A stretch of 64,000 nucleotides of DNA from Candidatus Saccharimonadota bacterium (lineage in GTDB: Bacteria > Patescibacteriota > Saccharimonadia > Saccharimonadales > Saccharimonadaceae). Below, piece by piece: positions 1 through 64,000 of the stretch (positions are counted from its first letter, which is position 1; each line of letters opens with the position of its first letter). The translations under genes were made by a program, and so were the position numbers. The notes beneath the pieces are model-generated. The model worked only from the letters and a program-made list of their open reading frames with translations. It searched no databases and was not told the origin of the DNA. Location of the stretch: the NCBI GenBank assembly GCA_017431745.1, contig JAFRKK010000002.1, forward strand, positions 1-64,000. The letters are read 5' to 3'.

Positions 1-11
1 GATTTTTATGT

Positions 12-17
12 TATAAT
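12..17 (+). promoter_or_regulatory. -10 box for the tRNA-like RNA
   Basis: TATAAT lies 12 nt before the first base of the acceptor-like stem, so the transcript should start at about position 24, almost at the mature 5' end. No clear -35 is visible because the window begins here. Confidence 0.5.
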
Positions 18-29
18 AGGGTATAGGAA

Positions 30-188
30 GCCGCGACTCGTTTGAGCTCGTGACCTGTCACTTAATAACTAAGAAATCAATTGCGGTTCTTAGGGTTAAG
101 TGTTTAAACCTTATTATGTTTTATCGAGGAGTCGATGATAATCATGGTAAGGATGAGGTCACCGGTTCAAGCCCGGTTCGCGGCTCCA
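30..188 (+). ncRNA. tRNA-like structured RNA (possible reduced tmRNA or interrupted tRNA)
   Basis: The 3' end is a textbook tRNA T-arm (ACCGG / TTCAAGC / CCGGT, 161-177), then TCGCGGC, a discriminator T and CCA at 186-188. The 5' end GCCGCGA (30-36) pairs perfectly with TCGCGGC (178-184). The D-arm and anticodon arm are replaced by about 110 nt. A helix GACCT/AGGTC (52-56/156-160) encloses one hairpin with stem CTAAGAA/TTCTTAG extended by CTTAA/TTAAG, and a second with stem CCTTATTATG/CATGGTAAGG and an inner ATCGA/TCGAT. A tRNA domain plus a long P2-like helix next to the T-arm recalls tmRNA, but no tag reading frame is visible and it is only 159 nt. AGGTC is also a common tRNA variable loop, so an interrupted tRNA (possible anticodon loop 144-150) remains possible. 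It is too short for a group I intron. Confidence 0.55.
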
Positions 189-214
189 TTTTTGTGGTTT
201 TTAAGGTGTTATAC

Positions 215-243
215 TTGATTATTTTACTGATTTATGATATAAT
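215..243 (+). promoter_or_regulatory. Promoter of the GH13 gene
   Basis: TTGATT (215-220), a 17-nt spacer and TATAAT (238-243) form a canonical sigma-70 promoter about 60 nt before the start codon. The rest of 189-302 holds only the 5' UTR and Shine-Dalgarno. Confidence 0.6.
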
Positions 244-302
244 ATAGAGACAACCTAGCAATTTATCATTTTTTGCCGATACTAGAAAGAGAGGTGGTTT
301 CG

Positions 303-1502
303 ATGGCAAAGATATTAGTGTATGAACTGTGTTCTGTTGCCTGGAAAACAGGCCTTAAAGGAATGATTGAAATGATCCCGCGAATTGCGAGACTTGATGT
401 GGACTATATTTGGTTTAGCCCACTTTATTTCTCACCACGCTTTGATCAGGGATATGATATCGCCGATTACAAGGTGATTGACCCACGATTTGGCACAATT
501 GAGGAGTTTGATATTTTTGTCGAAATAGCTCATAGATTTGGTGTGGGTGTGTTGATGGATTTGGTCCTGAATCATACCTCTACAGAGCATAACTGGTTTA
601 AGGAAGCTCCGGAATACTATTGTTGGAGCAAGGAGCCGCTTACGGGCTGGGAGAACTTGTTTGATAAAGGTTCGGCTTGGGAGTACGATGAGGAAAGGGA
701 GTATTACTATTTACATCTTTTCCATCCAAAACAAGCAGACCTCAGATGGTTCAATAATGGCGGCAAGGAGCTCAACATGAATCTGGTTAATGAGTTTCGT
801 GATATTGTTCGTTTTTGGACTAAATATCATGGAGTTGATGGTTTTCGGTTGGATGTTCCACAGAGCATTAACAAAGATTTTTCGAAAGAGAAGTTAACTT
901 TTTCGGATTTGATTTGTGGAACGCAAGCTATTGAAGTCATCAATGCAATATTTCCGCCGAACCAGGACAATAGCCCATTCTTGATGATGGAATGTTTTGA
1001 CCCGATGTATGGCCCAGTAATAGAAAAATATTACAAACGGACCGCCGTTGATTATATCCTTAACGTGCTATTGAAGGATAATGCTTTTGATAACAAAGGT
1101 GTTTACAGTGAAGCGTTTAAAAGGAATGTCGATGTTGACGGGTTGATGCTCGACTTTGAATCGCATGATTCAATAAGGTTCCCATCTAGGGGTTTTGAGC
1201 CAAAGTATGGTATTCGAAAACTCTTTGATTCTGGAGCTGAAGGTATTTGTTTGTACCAAGGCCAAGAACTGGGGCTTTATAATCCGACGAAGGAAGAATT
1301 GCCGGATAGACTAATGCTAGAGCTTGATGCTCAGTCCGAGATGCTTTATCTTGCGGGCGGTGATCTGGATGAAATTAGAAAAACTTCGCGTGCGAACGCG
1401 AGAGTACCGATTTCGATGGAAGAGTATGCCAGGCAAGAAAAGGACGACAATTCAGTTCTGGAGTTTACGATGGAACAAATCAATCGTTGGAGGATGCACT
1501 AA
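303..1502 (+). CDS. GH13 alpha-glucosidase / alpha-amylase family enzyme, short form
   Basis: Hydrolyses or transfers alpha-glucosidic bonds of oligosaccharides in the cytoplasm; no signal peptide. The (beta/alpha)8 catalytic domain shows the four GH13 regions: MDLVLNH at 85-91, GFRLD with nucleophile D184, acid/base E230 in MMECFD, and HD at 288-289. The protein is 399 aa, against about 540 for oligo-1,6-glucosidases, and lacks most of the C-terminal beta-domain. ATG at 303 is preferred over ATG 273 because GAGAGG sits 8-12 nt upstream of it. Exact substrate is not determined by sequence; trehalose synthase or sucrose phosphorylase-like activity is possible. It belongs with the other alpha-glucan genes in the window (GH57, GT4/5, GH97, GlgP). 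Confidence 0.85.
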   Translation: MAKILVYELCSVAWKTGLKGMIEMIPRIARLDVDYIWFSPLYFSPRFDQGYDIADYKVIDPRFGTIEEFDIFVEIAHRFGVGVLMDLVLNHTSTEHNWFKEAPEYYCWSKEPLTGWENLFDKGSAWEYDEEREYYYLHLFHPKQADLRWFNNGGKELNMNLVNEFRDIVRFWTKYHGVDGFRLDVPQSINKDFSKEKLTFSDLICGTQAIEVINAIFPPNQDNSPFLMMECFDPMYGPVIEKYYKRTAVDYILNVLLKDNAFDNKGVYSEAFKRNVDVDGLMLDFESHDSIRFPSRGFEPKYGIRKLFDSGAEGICLYQGQELGLYNPTKEELPDRLMLELDAQSEMLYLAGGDLDEIRKTSRANARVPISMEEYARQEKDDNSVLEFTMEQINRWRMH

Positions 1503-1506
1503 TGTT

Positions 1507-1540
1507 AACCCGTGACTAATCGTCGCGGGTTTATTTTTTG
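1507..1540 (+). terminator. Intrinsic terminator after the GH13 gene
   Basis: AACCCG...CGGGTT hairpin followed by a TTTATTTTTT run. It overlaps the 3' end of the convergent CDF gene, whose last two lysine codons are read from the T-run. Confidence 0.75.
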
Positions 1541-2190
1541 CCACAATGGTCGTGGTCGGGGTTTTGTTCGAGGTGATGATGGTGGTGCTTGGTGAGGTGT
1601 GGAAAGATGAATTCTAGACCAACTTTAATGATAATGATAGCGATGATGATACTGATATAGGCTTCGATATCGATATGCCAGATTTGATAAATAATAGCAG
1701 ATGTTAAAACTGCGATCGAAATCCAAGCATCATTCATAGTTTCGGCACCTGAAGCTTCGACGACTTTGGATTTGATTTTTCGCCCAGTAGTTTTTAAGTA
1801 TTTTGCGAGGGCGTATTTTGCAATTAGACTGGCAATTAGGACGAGTATAGTGATGGGAGTGTAATCGGGAGAAGTGGGCTCGGTGAATTTCTCAACCGAT
1901 TCAATAATGATATGAATCCCAGCGGCGATGATGATTAATGCAATAATGATAGTGGTGATGCGTTCAATTTTGGCGCGGTGCTGAGTTAGTTTGTGGTGGC
2001 TCGCGAGTTTTTCGCTGATAATGACGAGAAATCCGGAAATTGAGTCAATCAAACTATGGATGGCGTCAGATATAATGGCAATTGAGTTTGAGAGTAGACC
2101 GACAATAATATTGAAAATTGCCAGTAGAAAATTAGTCAAAATAAACAAATAACCAGATTTGATAACTTGTTTGCTGCGGACTTTTTCCAT
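1531..2190 (-). CDS. Cation diffusion facilitator (CDF) family transporter
   Basis: Predicted divalent-metal/H+ antiporter of the inner membrane. About five to six hydrophobic segments are present, with the CDF metal-site motif SDAIHSLID in the second. At 219 aa it lacks the usual cytoplasmic C-terminal domain and ends instead in a His-rich tail (five consecutive His, then HDHCGKK), which probably binds metal. In the last helix pair the usual HxxxD reads ETMND, so specificity cannot be assigned. TAAAAT lies 7 nt before the start codon, consistent with a leaderless transcript. Convergent with the GH13 gene. Confidence 0.85.
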   Translation of the reverse strand: MEKVRSKQVIKSGYLFILTNFLLAIFNIIVGLLSNSIAIISDAIHSLIDSISGFLVIISEKLASHHKLTQHRAKIERITTIIIALIIIAAGIHIIIESVEKFTEPTSPDYTPITILVLIASLIAKYALAKYLKTTGRKIKSKVVEASGAETMNDAWISIAVLTSAIIYQIWHIDIEAYISIIIAIIIIKVGLEFIFPHLTKHHHHHLEQNPDHDHCGKK

Positions 2191-2243
2191 AGTTTTTATT
2201 TTATCATAAGTTTGGTATAATGAATGGAAAGAAAGGAGTTTAA

Positions 2244-3005
2244 ATGTTTAATTTAAAAGGTAGAGTTGCGGTAGTAACTGGTGCATCTTCCGGGCTCGGT
2301 AAACAAATGGCTTTAGCTTTTGCGAGGCAGGGAGCGAGCCTAGCGATTTTAGCACGTAGAATGGAGCGGCTAGAAGAATTCAAGCCAGAACTCATTAAAG
2401 CTGGCGCTAAAGAAGTATTGCCAATCAAATGCGATGTTACTTCAACTGAGGATATTGAGTCTGCTGCAAAAGCTGTCGAAAAGAAGTTTAAGAGAGTTGA
2501 CATTTTGCTAAACTGTGCAGGGTCGGCAGCGAATAATGGGGTGTGTGATATGACGGATGACGAGTGGGATTTTACGATTGCGACGGACGAAACGTCAGTG
2601 TTTAAGATGACTCGAGCATTTGCTAAAATCATGAAGAAAAATAAATACGGACGGATTATTAATATCGCGTCGATGTATGGTTTGGTCGGAAATACGGAAA
2701 TCCCAACGATTGCTTATCATACTTCAAAAGGCGCCGTGGTGAACTTTACGCGTGCCGTGGCGGCAGAGTTGGCGCTGGATGGAATTACTTGCAACGCAAT
2801 TTGTCCAGGATATTTTTATACTGAACTGACGACTGAAACTTTGGACACTAAACAGTTTCAAGATTTTGCCAAAACACATGTGCCGATGCAACGTTATGGT
2901 AAGCCTGGAGAGCTGGATGCAGCGGCGGTGTTTTTGGCTTCGGAAGAGGCGTCGTATGTCACTGGTGTGATTTTGCCGGTTGATGGGGGATATACTTGTA
3001 TTTAA
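2244..3005 (+). CDS. Short-chain dehydrogenase/reductase (FabG / gluconate dehydrogenase-like)
   Basis: NAD(P)-dependent oxidoreductase of the classical SDR family, 253 aa, normal length. The glycine-rich cofactor motif TGASSGLG is at 12-19, followed by an NCAG element, the catalytic Ser in NIASMYG and YxxxK in AYHTSKG. The C-terminal substrate loop and VDGGYT are conserved. A strong Shine-Dalgarno (AAAGGAG) precedes the ATG. No fatty-acid synthesis genes lie nearby, so the FabG-like similarity does not prove a role in lipid synthesis; a sugar or polyol dehydrogenase is equally likely. It sits 12 nt before rubrerythrin and is probably cotranscribed with it. Confidence 0.85.
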   Translation: MFNLKGRVAVVTGASSGLGKQMALAFARQGASLAILARRMERLEEFKPELIKAGAKEVLPIKCDVTSTEDIESAAKAVEKKFKRVDILLNCAGSAANNGVCDMTDDEWDFTIATDETSVFKMTRAFAKIMKKNKYGRIINIASMYGLVGNTEIPTIAYHTSKGAVVNFTRAVAAELALDGITCNAICPGYFYTELTTETLDTKQFQDFAKTHVPMQRYGKPGELDAAAVFLASEEASYVTGVILPVDGGYTCI

Positions 3006-3017
3006 TAAGGAGGAATA

Positions 3018-3563
3018 ATGAAAACTAAATACTCGGGCACTAAAACAGAAGAAAATTTAAAAAAGGCGCTCGCAGGCGAGTCGGAAGCTAGAACTAAATA
3101 TGATTTCTTTGCGTCTAAAGCTAAAAAAGATGGTTATGAACAGATTGCGGCGATTTTTGCGGAAACAGCATCAAATGAAAAAGAACATGCTAAACTGTGG
3201 TATAAGGAGCTGCACGGTGGTGCAGTGGAAGATACGGAGACAAATTTGAATGCGGCAGCAGAAGGTGAAAATTACGAGTGGACGGATATGTATAAAGGTT
3301 TTGCTGAAACTGCGCGCGAGGAAGGGTTTGAAGAATTGGCAGTGAAATTTGAGGAAGTAGCGGCGATCGAGAAAACACACGAAGAGCGGTATCGTAAATT
3401 GCTTTCCAATGTCAAAGAAAAGCTTGTCTTCTCGCGTGAAGGTGATACGATTTGGGTTTGTCGAAATTGCGGCCATATTGTAGTAGGTAAAAATGCGCCG
3501 GAAGTCTGCCCGGTATGTAATCACCCACAGGCCTACTTTGAAATTAAACCCGAAAATTATTAA
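3018..3563 (+). CDS. rbr: Rubrerythrin
   Basis: Non-haem di-iron peroxidase that reduces hydrogen peroxide in anaerobes and microaerophiles, cytoplasmic. The four-helix ferritin-like domain (about 1-135) carries the iron ligands in GESEAR (E21), NEKEH (E54, H57), EEGFEEL and EKTHEER (E118, H121). A C-terminal rubredoxin domain follows with C148-x2-C151 and C164-x2-C167. Length 181 aa is typical. Shine-Dalgarno AAGGAGG is well placed. The preceding SDR gene is probably in the same operon. Confidence 0.95.
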
Positions 3564-3626
3564 AAAAACCTTGCTTTTTATAATTTATGGTATAATAAGC
3601 TTAAGTAATATAAGGAGTTATCTCAT

Positions 3627-4154
3627 ATGCAAACAACGACAACTTTAACGACGAATCAAGCTGCGGTGGCTGGTGGCGTGCTAGGTGGCATGTTCGCTTT
3701 TGCCATGACAATAGGGTTGATTTACTATGTCCTATTAGTTATCGCTGGCTGGAAGATATTTGAAAAAGCTGGTGAAAAAGGCTGGAAGGCTTTAATCCCA
3801 ATTTATAATTCTTATATTTATTATAAGATTGTAGGAATGAAGAAATGGTTTTGGGCTACCTTGATTGTAGCATTTGTGGTCAGTCTTGCGACCACATTAA
3901 TGGGTCAAGGTACTCAAGTTCAGGGAATGGACCTCTCAACCGGGACAGGGATAGCCTCGTTTATCTTGACGATTGCGCTCTTAGTTTTCGCCTTTATAGT
4001 AAGCGTGATGTATGCAATCAGAACTTCTAGGGCCTTTGGGCATGGAGCTTGGTTTGCAATAGGTCTATTCTTCCTACAAGGTATTTTCCTCTTAGTGCTA
4101 GGGTTTGGCAAGTCCAAATACGACAAAAAAGTAGTGAAAGCTTGGGAAAAATAA
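3627..4154 (+). CDS. DUF5684-type multi-pass membrane protein
   Basis: Four hydrophobic segments with a conserved cytoplasmic stretch between the first two (AGEKGWKALIPIYNSY), typical of the DUF5684 family. It ends in a Lys-rich tail. Members are common in Firmicutes and CPR genomes and their function is unknown. A -10 TATAAT at about 3591-3596 and AAGGAG before the ATG support its own transcription unit, closed by the terminator just downstream. Confidence 0.75.
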   Translation: MQTTTTLTTNQAAVAGGVLGGMFAFAMTIGLIYYVLLVIAGWKIFEKAGEKGWKALIPIYNSYIYYKIVGMKKWFWATLIVAFVVSLATTLMGQGTQVQGMDLSTGTGIASFILTIALLVFAFIVSVMYAIRTSRAFGHGAWFAIGLFFLQGIFLLVLGFGKSKYDKKVVKAWEK

Positions 4155-4171
4155 TAAGAACCAGTAAAAAG

Positions 4172-4195
4172 GAGAGCGGCGACGCTCTCTTTTTT
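4172..4195 (+). terminator. Intrinsic terminator after the DUF5684 gene
   Basis: GAGAGCG-GCGA-CGCTCTC hairpin followed by TTTTTTC. Confidence 0.85.
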
Positions 4196-4199
4196 CTTG

Positions 4200-4275
<76 letters not shown>

Positions 4276-4327
4276 GTCTGTGTAGATAATTATAGCATAA
4301 CTTTATGACTTATGCTATAATTTTTTT

Positions 4328-5455
4328 ATGGAGATAATTTTAGGTGTAGTGGGGGCGGTAATAATAATATTGCTGATCGTTGTGATTGTTTTGCTAGTAA
4401 AAAAATCCGACAATAATAGAGAATCGGCGGATTTTAAGGCGATGGAGGAAAGATTGATTCGGGTGGAAGGAGAGGTTAATAAAATAAATCCATCGATTGA
4501 CCGTAATTTTCGGGAGAACCGTAAGGAGATTTCGGATAACCTTGAAAGACTTCAAAATGGCAACGAGAAAAAGCTGGAAGAAATGCGTGAAACCGTAGAT
4601 GAAAAACTTAAGGCTTCGGTAGAAAAACGGTTTAACGAAAGTTTTAAATCGATATCTAACCAGCTTACGCAAGTTTACCAAGGTCTTGGGGAAATGAAAA
4701 ATCTTGCGACTGGCGTGGGCGATTTAAAAAAAGTAATGGAGGGCGTGAAAACGCGCGGGATTTATGGTGAAGTGCAGCTGGGTGCAATTATCGAAGATAC
4801 TTTAAACAAATCTCAGTACGAAGAAAATATAATTACAAAACAGGGTTCGAATGACCGAGTGGAATTTGCGGTAAAAATGCCAGGGAAAGAAGCAGATGTG
4901 TTTTTGCCGATTGATTCGAAATTTCCGGTCGAGAATTATTCACGGTTAATCGCGGCTTATGACGCGGGGAGTAAAGCCGACATTGCAGCTTACCAGAAAG
5001 CTTTGAAGAATGATGTAAAAGAACAGGCGAAGAAAATATCGTCTAAATACATCGATCCACCGAAAACTACCGATTTTGGTATTATGTTCGTGCCAACGGA
5101 GAGCCTGTACGCGGAAATTATTAGGATACCGGGATTGTCGGACGAGATTCGACAAAAGAATAATATTACAATTGCGTCGCCGTCGACACTCCCGGTCATG
5201 TTAAGTGGACTTTTGATGGGCTTTAGGACGGTGGCAATTGAAAAACGTTCGGCAGAGGTTTGGCAGACGCTTGGTGCGGTGAAGACGCAATTTGGAAAGT
5301 TTTCAGAGTTGCTTGAAGGTGTGCAAAAGAAATTGCAAGAATCAGCAAACAAAATTGAGTCGGCGAAGACGACTTCACGTTCAATCGAACGAAAGTTAAA
5401 AAATGTAGAAGAACTGCCAGAAGCTGAATCGGTGAAGATGATAGGGGAAATATAA
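4328..5455 (+). CDS. rmuC: DNA recombination protein RmuC homologue
   Basis: Predicted membrane-anchored nuclease-like protein that limits recombination at inverted repeats and rearrangements in E. coli. An N-terminal transmembrane helix (about 4-25) is followed by a coiled coil (about 30-125) and then the PD-(D/E)XK-like RmuC core with the EVQLGAIIED, DRVEFAVKMPG and LPIDSKFP motifs. Length 375 aa. TATAAT (4316-4321) is only 6 nt before the ATG, so the transcript should be leaderless. The stop codon overlaps the gpsA start (TAATG). A protein that acts on inverted repeats is notable in a genome with many inverted-duplication elements, although the link is only a suggestion. Confidence 0.9.
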   Translation: MEIILGVVGAVIIILLIVVIVLLVKKSDNNRESADFKAMEERLIRVEGEVNKINPSIDRNFRENRKEISDNLERLQNGNEKKLEEMRETVDEKLKASVEKRFNESFKSISNQLTQVYQGLGEMKNLATGVGDLKKVMEGVKTRGIYGEVQLGAIIEDTLNKSQYEENIITKQGSNDRVEFAVKMPGKEADVFLPIDSKFPVENYSRLIAAYDAGSKADIAAYQKALKNDVKEQAKKISSKYIDPPKTTDFGIMFVPTESLYAEIIRIPGLSDEIRQKNNITIASPSTLPVMLSGLLMGFRTVAIEKRSAEVWQTLGAVKTQFGKFSELLEGVQKKLQESANKIESAKTTSRSIERKLKNVEELPEAESVKMIGEI

Positions 5456-6240
5456 TGCCAAAAATTGCAATATTAGGTGCTGGAGCGTATGGTACGGCGC
5501 TAGGCGGTATTTTGGCGGATAACGGATACGATATTGATTATTATGATCCAGCAGTCGAGAGGGAAAAATTGAAAGACGTGGTGGGAGATGCGGAGGCGAT
5601 TTTACTTTGCGCACCTTCAGATATAGTTATGCGACTTTTGTCGCATTTACCAAAAGATAAATTCTTGATTGTAGCAAGTAAGGGTTTCTTGAGTGAAGAG
5701 GCTTTTTTAGAATTTAGTGATTGGGCCGTATTGTCGGGTGCGGGATTTGCGGACGATATTAAAGCTAGCAAAACAGTACATTTAACCGCGACCGATGTTA
5801 GGCTCATAAAGATGTTTGCGGCTAAATCTGTGAAATTTGATACGACAAAGGATCGTTTGGGAGTTTTGATGTGCGGGGCGCTTAAAAATGTTTATGCAAT
5901 TAAGGCTGGCATGTTGAGATTAAAACCAAACACCAAAAAAAGAGAAAACTATATTTATGCTGCTACAAAGGAAATGGCTTTGATTTTAAATGAGAATGGA
6001 GCTAACCCCAGGACGATTCGGTTGGCTTGCGGGATGAAAGATTTAGTTTTGACTTGCGGAATTAATTCGCGTAATTATCGCTATGGCGTAGAATATTCAG
6101 TTGGTTCGGGATGTCAGCCGGGACAAACGGTGGAGGGGCTAGCTGCTTTGAAACGCATAGCGCGAGGAGATATTTTGGTGCCGGAAAAGGCAGAAATTTT
6201 GCGAGGTATTTTGGAGGAGTTTGAGAATGAAATTAAATGA
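5455..6240 (+). CDS. gpsA: NAD(P)-dependent glycerol-3-phosphate dehydrogenase, short form
   Basis: Makes glycerol-3-phosphate from dihydroxyacetone phosphate for phospholipid synthesis. The Rossmann motif GAGAYGTAL (8-16) and the central ALKNVYAIKAGM helix with its catalytic Lys are clear, as is the C-terminal EGL motif. At 261 aa it is clearly shorter than the usual 330 aa. The segment between the Rossmann fold and the ALKN helix is compressed and the usual HGR/GPNF motifs are degenerate, so catalytic activity should not be taken for granted. It overlaps rmuC by one base and the helicase gene by 14 nt. Confidence 0.8.
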   Translation: MPKIAILGAGAYGTALGGILADNGYDIDYYDPAVEREKLKDVVGDAEAILLCAPSDIVMRLLSHLPKDKFLIVASKGFLSEEAFLEFSDWAVLSGAGFADDIKASKTVHLTATDVRLIKMFAAKSVKFDTTKDRLGVLMCGALKNVYAIKAGMLRLKPNTKKRENYIYAATKEMALILNENGANPRTIRLACGMKDLVLTCGINSRNYRYGVEYSVGSGCQPGQTVEGLAALKRIARGDILVPEKAEILRGILEEFENEIK

Positions 6241-9200
6241 AAAACAAAAGCAAGCGGTAGAATATTTGGACGGGCCTCTATTAGTATTAGCGGGGCCAGG
6301 GACTGGTAAAACGCAATTACTCTCTGAAAAGGTTGCGTATATTTTACAGAATACTGACACGAATCCGGAAAACATTTTATGTATGACTTTTACCGAATCG
6401 GGTGCTTTGAACATGCGGGAGCGACTGAAATCGATTATCGGTAAAGACGGGATGAAGGTAAACATTAACACTTATCATGCTTTTGGGTCGGATATTTTGG
6501 CGCAATATAAAAATTATGCGGTAGACTATGATCGACGGCTAGATGCGGCAATTGATGAAGTAACACAATATAAAATTGTAAAATCGATTCAAGATGGCTT
6601 GAATGGACGTGATATTTTAAGGGGTGATGCAATAAAAGACATTATTTCAGTGATTTCATCAGCCAAATCGGCGGGACTTCAGGCTTTTGATTTAGAAAAA
6701 ATTGCCAAGCAAAATATGGCAGATTCGAAAGTTTTGTCAGAAACAATTTCACCACTTTTAAAAAATGTGGTGCCAAGGGCTTTCAAAGAATCGTATGACA
6801 ATGCCTACCAGCCAATCTATGAGATTTTGAAACCTTATACTGAAGGCGAAATAATTATAAAAGGCGTAGAACGTTCGATCGGCGAGATGGCGCGGGATTT
6901 GAAAGCAGCGACCATTGAAGCGGAGAGTTTAGAGAAGATTAAGCCGTTGTCGGCGTGGAAAGATAAGTATTTTGAAAAGGATGATAGAGGAAATTATCGT
7001 TTGAAGGACGTTGTGGCAAACAAGAAACTACTAAGTTTGGCGAGGGTGATGGCGGAGTATGATAAATATCTTCAGGAAAATGGGTTGTATGATTTTGATG
7101 ATATGATTGAAGAAGCAGTGAGGGTGCTAAAAACAGATGCCGGGTTTAAAGCTACTTTGTCGGAACGATATCAATTTATTATGCTGGATGAGTTTCAGGA
7201 TACGAATCCGTCGCAGTTTGCGATTATTAAAGAATTAACGGATTATGAAAAACCGCTCGTGATGGCAGTAGGCGATGACGACCAAGCAATTTACGAGTTT
7301 CAGGGTGCTTTATCGACCAATTTAACGGATTATCAGGCGCATTACCAGGCGGAAGTGATAGCTTTAGTTGAAAATTACCGGAGTACACAAGAGATTTTGG
7401 ATTTTTCGCACGAGATAATTCGTCAGGCGCCAGACCGGTTTGCAGATAAGGAACTTACGGCTTACAAAAAGAATCCGGGAAAATCGCAGATTTATCGGCA
7501 CGAGTTTTTAACTTCAGACATGGAATATGGGTTTGTAGCGGAGGAGATTACGCGACTGATTAAGGCTGGAGTGCCGCAGAATGAAATTGCAATTATTTCG
7601 TATAAAACTAAATATTTTATGCCGCTTTTGCCATACCTTAAGGCGCATCCGGAGATTAATATTGCTTACGAAAAGAAAAACGATTTGTTTGAAGATGCAA
7701 AAATGCACGAATTATTTACGGTGGCGCGACTGATTAATGAAATGGCAGATAACCAACGGGTGACGGTACCGCTACTTGAGGTATTTACTTATTCTTGGCT
7801 GGGGCTGCCGGTGGTGGAGATGCTCAAAATTACCGCTCAGGCCAAGCGGGATAAAAAATCAGTGTTTGAGGTAATGAGCGCCTGTGAATCTGTCGAAATT
7901 ACAGAGGTAGTGGAGTGGTTTTCTGAAATAGTGGCAAAATCGTTTAACGAACCGCTCGAAGTGATGCTCAGATATTTGATGGAACGGATGAGGGTGGCGG
8001 AAATGGAAGACTATGAGCGATTTAGATTGTATGAGAATTTGGCGTCTTTGATGGGTCGATTGAAACGGCATTTTGGCGAAAAAAGCTTGAAACTTTGCGA
8101 TTTAGTGCAAATGCTGGATGATTACATGGCGGCAGAAATGCCCTTGACGGTGAATTCGCCTTATCGGGAGGCGGAAGATGCGGTGTCGGTGTTATCGGCG
8201 CACAAGGCAAAAGGATTGGAGTTTTCGTACGTATTTATTATAGCGGCAGACCATACGGCATGGGGCAAAGGTAAGGGAAATAATAACATGCTGAGTTTGC
8301 CAAAGAATTTAGCTGGGATTCGACATGCTGGGACAACAGATGGCGAGAAGTTGCGAATACTATATGTAGCTTTGACTCGGGCGAAAGAGGGGCTTTATAT
8401 CACGAATTCACTGCGAGATTTTAACGGTAAGAGTCCGGACCGGCTGGAGTATCTGGAAGAATATGTGGAGGGCGATAAGGTTATTTCGCCGTTTTTGCCG
8501 AGCAAGGAAGTAATTTTACACTATGAAGCAAGCGCCTATGAATTTGCCGAAAATAATCTGAAAAACTGGTTGAAACCTTATATTCGGCCGACTCCAGACC
8601 TGAGATTGATTTACGAGGAACGAGTGAAAAAGTGGCGGATGTCGGCTTCGGCCTTGACGACTTTTGTTGACATTGTGTATGCCGGTCCAGAAGCTTTTTT
8701 CAAAAGTTACATCCTGCAAGCGCCTAGAGAGCCAGAAACCGAAGCTTTGGCTTATGGAGATTTGGTGCATAAAGTTTTTGAACGAGTGACCAATGTAGGA
8801 TTGTCTGAGGAAGAAGCGGCTGAATACTTCTTGACCGAGCTTGAGAAAAAGGATTTGCCGGTAGAAATTGCACAAAAATTACGAGAACGAGGGCCAGCAG
8901 ACCTCGAAGTGGCGCTTTTGACTTTTGGAGAGATTCTAAAACAAGGCAAGGCAGAAGTAGATTTAGGGCCGGAAAGGTTGTCAATTGATGAAATCCCAGT
9001 AACAGGAAAAATTGACCACATGATAGTGGACGAGACTAGGAAAACAATTGAAATTTATGATTTTAAAACTGGAAATTATCATAAAGAGCGGTGGCAGTCA
9101 CATAAGACACTTTATAAATATATGTTGCAGTTAGGGTTTTATAAATTGCTTCTAAACAATTCGCCAACTTATGCGAAGTATAAAGTAGAGAAGGCGCACA

Positions 9201-9433
9201 TTTTGTTTGTGAAGCCGGACAGTAAGACCGGTGAAGTGTATGATAGGGTTTATGAATTCAACGTTGAGGATGAGCAGGCGCTGCTTGCTTTAATGAAGGC
9301 GGTATATGAATTGGTGCTTTCGCTTAGGTTTTTGGACGATCCGGAAATTATGGTCAGCTCGAATGATACTTTGGGGCTAAGGGACATCCGAAATTTTATC
9401 ACGCTTTTGCTTGCGAAAAATGATAAAAAATAG
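6227..9433 (+). CDS. UvrD/Rep-family helicase fused to a PD-(D/E)XK nuclease
   Basis: ATP-dependent 3'-5' DNA helicase-nuclease for repair or recombination. Superfamily 1A motifs: Q-motif NEKQKQAV, Walker A AGPGTGKT at 22-29, DEFQDT at 321-326, GDDDQAIYEFQGA from 349, NYRST, SAHKAKGLEF and YVALTRAK. The last 250 aa form a RecB/AddB-type nuclease with GKIDH (D near 930), YDFKTG (near 945) and a QLGFYK helix. Length 1068 aa. ATG 6227 is chosen because GGAGG lies 9-13 nt upstream; the upstream TTG (6221) is less likely. The architecture resembles single-chain helicase-nucleases of CPR rather than a full AddAB pair, and no partner gene is adjacent. Confidence 0.9.
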   Translation: MKLNEKQKQAVEYLDGPLLVLAGPGTGKTQLLSEKVAYILQNTDTNPENILCMTFTESGALNMRERLKSIIGKDGMKVNINTYHAFGSDILAQYKNYAVDYDRRLDAAIDEVTQYKIVKSIQDGLNGRDILRGDAIKDIISVISSAKSAGLQAFDLEKIAKQNMADSKVLSETISPLLKNVVPRAFKESYDNAYQPIYEILKPYTEGEIIIKGVERSIGEMARDLKAATIEAESLEKIKPLSAWKDKYFEKDDRGNYRLKDVVANKKLLSLARVMAEYDKYLQENGLYDFDDMIEEAVRVLKTDAGFKATLSERYQFIMLDEFQDTNPSQFAIIKELTDYEKPLVMAVGDDDQAIYEFQGALSTNLTDYQAHYQAEVIALVENYRSTQEILDFSHEIIRQAPDRFADKELTAYKKNPGKSQIYRHEFLTSDMEYGFVAEEITRLIKAGVPQNEIAIISYKTKYFMPLLPYLKAHPEINIAYEKKNDLFEDAKMHELFTVARLINEMADNQRVTVPLLEVFTYSWLGLPVVEMLKITAQAKRDKKSVFEVMSACESVEITEVVEWFSEIVAKSFNEPLEVMLRYLMERMRVAEMEDYERFRLYENLASLMGRLKRHFGEKSLKLCDLVQMLDDYMAAEMPLTVNSPYREAEDAVSVLSAHKAKGLEFSYVFIIAADHTAWGKGKGNNNMLSLPKNLAGIRHAGTTDGEKLRILYVALTRAKEGLYITNSLRDFNGKSPDRLEYLEEYVEGDKVISPFLPSKEVILHYEASAYEFAENNLKNWLKPYIRPTPDLRLIYEERVKKWRMSASALTTFVDIVYAGPEAFFKSYILQAPREPETEALAYGDLVHKVFERVTNVGLSEEEAAEYFLTELEKKDLPVEIAQKLRERGPADLEVALLTFGEILKQGKAEVDLGPERLSIDEIPVTGKIDHMIVDETRKTIEIYDFKTGNYHKERWQSHKTLYKYMLQLGFYKLLLNNSPTYAKYKVEKAHILFVKPDSKTGEVYDRVYEFNVEDEQALLALMKAVYELVLSLRFLDDPEIMVSSNDTLGLRDIRNFITLLLAKNDKK

Positions 9434-9493
9434 TATGATAGTGAAGCTAGAAAAAATTTTTTCGTAGAGTACTTTTGGAAGGGGGTGAAATGA

Positions 9494-9706
9494 TTGAGCA
9501 ACATTATTATTCCAGGTGACCATGGTATCGGTACGGTTGGATATGTACCAACTAGAAAAGGTTATGAAGATGCTGCAGATGCTCTAGTTAGGCTCCACGA
9601 TGAGGGGCGCTACGTAGACGTCACAGATTATGATGTCCGTAGAGTAATGGAATATCACAGAGCATCAAGCATAGAAGAACTAAAAGTAAAACGCCGTGGC
9701 TGGTAA
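9494..9706 (+). CDS. Small protein of unknown function, TTG start
   Basis: A 70-aa hydrophilic protein with no family I recognise. A strong Shine-Dalgarno (AAGGGGG) lies 8 nt before the TTG, whereas the nearby ATG at 9490 would give only nine codons, so TTG is the start. Pattern: an N-terminal beta-like stretch with two Gly turns, a central helix GYEDAADALVRLHDEG and a basic C-terminus ending in RRGW. It has its own terminator. Confidence 0.6.
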   Translation: MSNIIIPGDHGIGTVGYVPTRKGYEDAADALVRLHDEGRYVDVTDYDVRRVMEYHRASSIEELKVKRRGW

Positions 9707-9716
9707 TCATTTCATT

Positions 9717-9748
9717 GATGGCAGGACTTTAAGTCTTGCCATTTTTCC
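9717..9748 (+). terminator. Intrinsic terminator
   Basis: TGGCAGGACT-TTA-AGTCTTGCCA hairpin followed by TTTTT. Confidence 0.85.
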
Positions 9749-9775
9749 TGCTCTGTGATATAATGGGGAGCAGTT

Positions 9776-9985
9776 ATGGCTAAGAAGAATAATACTAAGA
9801 GAAAGTTGGTTGGGTTGGTTTCTGAGGAATCGGGAATTCGGGCCTACTATACCAAGAAAAACACGATGAACACTCCGGATAAGCTATCTTTGCGTAAATA
9901 TGATCCGGTTTTGCGTAAGCATGTGGTTTTTACTGAAACTAAGAAGAACTTAGGTAGAAACGAAGTTAAAGAGAAAAAGCGTTAA
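9776..9985 (+). CDS. rpmG: 50S ribosomal protein bL33
   Basis: Component of the large subunit near the E-site, 69 aa. The bL33 pattern is clear (residues [27 protein letters not shown]). It carries no CxxC pairs, so it is the zinc-free form, and it has a basic C-terminal extension (EVKEKKR). A TATAAT box precedes GGGGAG and the ATG closely, giving a very short leader. Confidence 0.92.
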
Positions 9986-10010
9986 AAATAGCCCGGAGGG
10001 GCTATTTTTT
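9986..10010. terminator. Bidirectional terminator between rpmG and the GH57 gene
   Basis: AAATAGCCC-GGA-GGGGCTATTT with flanking A and T runs. It overlaps the stop of the convergent GH57 gene. Confidence 0.75.
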
Positions 10011-11195
10011 CAATCGGTATTCAATATCTCTTAGTACGTTCATGAAGTACATGAAGGCTTCGTAGGGTGAAGCGTAGGCGGAGAAATAGGCGTGGACGTC
10101 GCCATCGTGCCAGTATTTGGTGCACATAGCATAAGGATGGTCGGAGGTGGTGAGATGGCGCCAGTCAGAAATGAGACGCGAATCGTTCGTGGCGATAATT
10201 TGATCACGGAGGTTGTACAGCTCCTTGGTAGCAGATTTTTGTAGGGAATTAGAATCCCAGGCGGATAAATCGCGTTCGGTGTCGGCCCAGGTAATGGTTT
10301 CTGGCATGCTGATTTCGGCTTGAGGCTCCTCGTAGGCGGCGGCTTCGGACACGGTGAGGAATTTGTTGTCATATTGATTCAGCCAGCCGGGAATTAATTG
10401 GTCGATAAAATCAAAAATGCCAGTTTCTGCCCATTGGTGTTCGCCGAAAGTTTCAAAGTCCATAAATAAGTTGATCAAAGAACCTTCTAGACAGGTGTCG
10501 TCAAGCCAGTTGAGGTATTTTGGCACAGTGAGTGGCCATTCGCTCCAACTGCGGTTGCTAAATCGAAAAGCGATATCATCAGAGAGTCGGTAGTTTTTGA
10601 GTAGTAGTTTGATGCTAGAGCAATTGATTGGTTTATAGACGTGGTTGGGGCTTTTTTCTTGTAAAATTTTGTCCCAGCCCTCGGCGAGGATGGCGGTGTA
10701 GCCCTTTTCGTCAGCCCATTTAGCAAGTTTGTCATTATAGGCTAGCTCGGTGTTACGAAAAACATGAGGCGTGACGCCAAATAAACGCTGGATGGTAGCA
10801 GCATGAAGGCTAACTTGTGATTCGAACTCAGTTTGGCTGTCAAAGAAAGCTAGGGAGTGGTAATAGGTTTCACCGACTATTTCGACTTGGCCGGTTTTTA
10901 CCATGCGCCCAATTTGTTTAATTAACTCTGGAGCCCAGGCTTCGGCTTGTTCGAGCCAAGTGCCGGTGATACTGAAGGAAATTTTAAAATCCGGGTATTT
11001 TTTTAGGTTTTTTTCGAGTAAATTTAGCATGGGGCGATAGGACTTTGTGGCGACTTTTTTGAAAATTCGTTCGTTACTTTGGCGGTTATCAAAATTATCA
11101 TTGAAATAGTTACTGTTGTTACCGACATCAAAAATCGAATATTCGCGGTAGCGAATTGGTTGATGGATGTGTAAATACAAACAAATCGCACGCAT
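10002..11195 (-). CDS. GH57 family glycoside hydrolase (alpha-amylase / branching-enzyme type)
   Basis: Intracellular alpha-glucan hydrolase or transferase of family GH57. Conserved regions are visible: region 1 HIHQPIR near the N-terminus, region 2 GETYYHS, region 3 FRNTELAYN with the nucleophile Glu, and region 4 FMDFETFGEHQW with the catalytic Asp. Length 397 aa suits a single GH57 domain without the long C-terminal part of branching enzymes. The start lies 2 nt from the stop of the upstream glycosyltransferase gene, so the two are cotranscribed. A GH57 plus starch/glycogen-synthase-like pair suggests a short glycogen or maltooligosaccharide pathway. Confidence 0.88.
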   Translation of the reverse strand: MRAICLYLHIHQPIRYREYSIFDVGNNSNYFNDNFDNRQSNERIFKKVATKSYRPMLNLLEKNLKKYPDFKISFSITGTWLEQAEAWAPELIKQIGRMVKTGQVEIVGETYYHSLAFFDSQTEFESQVSLHAATIQRLFGVTPHVFRNTELAYNDKLAKWADEKGYTAILAEGWDKILQEKSPNHVYKPINCSSIKLLLKNYRLSDDIAFRFSNRSWSEWPLTVPKYLNWLDDTCLEGSLINLFMDFETFGEHQWAETGIFDFIDQLIPGWLNQYDNKFLTVSEAAAYEEPQAEISMPETITWADTERDLSAWDSNSLQKSATKELYNLRDQIIATNDSRLISDWRHLTTSDHPYAMCTKYWHDGDVHAYFSAYASPYEAFMYFMNVLRDIEYRLKK

Positions 11196-11196
11196 A

Positions 11197-12426
11197 TTAT
11201 TTAATCCCCTTATGTTTTATAACTTCATTATAAACTTCTAAACATTTTTTGGCAACTTTTTCCCAAGAAATTTGATGGTATTCTTGTTTGATATTTTTTT
11301 GAAGGGATTTTTTGAGTGTGGGACTTTTAGCGACGGCTAGAATCTCGTCGGCAAGTTTCTTTTTATCCCAAAAATCATATTTTAAGGCAGACCAGATGAT
11401 TTCGGAAACACCGGATTGGTTGGTAAGAATTAGTACGTCGCCGTGGTGGGCGGCTTCGAGTGCAGTTAATCCGAATGGTTCGGAGATTGAACTCATGACG
11501 AAAATATCAGTAAGCGAGTAGATGTCGCGAAGTTTTTTACCGCGAATAAAGCCGGTGAAAATGACGTTTTTGGATATTCCGAGGTCAGCGGCGAGTTTAA
11601 TTAAAGAATTTCGCTCCTCGCCATCGCCGGCAAAAATGAAGATTAGCTTGTCGTATTTGCTGATTGCGAGGGCGGCAGCGCGTAGTAATCCAGGTAGGCC
11701 TTTTTGGATAGTGAAGCGTCCGACGGTAGAAACGATAGTGTAGCCTTGCAATTTGAGTGATTCGAGATATTGGTAAGTTTTATCGTCAAACGTGTATTCG
11801 TCTTCTTCATAAGATTCGTCGAGGGAATTATACACGACGTCAATTTTATTTAGTGGAATGTGATATTTTTCATGAATAATGCGTTTGGTGGACTCGGAGA
11901 CGGCAACGATGCGGTCGGCCATCATTAAGCCTTCGTATTCGACTTCGTGAATGAGGGGGTTACCGACATGCATGCCGGCGCGGTCAAATTCAGTAGCGTG
12001 GACATGGGCGATCAAGGGGATATTGTATTCTTTTTTAGCCATGATGCCAGCTTCATAAGTTAGCCAATCGTGAGCGTGAATGACGTCAGGCTTTTCTTTG
12101 TTTATGAGGTAGTTTTCGATATATTCGCAGTATTCGTGCTGGACTTCGCGAATAGAGATTAAGTTGTCGTCTTTTAAATTTGGGATAGTTTTGTCGAAAA
12201 GTTGAAATGAGGTGTAGGCACCATCGCCATAACGGTGGATGGGGTCGAGGTCTGTAGCGTTTAGGACGTTCATAAATTCTGTTTTTGGATGCTTGGCATG
12301 GTAGGGAACAACAAAATCAATGTCGGCGCCTTGGTTCGACAAAGCTTTTGCCATGTTAAAACAAGCTACACCGAGACCGCCGCTATTGTGTGGCGGCAAT
12401 TCCCAACCGAGCATTAAGATCTTCAC
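11197..12426 (-). CDS. Glycosyltransferase family 4/5, glycogen-synthase-like
   Basis: GT-B fold glycosyltransferase, 409 aa. The N-terminal domain has WELPPHNSGGLGVAC, matching the KxGGL nucleotide-sugar loop of glycogen/starch synthases. The C-terminal domain has VGRFTIQKGLPGLL and the EX7E-type motif SEPFGLTALEAAHHG. It probably elongates an alpha-glucan using NDP-glucose or maltose-1-phosphate. Translation begins at GTG (12424-12426); TAAAAT is only 6 nt upstream, so the mRNA is predicted to be leaderless. Forms an operon with the GH57 gene. Confidence 0.87.
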   Translation of the reverse strand: MKILMLGWELPPHNSGGLGVACFNMAKALSNQGADIDFVVPYHAKHPKTEFMNVLNATDLDPIHRYGDGAYTSFQLFDKTIPNLKDDNLISIREVQHEYCEYIENYLINKEKPDVIHAHDWLTYEAGIMAKKEYNIPLIAHVHATEFDRAGMHVGNPLIHEVEYEGLMMADRIVAVSESTKRIIHEKYHIPLNKIDVVYNSLDESYEEDEYTFDDKTYQYLESLKLQGYTIVSTVGRFTIQKGLPGLLRAAALAISKYDKLIFIFAGDGEERNSLIKLAADLGISKNVIFTGFIRGKKLRDIYSLTDIFVMSSISEPFGLTALEAAHHGDVLILTNQSGVSEIIWSALKYDFWDKKKLADEILAVAKSPTLKKSLQKNIKQEYHQISWEKVAKKCLEVYNEVIKHKGIK

Positions 12427-12493
12427 ATTATTATTTTACCATAAAAACTATGAAATGTGGGGGAATTATGATAAAATGGTAACAGAACTTTAT

Positions 12494-12569
12494 AGGGGTA
12501 TAGCTCAGTTGGTAGAGCACAGGTCTCCAAAACCTGGTGTCGGGGGTTCAAGTCCCTCTGCCCCTGCCA
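12494..12569 (+). tRNA. tRNA-Trp (CCA)
   Basis: Acceptor AGGGGTA/TGCCCCT, D-arm GCTC..GAGC, anticodon arm CAGGT-CTCCAAA-ACCTG, T-arm GGGGG-TTCAAGT-CCCTC, encoded CCA. Confidence 0.95.
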
Positions 12570-12602
12570 CATTTTTCGGCTCCAGCAGCCATTTTTTGTT
12601 GG

Positions 12603-12632
12603 GAACCCCCGGAGCTTGCGTCGCGGGGGTTC
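12603..12632. repeat. Perfect hairpin echoing the tRNA-Trp T-arm
   Basis: GAACCCCCG...CGGGGGTTC (12603-12611/12624-12632) repeats, in both orientations, the GGGGGTTCAA of the tRNA-Trp T-arm 50 nt upstream. It may help end the minus-strand FISUMP transcript, but no T-run follows on either strand. Confidence 0.5.
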
Positions 12633-12673
12633 AAAATCATAAACTCGCTATTTTAAGGGGATAGTTCAGTAAA

Positions 12674-14443
12674 CTACCGGACCATGCAACGTAGTGATTG
12701 ACCGGGGCGGCGATAGCCGTTGTAGGCGGAGTAAACGTAGGAGCTGCTGAAGTTGACGTAGTAGGCGCTATACGTACTGCCGACCGAGCTAGACCAGTAG
12801 TAGCCGTTATTACCGCTACTGCTCAGCGAGCTGCCGAAGACGCCGCCTCCACGGACAAAGAACAACGGATTTGCTCTCACCTTATTAAATCCACCATCTG
12901 CATAGGCCGTCGCATCTATAGTACCGGTCACGCCTGAACTCAAGAATAGCTGTCCAAACTCCCTCGTTTCAGCTGAAGCTGTTGCACTAGATGCACCTAT
13001 CGGCAACCTCCATCCTTTCGGACAGATATCATTCTCTGCCGTAGTGTACTGTGTGGCTAAGCTAGTTGTATTGTTTGAGGCTACCGCTGCATTCCAGTTA
13101 TAATAATTACCTATGTGGTAGTGCTTGCAATCCGTTGCTGAATGGCTAGCTGAAGTACAGGCGCTTAGTGATTCATATACTGTATCATCGCTATCAGAGC
13201 CAGAAGTATAGGCATAAACATCGCCACCTTCTGCCGCAACCGGAAAATTATATTTGTCTTCCCACCCAGTTACTGTAGTTCCGCTAATGGGCCTTCCTGA
13301 AGGCATCGCTTTATCTAACGGAATCCACAGTACTGTACCATTATTAGTCTTGTATCCCACTACATACGCCCCCGAACCAGAAGTAGTAAGGTTAGTGTTC
13401 TCGGAAGTAAGCATAGCCGTACCTTCGCCACCAATATCAAGGTCTAGGTTCTGCGTCATCCAGCATTTATTATCAGCGAGTTTGGATACTGTGTAAGTTT
13501 TACCATCACGTTTATCAGTTAGAGTGTATTGAGTGCCAGTAGGTAGTGAACTAGGGCAGCTAGTCACATCCTGCATATAAGTAGCAGTGGCAATGGTATT
13601 ACCGGTCGATGTAGTCCCCCACCTAGCATATAGGGATAAGTTACTAGCAGCACTGGTACTGATTTGTTGTCCAGGCGAGTATGAGGTACCGGAGCAGGAG
13701 CCATCTACTGCTGGTTGTACGCTGCACCAGCCTAGGAAGTTATAGCCATCTCTAGTAGGGGTTTCTGATGCTAGAGTTACTGTGGAGGCTTCAGTTTCTC
13801 CAGCGGTGTCTTCTGGCATATTAGATACTTTAGTGTTTCTATAAGTAATGGAATACTCTATACCATTACTCACCAACATAATATTGAAGGTGTTGGCATA
13901 GGCTCCTATTGGTTGAGCATTGTTTACTTTAGCACCTATAGCTATAGTGTAGTTATCCTCATTAGGACAGCTTCCTGTACCATTAGCGCAGGCAGTAGCA
14001 TTAATGACATCTCCTGTAGTAGATGGGGAAGGAAGGAAGTTAGAGTTAGCCGTAGAGTTAAACATACTAGGCTTAAAACCCCATTTACCATTATAGTTAC
14101 CGTTTTTGAAGGCTTCTTCGCTGATAGAGGTTCCTGGGTCTAGGGAGGTTATTTCATTACTGCCACTCACTAGGCTAGTAGAGTTATTAGCCTGGATCAT
14201 TAGTTTATAGCCGGAAGGGCTATCAGTACTAGCCGTAATGTCTATATTACTTGATTTAGCAAAGGTGCCTTCTGCTGAGAGTGAGGATAGGTTAATGATT
14301 GCATCACTACTCACTGTTAAGCTAGATGTAGCATAAGTGTTGTTAGTGAGGAGATTAGTAAATAGGAAGGTGAGGAGCAGAGGCAGTATTATCAACAGTA
14401 ACGTATTCCTAAACCTGATACTGGCAGTTAGTTTATCACTCAT
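12674..14443 (-). CDS. Secreted/surface FISUMP-domain protein with an InlB-type repeat
   Basis: 589-aa exported protein. The N-terminal signal anchor (about 10-38) ends near TYA; a 170-aa Ser/Thr/Asn-rich domain follows. Next comes a Listeria-Bacteroides (InlB B-type) repeat with FLGWC and LYARW, and then a FISUMP (Fibrobacter succinogenes major paralogous) domain of C-type-lectin fold from about 290 (YMQDV..CP, DKRDGKTYTVSKLADNKCWM, GWRLP, YYWSSS, SLRCMVR at the end). No LPXTG motif is present. The last 150 nt (12676-12830) are much more GC-rich than the rest. Start ATG overlaps the Hint gene stop by 4 nt, so the two are co-translated. Probable adhesin or host-binding protein. Confidence 0.85.
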   Translation of the reverse strand: MSDKLTASIRFRNTLLLIILPLLLTFLFTNLLTNNTYATSSLTVSSDAIINLSSLSAEGTFAKSSNIDITASTDSPSGYKLMIQANNSTSLVSGSNEITSLDPGTSISEEAFKNGNYNGKWGFKPSMFNSTANSNFLPSPSTTGDVINATACANGTGSCPNEDNYTIAIGAKVNNAQPIGAYANTFNIMLVSNGIEYSITYRNTKVSNMPEDTAGETEASTVTLASETPTRDGYNFLGWCSVQPAVDGSCSGTSYSPGQQISTSAASNLSLYARWGTTSTGNTIATATYMQDVTSCPSSLPTGTQYTLTDKRDGKTYTVSKLADNKCWMTQNLDLDIGGEGTAMLTSENTNLTTSGSGAYVVGYKTNNGTVLWIPLDKAMPSGRPISGTTVTGWEDKYNFPVAAEGGDVYAYTSGSDSDDTVYESLSACTSASHSATDCKHYHIGNYYNWNAAVASNNTTSLATQYTTAENDICPKGWRLPIGASSATASAETREFGQLFLSSGVTGTIDATAYADGGFNKVRANPLFFVRGGGVFGSSLSSSGNNGYYWSSSVGSTYSAYYVNFSSSYVYSAYNGYRRPGQSLRCMVR

Positions 14444-16233
14444 TTCTGCCCCCTTTCTGATAGGTCACCCATTCTAGTTGTATTTAATTTCGCTCCTTCA
14501 TTTGTTTTGAGTAGTCTTGGTACTTCTCCTTTGTTTTCTAGCTGTTTTCCATTCTCTAGCTGTTCTGCTGTGAAATGACCATATTTATCAGCTAGAGCTT
14601 TAATTCCGTCCCAGGTAATCAGTCCTTTACCTATTGCTATGTTAAGGTATTGTCCATTATAGGCTTCAAAGCCTAGTTCATCAATTAGCCCATCAAAATC
14701 TTCCAGCGTGAGTAGGCCATACTTCTCTATGTCTGCTTGTTTCTTTTCCTTATCATATCCCATAGTGTCTTTGTCTACTTCAAAGTAATTAAACATTCCT
14801 TCAATACCACCTGGCATGGAAAGCATGTCGTTAGTAAAGTAGTTAAAGTGTTTATAAGTTACCGGGCTATATGGTGTAGTTACTTTCTTTTCGTGTTTTA
14901 TGTCTGTGAGTTTTACTGTTTTATATGTATCTCCATCTTGCATAATGAATTCGTGGCCTAAATATTGTTCTGGGTTGCCATCTTCACTAATGTAGACGAA
15001 TTTACCTAGTGTATAGTCAAAGAAACCGTGTTCCTTCATTACTTCCACATCAGTCTCGCCACCGTTATCGTCTGAGAAGTAAATGTGTATAATGTCGTAC
15101 TCTTGTTCTGGGTCTGTATCTATAAAGGTAGTTGGTGCAGCAGTATATGATGCTGTATCAAAATCCCAGACTAGTAGTAGTTCATCGCCAGATAAGTCTG
15201 CTACCCGTTTCTTGGTGCCATCAGCTAAGGTGATTAGGGTGTCAGCGTCAACGCAAACTGGGGCCATTCCAGATACTTCAATTGTGCCGCTGTCAAACCC
15301 TACATAAAGGTCAAATTTGTTATTAGTAGTATCCACATTGGATACTTTATAGCCGTAATCTTCAGCAGAATATTCATATGCGTATAAAAACGAATAGTCA
15401 GTATCAAGATTAACCGTCACCGTATATGTGGTATAACCCATAAGTGATACACTGCTACTCGTTGTCTGACCATTAACCGTCACACTTTTAACATTGTCCA
15501 ACGCAAAGGACACGTTCACGTTCTTTTTCGTCTGACCACTTACGGTCACAGTTGAAGCAGTTAACCCCACAAATATATTATTCATATCTGCTGTAACGTC
15601 ACCAGACGTGACCGTCGCCGACGGGTTCACCGGCATATAACCACTTGCATAATTAATTGTCATGCTGTAGCCTCTATTGGCCACTAGATTTAAGGTGGTT
15701 CCACTTGAAGTAATGGTAGTATCATTCACTACAATACTAGTCACGCCGGTACCGAGATTAAATGTTACTGGTACTACATTCGTCCACATCGCATAAAGAT
15801 AATTATCGGCGCTACTCTGACTAATAGGCAAGCTGGCGCCTGGTAAGTATGTTGTACTAGAACAGCTATCCACTCCGCCAGAAGTTGTGATGTTACTACT
15901 GCTACTTGTGCCAAGGCACCAACCAGTGAATCTTCGTTCAATTGATGTGGGAGTATTAGATGATAGTGGTACTGAGCCTGAAGTAGTACCAGCTTCATCT
16001 ACTGGCATATCGCTAATTACACTATCGTTATAAGTAATAGAATATGAGGCCCCAAACACCGTATTATTCAACAACACCCCCAGTAGTAGCATCAAAATAA
16101 GCGAGGTCACAGCGCCGGCAGAAGAAGTGTAAAACATACCGGCGCTGGAACGTCGCCTATCTCGTCGTTTATCCAGCTTAATGCTTTTGCTTATTTTTTC
16201 TTTAGTGACTACGCACTTCTTCATGCTTTTCAT
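14440..16233 (-). CDS. Surface protein with InlB-type repeat and Hint (hedgehog/intein) domain
   Basis: 597 aa. A basic N-terminus leads into a hydrophobic export segment (about 45-62), an InlB B-repeat (FTGWC, YLYAMW) and two beta-rich modules. A Hint domain follows, starting at C327 in the pattern C-V-D-A-D-T-L-I-T-L-A-D-G-T (intein block A). H402 lies in KEHGFFDYTLGKFVYI (block-B-like position). The C-terminal 170 aa include NYFEV, QADIEKYG and YLNIAIGKG, a tail that I recall as travelling with Hint domains in Firmicutes and Mollicutes surface proteins. Hint domains cleave at their N-terminal Cys, so self-processing on the surface is plausible. First gene of the operon behind leader RNA 16280-16414. 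Near-identical N-terminal DNA to the gene at 29128-31710. Confidence 0.82.
   Translation of the reverse strand: MKSMKKCVVTKEKISKSIKLDKRRDRRRSSAGMFYTSSAGAVTSLILMLLLGVLLNNTVFGASYSITYNDSVISDMPVDEAGTTSGSVPLSSNTPTSIERRFTGWCLGTSSSSNITTSGGVDSCSSTTYLPGASLPISQSSADNYLYAMWTNVVPVTFNLGTGVTSIVVNDTTITSSGTTLNLVANRGYSMTINYASGYMPVNPSATVTSGDVTADMNNIFVGLTASTVTVSGQTKKNVNVSFALDNVKSVTVNGQTTSSSVSLMGYTTYTVTVNLDTDYSFLYAYEYSAEDYGYKVSNVDTTNNKFDLYVGFDSGTIEVSGMAPVCVDADTLITLADGTKKRVADLSGDELLLVWDFDTASYTAAPTTFIDTDPEQEYDIIHIYFSDDNGGETDVEVMKEHGFFDYTLGKFVYISEDGNPEQYLGHEFIMQDGDTYKTVKLTDIKHEKKVTTPYSPVTYKHFNYFTNDMLSMPGGIEGMFNYFEVDKDTMGYDKEKKQADIEKYGLLTLEDFDGLIDELGFEAYNGQYLNIAIGKGLITWDGIKALADKYGHFTAEQLENGKQLENKGEVPRLLKTNEGAKLNTTRMGDLSERGQK
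16091..16156. repeat. 66-bp palindromic N-terminal cassette, copy 1
   Basis: Identical except at two positions to 31607-31672. It contains inverted arms CAGCGCCGG / CCGGCGCTG (16110-16118/16139-16147) and encodes a stretch beginning RRSSAGMFYTSSAGAVTS in both proteins, although the rest of the two proteins is unrelated at DNA level. Confidence 0.8.
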
Positions 16234-16279
16234 GTATTTTTACCTCGTTTAATTATTTAAGTTCCCGACAGTACTATAA

Positions 16280-16414
16280 AAATAGCGCCGCTAGGTTGCA
16301 ACGCATAAATTGATTTGACCAAGTAGGTTCAAACAACTACGCTCCTAACGACGCTATTTATATTGTCTGAACCTTACAATAAAAGTACTTGGTTCTATCA
16401 ATTTATACGTTGCA
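16280..16414 (-). ncRNA. Structured leader RNA of the Hint-FISUMP operon (copy 1 of 3)
   Basis: Read on the minus strand, three nested stems form: a (16398-16414 with 16297-16313, 17 bp), b (16386-16393 with 16318-16325, perfect) and c (16363-16374 with 16325-16336). The loop of stem c carries X (16344-16359), fully complementary with G-U pairs to X' (16280-16295), which is followed by five U. Copies at 44359-44501 and 57067-57213 have the same layout with different sequences in the stems, so the pairings are supported by compensatory change. X:X' and the long stem probably compete, as in an attenuator or riboswitch. Confidence 0.75.
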
Positions 16415-16419
16415 TTTTT

Positions 16420-16448
16420 ATTATATCGCGATTTAAGCATAATTTCAA
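16420..16448 (-). promoter_or_regulatory. Promoter of the Hint-FISUMP operon
   Basis: TTGAAA (16443-16448), 17-nt spacer ending CGCGA, TATAAT (16420-16425). Nearly the same 29 bp precede the FISUMP gene at 55572-56993. Between 16449 and 16580 nothing else is recognisable except AT-rich sequence. Confidence 0.75.
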
Positions 16449-16605
16449 GTATTGTTTTAAGCTATATTAAAAGGGCTTATTGATATAAAATAGCAATATA
16501 ATAAAAGGCAAATGAAAATCCCGAAAGTTGTTAGTTTTCTACTCTGGAGTTTCTTTTTTTTGGGAAAAAGTTTGGGGAATTTTAAAAATGTGGTAAAATG
16601 GGGTT

Positions 16606-17100
16606 ATGATGGAAGGTAATAGAAAAAATACGCCGCGGGCACTGTTGGTCTTTGGTGCGCCAGCGAGCGGCAAAACAACGTTTGCGGAGAAATTCGCGAA
16701 AAAATTTGGGTTGGCAAGTTATGATTTAAAAACATTAATGGAAGAATACGATTTTACGTATGACATGATTATGGTGCTAGTAGAACAGATTTTGAAAACA
16801 GGACAAACAATACTGATTGAGGGCGCGATTGATACCGAAAAAGAGCGGGCGGAAATGCGTAATTTGGCCAGAAAGTACGGTTATGAACCGGCTTTAATTT
16901 GGGTGCAGACAGATACGAACACGATTCGGCAACGGTTGAAATCACAATATAGAAGCGTAGCAAAGGCAAAAACGGCTTATGATAAGGCTGTGGCGGAGAT
17001 GGAAGCGCCAACGGACATCGAACACCCGATTATTTTATCTGGAAAGCATACGTTCGAAACTCAAACTAAGCATGTGATTGCCGGCTTAGCGGACCTGTAA
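16606..17100 (+). CDS. P-loop kinase (AAA_33 / zeta-toxin-like fold)
   Basis: 164-aa nucleotide-binding protein. Walker A GAPASGKTT is near residue 18-26, then a small-molecule-kinase-like core with ILIEGA (Walker B position) and a basic lid region (RQRLKSQYR). It resembles predicted kinases of the AAA_33 family; the substrate is unknown and no antitoxin gene is adjacent, so a toxin role is not supported. TAAAAT lies 6 nt before the ATG (leaderless). It ends 1 nt before the next gene and is probably cotranscribed with it. Confidence 0.75.
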   Translation: MMEGNRKNTPRALLVFGAPASGKTTFAEKFAKKFGLASYDLKTLMEEYDFTYDMIMVLVEQILKTGQTILIEGAIDTEKERAEMRNLARKYGYEPALIWVQTDTNTIRQRLKSQYRSVAKAKTAYDKAVAEMEAPTDIEHPIILSGKHTFETQTKHVIAGLADL

Positions 17101-17101
17101 G

Positions 17102-17647
17102 ATGATAATTAAAGACGCCGAATTTGGCGAGGTGCTAGTGCGAAAAAACGCCTTATCGCGTGGGGTGAGATTTTCGATTTCTACTTCGGGGCGTTTGCAG
17201 ATGAGTGTGCCAAAATATACTTCAGATTTTTTGGCGAAGAGATTTTTGAATACTAATCGTAAGATGATTCGTGAAAAATTACCGATAAAAAATCCAAAAG
17301 AGCAGAAAGCGCGAGACTATCAGAAAAAGTTATTAATGAAAAAGGCGCGGGAATATTTACCTTATCGATTGGAATATTATGCTAAATTATACGGTTATTC
17401 ATACAGTAAATGTAGGTTGTCGCACGCGAACACTAGATGGGGGTCGTGTTCATCGAATAAAACAATATCGCTAAATATTGGGCTGATGAAAGTACCGGAA
17501 GTACTGAGAGATTATGTGATTTTACATGAATTGGCGCATCTTAACCACATGGATCATTCGAAAGCTTTTTGGGCGGAGGTAGGACTACATGATAAAAATT
17601 ATAAAAATCATGAAAAAAAGTTAAAGAATTTTAATCCTGGCTTATAA
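17102..17647 (+). CDS. YgjP-type (DUF45, M48-like) metallopeptidase
   Basis: 181-aa predicted zinc metalloprotease. The zinc motif HELAH is at 142-146 followed by NHMDHSKAFW, with RWGSCSS about 25 residues upstream, the signature of the YgjP/WLM family. Cytoplasmic with no signal peptide. Substrate unknown. Overlapping context with the upstream kinase suggests an operon. Confidence 0.88.
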   Translation: MIIKDAEFGEVLVRKNALSRGVRFSISTSGRLQMSVPKYTSDFLAKRFLNTNRKMIREKLPIKNPKEQKARDYQKKLLMKKAREYLPYRLEYYAKLYGYSYSKCRLSHANTRWGSCSSNKTISLNIGLMKVPEVLRDYVILHELAHLNHMDHSKAFWAEVGLHDKNYKNHEKKLKNFNPGL

Positions 17648-17682
17648 TTCTTATGTTATAATTAATACATAAGGAGGAGAGT

Positions 17683-18174
17683 GTGGAATTAAAAAAGCAC
17701 CTAAATCTGCGTTTTGTTTTCGTAGGATTATATTTAGTGGCGTTTTTGGCTTTTTTGATATATGGTCTACAGCCGGCAGAGGCAGTTGAGGCATATGTGA
17801 TTGGTTCTAAACTAAAAATCCCGAGCATTGGCCTGAACACTGACGTAACAAAATTGGAATTAACGGAAAATGGTTTGAAAACGCCAGATACTATCGTGGG
17901 GAGTTATTCGAGATTTGAAAATAAAACTTTGCTGATTGGTCATTCTACGACAATCTTCAATAACTTAAAAGATGTAAAGCTTAGTGATAAGATTGAATAT
18001 AATAATACAACTTATGAAGTAAAAACGATTGACATGTTGGCAAAGGACAAGATTGATATGGATAAGCTACTAAAAACTAGCCGACAAGATACGGTCGTAA
18101 TTATGACTTGCGCTGGAAAACTACTTGACGGTGGTGACGCGACGCATCGATTAATCATAACTGCGACTAGATAA
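17683..18174 (+). CDS. srt: Sortase (class D/E/F-like)
   Basis: Membrane-anchored cysteine transpeptidase, 163 aa. An N-terminal TM helix (10-29) leads to a sortase beta-barrel with the catalytic triad H87 (LIGHST), C143 (IMTCAG) and R156 (THRLIITA). The GTG start (17683) follows a strong AAGGAGGAG. No LPXTG-like sorting signal is visible in the exported proteins of this window, so its substrate lies elsewhere or has an unusual motif. Its last codons form part of the left arm of palindromic element A1. Confidence 0.88.
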   Translation: MELKKHLNLRFVFVGLYLVAFLAFLIYGLQPAEAVEAYVIGSKLKIPSIGLNTDVTKLELTENGLKTPDTIVGSYSRFENKTLLIGHSTTIFNNLKDVKLSDKIEYNNTTYEVKTIDMLAKDKIDMDKLLKTSRQDTVVIMTCAGKLLDGGDATHRLIITATR

Positions 18175-18279
18175 TATCTATTCGGGGGACGGGTCGCTCG
18201 CTCCCGTCGTCACGGGGCTCGCGCCCTCATTCTCGGTCGTAACCTCCGAAAGCCCCCGAATAGATATTATCCTAGTCGC
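18163..18279. repeat. Palindromic element A1 (family A) between sortase and GH97 gene
   Basis: Arms 18163-18188 and 18253-18279 are inverted copies with a one-base indel. The arms include the last codons of both convergent genes. The core carries CCCGTCGTCACGGGG and CTCGGTCGTAACCTCCG, shared with the other family A copies. It can serve as a two-way terminator. Confidence 0.85.
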
Positions 18280-20231
18280 CTTAGGCTGATTGCGAAACCG
18301 CCGCCAGGTGCCATGTAGATATCCAGGACGTCGTTTTTGTCGACGTGTTTCTTTTGTTTTACAATACCAAATTGTTCATCACGGTAGTGGGCGGTATCAG
18401 AGTCAGCATAAATGGCTGCTTCGTAGGCTCCGTCAGGCAAGAAATCCAAATTAAGCTGAATACGACGGCCGGTTTCGTCGGTTACGCCACCGATATACCA
18501 ATCACCGGAATCTCGGTCTTTCCGAGCTACTACATAATATTCGCCAATTTCACCAGCAAGTGGAATGGTTTTCTCAAAATTTGTGGGTACGGAACGAATG
18601 AATTCAAATTCTTCCGGGAAACGTTCTTCATAAATAAAAGGGCGGTCAGCGGCCATGGTCATACCGGAATAAATTGTCACAAAATAGGCGAGTTGGCGAG
18701 CTAGGGTAGTAGACATTCGTTTGACGCTGTTAGCTAAATCTAGAATGCCCGGCGTATAGTCCATACCACCAGAAAGTAAACGTGTATAGGGAAGATAGCA
18801 AGCGTGTGAAGGGCTGAGAGCGCCCCCTTCGTATTCTTGGCCACGAGCGCCTTCGCGAGATAGGAGATTTGGCCAAGTACGTTCAATACCAGTACCTTTG
18901 ATTGGTTCGTGGATATCTAGGCAAATCTTTTTCTGCGCGGCCAGTTCGAGGGTTTTTTGATAGTGATTTACGCCTAGCTGGGAATGATGGAATTCGCGAC
19001 GACCATTAATTAACATCATGGAGCCAGCGTAGCCGGTTTTAATATAGTGAACATGGTTCAAGGCATAATAATCATAGGCACTTTCTAGCTGGCGTTCGTA
19101 ATTGTCAATAAAACCAACCGTTTCGTGGTGACCGACTAGCTCAATTCCTTTACTATCAGCGTAACGAGCAACTTCTTCAAAATCAAAATCATCAGTTGCG
19201 ATGGTGAATTTGTTATGAATGCCATTCTCAAGCCAGTCACCTTCCCAACCTTCGTTCCAACCTTCAATTAAAAGCCCCGAGATGCCTAATCGAACGGCGG
19301 CGTCGATATATTTTTTGGCGTGCTCGGTGGTAGCACCATGACGTTCACCGGGTGCCCAGGTCCATTCGCCTACATACATAGCCCACCAAATACCGATGAA
19401 TTTAAGGGTTTTAACCCAACTAAAATCCATGGCTGGTGGTTCGTTGAGAGCATACATAACACGATTGGTAGTAAGCTCGATTGCGGAATCAGCAATCATA
19501 ATTAAGCGCCAAGGGGTGTTGAATGGCAATCGAACGTGGGCTTTAGTACCGTCGGAAAGTGGCGTGATGTCTGTTTTTAGGGCGCCACGCTCGTTAAGCT
19601 TAATAGTAGCCGAGCCATAATTGTAGAGTGCGGCTTCGTGCAAGGCAAGATAATAGCCGTTGGTGGTTTTAATTGTGAGTGGGGTATGAACAGAGTTTTT
19701 TAGTTCGTGCACCAAGGCGCGTTCGTAATTGTATTCGTAGCGATCAGGTTGGTAGGCTGGAATTTTCCAGGCTAGAGAATTTGGCTCGATATTAAATTCC
19801 GTCAATTCGTCCTTAATGGTGATTTGACTGAATTTGGGCTGAGGAGGAATTTCATAACGGAAACTCACGGCATTATCAAAAATTCGAAATCTTAGAGTTA
19901 AGATACGCTTGTTATCTTTGGTTTCGGAAAGATAAAAAGCGGATTCAGTATAATCATTATTAATGTAACGCTCTTCGCCCCAGGGGAGTTCAATGATTTC
20001 GGAATGTTTTTTCTTGTGTTCGCGGATAAGCTTGAAGTTGTTTTGTAATGGGTCTTCGCCACAAATCAAAAAACCAAGATTCGAAGGTTTAATGATAATT
20101 TTATCGTTTTTGTAGACAGAATAGTAAGGGTGTCCGGACTTGAGTTCAAAATGACATTTGATGCGACCATTTGGCGATAAAATATCACGCGCTACCTCAG
20201 TTTTACCAAAAAGATTTGCCCACTTGAACAT
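18267..20231 (-). CDS. GH97 family glycoside hydrolase
   Basis: 654-aa alpha-glucosidase or alpha-galactosidase of family GH97 (SusB type). An N-terminal beta-sandwich (about 1-270) precedes the (beta/alpha)8 barrel beginning KFIGIWWAMYVGEWTW. Barrel features GLLIEGWNEGW, GHHET, LDIHEPIKGTG and RTWPNLLSREGARGQE are typical; the Glu residues in HHET and HEPIK are candidate catalytic or calcium ligands. A C-terminal beta domain closes the protein. No signal peptide, so it acts inside the cell, unlike periplasmic SusB. GH97 is mainly known from Bacteroidetes, so gene transfer is possible. TATAAT lies 6 nt before the ATG. Divergent from capA. Confidence 0.9.
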   Translation of the reverse strand: MFKWANLFGKTEVARDILSPNGRIKCHFELKSGHPYYSVYKNDKIIIKPSNLGFLICGEDPLQNNFKLIREHKKKHSEIIELPWGEERYINNDYTESAFYLSETKDNKRILTLRFRIFDNAVSFRYEIPPQPKFSQITIKDELTEFNIEPNSLAWKIPAYQPDRYEYNYERALVHELKNSVHTPLTIKTTNGYYLALHEAALYNYGSATIKLNERGALKTDITPLSDGTKAHVRLPFNTPWRLIMIADSAIELTTNRVMYALNEPPAMDFSWVKTLKFIGIWWAMYVGEWTWAPGERHGATTEHAKKYIDAAVRLGISGLLIEGWNEGWEGDWLENGIHNKFTIATDDFDFEEVARYADSKGIELVGHHETVGFIDNYERQLESAYDYYALNHVHYIKTGYAGSMMLINGRREFHHSQLGVNHYQKTLELAAQKKICLDIHEPIKGTGIERTWPNLLSREGARGQEYEGGALSPSHACYLPYTRLLSGGMDYTPGILDLANSVKRMSTTLARQLAYFVTIYSGMTMAADRPFIYEERFPEEFEFIRSVPTNFEKTIPLAGEIGEYYVVARKDRDSGDWYIGGVTDETGRRIQLNLDFLPDGAYEAAIYADSDTAHYRDEQFGIVKQKKHVDKNDVLDIYMAPGGGFAISLRRLG

Positions 20232-20258
20232 ATTTCGATTATACCATATAATGGTGCT

Positions 20259-21749
20259 ATGGGTAGGAACAAACGAAGTAGAGTAAAAACTTTCTTTTCG
20301 ATATTTATTATATTTGGGGTGGTGTTTGCGGCCGCGCTATTCGGGATTCAATTTATTACTAAAACTGGGTTTTTCCGTATTCCGGGTGTAGTATATTATG
20401 ACGAAAGCTTGAATGCGGATGAGCTAGCGGTATTAAAGTCGATTTTTACGGAAGAAGTTGATTTAGACAAAGATGTGACAATATCGGCTTATGAAAGTTT
20501 AGAGATGCCAGAGCCGGCAGAAGGGGAATATGTGTATGATGTTTTTGTGCCAGTAACTGATTTTTATAGTACGGATTCCAATATTGATGCGGATGAACCA
20601 TGGAAGCTGTTCGCAGATGCTTATGAAGGTACAGTAGCTCACGAGATGATTTCGATAGATGATTTAGATTTTGCCAAAAAACTACTGAGCATTAACGGGA
20701 GCTATTATTTGGATGATTTTGATAAAGGCGCGGTGTTTAGGGTAATAAAATTTGATTCTGAGAAATATGATGAGGAAATTAAGCCACTAGTAAATGATAG
20801 TTTCACAAAGAGTTATCCAGAAAAAGAATCAGTGTTGACCTTGGCACAAACTGGTGTAACGGCGCTTTCGCGTGGGATGAACCGAAAATTAGCCCAAGTG
20901 GGCGACGCGAGATATTTTAGCGAAAAGATTACTGGGTTTTTGTCTGGATTTGATTTAACGCATACTTCGAATGAATCATCGTTTACAAGTTTTGCGACAA
21001 GTGACAATATTTGTTCAGACCCGCGTTTTATTGACACCTTAACAGCGATTGGGTTAGATATTGTGGAATTAACAGGCAATCATAACGAGGATTGTGGTGA
21101 TGAAGCGGCGCGCAATAGCATTGATATTTATAATGAAAAAGGCATTCGCACTGTGGGTGGTGGCAAGACTGCAGAGGAAGCCGCTTTGCCGTTGAATATC
21201 GACGAGAAAGGGAGCAACATTACATTCTTAGCCTATAACCAATCTACTGGCGGAGCGACGTTAGACAATACGCCGGGGGCAAACCAATATTATGAAGAGA
21301 ATGCGGCAGCTGAGATTAGTGCCGCTAAAGAGCGTGGCGATTTCGTGATTGTGGATGTTCAATACTATGAATGTAGCGCCTATGCTTCAGAATATGAAGA
21401 CCCGACTTGTGATGCAGCAAATTCTGCCGCCGGTGACCAGGTAGGGTTCTTCCGTCACCTGATTGATTTAGGTGCAGATATGGTAGTGGGGACTTCTGCC
21501 CACCAGCCACAAACTTTTGAATTATATGGTGATGGTGTAATATATTATGGTTTAGGAAACTTGTTCTTTGACCAAGTTTGGTGGCCGGGGACTACTAGGA
21601 GTTTAGTTTTAGTAAACTACTTCTATAGGGATAAATTGCTCCAGACTAAAATTGTACCAACTGTATATGGACCTGAGATGCAAACTAAGCTGTTAGATGA
21701 GGAGACTAGCAAATGGTTCCTACAAAGGTTAATAAACGTAAAGCCGTAA
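20259..21749 (+). CDS. CapA-family metallophosphatase-like envelope protein
   Basis: 496 aa. An N-terminal TM anchor (about 8-32) is followed by a lineage-specific domain and then the CapA/PGA-cap fold (from about 190), with VGDARYF, HTSNESSF, VELTGNHNEDCG, VDVQYYECSAY, GADMVVGTSAHQPQ and YGLGNLFFDQ. CapA proteins take part in poly-glutamate capsule and related envelope polymers; the reaction here is not known. TATAAT is 6 nt before the ATG, sharing a compact divergent promoter region with the GH97 gene. Its 3' end overlaps the next gene by 37 nt. Confidence 0.82.
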   Translation: MGRNKRSRVKTFFSIFIIFGVVFAAALFGIQFITKTGFFRIPGVVYYDESLNADELAVLKSIFTEEVDLDKDVTISAYESLEMPEPAEGEYVYDVFVPVTDFYSTDSNIDADEPWKLFADAYEGTVAHEMISIDDLDFAKKLLSINGSYYLDDFDKGAVFRVIKFDSEKYDEEIKPLVNDSFTKSYPEKESVLTLAQTGVTALSRGMNRKLAQVGDARYFSEKITGFLSGFDLTHTSNESSFTSFATSDNICSDPRFIDTLTAIGLDIVELTGNHNEDCGDEAARNSIDIYNEKGIRTVGGGKTAEEAALPLNIDEKGSNITFLAYNQSTGGATLDNTPGANQYYEENAAAEISAAKERGDFVIVDVQYYECSAYASEYEDPTCDAANSAAGDQVGFFRHLIDLGADMVVGTSAHQPQTFELYGDGVIYYGLGNLFFDQVWWPGTTRSLVLVNYFYRDKLLQTKIVPTVYGPEMQTKLLDEETSKWFLQRLINVKP

Positions 21750-22663
21750 AAAGAACGGTGCTTCGAAATACCCTCAAGATTGCTGTCTTAGTCGCTGTCT
21801 TTGCGGTTGGCGCTGTCGGTGTTTATTTCGCAATTTCATATTTTTTAACTAAAAACTCTCCTATTGAAGCTGAGAGCACAGCAGTAGAATTAGCACCGGA
21901 GCCCGAACCGGAGCCGGAGCCGGTGGTGGTTTTGCCGGACAAAATTGATTTCCAGCCAGTAGTTGACGGTTGGGTTGGCGGTGCCGGCGGAAATAAAAGC
22001 GTATTGATATATGATCTAGAGCGTAATGAGGTAGTCGGTGCGTATAATGCGACGGAAAATTATAATACGGCTTCGCTTTATAAACTCTTTGTGGTGTATG
22101 AAGGATATCGCCGGGTACAATCTGGAGAATGGCAAGCAAGTGACCCGGCAGGCTCTACCGGTTACACTATTTTAAAATGTTTGGATCTTGCTATCCGGGA
22201 GTCGTATTCGCCTTGTGCGGAGACTTTATGGGCGATGATTGGGCGCCAAGAATTAACCACTATTATTGAGGACGATTTTGGAATCACTAATTCTGATATT
22301 GAGAGCCTGATTTCCAATCCTGAAGATATTATGAAAATGATGAAAATATTTTATGAACATAAAGATGTGACAGATGAAAATTTGATTGCAACAATGAAGG
22401 ATTCTTTTTTAACTCAGCCGCCAACGACTTATAATTGGCGACAAGGGTTACCGAGTGGTTTTACAAAGGCCAATGTGTATAATAAAGTCGGTTGGGACTA
22501 TAATCCGGATGCGAGAGTATGGAACATTTATCATGATGCGGCAATAGTAGAATTTCCTGATAAAAATCGCCATTACATAGTGGTGGTGATGACTAATCAG
22601 GTGCCGTATCAAAAAAACACAGCCCTGGGCAGGGATATAGAAGAAAAGTTTTATGCGAATTAG
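21713..22663 (+). CDS. Serine hydrolase of the beta-lactamase/D,D-peptidase superfamily
   Basis: 316-aa exported enzyme. TM anchor (about 20-45), a Glu-Pro repeat linker (PEPEPEPEP), then a penicillin-binding-fold domain. The SxxK motif is TASLYK, the second motif is SYSPC, and YNKVGW stands in the KTG-like position. The Cys after SYSP instead of Asn is unusual. It probably acts on peptidoglycan or a host-derived peptide. The start is inside capA (37-nt overlap), implying coupled translation. Confidence 0.8.
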   Translation: MVPTKVNKRKAVKRTVLRNTLKIAVLVAVFAVGAVGVYFAISYFLTKNSPIEAESTAVELAPEPEPEPEPVVVLPDKIDFQPVVDGWVGGAGGNKSVLIYDLERNEVVGAYNATENYNTASLYKLFVVYEGYRRVQSGEWQASDPAGSTGYTILKCLDLAIRESYSPCAETLWAMIGRQELTTIIEDDFGITNSDIESLISNPEDIMKMMKIFYEHKDVTDENLIATMKDSFLTQPPTTYNWRQGLPSGFTKANVYNKVGWDYNPDARVWNIYHDAAIVEFPDKNRHYIVVVMTNQVPYQKNTALGRDIEEKFYAN

Positions 22664-22675
22664 GGGGTGCTGAGA

Positions 22676-24238
22676 TTAACGAGAAAAGTTGTTTCTTTCC
22701 TTCCCGACCGTAGTGGTGATGCCGGAAATAGTGAAGGAGGTGTATTCTTCATCGTTTAGGTATAGAATGTAGGTTTCGCCAAATTGAAGTTTGGGGGAAC
22801 CAAAGGCGAGATGAGAGAATTGTTTACTAGAATCGTGTTCTATGATTATGTTACCCGCGGAATCTTTGATTTTGAGGTTGGTATTAGCTGGTTGAATAGC
22901 GGTAAGAAAAATGCTGATGTTAAGAACATTAGAAGTACTGCCAAGATTTCCTGCCATACCGGATGAGCCGATGGCAAGGACTTCACCACCATTCATTACA
23001 ATACCCATGCCGGAATCGAGGGCGCCATTGCCATTATTGGTGGGGCCGTCTACTATGGTAGAGCCACCGTTGAAATAAAGCCAGCCGTTGCTATCTACTC
23101 CATCACCAGTAGAATTAATATAAACGTTGCCGCCATTGATAGTAAGGATGCAGTTTTCATCGGCATCGAAGGGATTGGCCCCGGGACGATTTTTGCTAGA
23201 TTCATCGGCGCCGCCACCAGCGTTAATACCATCATCGTTGGTGATGAGGCTGATGTCGCCATCGTTAATGGTGACAACTTGGGCTTCTAGTCCTTCGTAA
23301 GCCTTGGCAATATGGATATCGCCGCCATCGATAATTAATTCACGATTGGCATGAATACCGTCGTCACCGGAAGTAAGATTAATTTGACCATTAGTTATGC
23401 CAACGTAAATGTCGGAATGGATAGCGTCGTCATAAGAGCTAATAGAGTAGTTGCCGCCTTGGATTAAAACAGTCTTGACGGATTTGATGGCTTTTGCTGC
23501 TTCGGACGTGAGATTAAAGTTGCCATTCTCAATCAAAACAAAACCTTTACCGGTGTCGATATCGTTGGTGGATTTTATACAATCGGCACTAGAGTTAATT
23601 ATAAAATTGCCGTTTACAATATAGACGGAATCTTTGCCGCGGATGGCATCGTCATTAGCATCAAGCACGTATGTCCCGGAATTGAATTTGACGTCGTCTT
23701 TGCCGACGATGGCGTCCTGGTAATTACCCGTGAGGGCCAATGTACCCTCGCCCTGGAAGGTGAGGTCGGATTTACTATAAATGGCTCCAGTGATATCTTC
23801 GTTATATTCTTCACTATACTTAGAGCTGTCGGATAGATTGTTTTCTCCCGCCAGTTCAATTACTGTTTCATCGGCATCATTAATGATGATTGCTGGGCCA
23901 TCCGGGCTAACAATAGTGACATCGTTTAAAACTAGCTTCACTTCGCCGTTAGGAGCTTGAACTTTGATATTGCCGTCAATTAGAGTGCCAGTAAGCTGAT
24001 AAGTGCCCGACTGAGTGATGGTGAGCGGTTCAGTTAAATTAATATCATAAGTAGGATACTGACCCCAATTGATTTTAAGGTCGCCGTTGTCGATATCGAG
24101 AGCGTTTGCAAGTTTGGTGCTATCTTCCGCTGGATAGTTATTATTAATAATAACTGCCGCAATGACTAATGGAACTAGAATTATAACAACAATCAACCAT
24201 CGCAAATCTGGGCGAGGTCGCGTGCGGACGTCGGCCAT
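22676..24238 (-). CDS. Cthe_2159-type carbohydrate-binding beta-helix surface protein
   Basis: 520 aa, N-terminal TM anchor (about 12-32). Repeated beta-helix turns (GDDGIHAN, DDGINAGG, GDGVDSNG, GSSGMAG) with Asp/Gly-rich corners match the Cthe_2159 family, which binds acidic polysaccharides and calcium. It is the last gene of a VTC-domain / DUF4956 / Cthe_2159 cluster, and its start abuts the DUF4956 stop (TAATG-type overlap). Probably an extracellular polymer-binding partner of the two membrane-associated proteins encoded upstream. Confidence 0.82.
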   Translation of the reverse strand: MADVRTRPRPDLRWLIVVIILVPLVIAAVIINNNYPAEDSTKLANALDIDNGDLKINWGQYPTYDINLTEPLTITQSGTYQLTGTLIDGNIKVQAPNGEVKLVLNDVTIVSPDGPAIIINDADETVIELAGENNLSDSSKYSEEYNEDITGAIYSKSDLTFQGEGTLALTGNYQDAIVGKDDVKFNSGTYVLDANDDAIRGKDSVYIVNGNFIINSSADCIKSTNDIDTGKGFVLIENGNFNLTSEAAKAIKSVKTVLIQGGNYSISSYDDAIHSDIYVGITNGQINLTSGDDGIHANRELIIDGGDIHIAKAYEGLEAQVVTINDGDISLITNDDGINAGGGADESSKNRPGANPFDADENCILTINGGNVYINSTGDGVDSNGWLYFNGGSTIVDGPTNNGNGALDSGMGIVMNGGEVLAIGSSGMAGNLGSTSNVLNISIFLTAIQPANTNLKIKDSAGNIIIEHDSSKQFSHLAFGSPKLQFGETYILYLNDEEYTSFTISGITTTVGKERNNFSR

Positions 24239-24909
24239 TATATCTCCTCTTCACAAAGTGGCTCGGAGAGTAAAACTTTAAGGTTACAATTTTTGACACG
24301 AATTTCGTCGAGGAATTCTTTTTCTTTGACGCCATGTTTTAATTTGACATCGTAAGTAAGTTTATAAAGTGAGCCCATATTCATGGTTTTCATTTTGACT
24401 AGGTTAGTTTTGGTGGTGTATTTTTTGAAGGTATCTGCAAAAACATCCTCGTAGTCGAGATCTTCTGGGATAACAACCTTAAGGACGCGTTCGCGGCGGT
24501 TAGGCTCGAGGATATTGGTGTAAGAGAAGAAGACAATCGCAACGATGCCAATCGCAGTGATAACAGCGGCAAAGAGAGCATGGCCCATACCAAGCGCTAA
24601 GCCGACCATCATGGCAAAAAAGATAGAGAGGAGGTCCTTAGCGCGACCGCGAATTGAACGAAAACGAATCAGCGAAAACGCACCGAGGATAGCGATAGAA
24701 GTACCAAGGCTACCGTTAATCATAATCATAACGGCCATCACTAGGAGTGGCAAGACCGTGAGGGTGATGAGAAAACCTTTGGTGGTTTGTGAGGTTTTCA
24801 TATGGGTAATAGCGATAGCTAGCCCAAGCGCCAACGACACACCGGCGCAAATTAGGATAGTTTTAATGTCCATGCCGACCGCTGTATTATCGAAAATTGT
24901 ATTAAACAT
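24238..24909 (-). CDS. DUF4956 membrane protein
   Basis: 223 aa with four hydrophobic segments and the family motif SLIRFRSIRGRAKDLLSIFFAM in the central loop, then a soluble C-terminal domain (from about 140). The family usually neighbours VTC-domain and CotH or Cthe_2159 proteins, as here. Its molecular function is unknown; a channel or exporter for an inorganic or carbohydrate polymer is a common guess. It overlaps the VTC gene end by 8 nt. Confidence 0.85.
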   Translation of the reverse strand: MFNTIFDNTAVGMDIKTILICAGVSLALGLAIAITHMKTSQTTKGFLITLTVLPLLVMAVMIMINGSLGTSIAILGAFSLIRFRSIRGRAKDLLSIFFAMMVGLALGMGHALFAAVITAIGIVAIVFFSYTNILEPNRRERVLKVVIPEDLDYEDVFADTFKKYTTKTNLVKMKTMNMGSLYKLTYDVKLKHGVKEKEFLDEIRVKNCNLKVLLSEPLCEEEI

Positions 24910-25627
24910 TTTGTTCCTTTCTTATTCTTTCGTATGATTTTCCAACTTTACTAAATTGCTGAGGATAAAGTTTGTTTTTCGACAGGGCCTCAACCAACCA
25001 AAGGGGAAAGACGCCGTGAGCTTTTACCTCCATGATAATATTTTGCTTGTCCTTAAAGTATATTTTATCATGTTTTGACTTATTTAACCTTAAATTCGTA
25101 TCACGGAATTTAAGATTTTCATCGAAGGTAATACGAAGATTATCGTCGCCTTTGTAAGACTCACGGTTATAAATAACTAAAATTTTGGGTTTAAGGTTAT
25201 GGTGTTGAATGAGGTAATCGACTTCTTTGGCGATTTGCATATCACCCCCGGTTTCAATTTTTTGACTAGCTAGGTTTTCGGCCGTGGTTTTTTGCTTGAT
25301 TAACTGCTTAAAATCATCGTGCGTAATCATGACGCGGCGCTTGAAGCCTGGGTTTAAATCGCGGCCGCGGATTTTGGTTTTAATTTCGAGAAACACCCTG
25401 TCGTAACCTTTGTAGCTTCTGGCGCGGAGTTTGTGCTTAAAAGGTGGTTGGTCATTTGACTGGATAATTAAATCATAGTTGTCGGTATCAAAGTATAAAT
25501 TATAAACTTCGGATTTGTGATATTTGTCTTTTTGCATATGTTTTTTGATGGTGCTAAGAAGTGCTTTTTTATCATCCTTGGTGATGAGATACTTTTTTTC
25601 AATCCGATCAAATACTTTACCATCCAT
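24902..25627 (-). CDS. VTC-domain (polyphosphate polymerase-like) protein
   Basis: 241 aa. The VTC tunnel fold is recognisable by basic strands and alternating acidic residues: RIEKKYLIT, YFDTDNYD, KLRARSY, VFLEIKTKIRG, KRRV, LVIYNRESY, RITFDENL and IIMEVKAHG. In yeast Vtc4 this domain makes polyphosphate from ATP. Bacterial members next to DUF4956 may act on another substrate. TATAAT 7 nt upstream of the ATG suggests a leaderless transcript; it heads a three-gene operon. Confidence 0.82.
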   Translation of the reverse strand: MDGKVFDRIEKKYLITKDDKKALLSTIKKHMQKDKYHKSEVYNLYFDTDNYDLIIQSNDQPPFKHKLRARSYKGYDRVFLEIKTKIRGRDLNPGFKRRVMITHDDFKQLIKQKTTAENLASQKIETGGDMQIAKEVDYLIQHHNLKPKILVIYNRESYKGDDNLRITFDENLKFRDTNLRLNKSKHDKIYFKDKQNIIMEVKAHGVFPLWLVEALSKNKLYPQQFSKVGKSYERIRKEQNV

Positions 25628-25699
25628 ATATTACATTATACTGGATTAACTTAAAAATAACTGATTTTTTATTTTGTTATTTTCTGATATAATAAGGTT

Positions 25700-28600
25700 A
25701 TGCTTGAAATTCGGGGTGTGACAAAGGTCTATCGGACTGGTGAAGTGAAACGTACCGTGCTAGACAAGGTGTCAATTAATTTTCGCGAGAGTGAGTTTGC
25801 GGCAATTCTGGGGCCTTCAGGTTCAGGTAAGACAACTCTACTAAATATCATCGGCGGTCTTGATGAGTATACTTCTGGCGACTTAGTGATTAACGAAAAA
25901 TCTACGAAAAAATATCGCGACAAAGACTGGGATGCTTATCGAAACCACCGAGTGGGTTTTGTGTTTCAGTCTTATAATTTAATTCCGCATCAAACGGTGT
26001 TACATAATGTGCGCCTGGCTTTGACATTGTCAGGAATATCGAAGCGCGAATCAATCAGGCGTGCTAAAAAAGCTTTGAAGGACGTTGGCTTGTCGGAACA
26101 TATTAATAAGTTGCCAGCTCAGCTTTCGGGCGGGCAGATGCAACGCGTGGCGATTGCGCGCGCTCTTGTGAATGATCCGGATATTTTACTGGCCGATGAG
26201 CCGACTGGTGCGCTTGATTCGGAAACAAGTGTGCAAATTATGAAGCTTTTAAAGAAGGTTTCTAGCAAAAAACTCGTGGTGATGGTGACACATAATCCGG
26301 AGTTGGCGGATGAATATGCGACTAGGATTATCAATTTAAAAGACGGAAAGATTATCGACGATTCAAATCCTTATGATGGCGCAAAAAAGACAGATTTAGA
26401 TTTGGCGGAATCAGAAAAGAAATCTAAAAAAACAAAAATGTCATTTATTACGGCAGCGAGTTTGTCTTTGAGCAACTTATTGACTAAAAAAGCCCGGACA
26501 ATACTAGTGGCGGTAGCGGGCTCAATTGGGATTATTGGAATTGCTTTGATTAGTGCCGTATCGACTGGTTTCCAGAACTATATTGACAAAATCGAGGAAG
26601 ATACTTTGACCTCTTATCCTTTGGCTCTACAAAAAGAGACTGCGGATATGACTGGGATTTTGCTGAGTTTGTCTGGCTCGACAGATGGCCAGCTTGTAGA
26701 AGGGAAATTGAAGGAAAACCAAATTTTGTCTTCTACACTTGGTACGGTTTCGAATAATGATTTGCCGAGTTTTAAGAATTACCTTGAGGCGCATTACGAT
26801 GAGATTGGTCAGGATATTCGTTTGATGGAGCAAGAATATAATGTGGACCCGCTGGTTTACACGATTGACGCGACGGATAAGGTTGCTAAAATGAACCCGA
26901 GCACGTTATTTACGTCTTTGGTTGGGGAATCATCGCTACTAAGGAATTATTCTTCGATGACTTCGGTGTTCCAGCAGTATGATAAGGCTAATCTTGAAAA
27001 CGATACTGATTTGCTGGCTGGGCGATACCCAGAAGAATACAATGAATTAATGGTAGTGCTTTCGAATAAGGGCGAGATTTCGGACCTCTTGACCTATTCT
27101 TTGGGTTTTCACGATACAGATGAGCTAAATAAAATAGTTTCAAAAATAATGAGCGGAGAAAACGTTAAAATTGCAAATGAGCCGCTAGAATTGACCTATG
27201 AAGATATTATGTCGCGTGATTTGCGCTTAGTACCAGCGACCGAAACATATAAATATAATAGCAAATATGATGTATATGAAGATATGAGCAAAGATGAGAC
27301 GTATATGCGGCAGCTATTTAACGCTTCAGAAAAATTAAAAATCGTGGGTGTTTCGGTGATGAATTCCGAGATGATGAGCGCAGGTAGTGGAGTGGCATAT
27401 TTGCCGTCACTCGTTACGCATATTATCGATAAGGCTTCTGAAACCGAGATTGTAAAAAAGCAGTTAGCTAATCCCGATGTTGATGTTTTTTCGGGCGTGA
27501 AGTTTGGGGAAGAGGATAATAGCTACGATTTTAAGTTTGAGGATTTAGTTTCGGTAGATGAAGCGGCTTTATCACGAGCGTTTGGGGTAAATATTGATCA
27601 AAACGCAATTTCGAATAAAACGCGTGAATATATCGGGGGAATTTCGAATGATATTACGAGCGGGGTGAACTCAGTACCGGAAGTGAGAAGCGCGCTAGTC
27701 AGTCGGTTCAAGGATTTGGCCAGCGAGATGAGTTCAATTTTGAAACAAAAAATTGCATCACACGAGATTAACCCGCTAGATATAAAAGCTGTGCTCCAGT
27801 TTGTTGATGATTATGTAAATACGAAAGATTTTTCGGACCTTGAGGCAACATATAGCCTACCAGCCGATAATTTTAAAACGGCGTTTGATGGATTACTGAA
27901 GATTTATGCCGGAAAAATGATTCAAGCACCACCAACCTATGAAGTTGACATGAATGAATTTTTGGCGATGACAGAAGTGAATGCGGTTTTTGATGCGTTA
28001 TCGACAGGGGTTTCAAATTTATCAACTCAAAAACAAGTAGTTGAGAAGGTGTCGGGGCTAACTTCGTATTTGACTGCAAGTTTTGCTAATTCGTTCCACG
28101 TAGACCAGTCGGCAATCGTGGGAGCGTTTAGATTGAATTTTTCGGAAGAAGAATTAACGCGAGTGGTGACGGCCATGTTTACGAAGAAGAAAACGACGCT
28201 CGCGACAAATTTGTCGGCTTTGGGATATCAAGATTTAGACGACCCGACGCAGCTGTCGTTTTACTTTTGGAGTTTTGATGGGAAAACAAGGTTCCTGGAG
28301 TTTTTGGATGGTTATAATGATGCGGTGCGTGATATTGATGATGGGGAGAAAGTCATTGAATATACGGACACTACTGGTGTGCTCATGGGCTCAGTAAAGA
28401 CGATTGTTGATGCGGTATCATATGTGTTGATTGCGTTCGTGTCAATTTCCTTAATTGTTTCGTCAATTATGATTGGAGTGATTACTTATATTTCGGTTTA
28501 TGAACGGACGAAAGAAATTGGGATACTTAGAGCAATTGGGGCATCGAAACACAACATTTCGTCGATATTCAATGCGGAGACGTTTATTATTGGGCTTCTT

Positions 28601-28819
28601 TCGGGATTATTTGGTGTGGGGTTATCGTACCTGTTGATTATCCCGATAAACTTTGTTTTGCATCTTTTTACGGGCGATATACCGTTAAATGCGGCACTTG
28701 ACCCAAGGACGGCGATTATCTTGATTGTTTTGTCGGTGATTTTGACTTTAATTGCAGGGATTATTCCATCGAGATCGGCCTCGAAGAAGGACCCGGTGGA
28801 AGCATTGCGAAGTGAATAG
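25700..28819 (+). CDS. MacB-type ABC transporter, ATPase and FtsX permease fused
   Basis: 1039 aa. ATPase domain (1-230): Walker A GPSGSGKTT, Q-loop FQSYNL, signature LSGGQMQ, Walker B ILLADEPT, H-loop VTHN. A TM helix near 270-290 is followed by a very long extracellular region (about 300-890), then three TM helices and the FtsX core (VYERTKEIGILRAIGASK) ending SASKKDPVEALRSE. This is the type VII (mechanotransmission) ABC family used for peptide or lipoprotein export. The extracytoplasmic part is several times the usual size. TATAAT is 6 nt before the ATG. Confidence 0.9.
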   Translation: MLEIRGVTKVYRTGEVKRTVLDKVSINFRESEFAAILGPSGSGKTTLLNIIGGLDEYTSGDLVINEKSTKKYRDKDWDAYRNHRVGFVFQSYNLIPHQTVLHNVRLALTLSGISKRESIRRAKKALKDVGLSEHINKLPAQLSGGQMQRVAIARALVNDPDILLADEPTGALDSETSVQIMKLLKKVSSKKLVVMVTHNPELADEYATRIINLKDGKIIDDSNPYDGAKKTDLDLAESEKKSKKTKMSFITAASLSLSNLLTKKARTILVAVAGSIGIIGIALISAVSTGFQNYIDKIEEDTLTSYPLALQKETADMTGILLSLSGSTDGQLVEGKLKENQILSSTLGTVSNNDLPSFKNYLEAHYDEIGQDIRLMEQEYNVDPLVYTIDATDKVAKMNPSTLFTSLVGESSLLRNYSSMTSVFQQYDKANLENDTDLLAGRYPEEYNELMVVLSNKGEISDLLTYSLGFHDTDELNKIVSKIMSGENVKIANEPLELTYEDIMSRDLRLVPATETYKYNSKYDVYEDMSKDETYMRQLFNASEKLKIVGVSVMNSEMMSAGSGVAYLPSLVTHIIDKASETEIVKKQLANPDVDVFSGVKFGEEDNSYDFKFEDLVSVDEAALSRAFGVNIDQNAISNKTREYIGGISNDITSGVNSVPEVRSALVSRFKDLASEMSSILKQKIASHEINPLDIKAVLQFVDDYVNTKDFSDLEATYSLPADNFKTAFDGLLKIYAGKMIQAPPTYEVDMNEFLAMTEVNAVFDALSTGVSNLSTQKQVVEKVSGLTSYLTASFANSFHVDQSAIVGAFRLNFSEEELTRVVTAMFTKKKTTLATNLSALGYQDLDDPTQLSFYFWSFDGKTRFLEFLDGYNDAVRDIDDGEKVIEYTDTTGVLMGSVKTIVDAVSYVLIAFVSISLIVSSIMIGVITYISVYERTKEIGILRAIGASKHNISSIFNAETFIIGLLSGLFGVGLSYLLIIPINFVLHLFTGDIPLNAALDPRTAIILIVLSVILTLIAGIIPSRSASKKDPVEALRSE

Positions 28820-28843
28820 ACTTGTGGTATAATTATGGAGTAC

Positions 28844-28918
28844 TGGGGATTCGCCAAGTGGTAAGGCACCGGGTTCTGGTCCCGGCATTCGGGGGTTCGA
28901 ATCCCTCATCCCCAGCCA
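28844..28918 (+). tRNA. tRNA-Gln (CTG)
   Basis: Acceptor TGGGGAT/ATCCCCA, anticodon arm CCGGG-TTCTGGT-CCCGG, T-arm GGGGG-TTCGAAT-CCCTC, encoded CCA. The last 15 bases are repeated at 29041-29055. Confidence 0.95.
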
Positions 28919-29055
28919 AAATTTGAGGAATAAAAATGAAGTGCTTGCACTTCTATTTTTATGACGAGGAATTTTGGCATTTTCGAGCGAAGCGAGAAAA
29001 ATACTCGGCGAAGCCGAGTGGGGATGGGGGATTATTTTTTCCTCATCCCCAGCCA
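28919..29055. repeat. Nested inverted repeats and a duplicated tRNA-Gln 3' end
   Basis: A hairpin with arms CCAAAATT..AATTTTGG around GAAGTGC-TTGC-ACTTC comes first, then CTCGGC-GAA-GCCGAG, then an inverted copy of the tRNA end (29019-29031) and a direct copy (29041-29055). The style matches the inverted-duplication elements, but the family A and B cores are absent. It could also be an old integration scar. Confidence 0.55.
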
Positions 29056-29094
29056 TTAAACTGCAAGAACTGGAGAGTCACTCCAGGTTAAAAA

Positions 29095-29122
29095 CTCCCC
29101 GTTTTGTAGGGGAGATTTTTTG
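29095..29122 (+). terminator. Intrinsic terminator after the tRNA-Gln region
   Basis: CTCCCC-GTTTTGTA-GGGGAG followed by ATTTTTTG. A perfect CTGGAG-AGTCA-CTCCAG hairpin lies just upstream. Confidence 0.75.
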
Positions 29123-29127
29123 AGTGT

Positions 29128-31710
29128 TTACGGGTTTACTATCCACGGATCCGTAGCGGTTCCTGTACCGCTGACGGCAGTAGTTCCAGAGGTGAGGGAA
29201 ATGGACGGGCGTACCCCATCCGCGGCGTTCACGCCGTTGTTGTCGTACAAGTTGCCGCTCGAACGCAGGCTATAGCCGAATACATTACCGCCCCAGCTAC
29301 GATAGCCCGGGGACAACAACCAAAAGAGGGAGCCGGAACTGAGGTAACTGTTAGCGTGATAAGGAGTGGTAGATGAGGAGTAGCCAGAACCCGCAAAGGC
29401 GGCTTCATCAGCAGTGATTAGAGCAGCTGGTTTTCCTAATTGTTTGTTACCATTTGTGGCACTTGACGTGGTGTAAAGGTCTGCATTATTTCTTGGGCAA
29501 CCAAGAGTTGGTTTATCACTAGTGGTTCTAGTTCTTACATATGGGCCAAAGTAATAAGCAGTGTTTCCTGAAGTGGCTGTAGCATATGGAGTATCAATAT
29601 TGGTGCTGTCTGGAATAACGCTTGTTGACCGATTACTAGTACGGATAGTTCTATCATTACACCAACCGGCGCTTTGTTCTAGTTTAGACGCGTAGGCATT
29701 GATATTAGTGAACCAGGTACCTTCAATGTAGGTTTTCATGGTAGATGATGTACTATTTCCTGAATAGCTAGTATTAGAACCAAAGAGGGTGCTATAGGCG
29801 GTAGCTGCAGTTGTAGATTTATAGGTAGCATTGTTAGTATAGCCTACACCGATAATGCTTTTACCTGAGCTGTTGGCAGTGGTATCAAAAGCTTTAGTGG
29901 TAACTTGGGCAGCCATAGTAGCATGAGCACAAGTAGAGCCAGTCCATTTACCTTGGTAAATCATCTTTACGCCACCAGAGCCGGTAGTACGGACGATGCG
30001 CCAACAGGTATCACTAGTACCTAGACCAGATTTACTAGATACAGATGAGAGGACGACGGTGTTAGGATACTTTGCGTTATCACCATCAGAACCATATGTG
30101 CCGGTTGTATTATCTAAGATACCACGGTAGTAGTAGATTTTACTGGTGTTAGCGGCATCAGAAGCAGTGCCGAATACGGAACTATTATATTCATAGACGC
30201 CGGAGTTACTGGTAGTTATTTCAGCACGAAGCTCTTCGAGAGTTTGGGTACCTTTGCTCATGGAGGCTACAGCATCGTATAAATTCGTCGAAATTGGTGG
30301 TTTTGGATCTTCTTTTTTCACGCATCTCACTGAAAGCCCATATCTTTTATTGTATGCCCCTGTACTCAAGATAGAGTTTTCAAAACCTATCCTGGATTGG
30401 CCAGTTTTACTATACCCAGAACTTGTCCACCAGTAACCTGCTGAACCGCTTAATGTGCTGCTGGACCAGTAACCACTATAAACGGACGAGAAATGTGAAG
30501 CATAGTTTATTAAAGAGCTAGATTCGGCTAGATTTGGTAATCGCCAGCCTGATGGACAAATATCATTTGTGGCATCCATCTGGACTGTATTGTTGCATAC
30601 CTCACCAGCAGAAACTGCACATGTGTTATACCAAACACCTACCTGGTCTGCAGTAAGGCTTAGTGTGGATAAATCAGTTTCTGTAGGGACATGGTACCGT
30701 TTGGCTGTATAACTATTGCCAGAGGTTAAGTCCCCATCAAAGGTTATATCGTTATCAAAATTAGAATTTTCGGCCAAGATAGTTCCAACGGGCTGACCTG
30801 TCGTGTGGGTTATTCTGAGGTTCTGCGTCATCCAGTAATTGTCATTTATCTTAGTGATTTGGTAATCACTGCCATCACGTTTGTCATAAAGTGTGGCAGA
30901 ATCGCCATCATCTGGCATTAGTTCAGCTAGATCTGCTTCGGTAACATCTTGCATGTATTGTTTAGTTATTAAGCATTCTTCTGCCATAGTAAGATAGTAA
31001 ACGATAGTACCATTCTCATTAGCATTGTTTTGGTTAGGTATCATTTTATAAGTACCAGGAGCAAGATTATTTCCTACTGCTACACCATAGTAGATATTAA
31101 AGGAATCACTGGTGCTAGAAGAGGTTCTAATAGTAGATGGAGTAGAAGTACTGATTGGTACTGGTTTAAAGACGCTTGATGCAGTAGGGACAGTACTACC
31201 ATCCTGATAGAAGCCCCAAGTATTAGGTGCATTTGACAAGGCAGTAGTACCATCAGAAGGATTGAAATAGGTGTCAGTTGCATTATTAGAACTACTACCA
31301 TTTAGATATAGTTTATTATCATTAACTGATGTAGTGGTAGTGAGATTATAACCAGCAGGACAGGTGGTAGTTACTGTTACGGCATCTGTACTGATTTTGG
31401 TACCTACACCAGAAGGATTACTACTTGGTAATACGTCTATTTCCTGAGCACCGCTACTAGTCATGGAAATAGTGTAGTCTGCATAGGCTGAGCCATTGAG
31501 ACCAAATAAGCCAGTGGCTCCAGTAAACAAAGAAAGAGATAGAAATAATAGAGCAATAAGGATAAAAGCTACGATATGAGATGTAATGAAGAGTTTATCC
31601 TTACGCATTAAAATAAGCGAGGTTACAGCGCCGGCAGAAGAAGTGTAAAACATACCGGCGCTGGAACGTCGCTTATTGTTAGTGTTATCACACTTCTTCG
31701 TGGTCTTCAT
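29128..31710 (-). CDS. Large surface protein with two C-type-lectin-like domains (FISUMP and DUF6273-like)
   Basis: 860 aa. A basic N-terminus with the RRSSAGMFYTSSAGAV segment is followed by an export helix (about 40-65), a beta-rich domain and a FISUMP domain (about 265-475; CP, DKRDGSDYQITKINDNYWMTQNL, GWRLP, GYWSSS, GLSVRCV). The C-terminal domain (about 490-860) matches DUF6273-like proteins (FWLLSPGYRSWGGNVFGYS, DGVRPSISL). No sorting signal. The final 170 nt are strikingly GC-rich. Transcribed from a promoter with a G9 spacer, so phase-variable expression is likely. Probably an adhesin. Confidence 0.82.
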   Translation of the reverse strand: MKTTKKCDNTNNKRRSSAGMFYTSSAGAVTSLILMRKDKLFITSHIVAFILIALLFLSLSLFTGATGLFGLNGSAYADYTISMTSSGAQEIDVLPSSNPSGVGTKISTDAVTVTTTCPAGYNLTTTTSVNDNKLYLNGSSSNNATDTYFNPSDGTTALSNAPNTWGFYQDGSTVPTASSVFKPVPISTSTPSTIRTSSSTSDSFNIYYGVAVGNNLAPGTYKMIPNQNNANENGTIVYYLTMAEECLITKQYMQDVTEADLAELMPDDGDSATLYDKRDGSDYQITKINDNYWMTQNLRITHTTGQPVGTILAENSNFDNDITFDGDLTSGNSYTAKRYHVPTETDLSTLSLTADQVGVWYNTCAVSAGEVCNNTVQMDATNDICPSGWRLPNLAESSSLINYASHFSSVYSGYWSSSTLSGSAGYWWTSSGYSKTGQSRIGFENSILSTGAYNKRYGLSVRCVKKEDPKPPISTNLYDAVASMSKGTQTLEELRAEITTSNSGVYEYNSSVFGTASDAANTSKIYYYRGILDNTTGTYGSDGDNAKYPNTVVLSSVSSKSGLGTSDTCWRIVRTTGSGGVKMIYQGKWTGSTCAHATMAAQVTTKAFDTTANSSGKSIIGVGYTNNATYKSTTAATAYSTLFGSNTSYSGNSTSSTMKTYIEGTWFTNINAYASKLEQSAGWCNDRTIRTSNRSTSVIPDSTNIDTPYATATSGNTAYYFGPYVRTRTTSDKPTLGCPRNNADLYTTSSATNGNKQLGKPAALITADEAAFAGSGYSSSTTPYHANSYLSSGSLFWLLSPGYRSWGGNVFGYSLRSSGNLYDNNGVNAADGVRPSISLTSGTTAVSGTGTATDPWIVNP
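31607..31672. repeat. 66-bp palindromic N-terminal cassette, copy 2
   Basis: Partner of 16091-16156, with two mismatches. Arms CAGCGCCGG and CCGGCGCTG enclose the same 20-nt loop. Confidence 0.8.
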
Positions 31711-31757
31711 GTATCACCTTTCAATATAAGTATTACCTAATAAATTATTATACTTAT

Positions 31758-31784
31758 ATTGTACCCCCCCCCGCGAAAAGTCAA
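31758..31784 (-). promoter_or_regulatory. Putative phase-variable promoter with G9 spacer
   Basis: On the minus strand TTGACT (31779-31784) and TACAAT (31758-31763) are separated by 15 nt, nine of which are a homopolymeric G run (31764-31772). Gain of one or two G would bring the spacer to 16-17 nt. CAATAT two bases downstream would already give 17. Confidence 0.6.
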
Positions 31785-31796
31785 TACCCAAAAAAG

Positions 31797-31824
31797 GAAA
31801 AACCAGCCTTAACGGCTGGTTTAA
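31797..31824 (-). terminator. Intrinsic terminator of the GGDEF gene
   Basis: AAACCAGCC-GTTA-GGCTGGTTT hairpin on the minus strand followed by TTTTCC. Confidence 0.8.
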
Positions 31825-31834
31825 TTTGATAGGA

Positions 31835-33109
31835 TTAGGTGTCTTCTTTCTCTACTAGGATTGGTCTAGAAGGCTTGTATAGCACTCCTATGCGTTTGTG
31901 GTTTTCGTTTGGCTCAATTCCTTCCGGATGCTTGATTTTGTACTGTTTTTTGTTTCTGTACATACGCTGGTCGGCCAGCTCAAGCACTTCTTTTAATGGC
32001 ATATCGTTGTAGTCAATGGTAGCCTCACTTGGATGCGCATAGAATATACCGTATCCTTGTGACACGCCATTTCCTAGCAAACTGTATTCGCCTTTTTCTG
32101 CGTTGTATTCTTGAATTAAGTTTTCTAAACTTTCCATAAGTTCCTCTGCCATTTTGTAAACGTCGCAATTTGGCGTTTCTTCTAATAGCTTTTCGAATAC
32201 ATTTGGCTTTAGGATGATACAGAATTCATCGCCGCCGGTCCGGAAACAATATGCGTATTGTCCGTAGGCTTTGCAGATGATGCTGGCAAAGTTTTTTAAT
32301 ACCTGGTCTCCACAGGCATGGCCATAAGTGTCATTAATCTGTTTGAAGTGGTTCACATCAACGATGATAATAATCGTCGTATAATCTATCCGTTCAATCA
32401 GCCGAGAATAAACATGGCGATTCAACATCTTAGTTAGCGGGTCGATTCTTAATGTCACGTGTGAATAATAAATCAACAAGAATAATGTTGATATGACTAT
32501 ACATAGGAAATCGTAGTTCCTCTTCGGAAAGAAAAACCTTAAAGCTACGCTTGTCACCAATAAAATAGTAAAGGAAAACAGAGTAGCTTTCATAATGCTT
32601 TGCGTTTTTGTTGAATAAACTATAATACCAACTGCTAGCGCCATTATCATAAATAACAATAATGAAACATAGACAGGCATTAGCGGCCCACGACGATACA
32701 GGTTGTTTTTGTCGATAATAAAGACGCTATGCCCCACTATTGTGTATAGCTGCAACAGGACATTAATGTTTATAACTACTATCATCATTTTACGAATTCG
32801 ATTCATTACCTTATCTCTTCTTGAGACTTTTTTGTCATAAAATATGTCAAAGACTAAGAATGCAGAGATAGGGTTAAGTACCAACTCGATACTTTTCATG
32901 ATGTATAATATAGCGTTTGGTATTTCATGCCCTTCAAGTATCATAAATACGCAATCAATAACAATCTCGATTATCAGCACATAGATGAGGCGCTGAAACT
33001 TTCCGATTGTTTTGGTAGAGAAAGTGTCGTTTTCGATTAGGTGTAATAAACATCCTAATAGTAAGAGTATTGACACCCCTGTAATCACACAATAATTGGC
33101 TACTTCCAT
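31835..33109 (-). CDS. Membrane diguanylate cyclase (GGDEF)
   Basis: 424 aa. Seven hydrophobic segments (about 5-205) precede a GGDEF domain with RTGGDEF intact (GGDEF at 292-296), LTKMLNR and DVNHFKQINDTYGHACGD upstream, and DQRMYRNKK at the end. It should make cyclic di-GMP in response to a membrane or extracellular signal. A strong AGGAGGGG precedes the ATG. C-di-GMP enzymes are scarce in reduced CPR genomes and no PilZ or EAL gene is visible here. N-terminal sensor type not identified. Confidence 0.9.
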   Translation of the reverse strand: MEVANYCVITGVSILLLLGCLLHLIENDTFSTKTIGKFQRLIYVLIIEIVIDCVFMILEGHEIPNAILYIMKSIELVLNPISAFLVFDIFYDKKVSRRDKVMNRIRKMMIVVININVLLQLYTIVGHSVFIIDKNNLYRRGPLMPVYVSLLLFMIMALAVGIIVYSTKTQSIMKATLFSFTILLVTSVALRFFFPKRNYDFLCIVISTLFLLIYYSHVTLRIDPLTKMLNRHVYSRLIERIDYTTIIIIVDVNHFKQINDTYGHACGDQVLKNFASIICKAYGQYAYCFRTGGDEFCIILKPNVFEKLLEETPNCDVYKMAEELMESLENLIQEYNAEKGEYSLLGNGVSQGYGIFYAHPSEATIDYNDMPLKEVLELADQRMYRNKKQYKIKHPEGIEPNENHKRIGVLYKPSRPILVEKEDT

Positions 33110-33189
33110 TTTTACCCCTCCTTGTCAAATTTTTAAAGTGCAGGGGCTATTATACCATGATTTCTTACAGATGTAAATTGGTTTATGTT

Positions 33190-33222
33190 AAAAAATGAGA
33201 GGTAGCAAAACCTCTCATTTTA
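33190..33222 (-). terminator. Intrinsic terminator of the DUF308 gene
   Basis: ATGAGAGGT-TTTG-ACCTCTCAT-type hairpin with A/T-rich flanks, just after the stop of the minus-strand gene. Confidence 0.7.
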
Positions 33223-33236
33223 TCGTGTTAGAGTAT

Positions 33237-33830
33237 TTATTTGCTGGTTTTAGCTTCTTTGGTACCTTTGACGGTTTCTTCGAGAGCCTTTGAAAGCTCT
33301 TTGGCGTCGTTTTTGATCATAACCATATCAACGATGGTGATGACGGAGTGAATCATGATAATGATACCGCCAAGCACGACGAGCGAGATTGACGAAGCAA
33401 ATGGGTTAAAGAGGATGATGATACCACAAATCAAATCAATGATGCCAAGTAGTAACCACCAGCCCCAGTTTTTGACTTTGCCTCTAACCGTGACAGCAAC
33501 GCTGATGATATTGACGCTGGAAAGAATAATCCAAAGGCCAAGCGCAATCGCGAATACAACTGTTAGTACGTTTGGCATAGCAATCAAGACAATACCGGCT
33601 ACAACCGACAGAAGCCCCGACATAATTCCGTAAAATGGAATATAAACGTGATGCGACATAAAATCAAGCACGATTAAAGCTACACCATAAATGATCATAA
33701 AGATACCAATGGCGATGCTCATTGCTTGCAACGTTACGCCTGGTATAATCGCCATGACTAAGCCTAGAATGAAGGCAATGACCGACGATACGATAATCGA
33801 TGTTGTCGTCCTTTGAAAAAGGTCTTTCAT
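33237..33830 (-). CDS. HdeD / DUF308 family membrane protein
   Basis: 197 aa with six hydrophobic segments arranged as three DUF308 repeats (GIFMIIYGVALI, ALGLWIILSSVNII, DLICGIIILFNPFAS). A Lys/Glu-rich cytoplasmic tail follows. In enterobacteria HdeD helps acid resistance; elsewhere the function is unknown. An AGGAG lies before the ATG. Divergent from the acyltransferase-like gene. Confidence 0.85.
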   Translation of the reverse strand: MKDLFQRTTTSIIVSSVIAFILGLVMAIIPGVTLQAMSIAIGIFMIIYGVALIVLDFMSHHVYIPFYGIMSGLLSVVAGIVLIAMPNVLTVVFAIALGLWIILSSVNIISVAVTVRGKVKNWGWWLLLGIIDLICGIIILFNPFASSISLVVLGGIIIMIHSVITIVDMVMIKNDAKELSKALEETVKGTKEAKTSK

Positions 33831-33904
33831 ATTTTGTATTCTCCTATGTTATATGTAATTATATTATACCATACCGTGTAGGTGTTTGTGCTATAATGAT
33901 TATT

Positions 33905-34864
33905 ATGATAAAAAAGAAAACTTTTACGAAGAGTCAGCTTGAAAAATTGACGGCGGAAAATGTAATCGATAAAATCCAACACGATGGGTACTCACTTCTC
34001 ACTACACTGGGAGCGGAAGATTTGCGAAAGGAAATGGTTAATGTGGGGAGAGCATGTAACACGGCGGTGAATTATTTTTTCCGAACAACCGGACCGAAGA
34101 ATGATATTGAAAAACACAACCAAGCGGCACGTAAAAAACTGGTGAGGATTTTGTCAAAAATTACGCCAGGTTCTTATAAGGATATGCCAAAAGATTCAAA
34201 AAATGGTTTAGTAATTGGTTTTAACCACCCATCGCTTGGCGAAATTGCACGAATTTTGGTGATGAAAATTGATATTATGGGTGATAAACCGATGTATTTT
34301 CCAGTAAATTTGCCGTGGTATGAAGCTTTGATGCCGAATTATGAAAAAATTAAGCGACTTGGGATTATTTTAACACCAACAATCACTCCTTCGACTTGGC
34401 GAAAAATGGATTTAAAACCTGGGTCTTGGCGATACGAGCAGGGCAAGCGATTAAAACAAGAGTTCCGAGATATTTATACGGATTTATCGCACGAAGCAGT
34501 CAAAAATGGTGGCGTGATATTCGTGGCGCCTTCGGCAACGCGACAAGAAACGGTGTTTGAATCGGAAAAAGCTTTTCGAGGCGAAGAAGACATTATACCA
34601 ACGATGTCGCTCCTAGCAGTTAAATTATATGCCGACCCAAAAATGAAATGTGATTTTTTGCCAATGGCGGTGCTGCCACCTGCGAATTTTGGCCGGGGAT
34701 TGAATTTTCGGAAGAAATACAAGCTGATCCCAGGCGAAGTTATGACGGCGGACTATATTCGTAAAAAGTATTTTAAGAAAAAAGACGTAAAACATCTAGA
34801 TGGGTTTGATTTAGAATTCCACCGAAGAATAGCTGACAAACTGCCAAAAAGGTTTTGGTATTAA
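33905..34864 (+). CDS. Putative PlsC-like acyltransferase
   Basis: 319-aa cytoplasmic or peripheral protein. NHPSLGEIARIL (H-x4-E) resembles the Hx4D/E catalytic box of glycerolipid acyltransferases, and IFVAPSATRQ stands where EGTRS occurs. LPMAVLPPANFGRG is similar to the later acyltransferase block. The match is distant, so the assignment is tentative. TATAAT ends 7 nt before ATG 33905; the earlier in-frame starts lie upstream of the predicted transcription start. Lipid genes (acyl-CoA ligase, cdsA, pgsA) lie within 6 kb. Confidence 0.55.
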   Translation: MIKKKTFTKSQLEKLTAENVIDKIQHDGYSLLTTLGAEDLRKEMVNVGRACNTAVNYFFRTTGPKNDIEKHNQAARKKLVRILSKITPGSYKDMPKDSKNGLVIGFNHPSLGEIARILVMKIDIMGDKPMYFPVNLPWYEALMPNYEKIKRLGIILTPTITPSTWRKMDLKPGSWRYEQGKRLKQEFRDIYTDLSHEAVKNGGVIFVAPSATRQETVFESEKAFRGEEDIIPTMSLLAVKLYADPKMKCDFLPMAVLPPANFGRGLNFRKKYKLIPGEVMTADYIRKKYFKKKDVKHLDGFDLEFHRRIADKLPKRFWY

Positions 34865-34888
34865 ATTAATTATGGTATAATTATGAGT

Positions 34889-36334
34889 GTGAAGAAAATT
34901 GTGATTTCTAAACTTTTTTTGTACCGATACCGGTTCGTGATTGGATATGTTGTTTTGGGGCTGTTATTTACTGCACTTTTGGTGGGATTACCTTTGATTG
35001 CGCAGACTGGGCTATCGGAAGCGGAAATTGAATCTGCCACAACCTCGTATTATTTGGGACGTAATGGTATTTTAAATGGGGATTTAGTGGATTTGCCTTA
35101 CCGAGTATTGCAGAAGTACTCTATTATGTTTTTTGGACTTTCGGCTTATACTGTAAAACTCCCGAGTATTATTGTGGGGTTAGTTTTAGGTTTTTTGCTA
35201 ATCTTGCTTTTGAACCGATGGTTTAAAAGTAATGTATCACTCCTGGCGTCATGTTTAATTGTGCTTTCTACACCGTTTTTGTTCTTGGCTGGATCGGGGA
35301 CACCGTTAATTATGATTGTGTTTTGGCCGACGCTGCTTTTATGGCTAGGCTCGAAAATCCAAGGCGAGAAGAAGCCCAAGCCGCTGTATAGTTTCGTGTT
35401 TGCTATCGCAATGCTTTTGTCAATTTTCACGCCATATATGATATATTTCGCAGCGTTTTGCGTGATATTTGTATTCGCACAACCACACCTAAGGTTTATA
35501 GTAAAGCATTTGCCAAAAATACCACTCGTGTTGGTGTTTTTGATTATTGCTGGGGGATTCGTGATGCTTGGGTTTAGTATTTATAATCACCCAGAAGCGA
35601 TTATGGAGCTTCTGTTTGCGCGGGATTACAACGTGAGTAATTTCTTCTCAAATATTACGACTGGATTGTCGCCAGTATTTTCGTGGTACACTAGCGTGGA
35701 AAGTGTGTTTTTGTCACCTTTGATTAGCTTGCCGACCTTTGCATTGGCGTTGATTGGCCTATTTTCAACCACCAAGGGATTCTTTGCGTCGCGAAATTCA
35801 ATTGCAACGGTACTTTTAGTTTTCGCGTTAGTGATTACCGGTTTTAACCCGGACGCAGTGGTGTTCTTGGTGCTGCCGTTTGCGATTTTGGTAGCGCACG
35901 GAATTAAATACTTACTAGAAAAATGGTATGGGTTGTTCCCAGAAAACCCTTACGCACGGATTTTTGCACTCTTGCCGCTGACAGTGCTGTTTGGAATTAT
36001 GATTATTCCGGGACTTTTACAATATATGTATGGTTACCGATACAATCCAAATGTAGCGGATGAGTTTGATTATAAACTGGCGGTGATTCGAAAAAATTTA
36101 ACTGATGAAAAACTGCTGCTAAATGAGCATCGGAATTTTTATCAAATTTTGGAGGAGTCGACAGATATTAAAATAGTCGACGCAATACAACCTGGCGAAA
36201 AACTAGCGGTGCTAGGGCCACTGGAGGAAGTGCCGGAAAATTACCAGTTATCTAGGATTATTACCTCGCCAATGCGAGATAATTCTGATATAATATATTT
36301 ATACACATATTCTGAAGTAACGGAAGGAGAATAA
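34889..36334 (+). CDS. Multi-pass membrane protein of the GT39/GT83 (ArnT/PMT-like) type
   Basis: About 481 aa with about ten TM helices and a short C-terminal soluble part. The first loop, with SEAEIESATTSYYLGRNG and YRVLQKYSIMFFGLSAYTVKLPS, resembles the acceptor/lipid-donor loop of ArnT-like glycosyltransferases that use polyprenyl-phosphate sugars. Probably glycosylates an envelope component. An ATG at 34883 lies only 1 nt after TATAAT (34876-34881), so it cannot be transcribed from that promoter; GTG 34889 is the likely leaderless start. The stop is 1 nt before ybaB. Confidence 0.65.
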   Translation: MKKIVISKLFLYRYRFVIGYVVLGLLFTALLVGLPLIAQTGLSEAEIESATTSYYLGRNGILNGDLVDLPYRVLQKYSIMFFGLSAYTVKLPSIIVGLVLGFLLILLLNRWFKSNVSLLASCLIVLSTPFLFLAGSGTPLIMIVFWPTLLLWLGSKIQGEKKPKPLYSFVFAIAMLLSIFTPYMIYFAAFCVIFVFAQPHLRFIVKHLPKIPLVLVFLIIAGGFVMLGFSIYNHPEAIMELLFARDYNVSNFFSNITTGLSPVFSWYTSVESVFLSPLISLPTFALALIGLFSTTKGFFASRNSIATVLLVFALVITGFNPDAVVFLVLPFAILVAHGIKYLLEKWYGLFPENPYARIFALLPLTVLFGIMIIPGLLQYMYGYRYNPNVADEFDYKLAVIRKNLTDEKLLLNEHRNFYQILEESTDIKIVDAIQPGEKLAVLGPLEEVPENYQLSRIITSPMRDNSDIIYLYTYSEVTEGE

Positions 36335-36335
36335 A

Positions 36336-36641
36336 ATGGGTCAGAAGATGGACCAGATGAAATTATTAAATCAGTTGCGCAAAGCGCAGAAAGAACTCAA
36401 AAACGAAATCGTAGAAGTTGAAGCTGGAGACGGAGCGGTGATAGTGCAGATTAATGGTGAATTAAAAGTAAAGAAAGTTAAAATTGATCCTGAAAAGATT
36501 GATCTAGATGACATCCATGAATTGGAACGTTGGATTGAGAATTGTATGCGCGATGGATTCGCTAAGGCGCAAGAAATTGCAACTGACAAAATGAAACCAC
36601 TCATGGGCGGACTTGGTAATCTTGGCCTCGGTGGGATGTAA
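36336..36641 (+). CDS. ybaB: YbaB/EbfC nucleoid-associated protein
   Basis: 101-aa DNA-binding dimer usually encoded just before recR. An N-terminal helix (LLNQLRKAQKELKNE) leads to the beta-sheet DGAVIVQINGELKVKKVKIDPE and a C-terminal helix. The Gly-rich tail GGLGNLGLGGM is typical. GGAAGGAG precedes the ATG. Forms an operon with recR and with the upstream membrane protein. Confidence 0.93.
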   Translation: MGQKMDQMKLLNQLRKAQKELKNEIVEVEAGDGAVIVQINGELKVKKVKIDPEKIDLDDIHELERWIENCMRDGFAKAQEIATDKMKPLMGGLGNLGLGGM

Positions 36642-36658
36642 TTGTTGAGGATTGTTTG

Positions 36659-37264
36659 ATGTTGCCACAAGCTTTGGTGAATGTAATTGATGCTTTGGGT
36701 CGGCTTCCAGGAGTGGGGCCACGAACGGCAGAGCGATACGCTTGTTATCTTTTCAAGGCTTCCCCTAAAGTTTCGGAGGGAATTGCGGAATCACTTGAAG
36801 CATTACATGATTCGGTTAAATCTTGCCCGGTGACTTTTGCGTTAATCGACGCTTCGGATGACGTGTCGCCGCTTTACGCAGATGACTCGCGCGATAAAAC
36901 AACCGTGATGGTAGTTGAAGAACCGCTAGACATCCATGCGATTGAGCAAACTAAGGCCTACAAAGGCACTTATCATGTGCTAGGCGGAGCAATTTCGCCA
37001 ATTGATGGGGTGACACCAGAACAGCTACATATTGGTGAGCTGATTAAGCGCGTAAACAATGATAATGTAAAGGAAGTGATCATCGCGACAAATCCATCCG
37101 TTGAAGGGGAATCAACGGCTTTGTATTTAGAGAAAATCTTACATGAACAAAATCCGGAATTGAAATTAACACGTTTAGCACGCGGATTGCCGCTTGGGGT
37201 CGACTTGTCTTACGCAGACCAAATTACGCTAAGTGCGGCTTTGGAAAATCGGACTAAACTGTAA
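36659..37264 (+). CDS. recR: Recombination protein RecR with degenerate zinc finger
   Basis: 201 aa, normal length. The N-terminal helix-hairpin-helix (LGRLPGVGPRTAERYACYL), the Toprim domain (VVEEPLDIHAIEQT, IIATNPSVEGESTALYL) and the C-terminal LARGLPLGVDL are well kept. The zinc finger is not: where a CxxC...CxxC is expected, only SCPVT remains and the other three Cys are gone. ATG 36659 with GAGG upstream is preferred to TTG 36656. RecR loads RecA at gaps together with RecO and RecF. Confidence 0.93.
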   Translation: MLPQALVNVIDALGRLPGVGPRTAERYACYLFKASPKVSEGIAESLEALHDSVKSCPVTFALIDASDDVSPLYADDSRDKTTVMVVEEPLDIHAIEQTKAYKGTYHVLGGAISPIDGVTPEQLHIGELIKRVNNDNVKEVIIATNPSVEGESTALYLEKILHEQNPELKLTRLARGLPLGVDLSYADQITLSAALENRTKL

Positions 37265-38998
37265 TTACAGTTCCTCTAATGCCTTAAAGTCGACTTTGGC
37301 GAGTTTGGTCTTAGGGAGGGCGTCGATGAAGCGGATTTCGCGGGGGATTTCGTATTTGGCGAGGTGTTTTTTGTAAATTGCGCCGAGCTCTTTGCGGATA
37401 GTGTGTTCACGGGTGTCGGGGGCAGCCACGACAAACACGACTACTTTTTCACCGCGGAGTTTGTCCTCGCGACCAACTACTGCACAGACAGAGACGTCTT
37501 TGCATTTTAAGGTGACGTCTTCGATGTTAGCAGGATAAATATTATAGCCGTTCGACACAATCATACGTTTCAGACGAGAGCGGAAATGAATCACGCCACG
37601 TTCATCGGCATAGCCAATGTCGCCGGTGCGGAGGTATTTTTTGTTGCCGATTTTGACGAAGGCTTCTTTGGTTTCTTTGGGCTTTTTGAGATAGCCTTTC
37701 ATAACTGATAGTCCACGAACCAATATTTCACCATCTTGGCCGAGCTTAGCTGGTTTTTTAGTTTTTAAATCCATAATTATGACTTCATTATCTGGAATAG
37801 GGTAGCCGATGGTGTCTGGCTCTTCAGCAACGGAACGAGGTGAGAAGATAAAGCCACCGGAGGCCTCGGTAAGACCATAGCCGTTTTCGATAATGGCTTT
37901 GGAACCATGTTTTTTGAGAAAATCGTTAATGATTTCTTTGCTGGACATACTAATCATATCACCACCTGAAACGACATATTTAACGTTTTTTAGGCCGTCT
38001 TTTTTAAACTTAATTTTGGTGAGATATTCAAAAACAGTGGGGACGCCGACTAAAATATCAACTTTGTATCTAGTGATGTAGCTTTTGAATTTTTTAGGAT
38101 TAAACTGCGGGATGAGAAAAGTACGGGCACCGAAATAAAGTGGCATATGAATACAGCAGCCAAGGCCAAAGGCATGAAAATTTGGCAAGAAGGCCATGAA
38201 GGAGTACTCTGGCTTAAATAGCTCGGGGACTAAATATTTAGCTCCCAGAGCCTGAGCATTGAAGTTGAGGTTTGAGAGGATGATGCCTTTGGGTTTACCA
38301 GTTGTGCCGCCGGAATACATGATTACTGCGTCGTCAGTAGCGTTGACACGGGCATGTGGATTGCCAATAAATTTATTGGCTTTTGACAGGAATTGGTCCC
38401 AAGTGATGACATGTTGGGATTTTTTGATGTGGTTTTTGCGGCCCTTGGTGAGTTTATAAACAACCCGGACGATTAAGTCCATCGAACGTGTAGGTGAAAC
38501 TACTACGAGCTGTTCGATTCGAGTGTTTTTGATAATGTTTTCGACTTTGGGATAAGAAACATCGACGCAAAGCATAATTCTGGATTCGGCCTGATTGACG
38601 TAATCTTCGATTTCTTTTTCGGAGGAAAGCGGGTGAATCATATTAGCAACGGCGCCAATTTCATTGATGGCATAGAACATATAAATAGCTTCGGGAGTAT
38701 TAGGCATACAAACGGTGATTTTTTCGCCTTTTTCGGCACCGATAGCTTTGAGGGCAGCAGCGACTTTATTGATTTTTTTAATTAAATCTTTGTAGGTGAT
38801 TTGAGTATCGAAATACTCTAGAGCAGTATTATGTGGCCATTTGCAAGAAGACTCATAAACTACGTCGTAAAGTCCGCCGTCAAAATATTTAATGTCTTTT
38901 GGCATTTTATCAATATAGCCATATTTAGCGCGTTCGAGTTTCATATCGATTTTGCGCAAGGTATTTTTAATTTTATTATAAACAAACTCTATTGGCAT
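37265..38998 (-). CDS. AMP-binding acyl-CoA (fatty acid) ligase
   Basis: 577 aa. ANL-superfamily adenylating enzyme: P-loop MYSGGTTGKPKGI, A5 motif GYGLTEASGG, YLRTGDIGY, KRMIVSNGYNIYP and catalytic Lys in PKTKLAKVDFK. It activates a fatty acid as acyl-AMP and acyl-CoA, which may allow host fatty acids to be used for lipids. Start ATG 38998 is supported by TAAAAT 10 nt upstream and the first well-conserved residues; the longer frame to 39112 runs across the divergent cdsA promoter. Confidence 0.88.
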   Translation of the reverse strand: MPIEFVYNKIKNTLRKIDMKLERAKYGYIDKMPKDIKYFDGGLYDVVYESSCKWPHNTALEYFDTQITYKDLIKKINKVAAALKAIGAEKGEKITVCMPNTPEAIYMFYAINEIGAVANMIHPLSSEKEIEDYVNQAESRIMLCVDVSYPKVENIIKNTRIEQLVVVSPTRSMDLIVRVVYKLTKGRKNHIKKSQHVITWDQFLSKANKFIGNPHARVNATDDAVIMYSGGTTGKPKGIILSNLNFNAQALGAKYLVPELFKPEYSFMAFLPNFHAFGLGCCIHMPLYFGARTFLIPQFNPKKFKSYITRYKVDILVGVPTVFEYLTKIKFKKDGLKNVKYVVSGGDMISMSSKEIINDFLKKHGSKAIIENGYGLTEASGGFIFSPRSVAEEPDTIGYPIPDNEVIIMDLKTKKPAKLGQDGEILVRGLSVMKGYLKKPKETKEAFVKIGNKKYLRTGDIGYADERGVIHFRSRLKRMIVSNGYNIYPANIEDVTLKCKDVSVCAVVGREDKLRGEKVVVFVVAAPDTREHTIRKELGAIYKKHLAKYEIPREIRFIDALPKTKLAKVDFKALEEL

Positions 38999-39038
38999 AC
39001 TATGTATTATTTTACCATATTTGTGATATAATCGGGCT

Positions 39039-39725
39039 ATGGATAAGAATTTTAGGGTTAGGCTAATAGTGGGAACGGTAATGTTTGTGGTGGCTTTGGT
39101 TGCTTTGTACACCTTTGACGGACTACCATTTAAGGTGCTATTTGGGTTATTCTCGCTAGTAGCAGCGATCGAATTATTTAGTTTCTTTAAAAAGGGTTAT
39201 AGTTTTGAAAACCTGATTTTAGTGATTTTTGAATTGGCGTTTTTATTTTACGGGGCACTATTTGTGTCGCAAATTGATACTGCGCATTTTTGGTATATTA
39301 TTCTAGGGGTACCAGGATATGATATTTTTGCGTATTTATTTGGAAAAGCATTCGGCGGGAAAGTGTTTGGCAAAAAGCGGCCGTTCCCGAAGATTTCGAA
39401 AAACAAAACTTGGGAGGGGACAATCCTGGGGCTAGTGATGGCGATTGGGATGGTTGCCGTGTTGATGGCTATTAGGGGAGCGTTTGCAACGGATTGGTTC
39501 TATTTGCTTTGTGGACCACTGGCGCTTTGTGGCGATTTGTTCGAGAGCTTCTTGAAGCGGCGATTTAAGGTGAAGGATTCAAACGAAATCTTGATTAAAA
39601 ACCCCTTGTTTGCGAAATTAGAATTGTTGATTGGGGGCGCCGAGGGGCATGGAGGATATTTGGATAGGGTTGATTCAACCGCATTTGCCGCGGCGATACT
39701 TTTGATTATTTCGATTTTAATTTAA
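39039..39725 (+). CDS. cdsA: Phosphatidate cytidylyltransferase
   Basis: 228-aa integral membrane enzyme converting phosphatidic acid and CTP to CDP-diacylglycerol. About six TM helices; the signature in the last third reads KRRFKVKDSNEIL...GGAEGHGGYLDRVDS, matching the CTP-transferase motif with its Asp ligands. TATAAT (39027-39032) is 6 nt before the ATG (leaderless). Convergent, with a 20-nt overlap, with pgsA, which uses its product. Confidence 0.92.
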   Translation: MDKNFRVRLIVGTVMFVVALVALYTFDGLPFKVLFGLFSLVAAIELFSFFKKGYSFENLILVIFELAFLFYGALFVSQIDTAHFWYIILGVPGYDIFAYLFGKAFGGKVFGKKRPFPKISKNKTWEGTILGLVMAIGMVAVLMAIRGAFATDWFYLLCGPLALCGDLFESFLKRRFKVKDSNEILIKNPLFAKLELLIGGAEGHGGYLDRVDSTAFAAAILLIISILI

Positions 39726-40266
39726 AAATGTTCGCTGATTTAAAATAGTGAACAGCTGAAACGACAGTGAGGATGAGGGAAAGGTAAAGAAAGATATTCC
39801 CGATGATATCGATGAAATCGCTGTCTAGTAGCAGGCTAAATAGTAAAATCACGATTGCGACAATTTGTGTGGTGGTTTTAAGCTTACCGATGGGAAAAGC
39901 CGGAAGAACTTTTTGTTTTTTGGCCACAGCCATACGGAGACCATCAACAGCAAAATCACGAACAAGAATAATTGCAAAAACCCAAACTGGTACGATTTCT
40001 AAGTAGGTAAGGGCAAGAAGTGCGAGATTAACGAGCATTTTGTCGGCCAAAGGGTCTAAAAAGGCGCCGAGGTCGGTGGTTTCATGGTTTTTGCGAGCTA
40101 GGTAGCCGTCAACTTTGTCGGTGGAAGCAGCAACTAGGAAAATAACTAGCGCGATGGCACGCGCCCAAATGTTTGGAGATAGTACAAACATTAAGAATAC
40201 AAGAGATAAAACCATGCGAAGGATAGTTAATAATGTCGGGGTATTAATCCGGACAGGCTTTGTCAT
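39706..40266 (-). CDS. pgsA: CDP-diacylglycerol-glycerol-3-phosphate 3-phosphatidyltransferase
   Basis: 186-aa membrane enzyme making phosphatidylglycerol-phosphate from CDP-DAG and glycerol-3-phosphate. The CDP-alcohol phosphotransferase motif is complete: DGYLAR..., then G-x3-D-x3-D in DLGAFLDPLADK. Four to five TM segments. Its start overlaps the YqeG stop by 4 nt; the two form an operon. Confidence 0.93.
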   Translation of the reverse strand: MTKPVRINTPTLLTILRMVLSLVFLMFVLSPNIWARAIALVIFLVAASTDKVDGYLARKNHETTDLGAFLDPLADKMLVNLALLALTYLEIVPVWVFAIILVRDFAVDGLRMAVAKKQKVLPAFPIGKLKTTTQIVAIVILLFSLLLDSDFIDIIGNIFLYLSLILTVVSAVHYFKSANIFKLKSK

Positions 40267-40694
40267 ACTATATCCCTTCGGTGGTCAACTTTCCAAGCTC
40301 GAACACCAGCAAAACGAGCGGCTAAAACATCGGTAGAAAGTTTGTCGCCGAGCATAACAGTTTCTGATGGTTTAATTTTAAGTTCGCTCATAGCCTCGGT
40401 TAATTTACGGCTCATTGGCTTCATGGCCCACCATTTGCAGGGAACATTGAGGGGTTCACAGAATTTTTGCATCATGTTTTTGCGGCCGTTGTTAGAAATT
40501 ACCACGATTTTAACCCCAGCGCGATGGAGGCCTTTAATCCATTTGGCGAGTTCATCGGCCGGTTCTTTTTCGGAATGAAGGCGCAAGGTGTTGTCTAAAT
40601 CGCATAGTAGTAATTTAACACCTTCTTTTTTTAGCAAACTGGCGGTTACGTCCTCGAACTTTTCAAAGTTTTTGTCGGCGCGAAAAAATGTCAT
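40263..40694 (-). CDS. YqeG-family HAD-IIIA phosphatase
   Basis: 143 aa. HAD motif I CDLDNTL, motif II VISNN, motif III Lys region and motif IV MLGDKLSTDV. YqeG/PGP-type enzymes include the mitochondrial phosphatidylglycerol-phosphate phosphatase, so in this operon, just before pgsA, it is a good candidate to complete phosphatidylglycerol synthesis. TAAAAT lies 6 nt before the ATG. Confidence 0.87.
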   Translation of the reverse strand: MTFFRADKNFEKFEDVTASLLKKEGVKLLLCDLDNTLRLHSEKEPADELAKWIKGLHRAGVKIVVISNNGRKNMMQKFCEPLNVPCKWWAMKPMSRKLTEAMSELKIKPSETVMLGDKLSTDVLAARFAGVRAWKVDHRRDIV

Positions 40695-40724
40695 ATATCT
40701 ATTTTAGCATGTTATAATTAATAT

Positions 40725-41708
40725 ATGTATAAGAAATTTAGTGAGTTTTTGCAGGATAAGGATAAAATTTGCGTAATTCAGGCGGAAAATCCAGATGGCG
40801 ACTCGATGGGGTCGGCGATTGCGCTTGATTATTTGCTGGCCGATAAAGAAGTTACATTGTATTGCCCGGTAGATGTGCCAAAGTATTTACGATATTTTCC
40901 AGATTGGTCTAGAGTGACGAATGAATTTGACTACAAAGCGGATGGATACATTATTGTAGATACGGCAGCAGAAGTACTTTTGTCAAAACTACTTGATGAT
41001 ACGGCAATTCGGAATCGATTATACAACGCACCGGTGCTAGTCCTAGACCACCACGAGACGGAGGACGATTTAAATTTCCCACACGAGGCGATTATTGAAG
41101 TGCTACCTTCTTGTACTGAATTGATTTATAAAATTTGTAAGGCTGAAAATGTCGTGATTGAAAAGCAAGCGGCGGAAGCGATTTTTCAAGGGCTTTTGTC
41201 TGACACCTTGGGGTTAACGAGTTCGTCGGTGACAGCTGACACGTTTGAAGTGGCGGCGGATTTGATGCGACTGGGGGCAAATATCACGGATTTGGAAGAA
41301 AAACGACGCGAATTTATGAAGAAGTCGCCACGAATTTTGGATTACAAAGCGGAATTGATTAGGCGAATTGAGTATTCACTGGACGGAGAGTTGGCGACGG
41401 TGCATATTCCCTGGGAGGATATTCAGGAATATTCGGATGAATACAACCCTAATGTACTGATTCTTGAGGAGATGCGACTAGTGACCGGGGTTAAGGTGGC
41501 GGTGGCGGTGAAGACTTACCCAGACGGGAAAGTGACCGGGAAAATTCGTACCGGCATCGATGCGCCGATTGCGGATAAAATTGCTGGATATTTTGGCGGA
41601 GGTGGGCATCCACAGGCGGCCGGATTTCGAACTTATGATACCACTTATGATGAAGTGGTGCGCGATTTAGTAAAAATAGTACCGGAGTTAATGGCAGATG
41701 TTGAATAA
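40725..41708 (+). CDS. nrnA: DHH-DHHA1 phosphoesterase (NrnA-type nanoRNase/pAp phosphatase)
   Basis: 327 aa. DHH domain motifs NPDGDSMGSA, DTAA and LDHHETED, and the DHHA1 motif GGGGHPQAAGF near the C-terminus. It degrades 2-5 nt RNA fragments or pAp; some members cleave cyclic dinucleotides. The usual leading DH of motif I reads NPDGD. TATAAT (40713-40718) is 6 nt before the ATG. The stop overlaps the next start. Confidence 0.9.
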   Translation: MYKKFSEFLQDKDKICVIQAENPDGDSMGSAIALDYLLADKEVTLYCPVDVPKYLRYFPDWSRVTNEFDYKADGYIIVDTAAEVLLSKLLDDTAIRNRLYNAPVLVLDHHETEDDLNFPHEAIIEVLPSCTELIYKICKAENVVIEKQAAEAIFQGLLSDTLGLTSSSVTADTFEVAADLMRLGANITDLEEKRREFMKKSPRILDYKAELIRRIEYSLDGELATVHIPWEDIQEYSDEYNPNVLILEEMRLVTGVKVAVAVKTYPDGKVTGKIRTGIDAPIADKIAGYFGGGGHPQAAGFRTYDTTYDEVVRDLVKIVPELMADVE

Positions 41709-42444
41709 AAAATTGATTTTGAAAAAAACCCATGATTTCTCAGCTGTAAAAAACCCAAAAATGGTGGTGGTGTTTATCCATGGGATTGCGGCGGATTCAT
41801 CGAGTTTTACGCGAGCGATTCAGTATCTTGAGGGGACGAAATCTTTGCAAGAGGCGAGGTTTGTGTCGTTCGATCTACTGGGGGCGGGAGGCTCTCAGCA
41901 CTCAGACGATTTGAACTATGATTACAAGGAGCAACTGGAGGCTTTACATAATTCGATTGAGAAACTTCGAATTGGCGACGCGCCACTAGTGCTGGTGGGG
42001 CATTCAATGGGCACTTTGATTGTTACGCGATATGCTGATACTTATAAAAAGTCAGTGAAAAAGTTAATTTTGATATCGCCACCAGTTTATACTGAAAGAG
42101 ATTTAGACAACCCGGCATTTGCGGCGGGAATGAAGTTATTCCAAGATGCGGTAGCAGTGAAGAACCGGAAAATTTTAGAAGAAAAATCTTTTAAAAACTC
42201 AATTTCTAAAATTGTGTTAAACCGGCGGAATTATAAAGTTTTGTCGGAGTTAAAAACACCGGCGGTGTTGATTTATGGAAATTTGGACCAATTTATTGCG
42301 GCATATAATATACCTGGCGTTTTGAAAGCCAATCCAAAATATTTAACGGCAATTAAAACAGAAGGCCGGCACGGAGTATCACGCGATAAATATACAAAAA
42401 TGGTGGGAATCTTAGAGGAGGTACTAAATGCTGAAACTGTATAA
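41698..42444 (+). CDS. Alpha/beta hydrolase
   Basis: 248-aa cytoplasmic hydrolase. Oxyanion segment FIHGIAADSSSF, nucleophile elbow GHSMGT, an Asp in YGNLDQF and a C-terminal His in GRHGVSRD complete the triad. Substrate not predictable. It overlaps nrnA by 11 nt and cysS by 17 nt, so it is translated as part of the nrnA-cysS-queH operon. Confidence 0.85.
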   Translation: MLNKKLILKKTHDFSAVKNPKMVVVFIHGIAADSSSFTRAIQYLEGTKSLQEARFVSFDLLGAGGSQHSDDLNYDYKEQLEALHNSIEKLRIGDAPLVLVGHSMGTLIVTRYADTYKKSVKKLILISPPVYTERDLDNPAFAAGMKLFQDAVAVKNRKILEEKSFKNSISKIVLNRRNYKVLSELKTPAVLIYGNLDQFIAAYNIPGVLKANPKYLTAIKTEGRHGVSRDKYTKMVGILEEVLNAETV

Positions 42445-43774
42445 TACCCTGAAACGTGAAACGGAGGAATTTAAACCTTTATCTGAGGTGGTGAAAATTT
42501 ATACTTGTGGGCCAACAGTGTATTCTCGGGCGCATATTGGAAATTTGACGGCATATGTTTATTGGGATTTGTTGGTTAGGGTTTTGAAGGCAAGTGGTTT
42601 TGATGTGAAGCGGGTGCTTAATTTGACGGATGTGGGGCATTTGGTTTCGGATGGCGATGAGGGAGAGGATAAGCTCGAAAAAGGAGCCGAACGCGAAGGC
42701 AAAACGGTGTGGGAAATAGCAGATAATTACATTAAGGCATTTATGGCGGATTATCGTGATTTGGAACTAGTGGAGCCGGAAGTATTAGCGCGAGCGACAG
42801 ACTATATTGAAGAGGATATGCGAGCGGTTGATTTGATGCGTGAGCATGGTTTTGTTTATGAAACAAAGGATGGGGTGTATTATGATACTGCTAAATTTGA
42901 TGAGTATGCTGATTTTGCGCGACTGAATCTAGAGGGTTTGCAAGCTGGGGCACGAGTTGAGTTTTCAGCGGAAAAGAAAAATGCTTCGGACTTTGCGGTA
43001 TGGAAGTTTATTCAGCCAGGTGAGCGTCACGCGATGCGTTGGGATTATCTAGGGCGACCGGGTTACCCGGGTTGGCATCTGGAATGTGCCACAATTATCC
43101 ACAAGGAGCTCGGTGAGCCAATCGATATCCATACTGGAGGAATTGATCACATTCCGGTACATCATACCAATGAAATTGCGGAATGTTTTGCAGCCTATGG
43201 TACGAAACTATCTAGGTATTGGCTACATTGTAATTTTATTACGATTGATGGAGAGAAGATTTCGAAATCGCTCGGAAATACTTATATGCTTGATGATTTA
43301 GCCAAGCAAGGCTTTACGGCGCTAGATTATAAAATGTGGGTACTTTCGGGGCACTATCAGAGCACGCGAAATTTTACATTTGAATCGTTGGCGGCAGCAA
43401 AACAGCGGAGGTTAAATTGGCGCAATAAAATTGCAGAGTATTACCAGTCAAATCTTCCTGGTGATAGAGATGCCATGGATGGAGTAATGGCAGCGGTGGA
43501 GAATAATTTGAATTCCCCGGAGGCGTTTTCGATTATCGATAATGCTAATTTGTCACTTGAACAATGGGGGTTAATTGATCAGTTGTTTGGGCTGAAGTTA
43601 TTAGAGGACACCCCTGATATTTCGGCAAATTCTTACGCGCTGATTAAAGAGCGTGAAGAGGCACGAGAAACGCGAGATTTCGCAAAAGCGGACGAATTAC
43701 GGGATAAATTAGCAGAGCTTAATATTGAAGTTAATGATACTGCGGATGGGCCAGTTTGGCGGTATATTAAATGA
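42428..43774 (+). CDS. cysS: Cysteinyl-tRNA synthetase
   Basis: 448 aa, class I aminoacyl-tRNA synthetase. HIGH box is HIGN (36-39), KMSKS box is KISKS, and zinc ligands are C27 (YTCGPT), the GWHLEC Cys and the HHTNEIAE His/Glu. The C-terminal DALR-type helix bundle is slightly short. It overlaps both neighbours. Confidence 0.96.
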   Translation: MLKLYNTLKRETEEFKPLSEVVKIYTCGPTVYSRAHIGNLTAYVYWDLLVRVLKASGFDVKRVLNLTDVGHLVSDGDEGEDKLEKGAEREGKTVWEIADNYIKAFMADYRDLELVEPEVLARATDYIEEDMRAVDLMREHGFVYETKDGVYYDTAKFDEYADFARLNLEGLQAGARVEFSAEKKNASDFAVWKFIQPGERHAMRWDYLGRPGYPGWHLECATIIHKELGEPIDIHTGGIDHIPVHHTNEIAECFAAYGTKLSRYWLHCNFITIDGEKISKSLGNTYMLDDLAKQGFTALDYKMWVLSGHYQSTRNFTFESLAAAKQRRLNWRNKIAEYYQSNLPGDRDAMDGVMAAVENNLNSPEAFSIIDNANLSLEQWGLIDQLFGLKLLEDTPDISANSYALIKEREEARETRDFAKADELRDKLAELNIEVNDTADGPVWRYIK

Positions 43775-44343
43775 AACTTTTGATGCATACTTGCTGTGCG
43801 CCGTGTTCGGTGTATTGTATTGATTCTTTACGCGCCGAAGGGATTGAGCCGGAACTTTTTTGGTATAATCCAAACATTCATCCGTTTATGGAATACAAGG
43901 CGCGGCGGGATTGTTTGCGCGATTTTGCTTCATCGGTAGGCGTGAAGTTGATTATTAATGAAGATTATGGACTGGATGAGTTTTGCCGAAATGTAGTAAA
44001 TGACATTCCGGGGCGCTGCGTGAATTACTGCTACCGCAAGCGAATTGGCGAAACAGTGCGATATGCGGCGGAGAATGGTTATGATGCGTTTACGACTACG
44101 CTTTTAGTGTCACCGTATCAGAAACACGAGGAGCTTAAGGCCGTATGCGAAGAACTAGCTGCGGCGGCGGGAATTAAATTTGTTTACCGAGACTTTAGGG
44201 TGGGATTTCGTGCTGGACAGGCTAAGGCAAGGGAGCTAGGACTTTATATGCAAAAGTACTGTGGTTGTGTTTTCTCGGAAGAAGAACGATACAAGAAGCA
44301 AATAGAAAAAGATTTGGCATTTTTTAGCACAAATAATAATTAA
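43771..44343 (+). CDS. queH: Epoxyqueuosine reductase QueH
   Basis: 190 aa. Reduces epoxyqueuosine to queuosine in tRNA, replacing QueG. Conserved Cys pairs: HTCCAPC (C8, C9, C12), GRCVNYC and KYCGC; these hold the 4Fe-4S cluster and an adjacent metal. ATGA overlap with cysS. QueA and Tgt are encoded 2.4 kb downstream, so the last three steps of queuosine formation are all in this window. Confidence 0.92.
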   Translation: MKLLMHTCCAPCSVYCIDSLRAEGIEPELFWYNPNIHPFMEYKARRDCLRDFASSVGVKLIINEDYGLDEFCRNVVNDIPGRCVNYCYRKRIGETVRYAAENGYDAFTTTLLVSPYQKHEELKAVCEELAAAAGIKFVYRDFRVGFRAGQAKARELGLYMQKYCGCVFSEEERYKKQIEKDLAFFSTNNN

Positions 44344-44358
44344 TGTGTTATAATGGTA

Positions 44359-44501
44359 GTGCAAACATCTATTAATTAACAAAATGCCGAAACGTTTTAT
44401 ACGGAATAGACTAACAGTTTAAAATGGCATCGTGAGGTTGTCTACTGTTAGGCTATTTCGGCATAATTGGTAGATGTTTGCACCCCTCGCGGTGCCATTT
44501 T
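44359..44501 (+). ncRNA. Structured leader RNA of the FISUMP gene 44580 (copy 2 of 3)
   Basis: Stems a (44359-44370/44472-44483, perfect), b (44384-44392/44456-44464, perfect) and c (44411-44418/44444-44451, perfect). X (44421-44437) in the loop of c pairs over 17 bp with X' (44485-44501), followed by U-run. TATAAT at 44349-44354 would start the RNA at the foot of stem a. About 80 nt more separate X' from the ATG. Confidence 0.75.
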
Positions 44502-44579
44502 TATACCCTCACTTAGATGCTTCATGTAGGAGTAAAGATGGTGCCGTAAGGGGGAGCAAATAAACTAAGTGAGGTAATA

Positions 44580-46052
44580 ATGAAGCAACGAATAAATAAT
44601 AGTCAAAAAATTATACATAGAAGGCAGGTCCCATCCATCATAGCCGGAGCCTTGCTACTAGTCACGCTCCTAACTGGCGTATTTCTATCCAGCCCTATCA
44701 CTAAGGCCGATAGCCAAAAGACTGAAACCTCCAACGTCTCCGTTACAGTTAACTCTGCCTGTACTTTGTATGGTGGCCCAAATGGCACAGAAACTAGTGG
44801 TAGTAGCATTTATAGTGCTAGCATAGACCCAGGCACCTCAGCTGAAATTAATGGTAGCAAACTCACTACCATTTGTAATGATCCTAATGGCTATTCACTC
44901 TATGCTATTGGCTATTCTAATGATGCTTATACTACACCTACTAATACTCAAATGATAGGAAGTGGTGGTATTGGTAATATCAATACTGGCACTAGTGGCA
45001 CCAGTGCATCCTGGTGGGCTATGAAGATTAACCCAGTATCAGGTAGTAACCCTACCATTAAAAACGGCTTTAATAGTTATCATGTAGTACCGCAAACTTA
45101 CACCCAAATCGCTAAATACGAATCAGCTACTACTAGCTCCTCATCTACTGGTGCCCAGGCTCAAGTTAAATACAATGTCTATATTAGTAGCGGCCAAACT
45201 GCCGGTACCTATACAGGCAAAGTAAAGTACACGATGGTCCATCCAAACAATGCCGCTGCACCAAGCACCAAGACTATTGCCGATGCTACTTATATGCAGG
45301 AAGTAGGAAGCTGTCCATCCACGCTTACTACTGGTATGGTCTATCAGCTAACAGATAGTCGTGATAACCAAAAATACTTAGTTGCTAGACTCAAAGACGG
45401 TAACTGTTGGATGCTCCAAAACTTAAAACTCGGTAGAACCGTCACCTCTAGCAATACGCCACTAACTCTTACTCCCACCAATTCCGATGTAGGTAGCAAT
45501 TACACTCTAAATTACACAGACATCCCATCGGGCGGTAAGTTCCACGCCTATACGATTGATGGCACGCAGTATCAGAACAACAACACCGAGTTCTACTGCA
45601 CCGGTGATGGTACTGCTAGCGACTGGGAATCCTGCTACTATAACTGGTACACTGCCACAGCCGGTACTGGTACTACTTATATCGCCACACAAGGACAGAA
45701 CGTCAATAACAGCATCTGCCCAGCCGGTTGGACTTTACCTACTCAACCACAATTCAGTGCCTTATACAACCAGTATCCATCCGCCGCTCAGATGGAAGTA
45801 GCAAACCCTACCACCACCAAGGAAAACACTCCCACCGTAGGCCAAGTCACAAACACTCCTGGCTTCCTGCTTAGCGGCTACTACAACGCTGGTGGAGCCA
45901 ACGAATTAGGCTCCTACGGCAGCTACTGGTCTCGTACCGCGTATATCGCACAGAACGCGTACCGCCTGGGCATGAGTACTTCTAGCGTCTTCCCTGCGGG
46001 CAGCACCAGCTACAAGTACAACGGGTTCACCGTACGCTGCTTGGCGGAGTAG
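44580..46052 (+). CDS. Secreted FISUMP-domain surface protein
   Basis: 490 aa. Signal sequence (about 18-43, cleavage near TKA), a 190-aa beta-rich N-terminal domain with NSACTL and DPGTS motifs, then a FISUMP domain (about 235-490): YMQEVGSCPS, DSRDNQKYLVARLKDGNCWMLQNL, ICPAGWTLP and VRCLAE at the very end. Paralogue of the minus-strand gene at 55572-56993, with similar proteins but diverged DNA. The last 140 nt (45909-46049) are unusually GC-rich and differ most from the paralogue. SD GTGAGGT. No sortase signal. Confidence 0.85.
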   Translation: MKQRINNSQKIIHRRQVPSIIAGALLLVTLLTGVFLSSPITKADSQKTETSNVSVTVNSACTLYGGPNGTETSGSSIYSASIDPGTSAEINGSKLTTICNDPNGYSLYAIGYSNDAYTTPTNTQMIGSGGIGNINTGTSGTSASWWAMKINPVSGSNPTIKNGFNSYHVVPQTYTQIAKYESATTSSSSTGAQAQVKYNVYISSGQTAGTYTGKVKYTMVHPNNAAAPSTKTIADATYMQEVGSCPSTLTTGMVYQLTDSRDNQKYLVARLKDGNCWMLQNLKLGRTVTSSNTPLTLTPTNSDVGSNYTLNYTDIPSGGKFHAYTIDGTQYQNNNTEFYCTGDGTASDWESCYYNWYTATAGTGTTYIATQGQNVNNSICPAGWTLPTQPQFSALYNQYPSAAQMEVANPTTTKENTPTVGQVTNTPGFLLSGYYNAGGANELGSYGSYWSRTAYIAQNAYRLGMSTSSVFPAGSTSYKYNGFTVRCLAE

Positions 46053-46059
46053 AGCTCTG

Positions 46060-46082
46060 TTCCAGGTTGTTCCGGGCCTCCA
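46060..46082 (+). terminator. Hairpin after the FISUMP gene
   Basis: AGGTTG...CAACCT stem with an 11-nt loop shortly after the stop; no T-run, so a terminator role is uncertain. Confidence 0.35.
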
Positions 46083-46105
46083 ACCTCGCCTATGCCAAGA
46101 GAATG

Positions 46106-46277
46106 TGTTATAATATGTGGCTCTATTAGTACCCGAATATAGTTATGGGTTAGCTTTATTCCGCTCAAGGTTGCGTTAGTTAGATTTGTTGTTTACAATA
46201 AAGCCAGTATAACCGTTCTAACAATTTAATATATTGATAATCTCGGCTTTTGGGCTGGGATTTTGTGAGGTAAATAT
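46106..46277 (+). promoter_or_regulatory. Promoter and 160-nt leader of the small nuclease gene
   Basis: The 19-nt segment at 46102-46120, containing TATAAT, is identical to the queA promoter at 46753-46771. The transcribed leader has an ACCC...GGGT hairpin and an AGCTTTATT/AATAAAGCC stem. It does not fit the layout of the three FISUMP leader RNAs. Confidence 0.5.
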
Positions 46278-46694
46278 ATGAAAAGAATAAAAAGGGGAGT
46301 AGTAAATTATTCCAAGCTTAATACTCCGCCCGAAAAGCACGAAAGGATGACGGCAAATTATTTTGCCGATAGAGGTTTTAACGTTGTTTTTATCAAACCA
46401 AGCTCTATCAAAGGAACGAATAGTCCTGATTTTGAAATGGATGGGAAAATATGGGAAACAAAGAGCCCCATTAAATACAGCAAGCGCTCTTTTGAAGATA
46501 ATTTAAAAAAGGCAGTGAAACAATCTAAAAATGTTATTTTTGATTTAAGGCGACTAAGTAAATTCGATGAAAAAATATATCTGAAAGAGTTACGAAAGTG
46601 GTCAGGGCTTCGAGGAGTGAAGACTTTAATTGTTATAACGAAAGATGGTAGAGTATTGACTATAAAAGGGAAATTTGCTATAATTGGATTATAG
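46278..46694 (+). CDS. Small PD-(D/E)XK-like nuclease, related to CdiA-CT / phage nuclease domains
   Basis: 138 aa. The active-site pattern is SPDFEMDGKIWETKSP (D..ExK), after an N-terminal helix EKHERMTANYFADRGF and followed by a KAVKQSKNVIFDL helix-strand. This is the arrangement of CDI-toxin tRNase-type and phage nuclease domains. It is free-standing, with no secretion domain and no obvious immunity gene next to it. Possible toxin, defence or salvage nuclease. SD GTGAGG. Confidence 0.6.
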   Translation: MKRIKRGVVNYSKLNTPPEKHERMTANYFADRGFNVVFIKPSSIKGTNSPDFEMDGKIWETKSPIKYSKRSFEDNLKKAVKQSKNVIFDLRRLSKFDEKIYLKELRKWSGLRGVKTLIVITKDGRVLTIKGKFAIIGL

Positions 46695-46773
46695 GTGGCC
46701 CGACCTCGTGCTGGATAGCGGGAGGCCCAAGGTCACTTTTTGTTATCTGGAAAATGTGTTATAATATGTGGAT

Positions 46774-49058
<2,285 letters not shown>

Positions 49059-49076
49059 TATGTTATAATTATAAGC

Positions 49077-50828
49077 ATGAACGATTTGCAGGATGGGCAG
49101 TATTTTTATCATCCGCTGGAAAACATTGAGGATGTAGATATTTTTTATGAGGCGACGGAGCGGACGCATTTGACCAAGGCTATTTCAGAGGAACGGCCGT
49201 ATACTTATTGGACGATTGAGTTATATGATAAGGAAAATGGGATTCGTGGTGGTGGGGGACTAGGAATTTTAGCGGCGGATACTAGGCGGGTTGCGGAACA
49301 GATGGAGGTACCATTTGCCCTGATTACACCGTTTTACCCCTCGGAAGTACACCAAAAAATGGTGAACGGTGTGGTGGTAGACGAACATGTGCCAGTGGAT
49401 TACCGAAAATATGGGTTTAAGTTTATTGATAAAGTCAACGTGAAATGCTGTGATAATTTGTGCGCGCTGGATGTGATAGAAAAAAAGTTCAAAAACACAC
49501 GCATTATTGCGATTACGGAACCGAATTTTGGGGAACTTTATTCTGGGATGAGCGGCTCGGACCACCGTTTGTACCAGGAGGTAGCTTTAGGGTTTGGTGG
49601 TTATGCGGCTTTGAAATTGATTGGTTTGAAGCCCGCTATCATGCAGTTAAATGAGGTGGCGACTTTCTTCGCGGCTTTAGCAAGGCTGGATGAGCTGGCA
49701 CGCAACGGGATGGATTTTTACGAAGCGGTGGTTTATACCCGTAAGCACACTTTGTATACAAATCATACTTTGGTACAGGCGGCAGAGGCGGAGTTTTCAT
49801 ATGAGCAGTTTGAGCGGTTTGTTTTTCCAAATTTGAAGTCACTAGCGGTGAAAAAATGGCTGTCGGATAAGTTTACGGATGGGCACATTAAGTTGTCATC
49901 CGTGACGATTGAAATTGCGGAGCTGCGTTCGGGAGTGTCTAAATTACACGCGCGGGTGGCAAATTACCGCGATGTGGCCGGGAACAAGGTAAAGTTTAAG
50001 GCGATTACTAACGGAATTGATATGAAAACCTGGGTGTTGCCGGATATTTTGGAGTTTTATCAGTCCATTGGGGCGCTTGACGATGTTTTGGCGCCGACGG
50101 AAGGATATGCGAACAAAATTGACCAACTGACGGCGGACGACATTAGGCGATTTAAACGGAAAGGGCGCGGAGTTTTGAATGAGGTGTTACGTTCGCGACC
50201 GAACCAATATGGCAAAAAGTTAGAGTTTGGTGATGATGATTTTATTTACGATTTTAAACGGAGGTTTGTGGATTATAAGCGGCCAGAGTTGGTGTTTAGG
50301 GACCCTAAACGCCTCCGCAGGATATTAGAAGCGCACAATGCACACTATATTTTGACTGGGCGAGTACATGCGGGGGATGCGACGATGTCCGGGAAGCTGA
50401 AGCGGGTGCTAGAGATTATCGACGGTGATGAGTATTTGCGTGAACACGTACATTATATTACGGATTATGACGAGAAGTTGGCTTTTGGCCTGTCGTGTGG
50501 GTCGAATGTGGCGATTAATATCCCGATTGTGGGGCTAGAGGCTTGCGGAACTTCCTGGATGAAGGACGTGGCAAATTTGAATGTTTTGATTTCGACGCAT
50601 GATGGTGGAGTGGCGGACGGGTCAATTAATTCGTACCTCAACGTGTCTGGAACAAATGAAAATGTGGAACTTGAAATGTTATACCAGCAAATGGAAGCGG
50701 CGGCGGAGATTTGGGAAAATGATTTTGATCTGGAATACACCTTGAAGACCCAGCTTGACACCTTCCTACCGGTAATCTCCGGCGCTAGGATGATGCAGGA
50801 TTATCTTGACTTTCTATTTCCGGTGTAG
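49077..50828 (+). CDS. glgP: Alpha-glucan phosphorylase (GT35, short form)
   Basis: 583 aa. Releases glucose-1-phosphate from alpha-1,4-glucans, PLP-dependent. GGGGLGILAADTRR and the active-site block ACGTSWMKDVANLNVLIS (PLP Lys in SWMK) match the short AgpA/GlgP-like family; FTGDG-type and DYKRPEL elements are also present (here VDYKRPELVF). Shorter than the 800-aa E. coli enzyme. TATAAT (49064-49069) is 7 nt before the ATG. Works with GH57, GT4/5, GH13 and GH97 enzymes of the window. Confidence 0.88.
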   Translation: MNDLQDGQYFYHPLENIEDVDIFYEATERTHLTKAISEERPYTYWTIELYDKENGIRGGGGLGILAADTRRVAEQMEVPFALITPFYPSEVHQKMVNGVVVDEHVPVDYRKYGFKFIDKVNVKCCDNLCALDVIEKKFKNTRIIAITEPNFGELYSGMSGSDHRLYQEVALGFGGYAALKLIGLKPAIMQLNEVATFFAALARLDELARNGMDFYEAVVYTRKHTLYTNHTLVQAAEAEFSYEQFERFVFPNLKSLAVKKWLSDKFTDGHIKLSSVTIEIAELRSGVSKLHARVANYRDVAGNKVKFKAITNGIDMKTWVLPDILEFYQSIGALDDVLAPTEGYANKIDQLTADDIRRFKRKGRGVLNEVLRSRPNQYGKKLEFGDDDFIYDFKRRFVDYKRPELVFRDPKRLRRILEAHNAHYILTGRVHAGDATMSGKLKRVLEIIDGDEYLREHVHYITDYDEKLAFGLSCGSNVAINIPIVGLEACGTSWMKDVANLNVLISTHDGGVADGSINSYLNVSGTNENVELEMLYQQMEAAAEIWENDFDLEYTLKTQLDTFLPVISGARMMQDYLDFLFPV

Positions 50829-50878
50829 TATACTATTGACAAGCTTGTGATAAGCTTTTTTTGATAATAAGGAGTAAG

Positions 50879-51265
50879 ATGGCTAAAATTACAAGAATCA
50901 AGGCAAGTGACGGCCCTTCAAAGAAGGAGGCCAAAGACGAGCCGGCAATTACTCGTAAAAAAGTTGTTGTCAAAGACAAAAAAACGGAAAAAGCCAAAGC
51001 GGCCAAGGTAAAAAAAGCCGAAAAAGCCGTAAGTAAGGTTGATAAAAAAGACGAAAAGAAACCGTTTATTTTAATCCGTCCGTTTGTGGCGCTATTTAGG
51101 TATTTGCGCGATTCGTGGATGGAACTTCGCCAGGTGCGTTGGCCAAGCCGTAAGGCGACTTGGAAGATGGTGCTAGCAGTAATTGTTTATACTTTGCTGT
51201 TTATGGCACTAATCGCGGTACTGGATTTGGTATTTAGTAAACTATTTAATTTAATTTTAGGATAA
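50879..51265 (+). CDS. secE: Preprotein translocase subunit SecE with a basic N-terminal extension
   Basis: 128 aa. The conserved SecE part is the C-terminal 65 residues (YLRDSWMELRQVRWPSRK followed by a TM helix). The first 60 residues are a Lys/Ala/Glu-rich, probably disordered or helical extension. ATG 50879 follows AAGGAG. TTGACA at about 50836 could serve as a -35. First gene of secE-nusG. Confidence 0.92.
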   Translation: MAKITRIKASDGPSKKEAKDEPAITRKKVVVKDKKTEKAKAAKVKKAEKAVSKVDKKDEKKPFILIRPFVALFRYLRDSWMELRQVRWPSRKATWKMVLAVIVYTLLFMALIAVLDLVFSKLFNLILG

Positions 51266-51274
51266 GGAGTTGAT

Positions 51275-51823
51275 ATGGCAGTAAATAGATATGATGACAC
51301 TAGAGCGTGGTACGCGATTTCAACGTACTCCGGCTACGAGGACAAGGTAGCGGATTCGATTAACCAGAGAACCGGCACCGCGGAAATGGCCGATAAGATT
51401 TTTGAAGCGATTGTACCAAAGGAAAAACAGATTGAAATCAAAAATGGTAAGCGCAAAATTGTGGATCGAAAGATTTTGCAAGGCTATGTGTTGGTTGATA
51501 TGAAGTTATCTGATGAAACTTGGTATATTATCCGCAACACTCCTGGTGTGACTGGTTTTATTGGTACTGGTACGCAGCCGACGCCGGTGTCCGAGAAGGA
51601 AATCACTAAGATTAAGAAGCGGATGGGCGTGGAAGACCCGAAGTTCTCAGTGAAATACGAGGTTGGCGAAGTAGTTTCGATTACCGATGGGCCATTTAAG
51701 GGCTTTGATGGGTCGATTTCGGAAATTGACGCAGCAAAAGGTAAGCTGAAGGTGATGGTGTCGATGTTTGGACGCGAAACACCAGTTGAGCTCGATGCTT
51801 TACAAGTAAAACAACTTAATTAG
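51275..51823 (+). CDS. nusG: Transcription antitermination factor NusG
   Basis: 182 aa. NGN domain (WYAISTYSGYEDKVADSI; GYVLVDMKL; VRNTPGVTGFIG-like) and KOW domain (GEVVSITDGPFKGFDGSISEID). SD AAGGAG. The stop codon directly abuts the left arm of element A2. Confidence 0.96.
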   Translation: MAVNRYDDTRAWYAISTYSGYEDKVADSINQRTGTAEMADKIFEAIVPKEKQIEIKNGKRKIVDRKILQGYVLVDMKLSDETWYIIRNTPGVTGFIGTGTQPTPVSEKEITKIKKRMGVEDPKFSVKYEVGEVVSITDGPFKGFDGSISEIDAAKGKLKVMVSMFGRETPVELDALQVKQLN

Positions 51824-51960
51824 CAACCAAAATAGTGCTCCTCGGACACGGGTCGGCTCGGCCCGTCGTCACGGGCGAGCCGCCCTAATTCGACGCTACG
51901 CTACGTCTTCGACGAGCGGTCGTAACCTCCGAAATGTCCTCGGAGCACTTTTTTGTTTGC
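51823..51960. repeat. Palindromic element A2 (family A) between nusG and rplK
   Basis: Arms 51823-51847 and 51935-51960 match in inverse over about 25 nt with a few mismatches. The core has GGCCCGTCGTCACGGGC and GGTCGTAACCTCCG, with an extra 24-nt GC-rich segment found only in this copy. The T-run in the right arm could make it a terminator or attenuator for nusG. Confidence 0.85.
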
Positions 51961-52020
51961 TTTTTTGGTGCTTATTTGGTATAATTATTAAGTTACGCAC
52001 TAGAAAGGTAATTATTAAAA

Positions 52021-52449
52021 ATGGCAGAAAAGAAAGTTATTGGGAATTTGAAATTACGAATCCCGGCCGGTCGGGCGACCGCTGGACCTCCAGTTGGTTC
52101 AACGCTTGGTCAGTGGGGTCTTAATATGATGGATTTCATTAATCCATTTAACGAAGCCACCAAGGATTTGATGGGCAAGAACGTTATCGTTCATATCCAA
52201 GTTTATGAAGATCGAACCTTTGACTGGAAATGTTTGGGACAACCAGCGGATGATTTGATTCGCGAAGCGATTAAAATCCAAAAGGGCTCGGGTAAACCGA
52301 ACGTTGACAAGGTTGGAACTATCACTAAGGCTCAACTTCAAGAGATTGCCGAGAAAAAGATGGACCAACTCAACGCAGTTGATATCGAAGGAGCAATGAA
52401 GATTATTGCTGGTACGGCTCGTTCGATGGGTGTAACGGTTGAAGAGTAA
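52021..52449 (+). CDS. rplK: 50S ribosomal protein uL11
   Basis: 142 aa. Typical N-terminal LKLRIPAGRATAGPPVGSTLGQWGLNMMDF and C-terminal GTARSMGV. Binds 23S rRNA at the GTPase centre. TATAAT at about 51979 plus GAAAGG. It is separated from nusG by element A2 and followed by a terminator instead of running straight into rplA. Confidence 0.96.
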   Translation: MAEKKVIGNLKLRIPAGRATAGPPVGSTLGQWGLNMMDFINPFNEATKDLMGKNVIVHIQVYEDRTFDWKCLGQPADDLIREAIKIQKGSGKPNVDKVGTITKAQLQEIAEKKMDQLNAVDIEGAMKIIAGTARSMGVTVEE

Positions 52450-52465
52450 TCCGTTATTTAAATAA

Positions 52466-52502
52466 ATCAAGTCTTGCTAAAAATGCGAGGCTTGATTTTT
52501 TA
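52466..52502 (+). terminator. Intrinsic terminator after rplK
   Basis: AATCAAG...CTTGATT hairpin followed by TTTTTT. Confidence 0.8.
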
Positions 52503-52555
52503 ACATAAGTGTGGTATAATAGTAAGATGATTATATTTTTTAGGAGGGGTAAAAA

Positions 52556-53029
52556 ATGTCAGAACCTTACACGACAAGAGACGAGTTGATTGACGAGGCC
52601 GTAGTGCTTTGGAAAAAACATGGCGTTAGCTACCGTACGCTCATGGTGGATTACCACAACAACCTGAAAATACGCCGAAAGCTAGGGTTAAAAGTGAATA
52701 GGCTTAATCGCCTATTTCTGGATGAATATCCGGATATCCCCTATATGGAGTTTGGCGCCATAACACAGGTTAAGGAATACCTGCAAACGCTGGATACTTG
52801 GTATATCCTAGCGCAGGTAAACAAAGCGAGGACTTTTGATGACATCGATATCGTAAAAGCTTTGCTAGGGCACAAAAACAGCTCGGAAAGAATGTTTCAA
52901 GCCTATATGGATGAGAGGGAAAATGGCCGCAGAGACTATTCCGCAGCAATTAATCCTGATGCCTGTGGCAGTGGGAAGCACTTCAATCGCACCAGAATTT
53001 CGTATTCTGGAGATGTCAACAGTCTCTAA
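52556..53029 (+). CDS. Protein of unknown function inserted between rplK and rplA
   Basis: 157 aa, soluble, mostly helical; I do not recognise the family. Features: N-terminal acidic helix (RDELIDEAVVLWKKHG), a basic middle (LKIRRKLGLKVNRLNRLF) and a C-terminal stretch ALLGHKNSSERMFQAYMDERENGRRDYS. A strong SD (AGGAGGGG), its own -10 (TATAAT at about 52515) and terminators on both sides mark it as an independent unit breaking the usual rplK-rplA order. Confidence 0.7.
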   Translation: MSEPYTTRDELIDEAVVLWKKHGVSYRTLMVDYHNNLKIRRKLGLKVNRLNRLFLDEYPDIPYMEFGAITQVKEYLQTLDTWYILAQVNKARTFDDIDIVKALLGHKNSSERMFQAYMDERENGRRDYSAAINPDACGSGKHFNRTRISYSGDVNSL

Positions 53030-53033
53030 TTCT

Positions 53034-53057
53034 AAGGGAGTCTTACGAGACTCCCTA
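53034..53057 (+). terminator. Hairpin after the orphan gene
   Basis: AGGGAGTCT-TACG-AGACTCCCT perfect stem, followed by ACTTGCTTTTT. Confidence 0.65.
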
Positions 53058-53147
53058 CTTGCTTTTTAAGAGGTTATTTGCTATAATTAGCATCAGTTAA
53101 AATAATTGTGGGAGGCTTTTGCCGGTTGCACCACAGAAAGGATATTT

Positions 53148-54179
53148 ATGGCCGAAGATAAGGCTAAAACTAAGGAAGAAGTTAAGGCTGAAGTTGCCGA
53201 AAAGGTGGCTGAGGTAAAAGAAAAAGTCGAAAAGATAGCCGAAGAGGTAAAAGATAACCTCGAAGAGGCTCACGCAATTGCTGAGGGCGTAAAAGAAGCC
53301 GTGAAGGAAGACGTGGAAGAGAAAGCTGAGGAAGTTGAGGAGAAGTTTGCCAAAGCTGGAAAGAAGTCGAAAAAGCACATTGAAGAGGTCAAGGCTGAAG
53401 CGGAGCGCCAGGCGCGTAAATTAGAGCGCAAGGCTGCGGAACTTGCTGGCGATAAGCCAAAAGGCGCAAAGCCAGTGACTCGCCCACGGATTGAGCGCCG
53501 TGGTCGCAAATACCAGGAAGCCGCTAAGTTGATTGAGAAAGGCAAGGCTTATAGTTTGAAAGAGGCGGTGGAGCTGGCAATCAAAACTTCGCCAGTAAAA
53601 TTTGATGCTTCAGTTGAGATTCACGCACGCCTCGGGGTAGATCCTCGCCAAGCGGATCAGAATATTCGTACTACGATGGTACTGCCTAATGGTAACGGTA
53701 AGGAAGTTCGTGTAGCAGTGTTTGCGCCACTTGATGTATGTAAGGCTGCCAAGGCCGCTGGTGCTGATATCGCTGAAGATGAAGAGTTTTTGAAATCGCT
53801 TGAAAAGGGTGAGATTAACTTTGATATCTTGATTTCGACACCACAATATATGCCAAAACTTGGTAAATTCGCTCGCGTGCTTGGCCCTAAGGGTTTGATG
53901 CCAAATCCAAAGGCTGGGACTGTTACCACTGACGTTGAAAAGGCCGTGAAGGAAGCTAAGGCTGGTAAGGTAGAATACCGCGTTGATAAACAATCGATTG
54001 TACATATTGGGGTTGGTAAAGTATCGTTTGGCGCTGATAAGTTGGTTCAGAATGCGGAAGCGTTCTTTGAGTCGTTAAAAAACCAGAAACCAGCTTCACT
54101 TAAAGGTTCGTATGTGAAATCGGTGTATATTACGACTACCATGGGGCCGTCGATTGAGATTGAGAATCTGTATAATTAG
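53148..54179 (+). CDS. rplA: 50S ribosomal protein uL1 with a long charged N-terminal extension
   Basis: 343 aa. Residues about 119-343 are a complete L1 (KLIEKGKAYSLKEAVELA; VLPNGNGKEVRVAVF; LGPKGLMPNPKAGTV; GKVEYRVDK; TTTMGPSIEIE). Residues 1-118 form a Lys/Glu/Ala/Val-rich helical extension of heptad-like repeats (EKVAEVKEKVEKIAEEVKD) and account for the size above the usual 230 aa. ATG 53148 has GAAAGG upstream; the GTG at 53106 has none. Upstream, GTGG...CCAC could form a small stem. Confidence 0.93.
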   Translation: MAEDKAKTKEEVKAEVAEKVAEVKEKVEKIAEEVKDNLEEAHAIAEGVKEAVKEDVEEKAEEVEEKFAKAGKKSKKHIEEVKAEAERQARKLERKAAELAGDKPKGAKPVTRPRIERRGRKYQEAAKLIEKGKAYSLKEAVELAIKTSPVKFDASVEIHARLGVDPRQADQNIRTTMVLPNGNGKEVRVAVFAPLDVCKAAKAAGADIAEDEEFLKSLEKGEINFDILISTPQYMPKLGKFARVLGPKGLMPNPKAGTVTTDVEKAVKEAKAGKVEYRVDKQSIVHIGVGKVSFGADKLVQNAEAFFESLKNQKPASLKGSYVKSVYITTTMGPSIEIENLYN

Positions 54180-54203
54180 TTCTCATCATGGTCTACTAAA
54201 AAA

Positions 54204-54232
54204 ATAACCCTCTTTTCTGGGGGTTATTTTGA
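54204..54232 (+). terminator. Intrinsic terminator after rplA
   Basis: AATAACCC-TCTTTTCTG-GGGGTTATT hairpin followed by TT. The remaining bases to 54374 show only a weak AT-rich upstream region. Confidence 0.75.
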
Positions 54233-54374
54233 CGGAGATAAGTCAAATTTATACCTAAGCGTTATTCGTATTATATCAGAGGTGAAAGCTTTTATGTTTC
54301 CTTCTAATTTAGTGGGGGGTTGAAATTTTATTGGGAAAATGGTAGCGTAGCTCAAAAATAAAATAAGGAGTATT

Positions 54375-55538
54375 ATGGCAAAGAATAATTCAAACAAAAA
54401 TAAAGAGTCGGTGGTGAGCAAAATTGTAAGTGGTGATGTGCTGTGCAATAAGATATACACTATCCGCGGGCGGAAAGTAATGCTGGACTATGATTTGGCA
54501 GAGATATATGGGTATGAGACAAAAGCATTTAATCGTCAAGTGAAGAGAAATATTGAGAAGTTTGAAGGGGAAGATTTTATGTTCCAACTGACAAAAGAAG
54601 AGATTGCTAATTCCGTGAGGTGCCAAAATGGCACCTCACGGAAGGAAAAGCCTTTCGATTTGATATGCCAAAATGGCACATCAAGCTTCGTGGGGCCACA
54701 AAATGTGACTTCACGAACCGAAAGGCTGTTTCAAGGGCAAGTAGGTGGTGGTAGATATTTGCCATATGCTTTTACCGAGCAAGGAATTTATATGTTAATG
54801 ACAGTGCTGAGAGGTGAACTAGCAATAAAACAAAGCCGGGCGCTGGTAATGGCGTTTAAAGCAATGAAAGACTATATTGTAGGTAATCAGGAGCGGATGG
54901 AATATCGTGAAAACTTACAGCTAGCTTTAAAGGTAGCTAGTAATTCAGAAGATATTATAGCAATTAAATCCGAGCTTGAGAAGATTAGTAGTCAGAATAA
55001 AACTATGAGTGGACAAATGAAAGATTATGTGAGAAGGTCTGAAATTTCACCGATTCTATTAGATTTTCATGAAGCGATTAAACGGAAGGAGTATATCTTT
55101 ATGGATGGGCAATTAGTAGAAGCAGATGCTGCCTATACAGAGTTATACAAAAAAGCGAAAAAGAGTATACATATTATTGATGATTATGTGAGCGTAAAGA
55201 CCTTAAAACATTTATGCAGTGTTAAGCTTGGCGTAAAAGTAGTGATTTTTAGTGATAATTTAGGGAGATATTTGCATAAGTTAGACTGCCTAGATTTTCG
55301 AAAAGAGCGTCCGGATGTGGAGATTCAGTTTATTAGAAATAATAGAATGGTACATGATAGATTCGTAATAGTAGATTGTGGACTTAAGGGTGAGGTGGTT
55401 TATCATTGTGGGGCATCAGAAAAAGATGCTGGTAAGCGGATGGCTGTGATAGGTAAATATGAAGATGGTTTTATGAGAAAAGTAGCGAATGAGGTAGTGA
55501 GGAGATCGATGAGGAATCCGGAGTTATCGCTGGAATAA
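54375..55538 (+). CDS. ORF6N-domain protein with PLD-like C-terminal domain
   Basis: 387 aa. The N-terminal ORF6N DNA-binding domain (VMLDYDLAEIYGYETKAFNRQVKRN; FMFQLTKEE; LPYAFTEQGIYML) is typical of phage-derived antirepressors and of mobile-element genes. Residues about 80-118, inside it, are a family-atypical insert with three repeats of the C/P-QNGTS type, built from nested DNA palindromes. A coiled coil (about 165-215) leads to a C-terminal domain with MVHDRFVIVDCG (HxK/HxR-like PLD element). Phage or mobile origin likely. SD AAGGAG. Confidence 0.82.
   Translation: MAKNNSNKNKESVVSKIVSGDVLCNKIYTIRGRKVMLDYDLAEIYGYETKAFNRQVKRNIEKFEGEDFMFQLTKEEIANSVRCQNGTSRKEKPFDLICQNGTSSFVGPQNVTSRTERLFQGQVGGGRYLPYAFTEQGIYMLMTVLRGELAIKQSRALVMAFKAMKDYIVGNQERMEYRENLQLALKVASNSEDIIAIKSELEKISSQNKTMSGQMKDYVRRSEISPILLDFHEAIKRKEYIFMDGQLVEADAAYTELYKKAKKSIHIIDDYVSVKTLKHLCSVKLGVKVVIFSDNLGRYLHKLDCLDFRKERPDVEIQFIRNNRMVHDRFVIVDCGLKGEVVYHCGASEKDAGKRMAVIGKYEDGFMRKVANEVVRRSMRNPELSLE
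54613..54727. repeat. Cluster of nested palindromes inside the ORF6N gene
   Basis: Perfect 13-bp arms CCGTGAGGTGCCA/TGGCACCTCACGG with an AAA loop (54613-54641). A second, TGCCA-AAA-TGGCA, is at 54666-54678 and a third around 54689-54715. Outer arms AGCCTTTCG (54649-54657) and CGAAAGGCT (54719-54727) enclose the last two. Confidence 0.8.
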
Positions 55539-55571
55539 TTGGTCCCAAAATACAAAAACTCGTCAAAATTG

Positions 55572-56993
55572 CTATTGGTTGGCGACGAGGCAGCGGACGG
55601 TATGTCCGTAGTACTTGTGGTTGTGGGCAAGAACGACACTAGAAGTATTCATGGATAGGTCGTACGTGCGCTGTGCGCCTCCCGCAGTACGAGTCCAATA
55701 GTAGCCGCCGGAGCCTGAATTACTGACGCCGCTAGTGTTGCAGCGACCACTGAGCAGGAGACCCGGGGTGTTAGTAACCTGACCTACCGTAGGGGTGTTC
55801 TCCTTAGTGGTAGTTGGGTCAGCTACCTCCATCTCGGCGGCGGATGGGTATTGATTATAGAGAGCTTGGAACTGAGGTTGGGTAGGCAGAGTCCAGCCAG
55901 CTGGACAGATGCTGTTATTAACGCTCTGACCTTGAGTAGCGATGTAAGTGGTGCCAGTACCAGCCGTGGCGGTGTACCAATTATAATAGCAGGACTCCCA
56001 GTCACTGGCAGTACCGTCACCAGTACAATAGTATTCCGTGCTGTTGTTTTGGTTTATTACTCCGTCTATAGTGAAAGCGTGGAATTTACCTGGGGAGGGG
56101 AGCTTGTTGTTAAGGACGTAGTTGCTACCTACATCAGAATTGGTTGGAGTGAGGGTGAGGGTGGAGGTAGAACGGCCTAGCTTCAGGTTTTGTAGCATCC
56201 AGCAGTTGCCATCTTTTAATCTAGCTACTAGATATTTCTGATTGTCACGATTGTCAGTTAACTGATAGACCATACCGGTGGTAAGCGTGTTTGGGCAGGA
56301 ACCAACTTCTTGCATATAAGTAGCATCGGCAACGGTCTTAGTGGATGGTTCTGGTGCAGTAGTAGGATGAACTAGGGTGTATTTGACTTTGCCAACATAA
56401 GTAGCGGCTGGTTGGTTGCTCATGATGTTAATTTTATAGGTAGGCGTGGTGACGGAATTATTATTGGTAGCGCCGACAGTGATATTAGGATAATGGGAAA
56501 TTTTGGTGTAGGTAGCTGGAATGACTTGGAAATTATTGTAAGAGTTATCAATAGTTGGGACGTCGGTGCCGGAGGGGGTGGCTTTCATAGCCCAATAGGA
56601 GCCGGTGCCTGAAGTAGCAGTAGGGATATCATTGGAACCGAGACTGGATAACATTTTGGTGTTATTTGGTGTGTCGTAACTATCACCACTAAAACCTACA
56701 GCATAGAGGGCGTAGCCACCGGTATCATTACAAGATACGTTGATAGGATTCCCCTCGATAGTGTCGCTGGTGCCCGGGTCGATGGTTTTGCTGTGGATGC
56801 CACCACCCGTGGTGATGGTGCAGGCGGTATTAACCACCACTGCGACATTACTGGTTTTAGAAGTAGAGTTATCGGCATAAATTAACGAGCTGGACAGTGT
56901 AAGCCCTGAAAGCAAAATGGTTAGCAACAAAAATCCCGGCACGATAAACGCGGCGAGATAGTGTTTAATATGAAACTGGCGCTTTGTCTTCAT
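55572..56993 (-). CDS. Secreted FISUMP-domain surface protein, paralogue of the 44580 gene
   Basis: 473 aa. Signal segment (about 12-40, cleavage near IYA), N-terminal beta domain with NTACTI and DPGTS, then a FISUMP domain (YMQEVGSCPN, DNRDNQKYLVARLKDGNCWMLQNL, ICPAGWTLP, VRCLVANQ at the end). The same domain order as the 44580 protein; they differ most in the last 50 residues (55575-55714 in DNA), which are GC-rich. Expressed behind leader RNA copy 3 and the TTGAAA-type promoter. Opposite in direction to its paralogue. Confidence 0.85.
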   Translation of the reverse strand: MKTKRQFHIKHYLAAFIVPGFLLLTILLSGLTLSSSLIYADNSTSKTSNVAVVVNTACTITTGGGIHSKTIDPGTSDTIEGNPINVSCNDTGGYALYAVGFSGDSYDTPNNTKMLSSLGSNDIPTATSGTGSYWAMKATPSGTDVPTIDNSYNNFQVIPATYTKISHYPNITVGATNNNSVTTPTYKINIMSNQPAATYVGKVKYTLVHPTTAPEPSTKTVADATYMQEVGSCPNTLTTGMVYQLTDNRDNQKYLVARLKDGNCWMLQNLKLGRSTSTLTLTPTNSDVGSNYVLNNKLPSPGKFHAFTIDGVINQNNSTEYYCTGDGTASDWESCYYNWYTATAGTGTTYIATQGQSVNNSICPAGWTLPTQPQFQALYNQYPSAAEMEVADPTTTKENTPTVGQVTNTPGLLLSGRCNTSGVSNSGSGGYYWTRTAGGAQRTYDLSMNTSSVVLAHNHKYYGHTVRCLVANQ

Positions 56994-57066
56994 TAGATTA
57001 CCTCTCTTATTTTACTTGTCCCAGCGGTACCATTTAATGTATACTGAAGCACAATGAGGCTATACA

Positions 57067-57213
57067 AAAATGGCACCGCGAGGTGCTACAGCCAAACATT
57101 CCTAGAACCGAGTTCGTTAGAAGTTGACAACCTTACGATGCCATTTTTACTTCTAACTCCCTGCGTATTATAAAATATGCCGGTTCTTTTAATGAAATGT
57201 TTAACTGTAGCAC
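57067..57213 (-). ncRNA. Structured leader RNA of the FISUMP gene 55572-56993 (copy 3 of 3)
   Basis: On the minus strand: stem a (57195-57213/57083-57101), stem b (57180-57187/57104-57112), stem c (57149-57157/57116-57124). X (57131-57147) pairs with X' (57067-57083) over 17 bp, followed by U-run. X and X' are almost the same as in copy 2, but the stem a, b and c sequences differ while staying paired. Confidence 0.75.
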
Positions 57214-57217
57214 TTTA

Positions 57218-57246
57218 ATTATATCGCGGTTCAACATTTATTTCAA
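57218..57246 (-). promoter_or_regulatory. Promoter of the FISUMP gene 55572-56993
   Basis: TTGAAA (57241-57246), 17-nt spacer ending CGCGA, TATAAT (57218-57223). Matches the Hint-operon promoter closely. Confidence 0.75.
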
Positions 57247-57279
57247 CCGTTTTTTTAGAAAATGTAGTACAATGAGGTT

Positions 57280-57882
57280 ATGGATAATGTAGATAATAAA
57301 ATTGAAGAAATTAGCAAAATGGCGAATTTAGATAAACTGGGTATACCGGAAGCGGTGATTATGTTGGCGCTTGGCGCCGTGGTGTTGCTGTTTGGTTATC
57401 GGATTAAGAAAACTGCTTTCTTTATTATATGGTTTTTGCTTGGGTTTAATTTGGTTAGTATCTTAATGCCGTTCATTAACCAAAATGTGGAAGTGATTGC
57501 GAGTAGTGATTTATATCAAACTTTGCTACCAATTGGGGGTGGGCTATTGCTGGCTTTGCTTGGATTTTCGATCGAGAAATTATGTGTGGGCGGGATATGT
57601 TTCGTGCTTTCAATGCTCGTCACGGTACAATACTTTGGCACAGATATCCAAACCATGGCGATTGGGGGAATTATTGGTGTGCTCGTAGCTGGATTTGCGG
57701 TAATGGTGATGAAGCCAGCAACTATAATTGCGACGGCGGTCGCAGGTGCGTATGCTCTGACCCTGGCGATAATGAAACTAAATACTGATATTAATTTTGA
57801 GACGTTTTATTGGCCAATGATATTTGGCATCGCGGCTGCAGGGTCAATCTTCCAATTCTTAACTACTAAACGAGTAAGTTAA
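57280..57882 (+). CDS. Polytopic membrane protein (DUF4203/TMEM198-like)
   Basis: 200 aa; after a 25-residue polar N-terminus there are about seven hydrophobic segments with Gly-rich helix contacts (LGAVVLLFGYRIKK, GGGLLLALLG, GGIIGVLVAGF). Similar in style to DUF4203 proteins; function unknown. TACAAT is 6 nt before the ATG (leaderless). Convergent with rplL, separated by element A3. Confidence 0.6.
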   Translation: MDNVDNKIEEISKMANLDKLGIPEAVIMLALGAVVLLFGYRIKKTAFFIIWFLLGFNLVSILMPFINQNVEVIASSDLYQTLLPIGGGLLLALLGFSIEKLCVGGICFVLSMLVTVQYFGTDIQTMAIGGIIGVLVAGFAVMVMKPATIIATAVAGAYALTLAIMKLNTDINFETFYWPMIFGIAAAGSIFQFLTTKRVS

Positions 57883-57892
57883 TAGAAAATAA

Positions 57893-58010
57893 AAAAACAA
57901 AAAATAGCACTTCTCGGACACGGGTCGCTCCGGCCCGTCGTCACGGGCGGAGCGCCCTAATTCTCGGTCGTAACCTCCGAAATGTCCTCAAAGTGCTATT
58001 TTTAGTTTTT
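57893..58010. repeat. Palindromic element A3 (family A) between the membrane gene and rplL
   Basis: Arms 57893-57912 and 57991-58010 are inverted copies with one mismatch. The core has GGCCCGTCGTCACGGGC and CTCGGTCGTAACCTCCG. T-runs on both strands make it a good two-way terminator for the convergent genes. Confidence 0.88.
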
Positions 58011-58041
58011 AATAAACAATTAGCTAACCATTTAATATGAT

Positions 58042-58425
58042 TTAGGCGAGCTCGACGGTTGCGCCGGCTTCTTCAAGAGCTTTCTTCATTTCTTCAGCTT
58101 CAGCTTTCGCGACCTTCTCCTTTACGGTAGCAGGAGCGCCGTCAACGATAGCTTTAGCTTCACCTAGACCAAGGCCAGTAGCTTCTTTAACAGCCTTGAT
58201 CACAGCAATCTTCTGAGCACCAGCGTCTTTCAATACGACGTCGTATTCAGATTTTTCGTCTGCAGCAGCAGCTTCACCGCCAGCAGCTGGGCCAGCAGCA
58301 ACGGCAACGGCAGCCGCAGCTGGCTCGATGCCATATTCGTCCTTGAGGACGTTCTTTAATTCGTTTACTTCGAGAACGGTAAGTTTTACCAATTCCTCGG
58401 CTAATTTCTTAATATCAGTAGCCAT
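58042..58425 (-). CDS. rplL: 50S ribosomal protein bL12 (L7/L12)
   Basis: 127 aa. N-terminal dimerisation helix pair, Ala-rich hinge ([18 protein letters not shown]) and C-terminal domain ([39 protein letters not shown]). ATG at 58425 with AAGGAG upstream; the longer frame to 58479 is not supported. Cotranscribed with rplJ. Confidence 0.96.
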
Positions 58426-58489
58426 TTTATTCTCCTTCGGAGTGGGGGAGGAACACATTTCCTCCCCCAACTTCTCCATTGATTATTAT

Positions 58490-58524
58490 TTTGAAAACAG
58501 GCGCGTGTCCTGATTTTCAAAATT
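58490..58524 (-). promoter_or_regulatory. Hairpin between rplJ and rplL
   Basis: TTTTGAAAA-CAGG...CCTG-ATTTTCAAAA long stem between the two genes; may be a processing site or partial terminator that sets the L10:L12 ratio. Confidence 0.5.
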
Positions 58525-58545
58525 CTTTAATATTATCATTGATTA

Positions 58546-59067
58546 CTAATTCGCATGTGCTTCTAGACCAGATACGATACCTGGTAAACCGCCAGTAAGG
58601 CCTGAAACACTGTCCGTGACTGGTGAAAGAAGTTGCGCCACCACCTGAGCGATAAGCTCGTTTTTGCTTGGCATTGCGGCAAGCGACTTTACTTCTTCTT
58701 CCGACAAGGCGTTGCCTAAATCAGAAAAACCACCGGTTAATACTAAAGCGTTATGAGTTTTAGCAAACTCAGCCAAAACTTTTGCTGGAGCGACTTCATC
58801 GCTATCTGATACCGCATAAAGCAATTGACCAGTTAAACCAGTCGTGTCGGTATCTTTATAGACGGCGATTTGTCCCATCGCAACGCGCACTAAGCGGTTC
58901 TTTACTACCTTGATTTTTACGCCATTTTCGCGTGCAGCTTTGCGAAGCTCTTGCATCTCAGCTACGGTCAAACCTTGGTATTTGGCGTAAACGGTAGTTT
59001 TAGCACCACTTAAAAGCTCAGTTAAATCAGCAACCAATTCGTTCTTTTTTTGCTTTGTTATTGCCAT
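58546..59067 (-). CDS. rplJ: 50S ribosomal protein uL10
   Basis: 173 aa. MAITKQKKNELVADLTELLSGAKTTV... matches uL10, with KVVKNRLVRVA in the rRNA-binding part and a C-terminal helix for L12 dimers. Anchors the L12 stalk. Preceded by an L10 leader. In this genome rplJL is separated from rplKA and on the other strand. Confidence 0.95.
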   Translation of the reverse strand: MAITKQKKNELVADLTELLSGAKTTVYAKYQGLTVAEMQELRKAARENGVKIKVVKNRLVRVAMGQIAVYKDTDTTGLTGQLLYAVSDSDEVAPAKVLAEFAKTHNALVLTGGFSDLGNALSEEEVKSLAAMPSKNELIAQVVAQLLSPVTDSVSGLTGGLPGIVSGLEAHAN

Positions 59068-59079
59068 AAAAAGTCCTTT

Positions 59080-59200
59080 TGGTTAATTTGATATTTGGTT
59101 AGCTAATTGTTAAACAGCGTCACCAAATAAACTCCCAAGAATTATTCCTCGGCGACATGATTAAGGATTACTCCCGTCGCTGTCTTTGGTAACTCCCTTA
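59080..59200 (-). promoter_or_regulatory. Ribosomal protein L10 leader
   Basis: The 5' UTR on the minus strand contains AAGACAGCGACGGGAG, TGTCGCCGAGGA and GTGACGCTGT, which form the kink-turn stem of the L10 leader where the L10(L12)4 complex represses its own mRNA. Confidence 0.7.
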
Positions 59201-59229
59201 ATTATACCACAAGATACTTGACAATACAA
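59201..59229 (-). promoter_or_regulatory. Promoter of rplJL
   Basis: TTGTAT (59224-59229), 17-nt spacer, TATAAT (59201-59206). The -35 box touches the left arm of element B2. Confidence 0.55.
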
Positions 59230-59304
59230 GTCAAAACAACTTTTTTCGGACACACTCAATGGCGCTTAACCAAGCTTACGGTCCTCAAAAAGTGTTTTGA
59301 CTTG
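59227..59304. repeat. Palindromic element B2 (family B) between the rplJ and aminotransferase promoters
   Basis: Arms 59227-59246 and 59287-59304 (CAAGTCAAAAC.../...GTTTTGACTTG) are inverted copies with one indel. The core has GGACACACTCAA and AAGCTTACGGTCC as in B1, but the small internal hairpin differs. Confidence 0.85.
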
Positions 59305-59327
59305 TTTTTTTGTTGTATAATAAATAT

Positions 59328-60491
59328 ATGAATGATTTTGACTATTTAGGAGAGGGGGAGGTATATCTAGATGCGGCGTGTCAATCATTAAGACCGCGAC
59401 CGGTAATTGATGCGATTAACCAGTATTATACTGAGCATAATTCATGTGGCGAACGCGTGAAATATAAGTGGGGAGTTGAAACCGATGAAAAGGTCGAGGC
59501 TACGCGCGAGAAGGTTTTGAAATTTTTGAAACTGTCGGCACGTAAATACACGGTGTCTTTTACGCTTAATACTACTTATGGGATTAATTTGATTTTATCG
59601 CAACTCAAGGCGTCGGCATTTAAGAAAGTGATGACGAGCGAGATTGAGCACAATTCGCCGTTTTTGTCTACGATGGCATTTAGTGAGCGCACTGGATTGC
59701 CACGCGAAGTAATAAAACGGGAAGAGGATGGTTCGATTGACGTTTCAAGTTATGATTTTACGAACGCTGTGGTAGTGGTGAACTGTGCGTCGAATTTTGA
59801 TGGGCGAAAACTATTAAACATTAAAGAGTTGTTGAAGTCCGTGCATAAGGCAGGCGGGATATTGATCATTGACGCAGCGCAGGCAATGGCACACTCCTCG
59901 GATATATTGCGTGGGGTGGAAGTGGATGCGATTTGTTTTTCGGCGCATAAATTATATGCGCCGTCGCTTGGTGTAATTTGTTGGCGAGACGAATTGGCTG
60001 CGAAGATGGAGGTTGGCTTTGTCGGTGGGGGCATGGTGGATGACGTAAAGAAAGATTCATATTTATTGTCGGCAGAAGGGAAAGAACACCGTTACACAAG
60101 ATTTGAAGCGGGGCTTCAGGCATGGGGTGAAATCGTGGGACTGGGTGCAGCTCTGGACTGGCTAAATAAGCTGCCGAAAAAGGCTTGGCAGAACTTAGAT
60201 AATAATACGCGCGAACTATATGAATTCTTAAGTAGTTCTGACAAAGTCCATTTAGTAAACCATGAACCAAATCCAACCATGTCTTTTTATGTGGAAGGGC
60301 TAGATTCGCATTTGCTCGGCTCAGCATTATCGCGTGAGAATGTTATGGCACGGACAGGATATTTTTGCGCGCATTATTATTTAGACCACGTAATGGGGTT
60401 GCCACCTTTGATGAGATTTTCACTTGGGCTGCATAATCGTCCCGAGGATATCGAAAAAGTCAAAAAAGTCATGGCAAAAATCATCAGCTAG
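59328..60491 (+). CDS. Class V aminotransferase / cysteine desulfurase-like enzyme
   Basis: 387 aa, PLP enzyme. PLP lysine in CFSAHKLYAPS, Asp/Gln in IIDAAQAMAH, and a candidate catalytic Cys in RTGYFCAHYY. This fits SufS/CsdA-like desulfurases, although no SufU/SufBCD genes are nearby and the length is slightly short, so a different class V reaction is possible. ATG 59328 is 6 nt after TATAAT (59316-59321); upstream in-frame ATG 59310 would precede the promoter. Confidence 0.82.
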   Translation: MNDFDYLGEGEVYLDAACQSLRPRPVIDAINQYYTEHNSCGERVKYKWGVETDEKVEATREKVLKFLKLSARKYTVSFTLNTTYGINLILSQLKASAFKKVMTSEIEHNSPFLSTMAFSERTGLPREVIKREEDGSIDVSSYDFTNAVVVVNCASNFDGRKLLNIKELLKSVHKAGGILIIDAAQAMAHSSDILRGVEVDAICFSAHKLYAPSLGVICWRDELAAKMEVGFVGGGMVDDVKKDSYLLSAEGKEHRYTRFEAGLQAWGEIVGLGAALDWLNKLPKKAWQNLDNNTRELYEFLSSSDKVHLVNHEPNPTMSFYVEGLDSHLLGSALSRENVMARTGYFCAHYYLDHVMGLPPLMRFSLGLHNRPEDIEKVKKVMAKIIS

Positions 60492-60509
60492 TGCTACAAT
60501 GGTTTTATT

Positions 60510-61559
60510 ATGGTGTGTATAGCTGCTTTTATTATTCTCGCGATTATTGGAGTGTTTGTCGCGATTATTTCAATATTTAAACCAAAAGTAGGGAAGGCCT
60601 ACTGGAAAATGTTGAAAAAGTCTTGGGGTTGCCTAGGAAAAAAGGTGCGTTTACAAAAATGTGAGACTGGGTTCAAAGATGATGTAAAAAACACTTTGCT
60701 TAGTCGCGTGATTGTTAAACATCCGAAGTGGGTGAAACCTTTGTCGGTAATCATTGAAGTTGTTTCGGTGATAATTGTGATTGTTGCGGTTTGGGCAATT
60801 TTGACGGCCGTGAAATCATTGCTGGCACTGTGGGCGCTAGGCTCTTGTAATGTAACGAAGCCTTCGGCTTGCTCGATGGGAGCAGAGGTTTGCTCAATCG
60901 ACGAGTCTGAGCCTACGAATCCATTGGAAGCAACTGGTCGCTGGTTTACGGAATGGGGAGAAATATTTGAAGCAATTCCAGATAAATTCCGGACCTACAA
61001 TGCAGAAGATTATAACTTCAATTATGTTACGGTACCGGGTGATAGTGCGGACAAACCAGTGGCGGTAGATATCTTTGACCCAGGATGTTCGGTGTGTATG
61101 ATTTCGTATCGCAATCAAAAGGCAGCGGGGTTCTTTGACGCATATAATGTACGATTGGTACCGTTTGCGATTCAGGGCGCAGATGATGCTTACAAATTTA
61201 AAAACTCTGAGGTTGTAGTGAGGTATATGTTAGCAGCAGAGCAATTCAAGTCAGGGCTAGCACTGCAACTGATTGATCACATCTTTACCGGAAAAAACAG
61301 CGAAGGCATTTCATACCAAAATAAGTTTAACGAAGATTACTCGCACGATGAAGCAGTGGCAAAGTTGGAGGCTTGGCTAAAAGAAGCCGGGCTAGACGAA
61401 AAAGGCGTTGAGGAGATTCGTAGAGTTGCGGATTATCCAGAAATTACCGACAAGATGAATGAGAATCGTAACATTATTGAGAATCAGCTGCGAGTAAAAG
61501 GCATCCCAACTATGATATTTGATGGTAGGCGCCATACTGGCTTGTGGGAAGCTATGTAA
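60510..61559 (+). CDS. Membrane-anchored thioredoxin-fold (DsbA-like) protein
   Basis: 349 aa. N-terminal TM helix, a basic cytoplasmic segment, a second TM helix (about 80-115), then an extracytoplasmic domain with GCSVC (CxxC) near residue 195 and a cis-Pro motif KGIPTMIFDG near the C-terminus. Predicted thiol-disulfide oxidoreductase that folds exported Cys-containing proteins, for example the FISUMP proteins, which have several Cys. TACAAT lies 9 nt before the ATG. Confidence 0.72.
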   Translation: MVCIAAFIILAIIGVFVAIISIFKPKVGKAYWKMLKKSWGCLGKKVRLQKCETGFKDDVKNTLLSRVIVKHPKWVKPLSVIIEVVSVIIVIVAVWAILTAVKSLLALWALGSCNVTKPSACSMGAEVCSIDESEPTNPLEATGRWFTEWGEIFEAIPDKFRTYNAEDYNFNYVTVPGDSADKPVAVDIFDPGCSVCMISYRNQKAAGFFDAYNVRLVPFAIQGADDAYKFKNSEVVVRYMLAAEQFKSGLALQLIDHIFTGKNSEGISYQNKFNEDYSHDEAVAKLEAWLKEAGLDEKGVEEIRRVADYPEITDKMNENRNIIENQLRVKGIPTMIFDGRRHTGLWEAM

Positions 61560-61684
61560 AAATTACAACACTTTTAGCGTGACCGGTGTTATTTAGGTGG
61601 AAAACTTTTATTAAATGTTCTTGACTTTTTGGGTCAATGGATATAATATAATATTAATATTATACATAGACAGGATGCGAGGTG

Positions 61685-62203
61685 ATGTCTGAAATACCAG
61701 AAAAACAAATAAAAAGACTACGAAGTTTACTTAGTGAAGCTGAGACTAGTTTATCGGCAGCAAAGGAATTATTAATTTCGATTATCGGTGATGGCGATAC
61801 CATCGCAGCGCCAAGGGAAACCGTGGTTTCTAGCCCAGAAGGCAAGATTATTGAGGGGATTTTCGATGGGCAAATCATGATTGGCCCAGATGGCAAAAAT
61901 TATCCAGTTCCAGCTAACTATGCTTCCAAGTCGAAATTAGTGGAAGGCGATATTATGAAACTTACGATTACGGAAGATGGCAGATTCTTGTATAAGCAGA
62001 TTGGTCCGGTCGAGCGTAAGGCGGTGATTGGGACTTTAACCCATCATGACGACAAGTATTTTGTGGAAGTCGCAGGTAAAGAATATCAGATTTTGTATGC
62101 TTCGGTAACTTATTTCCACCTGCGGGAAGGGTCACAAGTGTCGGTGACTATTCCGGCTAATAACGACGATGCTACATGGGCAGCGGTCGAAGCCGCACTA
62201 TAA
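61685..62203 (+). CDS. Conserved hypothetical protein, coiled coil plus beta-barrel
   Basis: 172 aa. N-terminal coiled coil (about 5-35), then a beta-rich domain (GIFDGQIMIGPDGKNYPVP; VEGDIMKLTIT; FVEVAGKEYQILYASVTYF). I do not recognise a named family; it looks like a small RNA- or protein-binding barrel. A promoter TTGACT-N15-TATAAT lies at about 61620. Start could be GTG 61682 or ATG 61685; GCGAGG upstream does not decide. Confidence 0.7.
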   Translation: MSEIPEKQIKRLRSLLSEAETSLSAAKELLISIIGDGDTIAAPRETVVSSPEGKIIEGIFDGQIMIGPDGKNYPVPANYASKSKLVEGDIMKLTITEDGRFLYKQIGPVERKAVIGTLTHHDDKYFVEVAGKEYQILYASVTYFHLREGSQVSVTIPANNDDATWAAVEAAL

Positions 62204-62217
62204 ATTCATGCTAAAAT

Positions 62218-62238
62218 CCGCCATCTTGGCGGTTTTTT
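62218..62238 (+). terminator. Intrinsic terminator
   Basis: CCGCCA-TCTT-GGCGG followed by TTTTTT. A second stem, TTTGCGC...GCGCAAA type, follows at about 62234-62274. Confidence 0.85.
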
Positions 62239-62328
62239 GCGCTTGCTCTATCGATAATAGCGCTTCGCGCAAAGAAACCACCAATCTGACGGATTTTATC
62301 TATGAATTACGTGATATAATAATAAATA

Positions 62329-63798
62329 GTGAAGAGTTTATACAGACGCTATAGGCCGGTGAGGCTAACTGAGGTTATTGGGCAGGAGCAAGTCACCAAA
62401 CCCTTAAGTAATTCCTTGAAAAATGGGAAGATTTCGCATGCGTATTTGTTTGTGGGGCCGAGAGGGTGTGGGAAAACTTCCGTAGCAAGAATTTTGGCGC
62501 ATGAAGTAAATGATTTTAAATATGAGATTGAGGACGATTATGTAGATATCATTGAAATTGACGGTGCGAGCAATCGAGGAATCGATAATATTCGAGAGCT
62601 TCGCGAAAAGGTGATGATTGCGCCAACAAGTGGCAAATATAAAGTTTATATTATTGATGAAGTACACATGTTGACCAAGGAGGCGTTTAATGCTCTTTTG
62701 AAAACTCTAGAAGAACCACCGAAACACGTGATTTTTATCATGGCGACGACCGATGCTTATAAAGTACCGGTGACGATTACTTCACGAGCGCAAGTTTATA
62801 CTTTTAAATTGGCCGCGGCTGACGTGATGATGGGGTTTTTGAAATCAGTGGCTTCAAAAGAGAAGATTAAAATCACAGACGAAGCGTTGGGGGTGATTGT
62901 TAAACGAGGTGGTGGGTCGTTTCGCGATACTTTGTCGCTCCTTGATCAGCTATCGACTTTGTCGGCTGACAAAATAACTGCCGAAATGGTGGTGAAAGCA
63001 ATGGGGCTGCCGCAAGACGAACAAATTGCCGAGTTGTTGGATGTTTATACTAGTGGTGACGTTGTAAGAATTACAACAATTCTAAAAGAATTATTATCTT
63101 CAGGAGTAAAGGCCGAGACGTTGGCAGAAGAGCTAATTGCCACGATTGTGGCGAAACCGAAATCGGAGCTAATGTCGCTTCTTGCGAAATTACCGGAAGT
63201 CAAGGCGCCGTTTGCCGAAGCGAAATTGTTAGTTGCTTTAACTTGTAGGCAATCTGGAATTGCCTTTTCTCGGGACGGGTCGCTTCGGCCCGTCGTCACG
63301 GGCGAAGCGCCCTCATCCTCGGTCGTAACCTCCGGAAGCCCTCGTAAAGGCAATTCCAGATTGCCCTCGAAAAAACCAAGTCCGGCCGGCCCGTCCACTG
63401 AAAAGATACGTTCGCAGGCTTCCAAATCTGGAGATGATATTGGAAAAACAGGTTTAGCCGCCAGTGCTAAGCAAGCCGTCACCATTTTCGACTGGGACGC
63501 CTACATCGATAAGGTGAAGGGGTTGAATGATGCGGTGGGGATGCAGCTGAAAAAAGTGAAACATGAGTTTGATGATGACACTTTGCACATTTATCCGGAA
63601 AAGAAAATCATTAAAAGCATCCTTTCACGGGATAATAATAAGAAAATTTTACTGAAAGCGGCCGGGAATGATGTAAAAATTACAATACACGACGAAAACG
63701 ATAAGCCTAGCAATGTAAAAAAAGATGCGGTGGCGGAGCGAATTTCTGATATAATGGGAGGAGAGGTACAAAATGATAGAGGAGGTAACCCATTCTAG
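62329..63798 (+). CDS. dnaX: DNA polymerase III gamma/tau subunit with in-frame palindromic insert
   Basis: 489 aa. Clamp-loader ATPase: YRPVRLTEVIGQEQV, Walker A GPRGCGKTS, Walker B IIDEVHML, SRC-like TSRAQ, sensor 2 GGGSFRDTLSLLDQ. The zinc-binding Cys of domain I are absent. Residues about 307-346, at the end of domain III, are encoded by element A4 (SGIAFSRDG... to ...GNSRLP). GTG 62329 follows TATAAT (62315-62320) by 8 nt. Its last 26 nt overlap dnaB. Confidence 0.93.
   Translation: MKSLYRRYRPVRLTEVIGQEQVTKPLSNSLKNGKISHAYLFVGPRGCGKTSVARILAHEVNDFKYEIEDDYVDIIEIDGASNRGIDNIRELREKVMIAPTSGKYKVYIIDEVHMLTKEAFNALLKTLEEPPKHVIFIMATTDAYKVPVTITSRAQVYTFKLAAADVMMGFLKSVASKEKIKITDEALGVIVKRGGGSFRDTLSLLDQLSTLSADKITAEMVVKAMGLPQDEQIAELLDVYTSGDVVRITTILKELLSSGVKAETLAEELIATIVAKPKSELMSLLAKLPEVKAPFAEAKLLVALTCRQSGIAFSRDGSLRPVVTGEAPSSSVVTSGSPRKGNSRLPSKKPSPAGPSTEKIRSQASKSGDDIGKTGLAASAKQAVTIFDWDAYIDKVKGLNDAVGMQLKKVKHEFDDDTLHIYPEKKIIKSILSRDNNKKILLKAAGNDVKITIHDENDKPSNVKKDAVAERISDIMGGEVQNDRGGNPF
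63248..63365. repeat. Palindromic element A4 (family A) inside dnaX
   Basis: Arms 63248-63266 and 63347-63365 are perfect 19-nt inverted copies; the left one is ordinary dnaX coding sequence. The core has GGCCCGTCGTCACGGGC and CTCGGTCGTAACCTCCG. Core plus one arm is 99 nt (33 codons). Confidence 0.9.
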
Positions 63799-64000
63799 CA
63801 AAGATGGTGGTCGCGTACCACCACAAGATATCGGAGCCGAGAAATCTTTACTCGGTGCGATTTTGATTTCAGATGCTGTGATGCCGGAAGTTTTGACTAT
63901 TTTAAAACCCCGAGATTTTTATGAGCAGCGACATGCGACAATTTTTGAGGCAATGACCAATTTATATGACCAGCATAAACCGATTGACCTTTTGACCTTG
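63773..64000 (+). CDS. dnaB: Replicative DNA helicase DnaB, N-terminal part (cut by window end)
   Basis: The first 76 residues show the DnaB N-terminal domain: RVPPQDIGAEKSLLGAILIS, ILKPRDFYEQRHATIFEAM and DLLTL. It unwinds DNA ahead of the fork as a hexamer. ATG 63773 has GGGAGGAGAGG upstream and lies inside dnaX. Confidence 0.93.
   Translation, partial: MIEEVTHSSKDGGRVPPQDIGAEKSLLGAILISDAVMPEVLTILKPRDFYEQRHATIFEAMTNLYDQHKPIDLLTL

Follow-up and report, generated by a model that had tools for sequence, protein, structure and literature searches.

The hairpin at positions 57893-58010 of the window (the 64,000-nt stretch of DNA analyzed here, positions C2:1-64000 of genome G000) is built of a conserved core between two arms, and raises the question of where these arms come from. 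From the letters alone it had been proposed that the arms are not terminal repeats shared by all copies but inverted copies of each site's own flanking DNA, produced by a fold-back or template-switching insertion step. On balance, the comparisons described below point to a family of insertion elements in one Saccharibacteria genus, short, palindromic and non-autonomous and similar in habit to Rickettsia palindromic elements (RPE), in which the target arm was probably copied in reverse by fold-back or template switch and the arms were kept alike afterwards.

The element is abundant within its genus. A covariance model built from 19 cores, which was used for the copy counts in G000 and its relatives, finds about 41 copies in the 744-kb, 97% complete Saccharibacteria genome G000, while 57893-58010 as a BLAST query gives 26 matches within the same genome. 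Core-model matches occur in 58/60 sampled species of the genus, and among 240 genomes drawn across the phylum the model scores only in members of the genus and, as weak matches, in one distant genome. The relatives found via UvrB are Candidatus Saccharibacteria, many of them from goat, sheep and deer gut. The Rfam search of the element returned no family match at the gathering score. In the distant genome (G316, from another family of the phylum) the weak model matches lie at L139, L143, L147, L151 and L155, and the 18-nt perfect arm pair at L139 indicates that the element type may extend past the genus. Carriage by phage was considered and rejected: the single exact 17-mer match in a viral contig lacks a surrounding hairpin and looks like chance.

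The conserved core of ~70 nt folds as a three-way junction of P1, a short hairpin (P2) and a longer hairpin (P3) that ends in CCCGT-GACG-ACGGG, with core ends of the type TTCGAGG...CCGAGAA. At 57893-58010 the folded core has a z-score of -8.8 on the + strand and -9.4 on the - strand, and its two arms pair with each other around it (sequences in Table 1). Across copies, 12 of the 24 predicted core pairs are still paired after changes on both sides. P1, which adjoins the junction, differs from copy to copy yet pairs, and beyond it the copies have in common only a run of pyrimidines on the left and one of purines on the right. Related but different cores, found in queA (A5 in Table 1) and at rplL of G009 and G020, have similar outer ends. 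The inner hairpins of these other core types (window 47484-47590; rplL 3' regions of L096 in G009 and L065 in G020) differ, and such cores occupy like sites, sometimes the identical site in different species.

Table 1. Arms and cores of the five copies in the window
Feature	Position	Strand	Remarks
A3 left arm	57892..57912	+	3' of TM7S3/TM198-like ORF, rplL terminator region; sequence AAAAAACAAAAAATAGCACTT
A3 core, type A three-way junction	57912..57992	-	R1 match, 100.7 bits
A3 right arm	57991..58010	+	sequence AAGTGCTATTTTTAGTTTTT; plain terminator here in core-less relatives
A4 left arm, inside dnaX	63248..63267	+	complementary to right arm, 20/20 nt
A4 core, type A	63267..63347	-	in frame in dnaX (ORF 62329-63798)
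A4 right arm	63346..63365	+	pairs with A4 left arm
A1 left arm	18163..18184	+	overlaps 3' end of sortase gene
A1 core, type A	18181..18261	-	core-model match
A1 right arm	18257..18279	+	one extra nucleotide on this (element-left) side
A2 left arm	51823..51841	+	after nusG
A2 core, type A with enlarged P2 hairpin	51840..51944	-	core-model match
A2 right arm	51942..51960	+	before rplK
A5 left arm, inside queA	47479..47498	+	codons ETAKK are the native side (16 core-less relatives)
A5 core, related but different type	47496..47577	-	29.9 bits; in frame in queA (ORF 46768-47874)
A5 right arm	47574..47593	+	inverted copy of native queA codons; missing in core-less relatives

Pairing is between the two arms of one copy, and the arms do not represent terminal repeats common to all copies. 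When one copy was taken per site (73 sites, with orthologous copies kept out), the pairing score of a copy's own arms had a median of 13, versus a median of 1 and a 99th percentile of 7 for arms swapped between copies. Own arms exceeded this 99th percentile at 67/73 sites, so that the claim of pairing in every copy has to be relaxed, while the arms are, as had been claimed, unrelated between copies. Pairing spans about 22-32 nt from the P1 edge within a search reach of 32 nt. In being small, non-autonomous, dispersed and hairpin-forming the elements resemble MITEs and REP/BIME repeats. MITEs, however, share terminal inverted repeats, usually with direct target duplications, whereas here only the core ends are common to the copies; left arms compared with the left arms of other copies score at background (median 1), in agreement with the distinction from ordinary transposon inverted repeats drawn by the sequence-only reading.

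Which arm belongs to the target can be read where the element lies inside a gene. Empty sites are too diverged at the nucleotide level to decide, and the native arm was therefore judged by codon and protein comparison with core-less relatives, which are other species. Five coding sites were resolved in this way (QueA 115, QueA 243, TrmD, MnmA site 2 and the Obg loop), each with one native arm and one inverted copy. Core-less alleles of TrmD read WNQ..AREFA, two or three residues and HYIILCP, and filled alleles read AREFA, the core, about four new residues and HYIILCP; the left arm consists of the AREFA codons and the right arm of their inverted copy, ending about where the native HYI starts. 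At MnmA site 2 the left arm (KDLLL, KDVFL, KELSF) is native, with BLOSUM scores per residue against core-less relatives of +2.9 and +3.1 (G000, G026) and +1.2 (G025), whereas the inverted copies on the right (encoding RSGRA, RRETS and RNESS) score -0.2 to -0.5 and have no counterpart in core-less relatives. The same contrast between native arm and copy is found at QueA 115 (left arm, e.g. DVLFV, native), at QueA 243, which is the A5 copy of the window, and at the Obg loop, where the arrangement is reversed, the right arm (ILLADL) being native and the left arm the copy. The native arm is thus 5' of the core at 4/5 resolved sites (TrmD, QueA 115, QueA 243 and MnmA site 2). Der and UvrB are weakly compatible with a native arm and an inverted copy. 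The copies in UvrB, Der, MnmA site 1 and dnaX sit in variable loops in which the native arm is not firmly nameable; the dnaX arm lies in a hypervariable linker and for this reason is not assignable as original dnaX sequence.

These comparisons bear out, for the five resolved sites, the proposal that the core is accompanied by an inverted copy of its target and the expectation that the ancestral site should have a single conserved arm. The codons downstream of the insert are intact, not overwritten, at TrmD and MnmA. Taken together, a native arm, its inverted copy and intact downstream codons are most simply accounted for by reverse-sense copying of the flank around the folded core, the two ends of which lie side by side.

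At 57893-58010 itself the inverted copy of the target is not established. Most relatives have a plain terminator without a core after rplL, the core-less genomes with such an ordinary hairpin including G026, G004, G023, G015, G017, G032 and others, while a type A core lies between terminator arms in G000, G006, G007 and G018, and another core in G009 and G020. The rplL copy fits a Rho-independent terminator (a G+C hairpin and then a T run, downstream of a gene), which the coding copies do not. Empty sites that already hold both arms are what the sequence-only reading had named as evidence against itself, and the core-less terminator hairpins at rplL are of this kind, at a divergence that prevents proof of arm homology. 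At rplL, an existing palindrome may have taken up the core or had its loop replaced by it. If the same held generally, the core would home into the loop of pre-existing palindromes such as terminators or older inserts, and both arms would be older than the core. Different core types at the same TrmD and QueA loops are consistent with such homing, as is the rplL terminator of the core-less relatives; the core-less alleles of TrmD, QueA, MnmA site 2 and Obg, on the other hand, have no second arm at the protein level, and as a general explanation we regard it as unlikely. Just upstream of rplJ-rplL, window positions 59058-59207 on the - strand hold a ribosomal protein L10 leader (Rfam).

After insertion the arms do not drift apart. 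At corresponding sites they change in step with the host gene: 23 copy pairs, not all of them independent and some of which may be separate insertions at one site, contain 63 mirrored substitutions, whereas 2000 permutations average 11.1 and reach at most 22. A smaller pair set gives mirrored changes in the same direction with a weaker contrast. At MnmA site 2, G000 and G026 differ by four changes in the left arm, each of which has its mirror change in the right arm (4/4). The arms thus evolve together, as the earlier reading had suggested should be checked; for any pairs that are separate insertions at one site, the mirroring would reflect fresh copying, not later correction. Template switching between inverted-repeat arms homogenizes the arms and inverts the spacers (PMC8604942), and can create stems in one event (PMC8794818). 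At individual Der, TrmD and QueA sites the core occurs in either orientation. Correction of the arms after insertion, which the mirrored changes support and which is a known process (PMC8604942, PMC8794818), would also fit a core that brings nothing but its short ends at insertion and acquires its arms later, stepwise, by quasi-palindrome template switching. We consider such growth improbable: long arms are already present in all 17 best-scoring cores, so that the arms do not look slowly grown, and the downstream codons of TrmD and MnmA would not be expected to have escaped overwriting.

The arms also carry unpaired nucleotides at fixed distances from the P1 edge. Among 110 copies, one lies 13-17 nt from this edge in the element-left arm of 40 copies versus the right arm of 3, and another 7-10 nt from it in the right arm of 27 versus the left arm of 9. 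Purines make up 87% of the extra left-arm bases, and RAAW tends to come next. In Der the element is inverted in G023 relative to G000, and the extra base is on the element-left arm in both, which places it on the copy in G000 and on the native arm in G023; the base tracks element polarity, and a copying slip is thereby ruled out as its origin. On the element strand G.T pairs outnumber A.C pairs (64 vs 34, p 0.003), whereas the mRNA strand has no excess of G.U over A.C (48 vs 60), a modest hint that it is always the same strand of the element that folds.

Integron attC and IS200/IS605 hairpins act as a folded single strand in which an extrahelical base gives polarity, and the present element would be like them in both respects. 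There, however, conservation falls on the recognized stem, with a loop that is free to vary, whereas in the present element it falls on the core and the stem is variable. The folded element could be a recombination or transposition site recognized on one strand by an enzyme in the attC or IS200/IS605 manner, with the fixed unpaired purine as part of the site; this would agree with the polarity-linked unpaired bases (purine, then RAAW) and with the G.T excess on the element strand, and would require that the recognized arms be target-derived in genomes of which 39/40 lack a Y1 transposase, making it a very remote prospect. We give equally little credence to selection on RNA or DNA hairpins, by which compensatory substitutions would keep the arms complementary and their likeness to the flank would be secondary. 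The core structure is indeed conserved with covariation, but the mRNA strand has no G.U excess, the orientation of the element relative to the gene is even (42 vs 37), and hairpin selection alone does not make an inverted copy of conserved codons.

No mobilizing enzyme was identified among the Y1 transposases and reverse transcriptases examined. A Y1 transposase in the genome, as for IS200/IS605 or REP sequences, is present in 1/40 genomes of the genus and absent from G000. RVT_1 reverse transcriptases are present in 25/40 genomes of the genus and do not, as for a retroelement, occur wherever the element does: G018, G025, G026 and G060, which hold 14-20 element copies, have no RVT_1 match. Mobilization by resident reverse transcriptases is therefore unsupported, several genomes rich in copies having none. 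The reverse transcriptases of G000 (L302:5128-6264 and L303:7705-8841; those of relatives at L304-L309) have YVDD and IGNLTSQ/IGNLSSQ motifs and by eye resemble the enzymes of diversity-generating retroelements.

The fold-back or template-switching insertion proposed at the outset remains the best reading of the arms, with the step itself inferred: no insertion was seen between near-identical genomes, the relatives compared being other species. The core, whose conserved part is the three-way junction, would carry no arms of its own, and one flank just outside it would be copied in reverse sense as DNA synthesis doubled back over the closed core or changed strand there. The product would then be, in order, the target arm, the core, the inverted copy of the target arm and the unaltered downstream sequence. 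As the host gene drifts, later template switching would maintain the likeness of the arms and would probably flip the core; the survivors would be only those inserts in frame in protein loops, or in terminators and spacers. Either a switch of the replicating strand or extension from a core attached at a nick would serve, and the data do not separate them. We infer that the copy was made at insertion rather than soon after, and that some enzyme or replication accident moves the core. The fold-back or template-switch account leaves unexplained why the native arm is mostly 5' of the core, and plain template switching does not predict the unpaired bases at fixed distances or the weak purine-RAAW preference. 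Tentatively, the element may be an armless mobile element whose folded single-strand core joins the target end and primes fold-back synthesis there, each insertion building an inverted repeat from the host gene; the distances of the unpaired bases would be set, and one strand would be favored for folding.

Several described systems share part of this behavior. RPE, compared here by description only, are likewise short dispersed palindromic repeats, many of them in frame in unrelated genes, according to excerpts of PMC10969869. The present elements are dispersed palindromes of about 100-150 nt with 79/110 copies in a stop-free frame of at least 120 codons, a count from a sample biased towards the genes searched. 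For RPE a conserved encoded peptide is described, whereas the present core is translated in several frames and in either orientation, and target-copied arms are unmentioned for RPE in the same excerpts (PMC10969869). Template-switch (quasi-palindrome) mutation also gives inverted copies of nearby sequence, with arms homogenized and spacers inverted, in coding DNA as well (PMC8604942, PMC8794818), and the elements share with its products a reverse-complement copy of local sequence and arms corrected to each other; there, however, only local sequence is involved, while the present arms flank a core that is conserved and dispersed. In Nematomorpha mitochondria inverted repeats are tolerated inside translated genes, but both arms encode conserved protein, in contrast to one here, and the excerpts of that report describe no dispersed core (PMC6649704).

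In-frame copies of the element lie in QueA, DnaX, Obg, TrmD, MnmA (two), Der (two), UvrB, GatB, PolA, PheT, FemAB and others, the gene names being taken in some cases from Pfam matches and in others from recognizable sequence. Stop codons in the core are not rarer than in shuffled cores (3.36 vs 3.47 open frames of 6), and survival in frame is thus most simply the result of selection. We know of no settled account of how in-frame palindromic repeats such as RPE spread; here a copying step is indicated, and made accessible to tests, by the target-copying arms and by the empty and filled alleles available in many species. The family offers a natural case of paired arms that, within essential genes, remain similar on the time scale of species. 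It would also let Saccharibacteria proteins (TrmD, QueA, Obg, MnmA and others) acquire and remodel loops. The TrmD, QueA 115, Obg and Der loops are hit or altered in many species, so that loop lengths are hypervariable within one genus. In the QueA 115 loop of G020 (L065; L020-series queA) there is a direct repeat, with CTTAACCTTGA present twice and no palindrome, possibly the product of a different insertion process.
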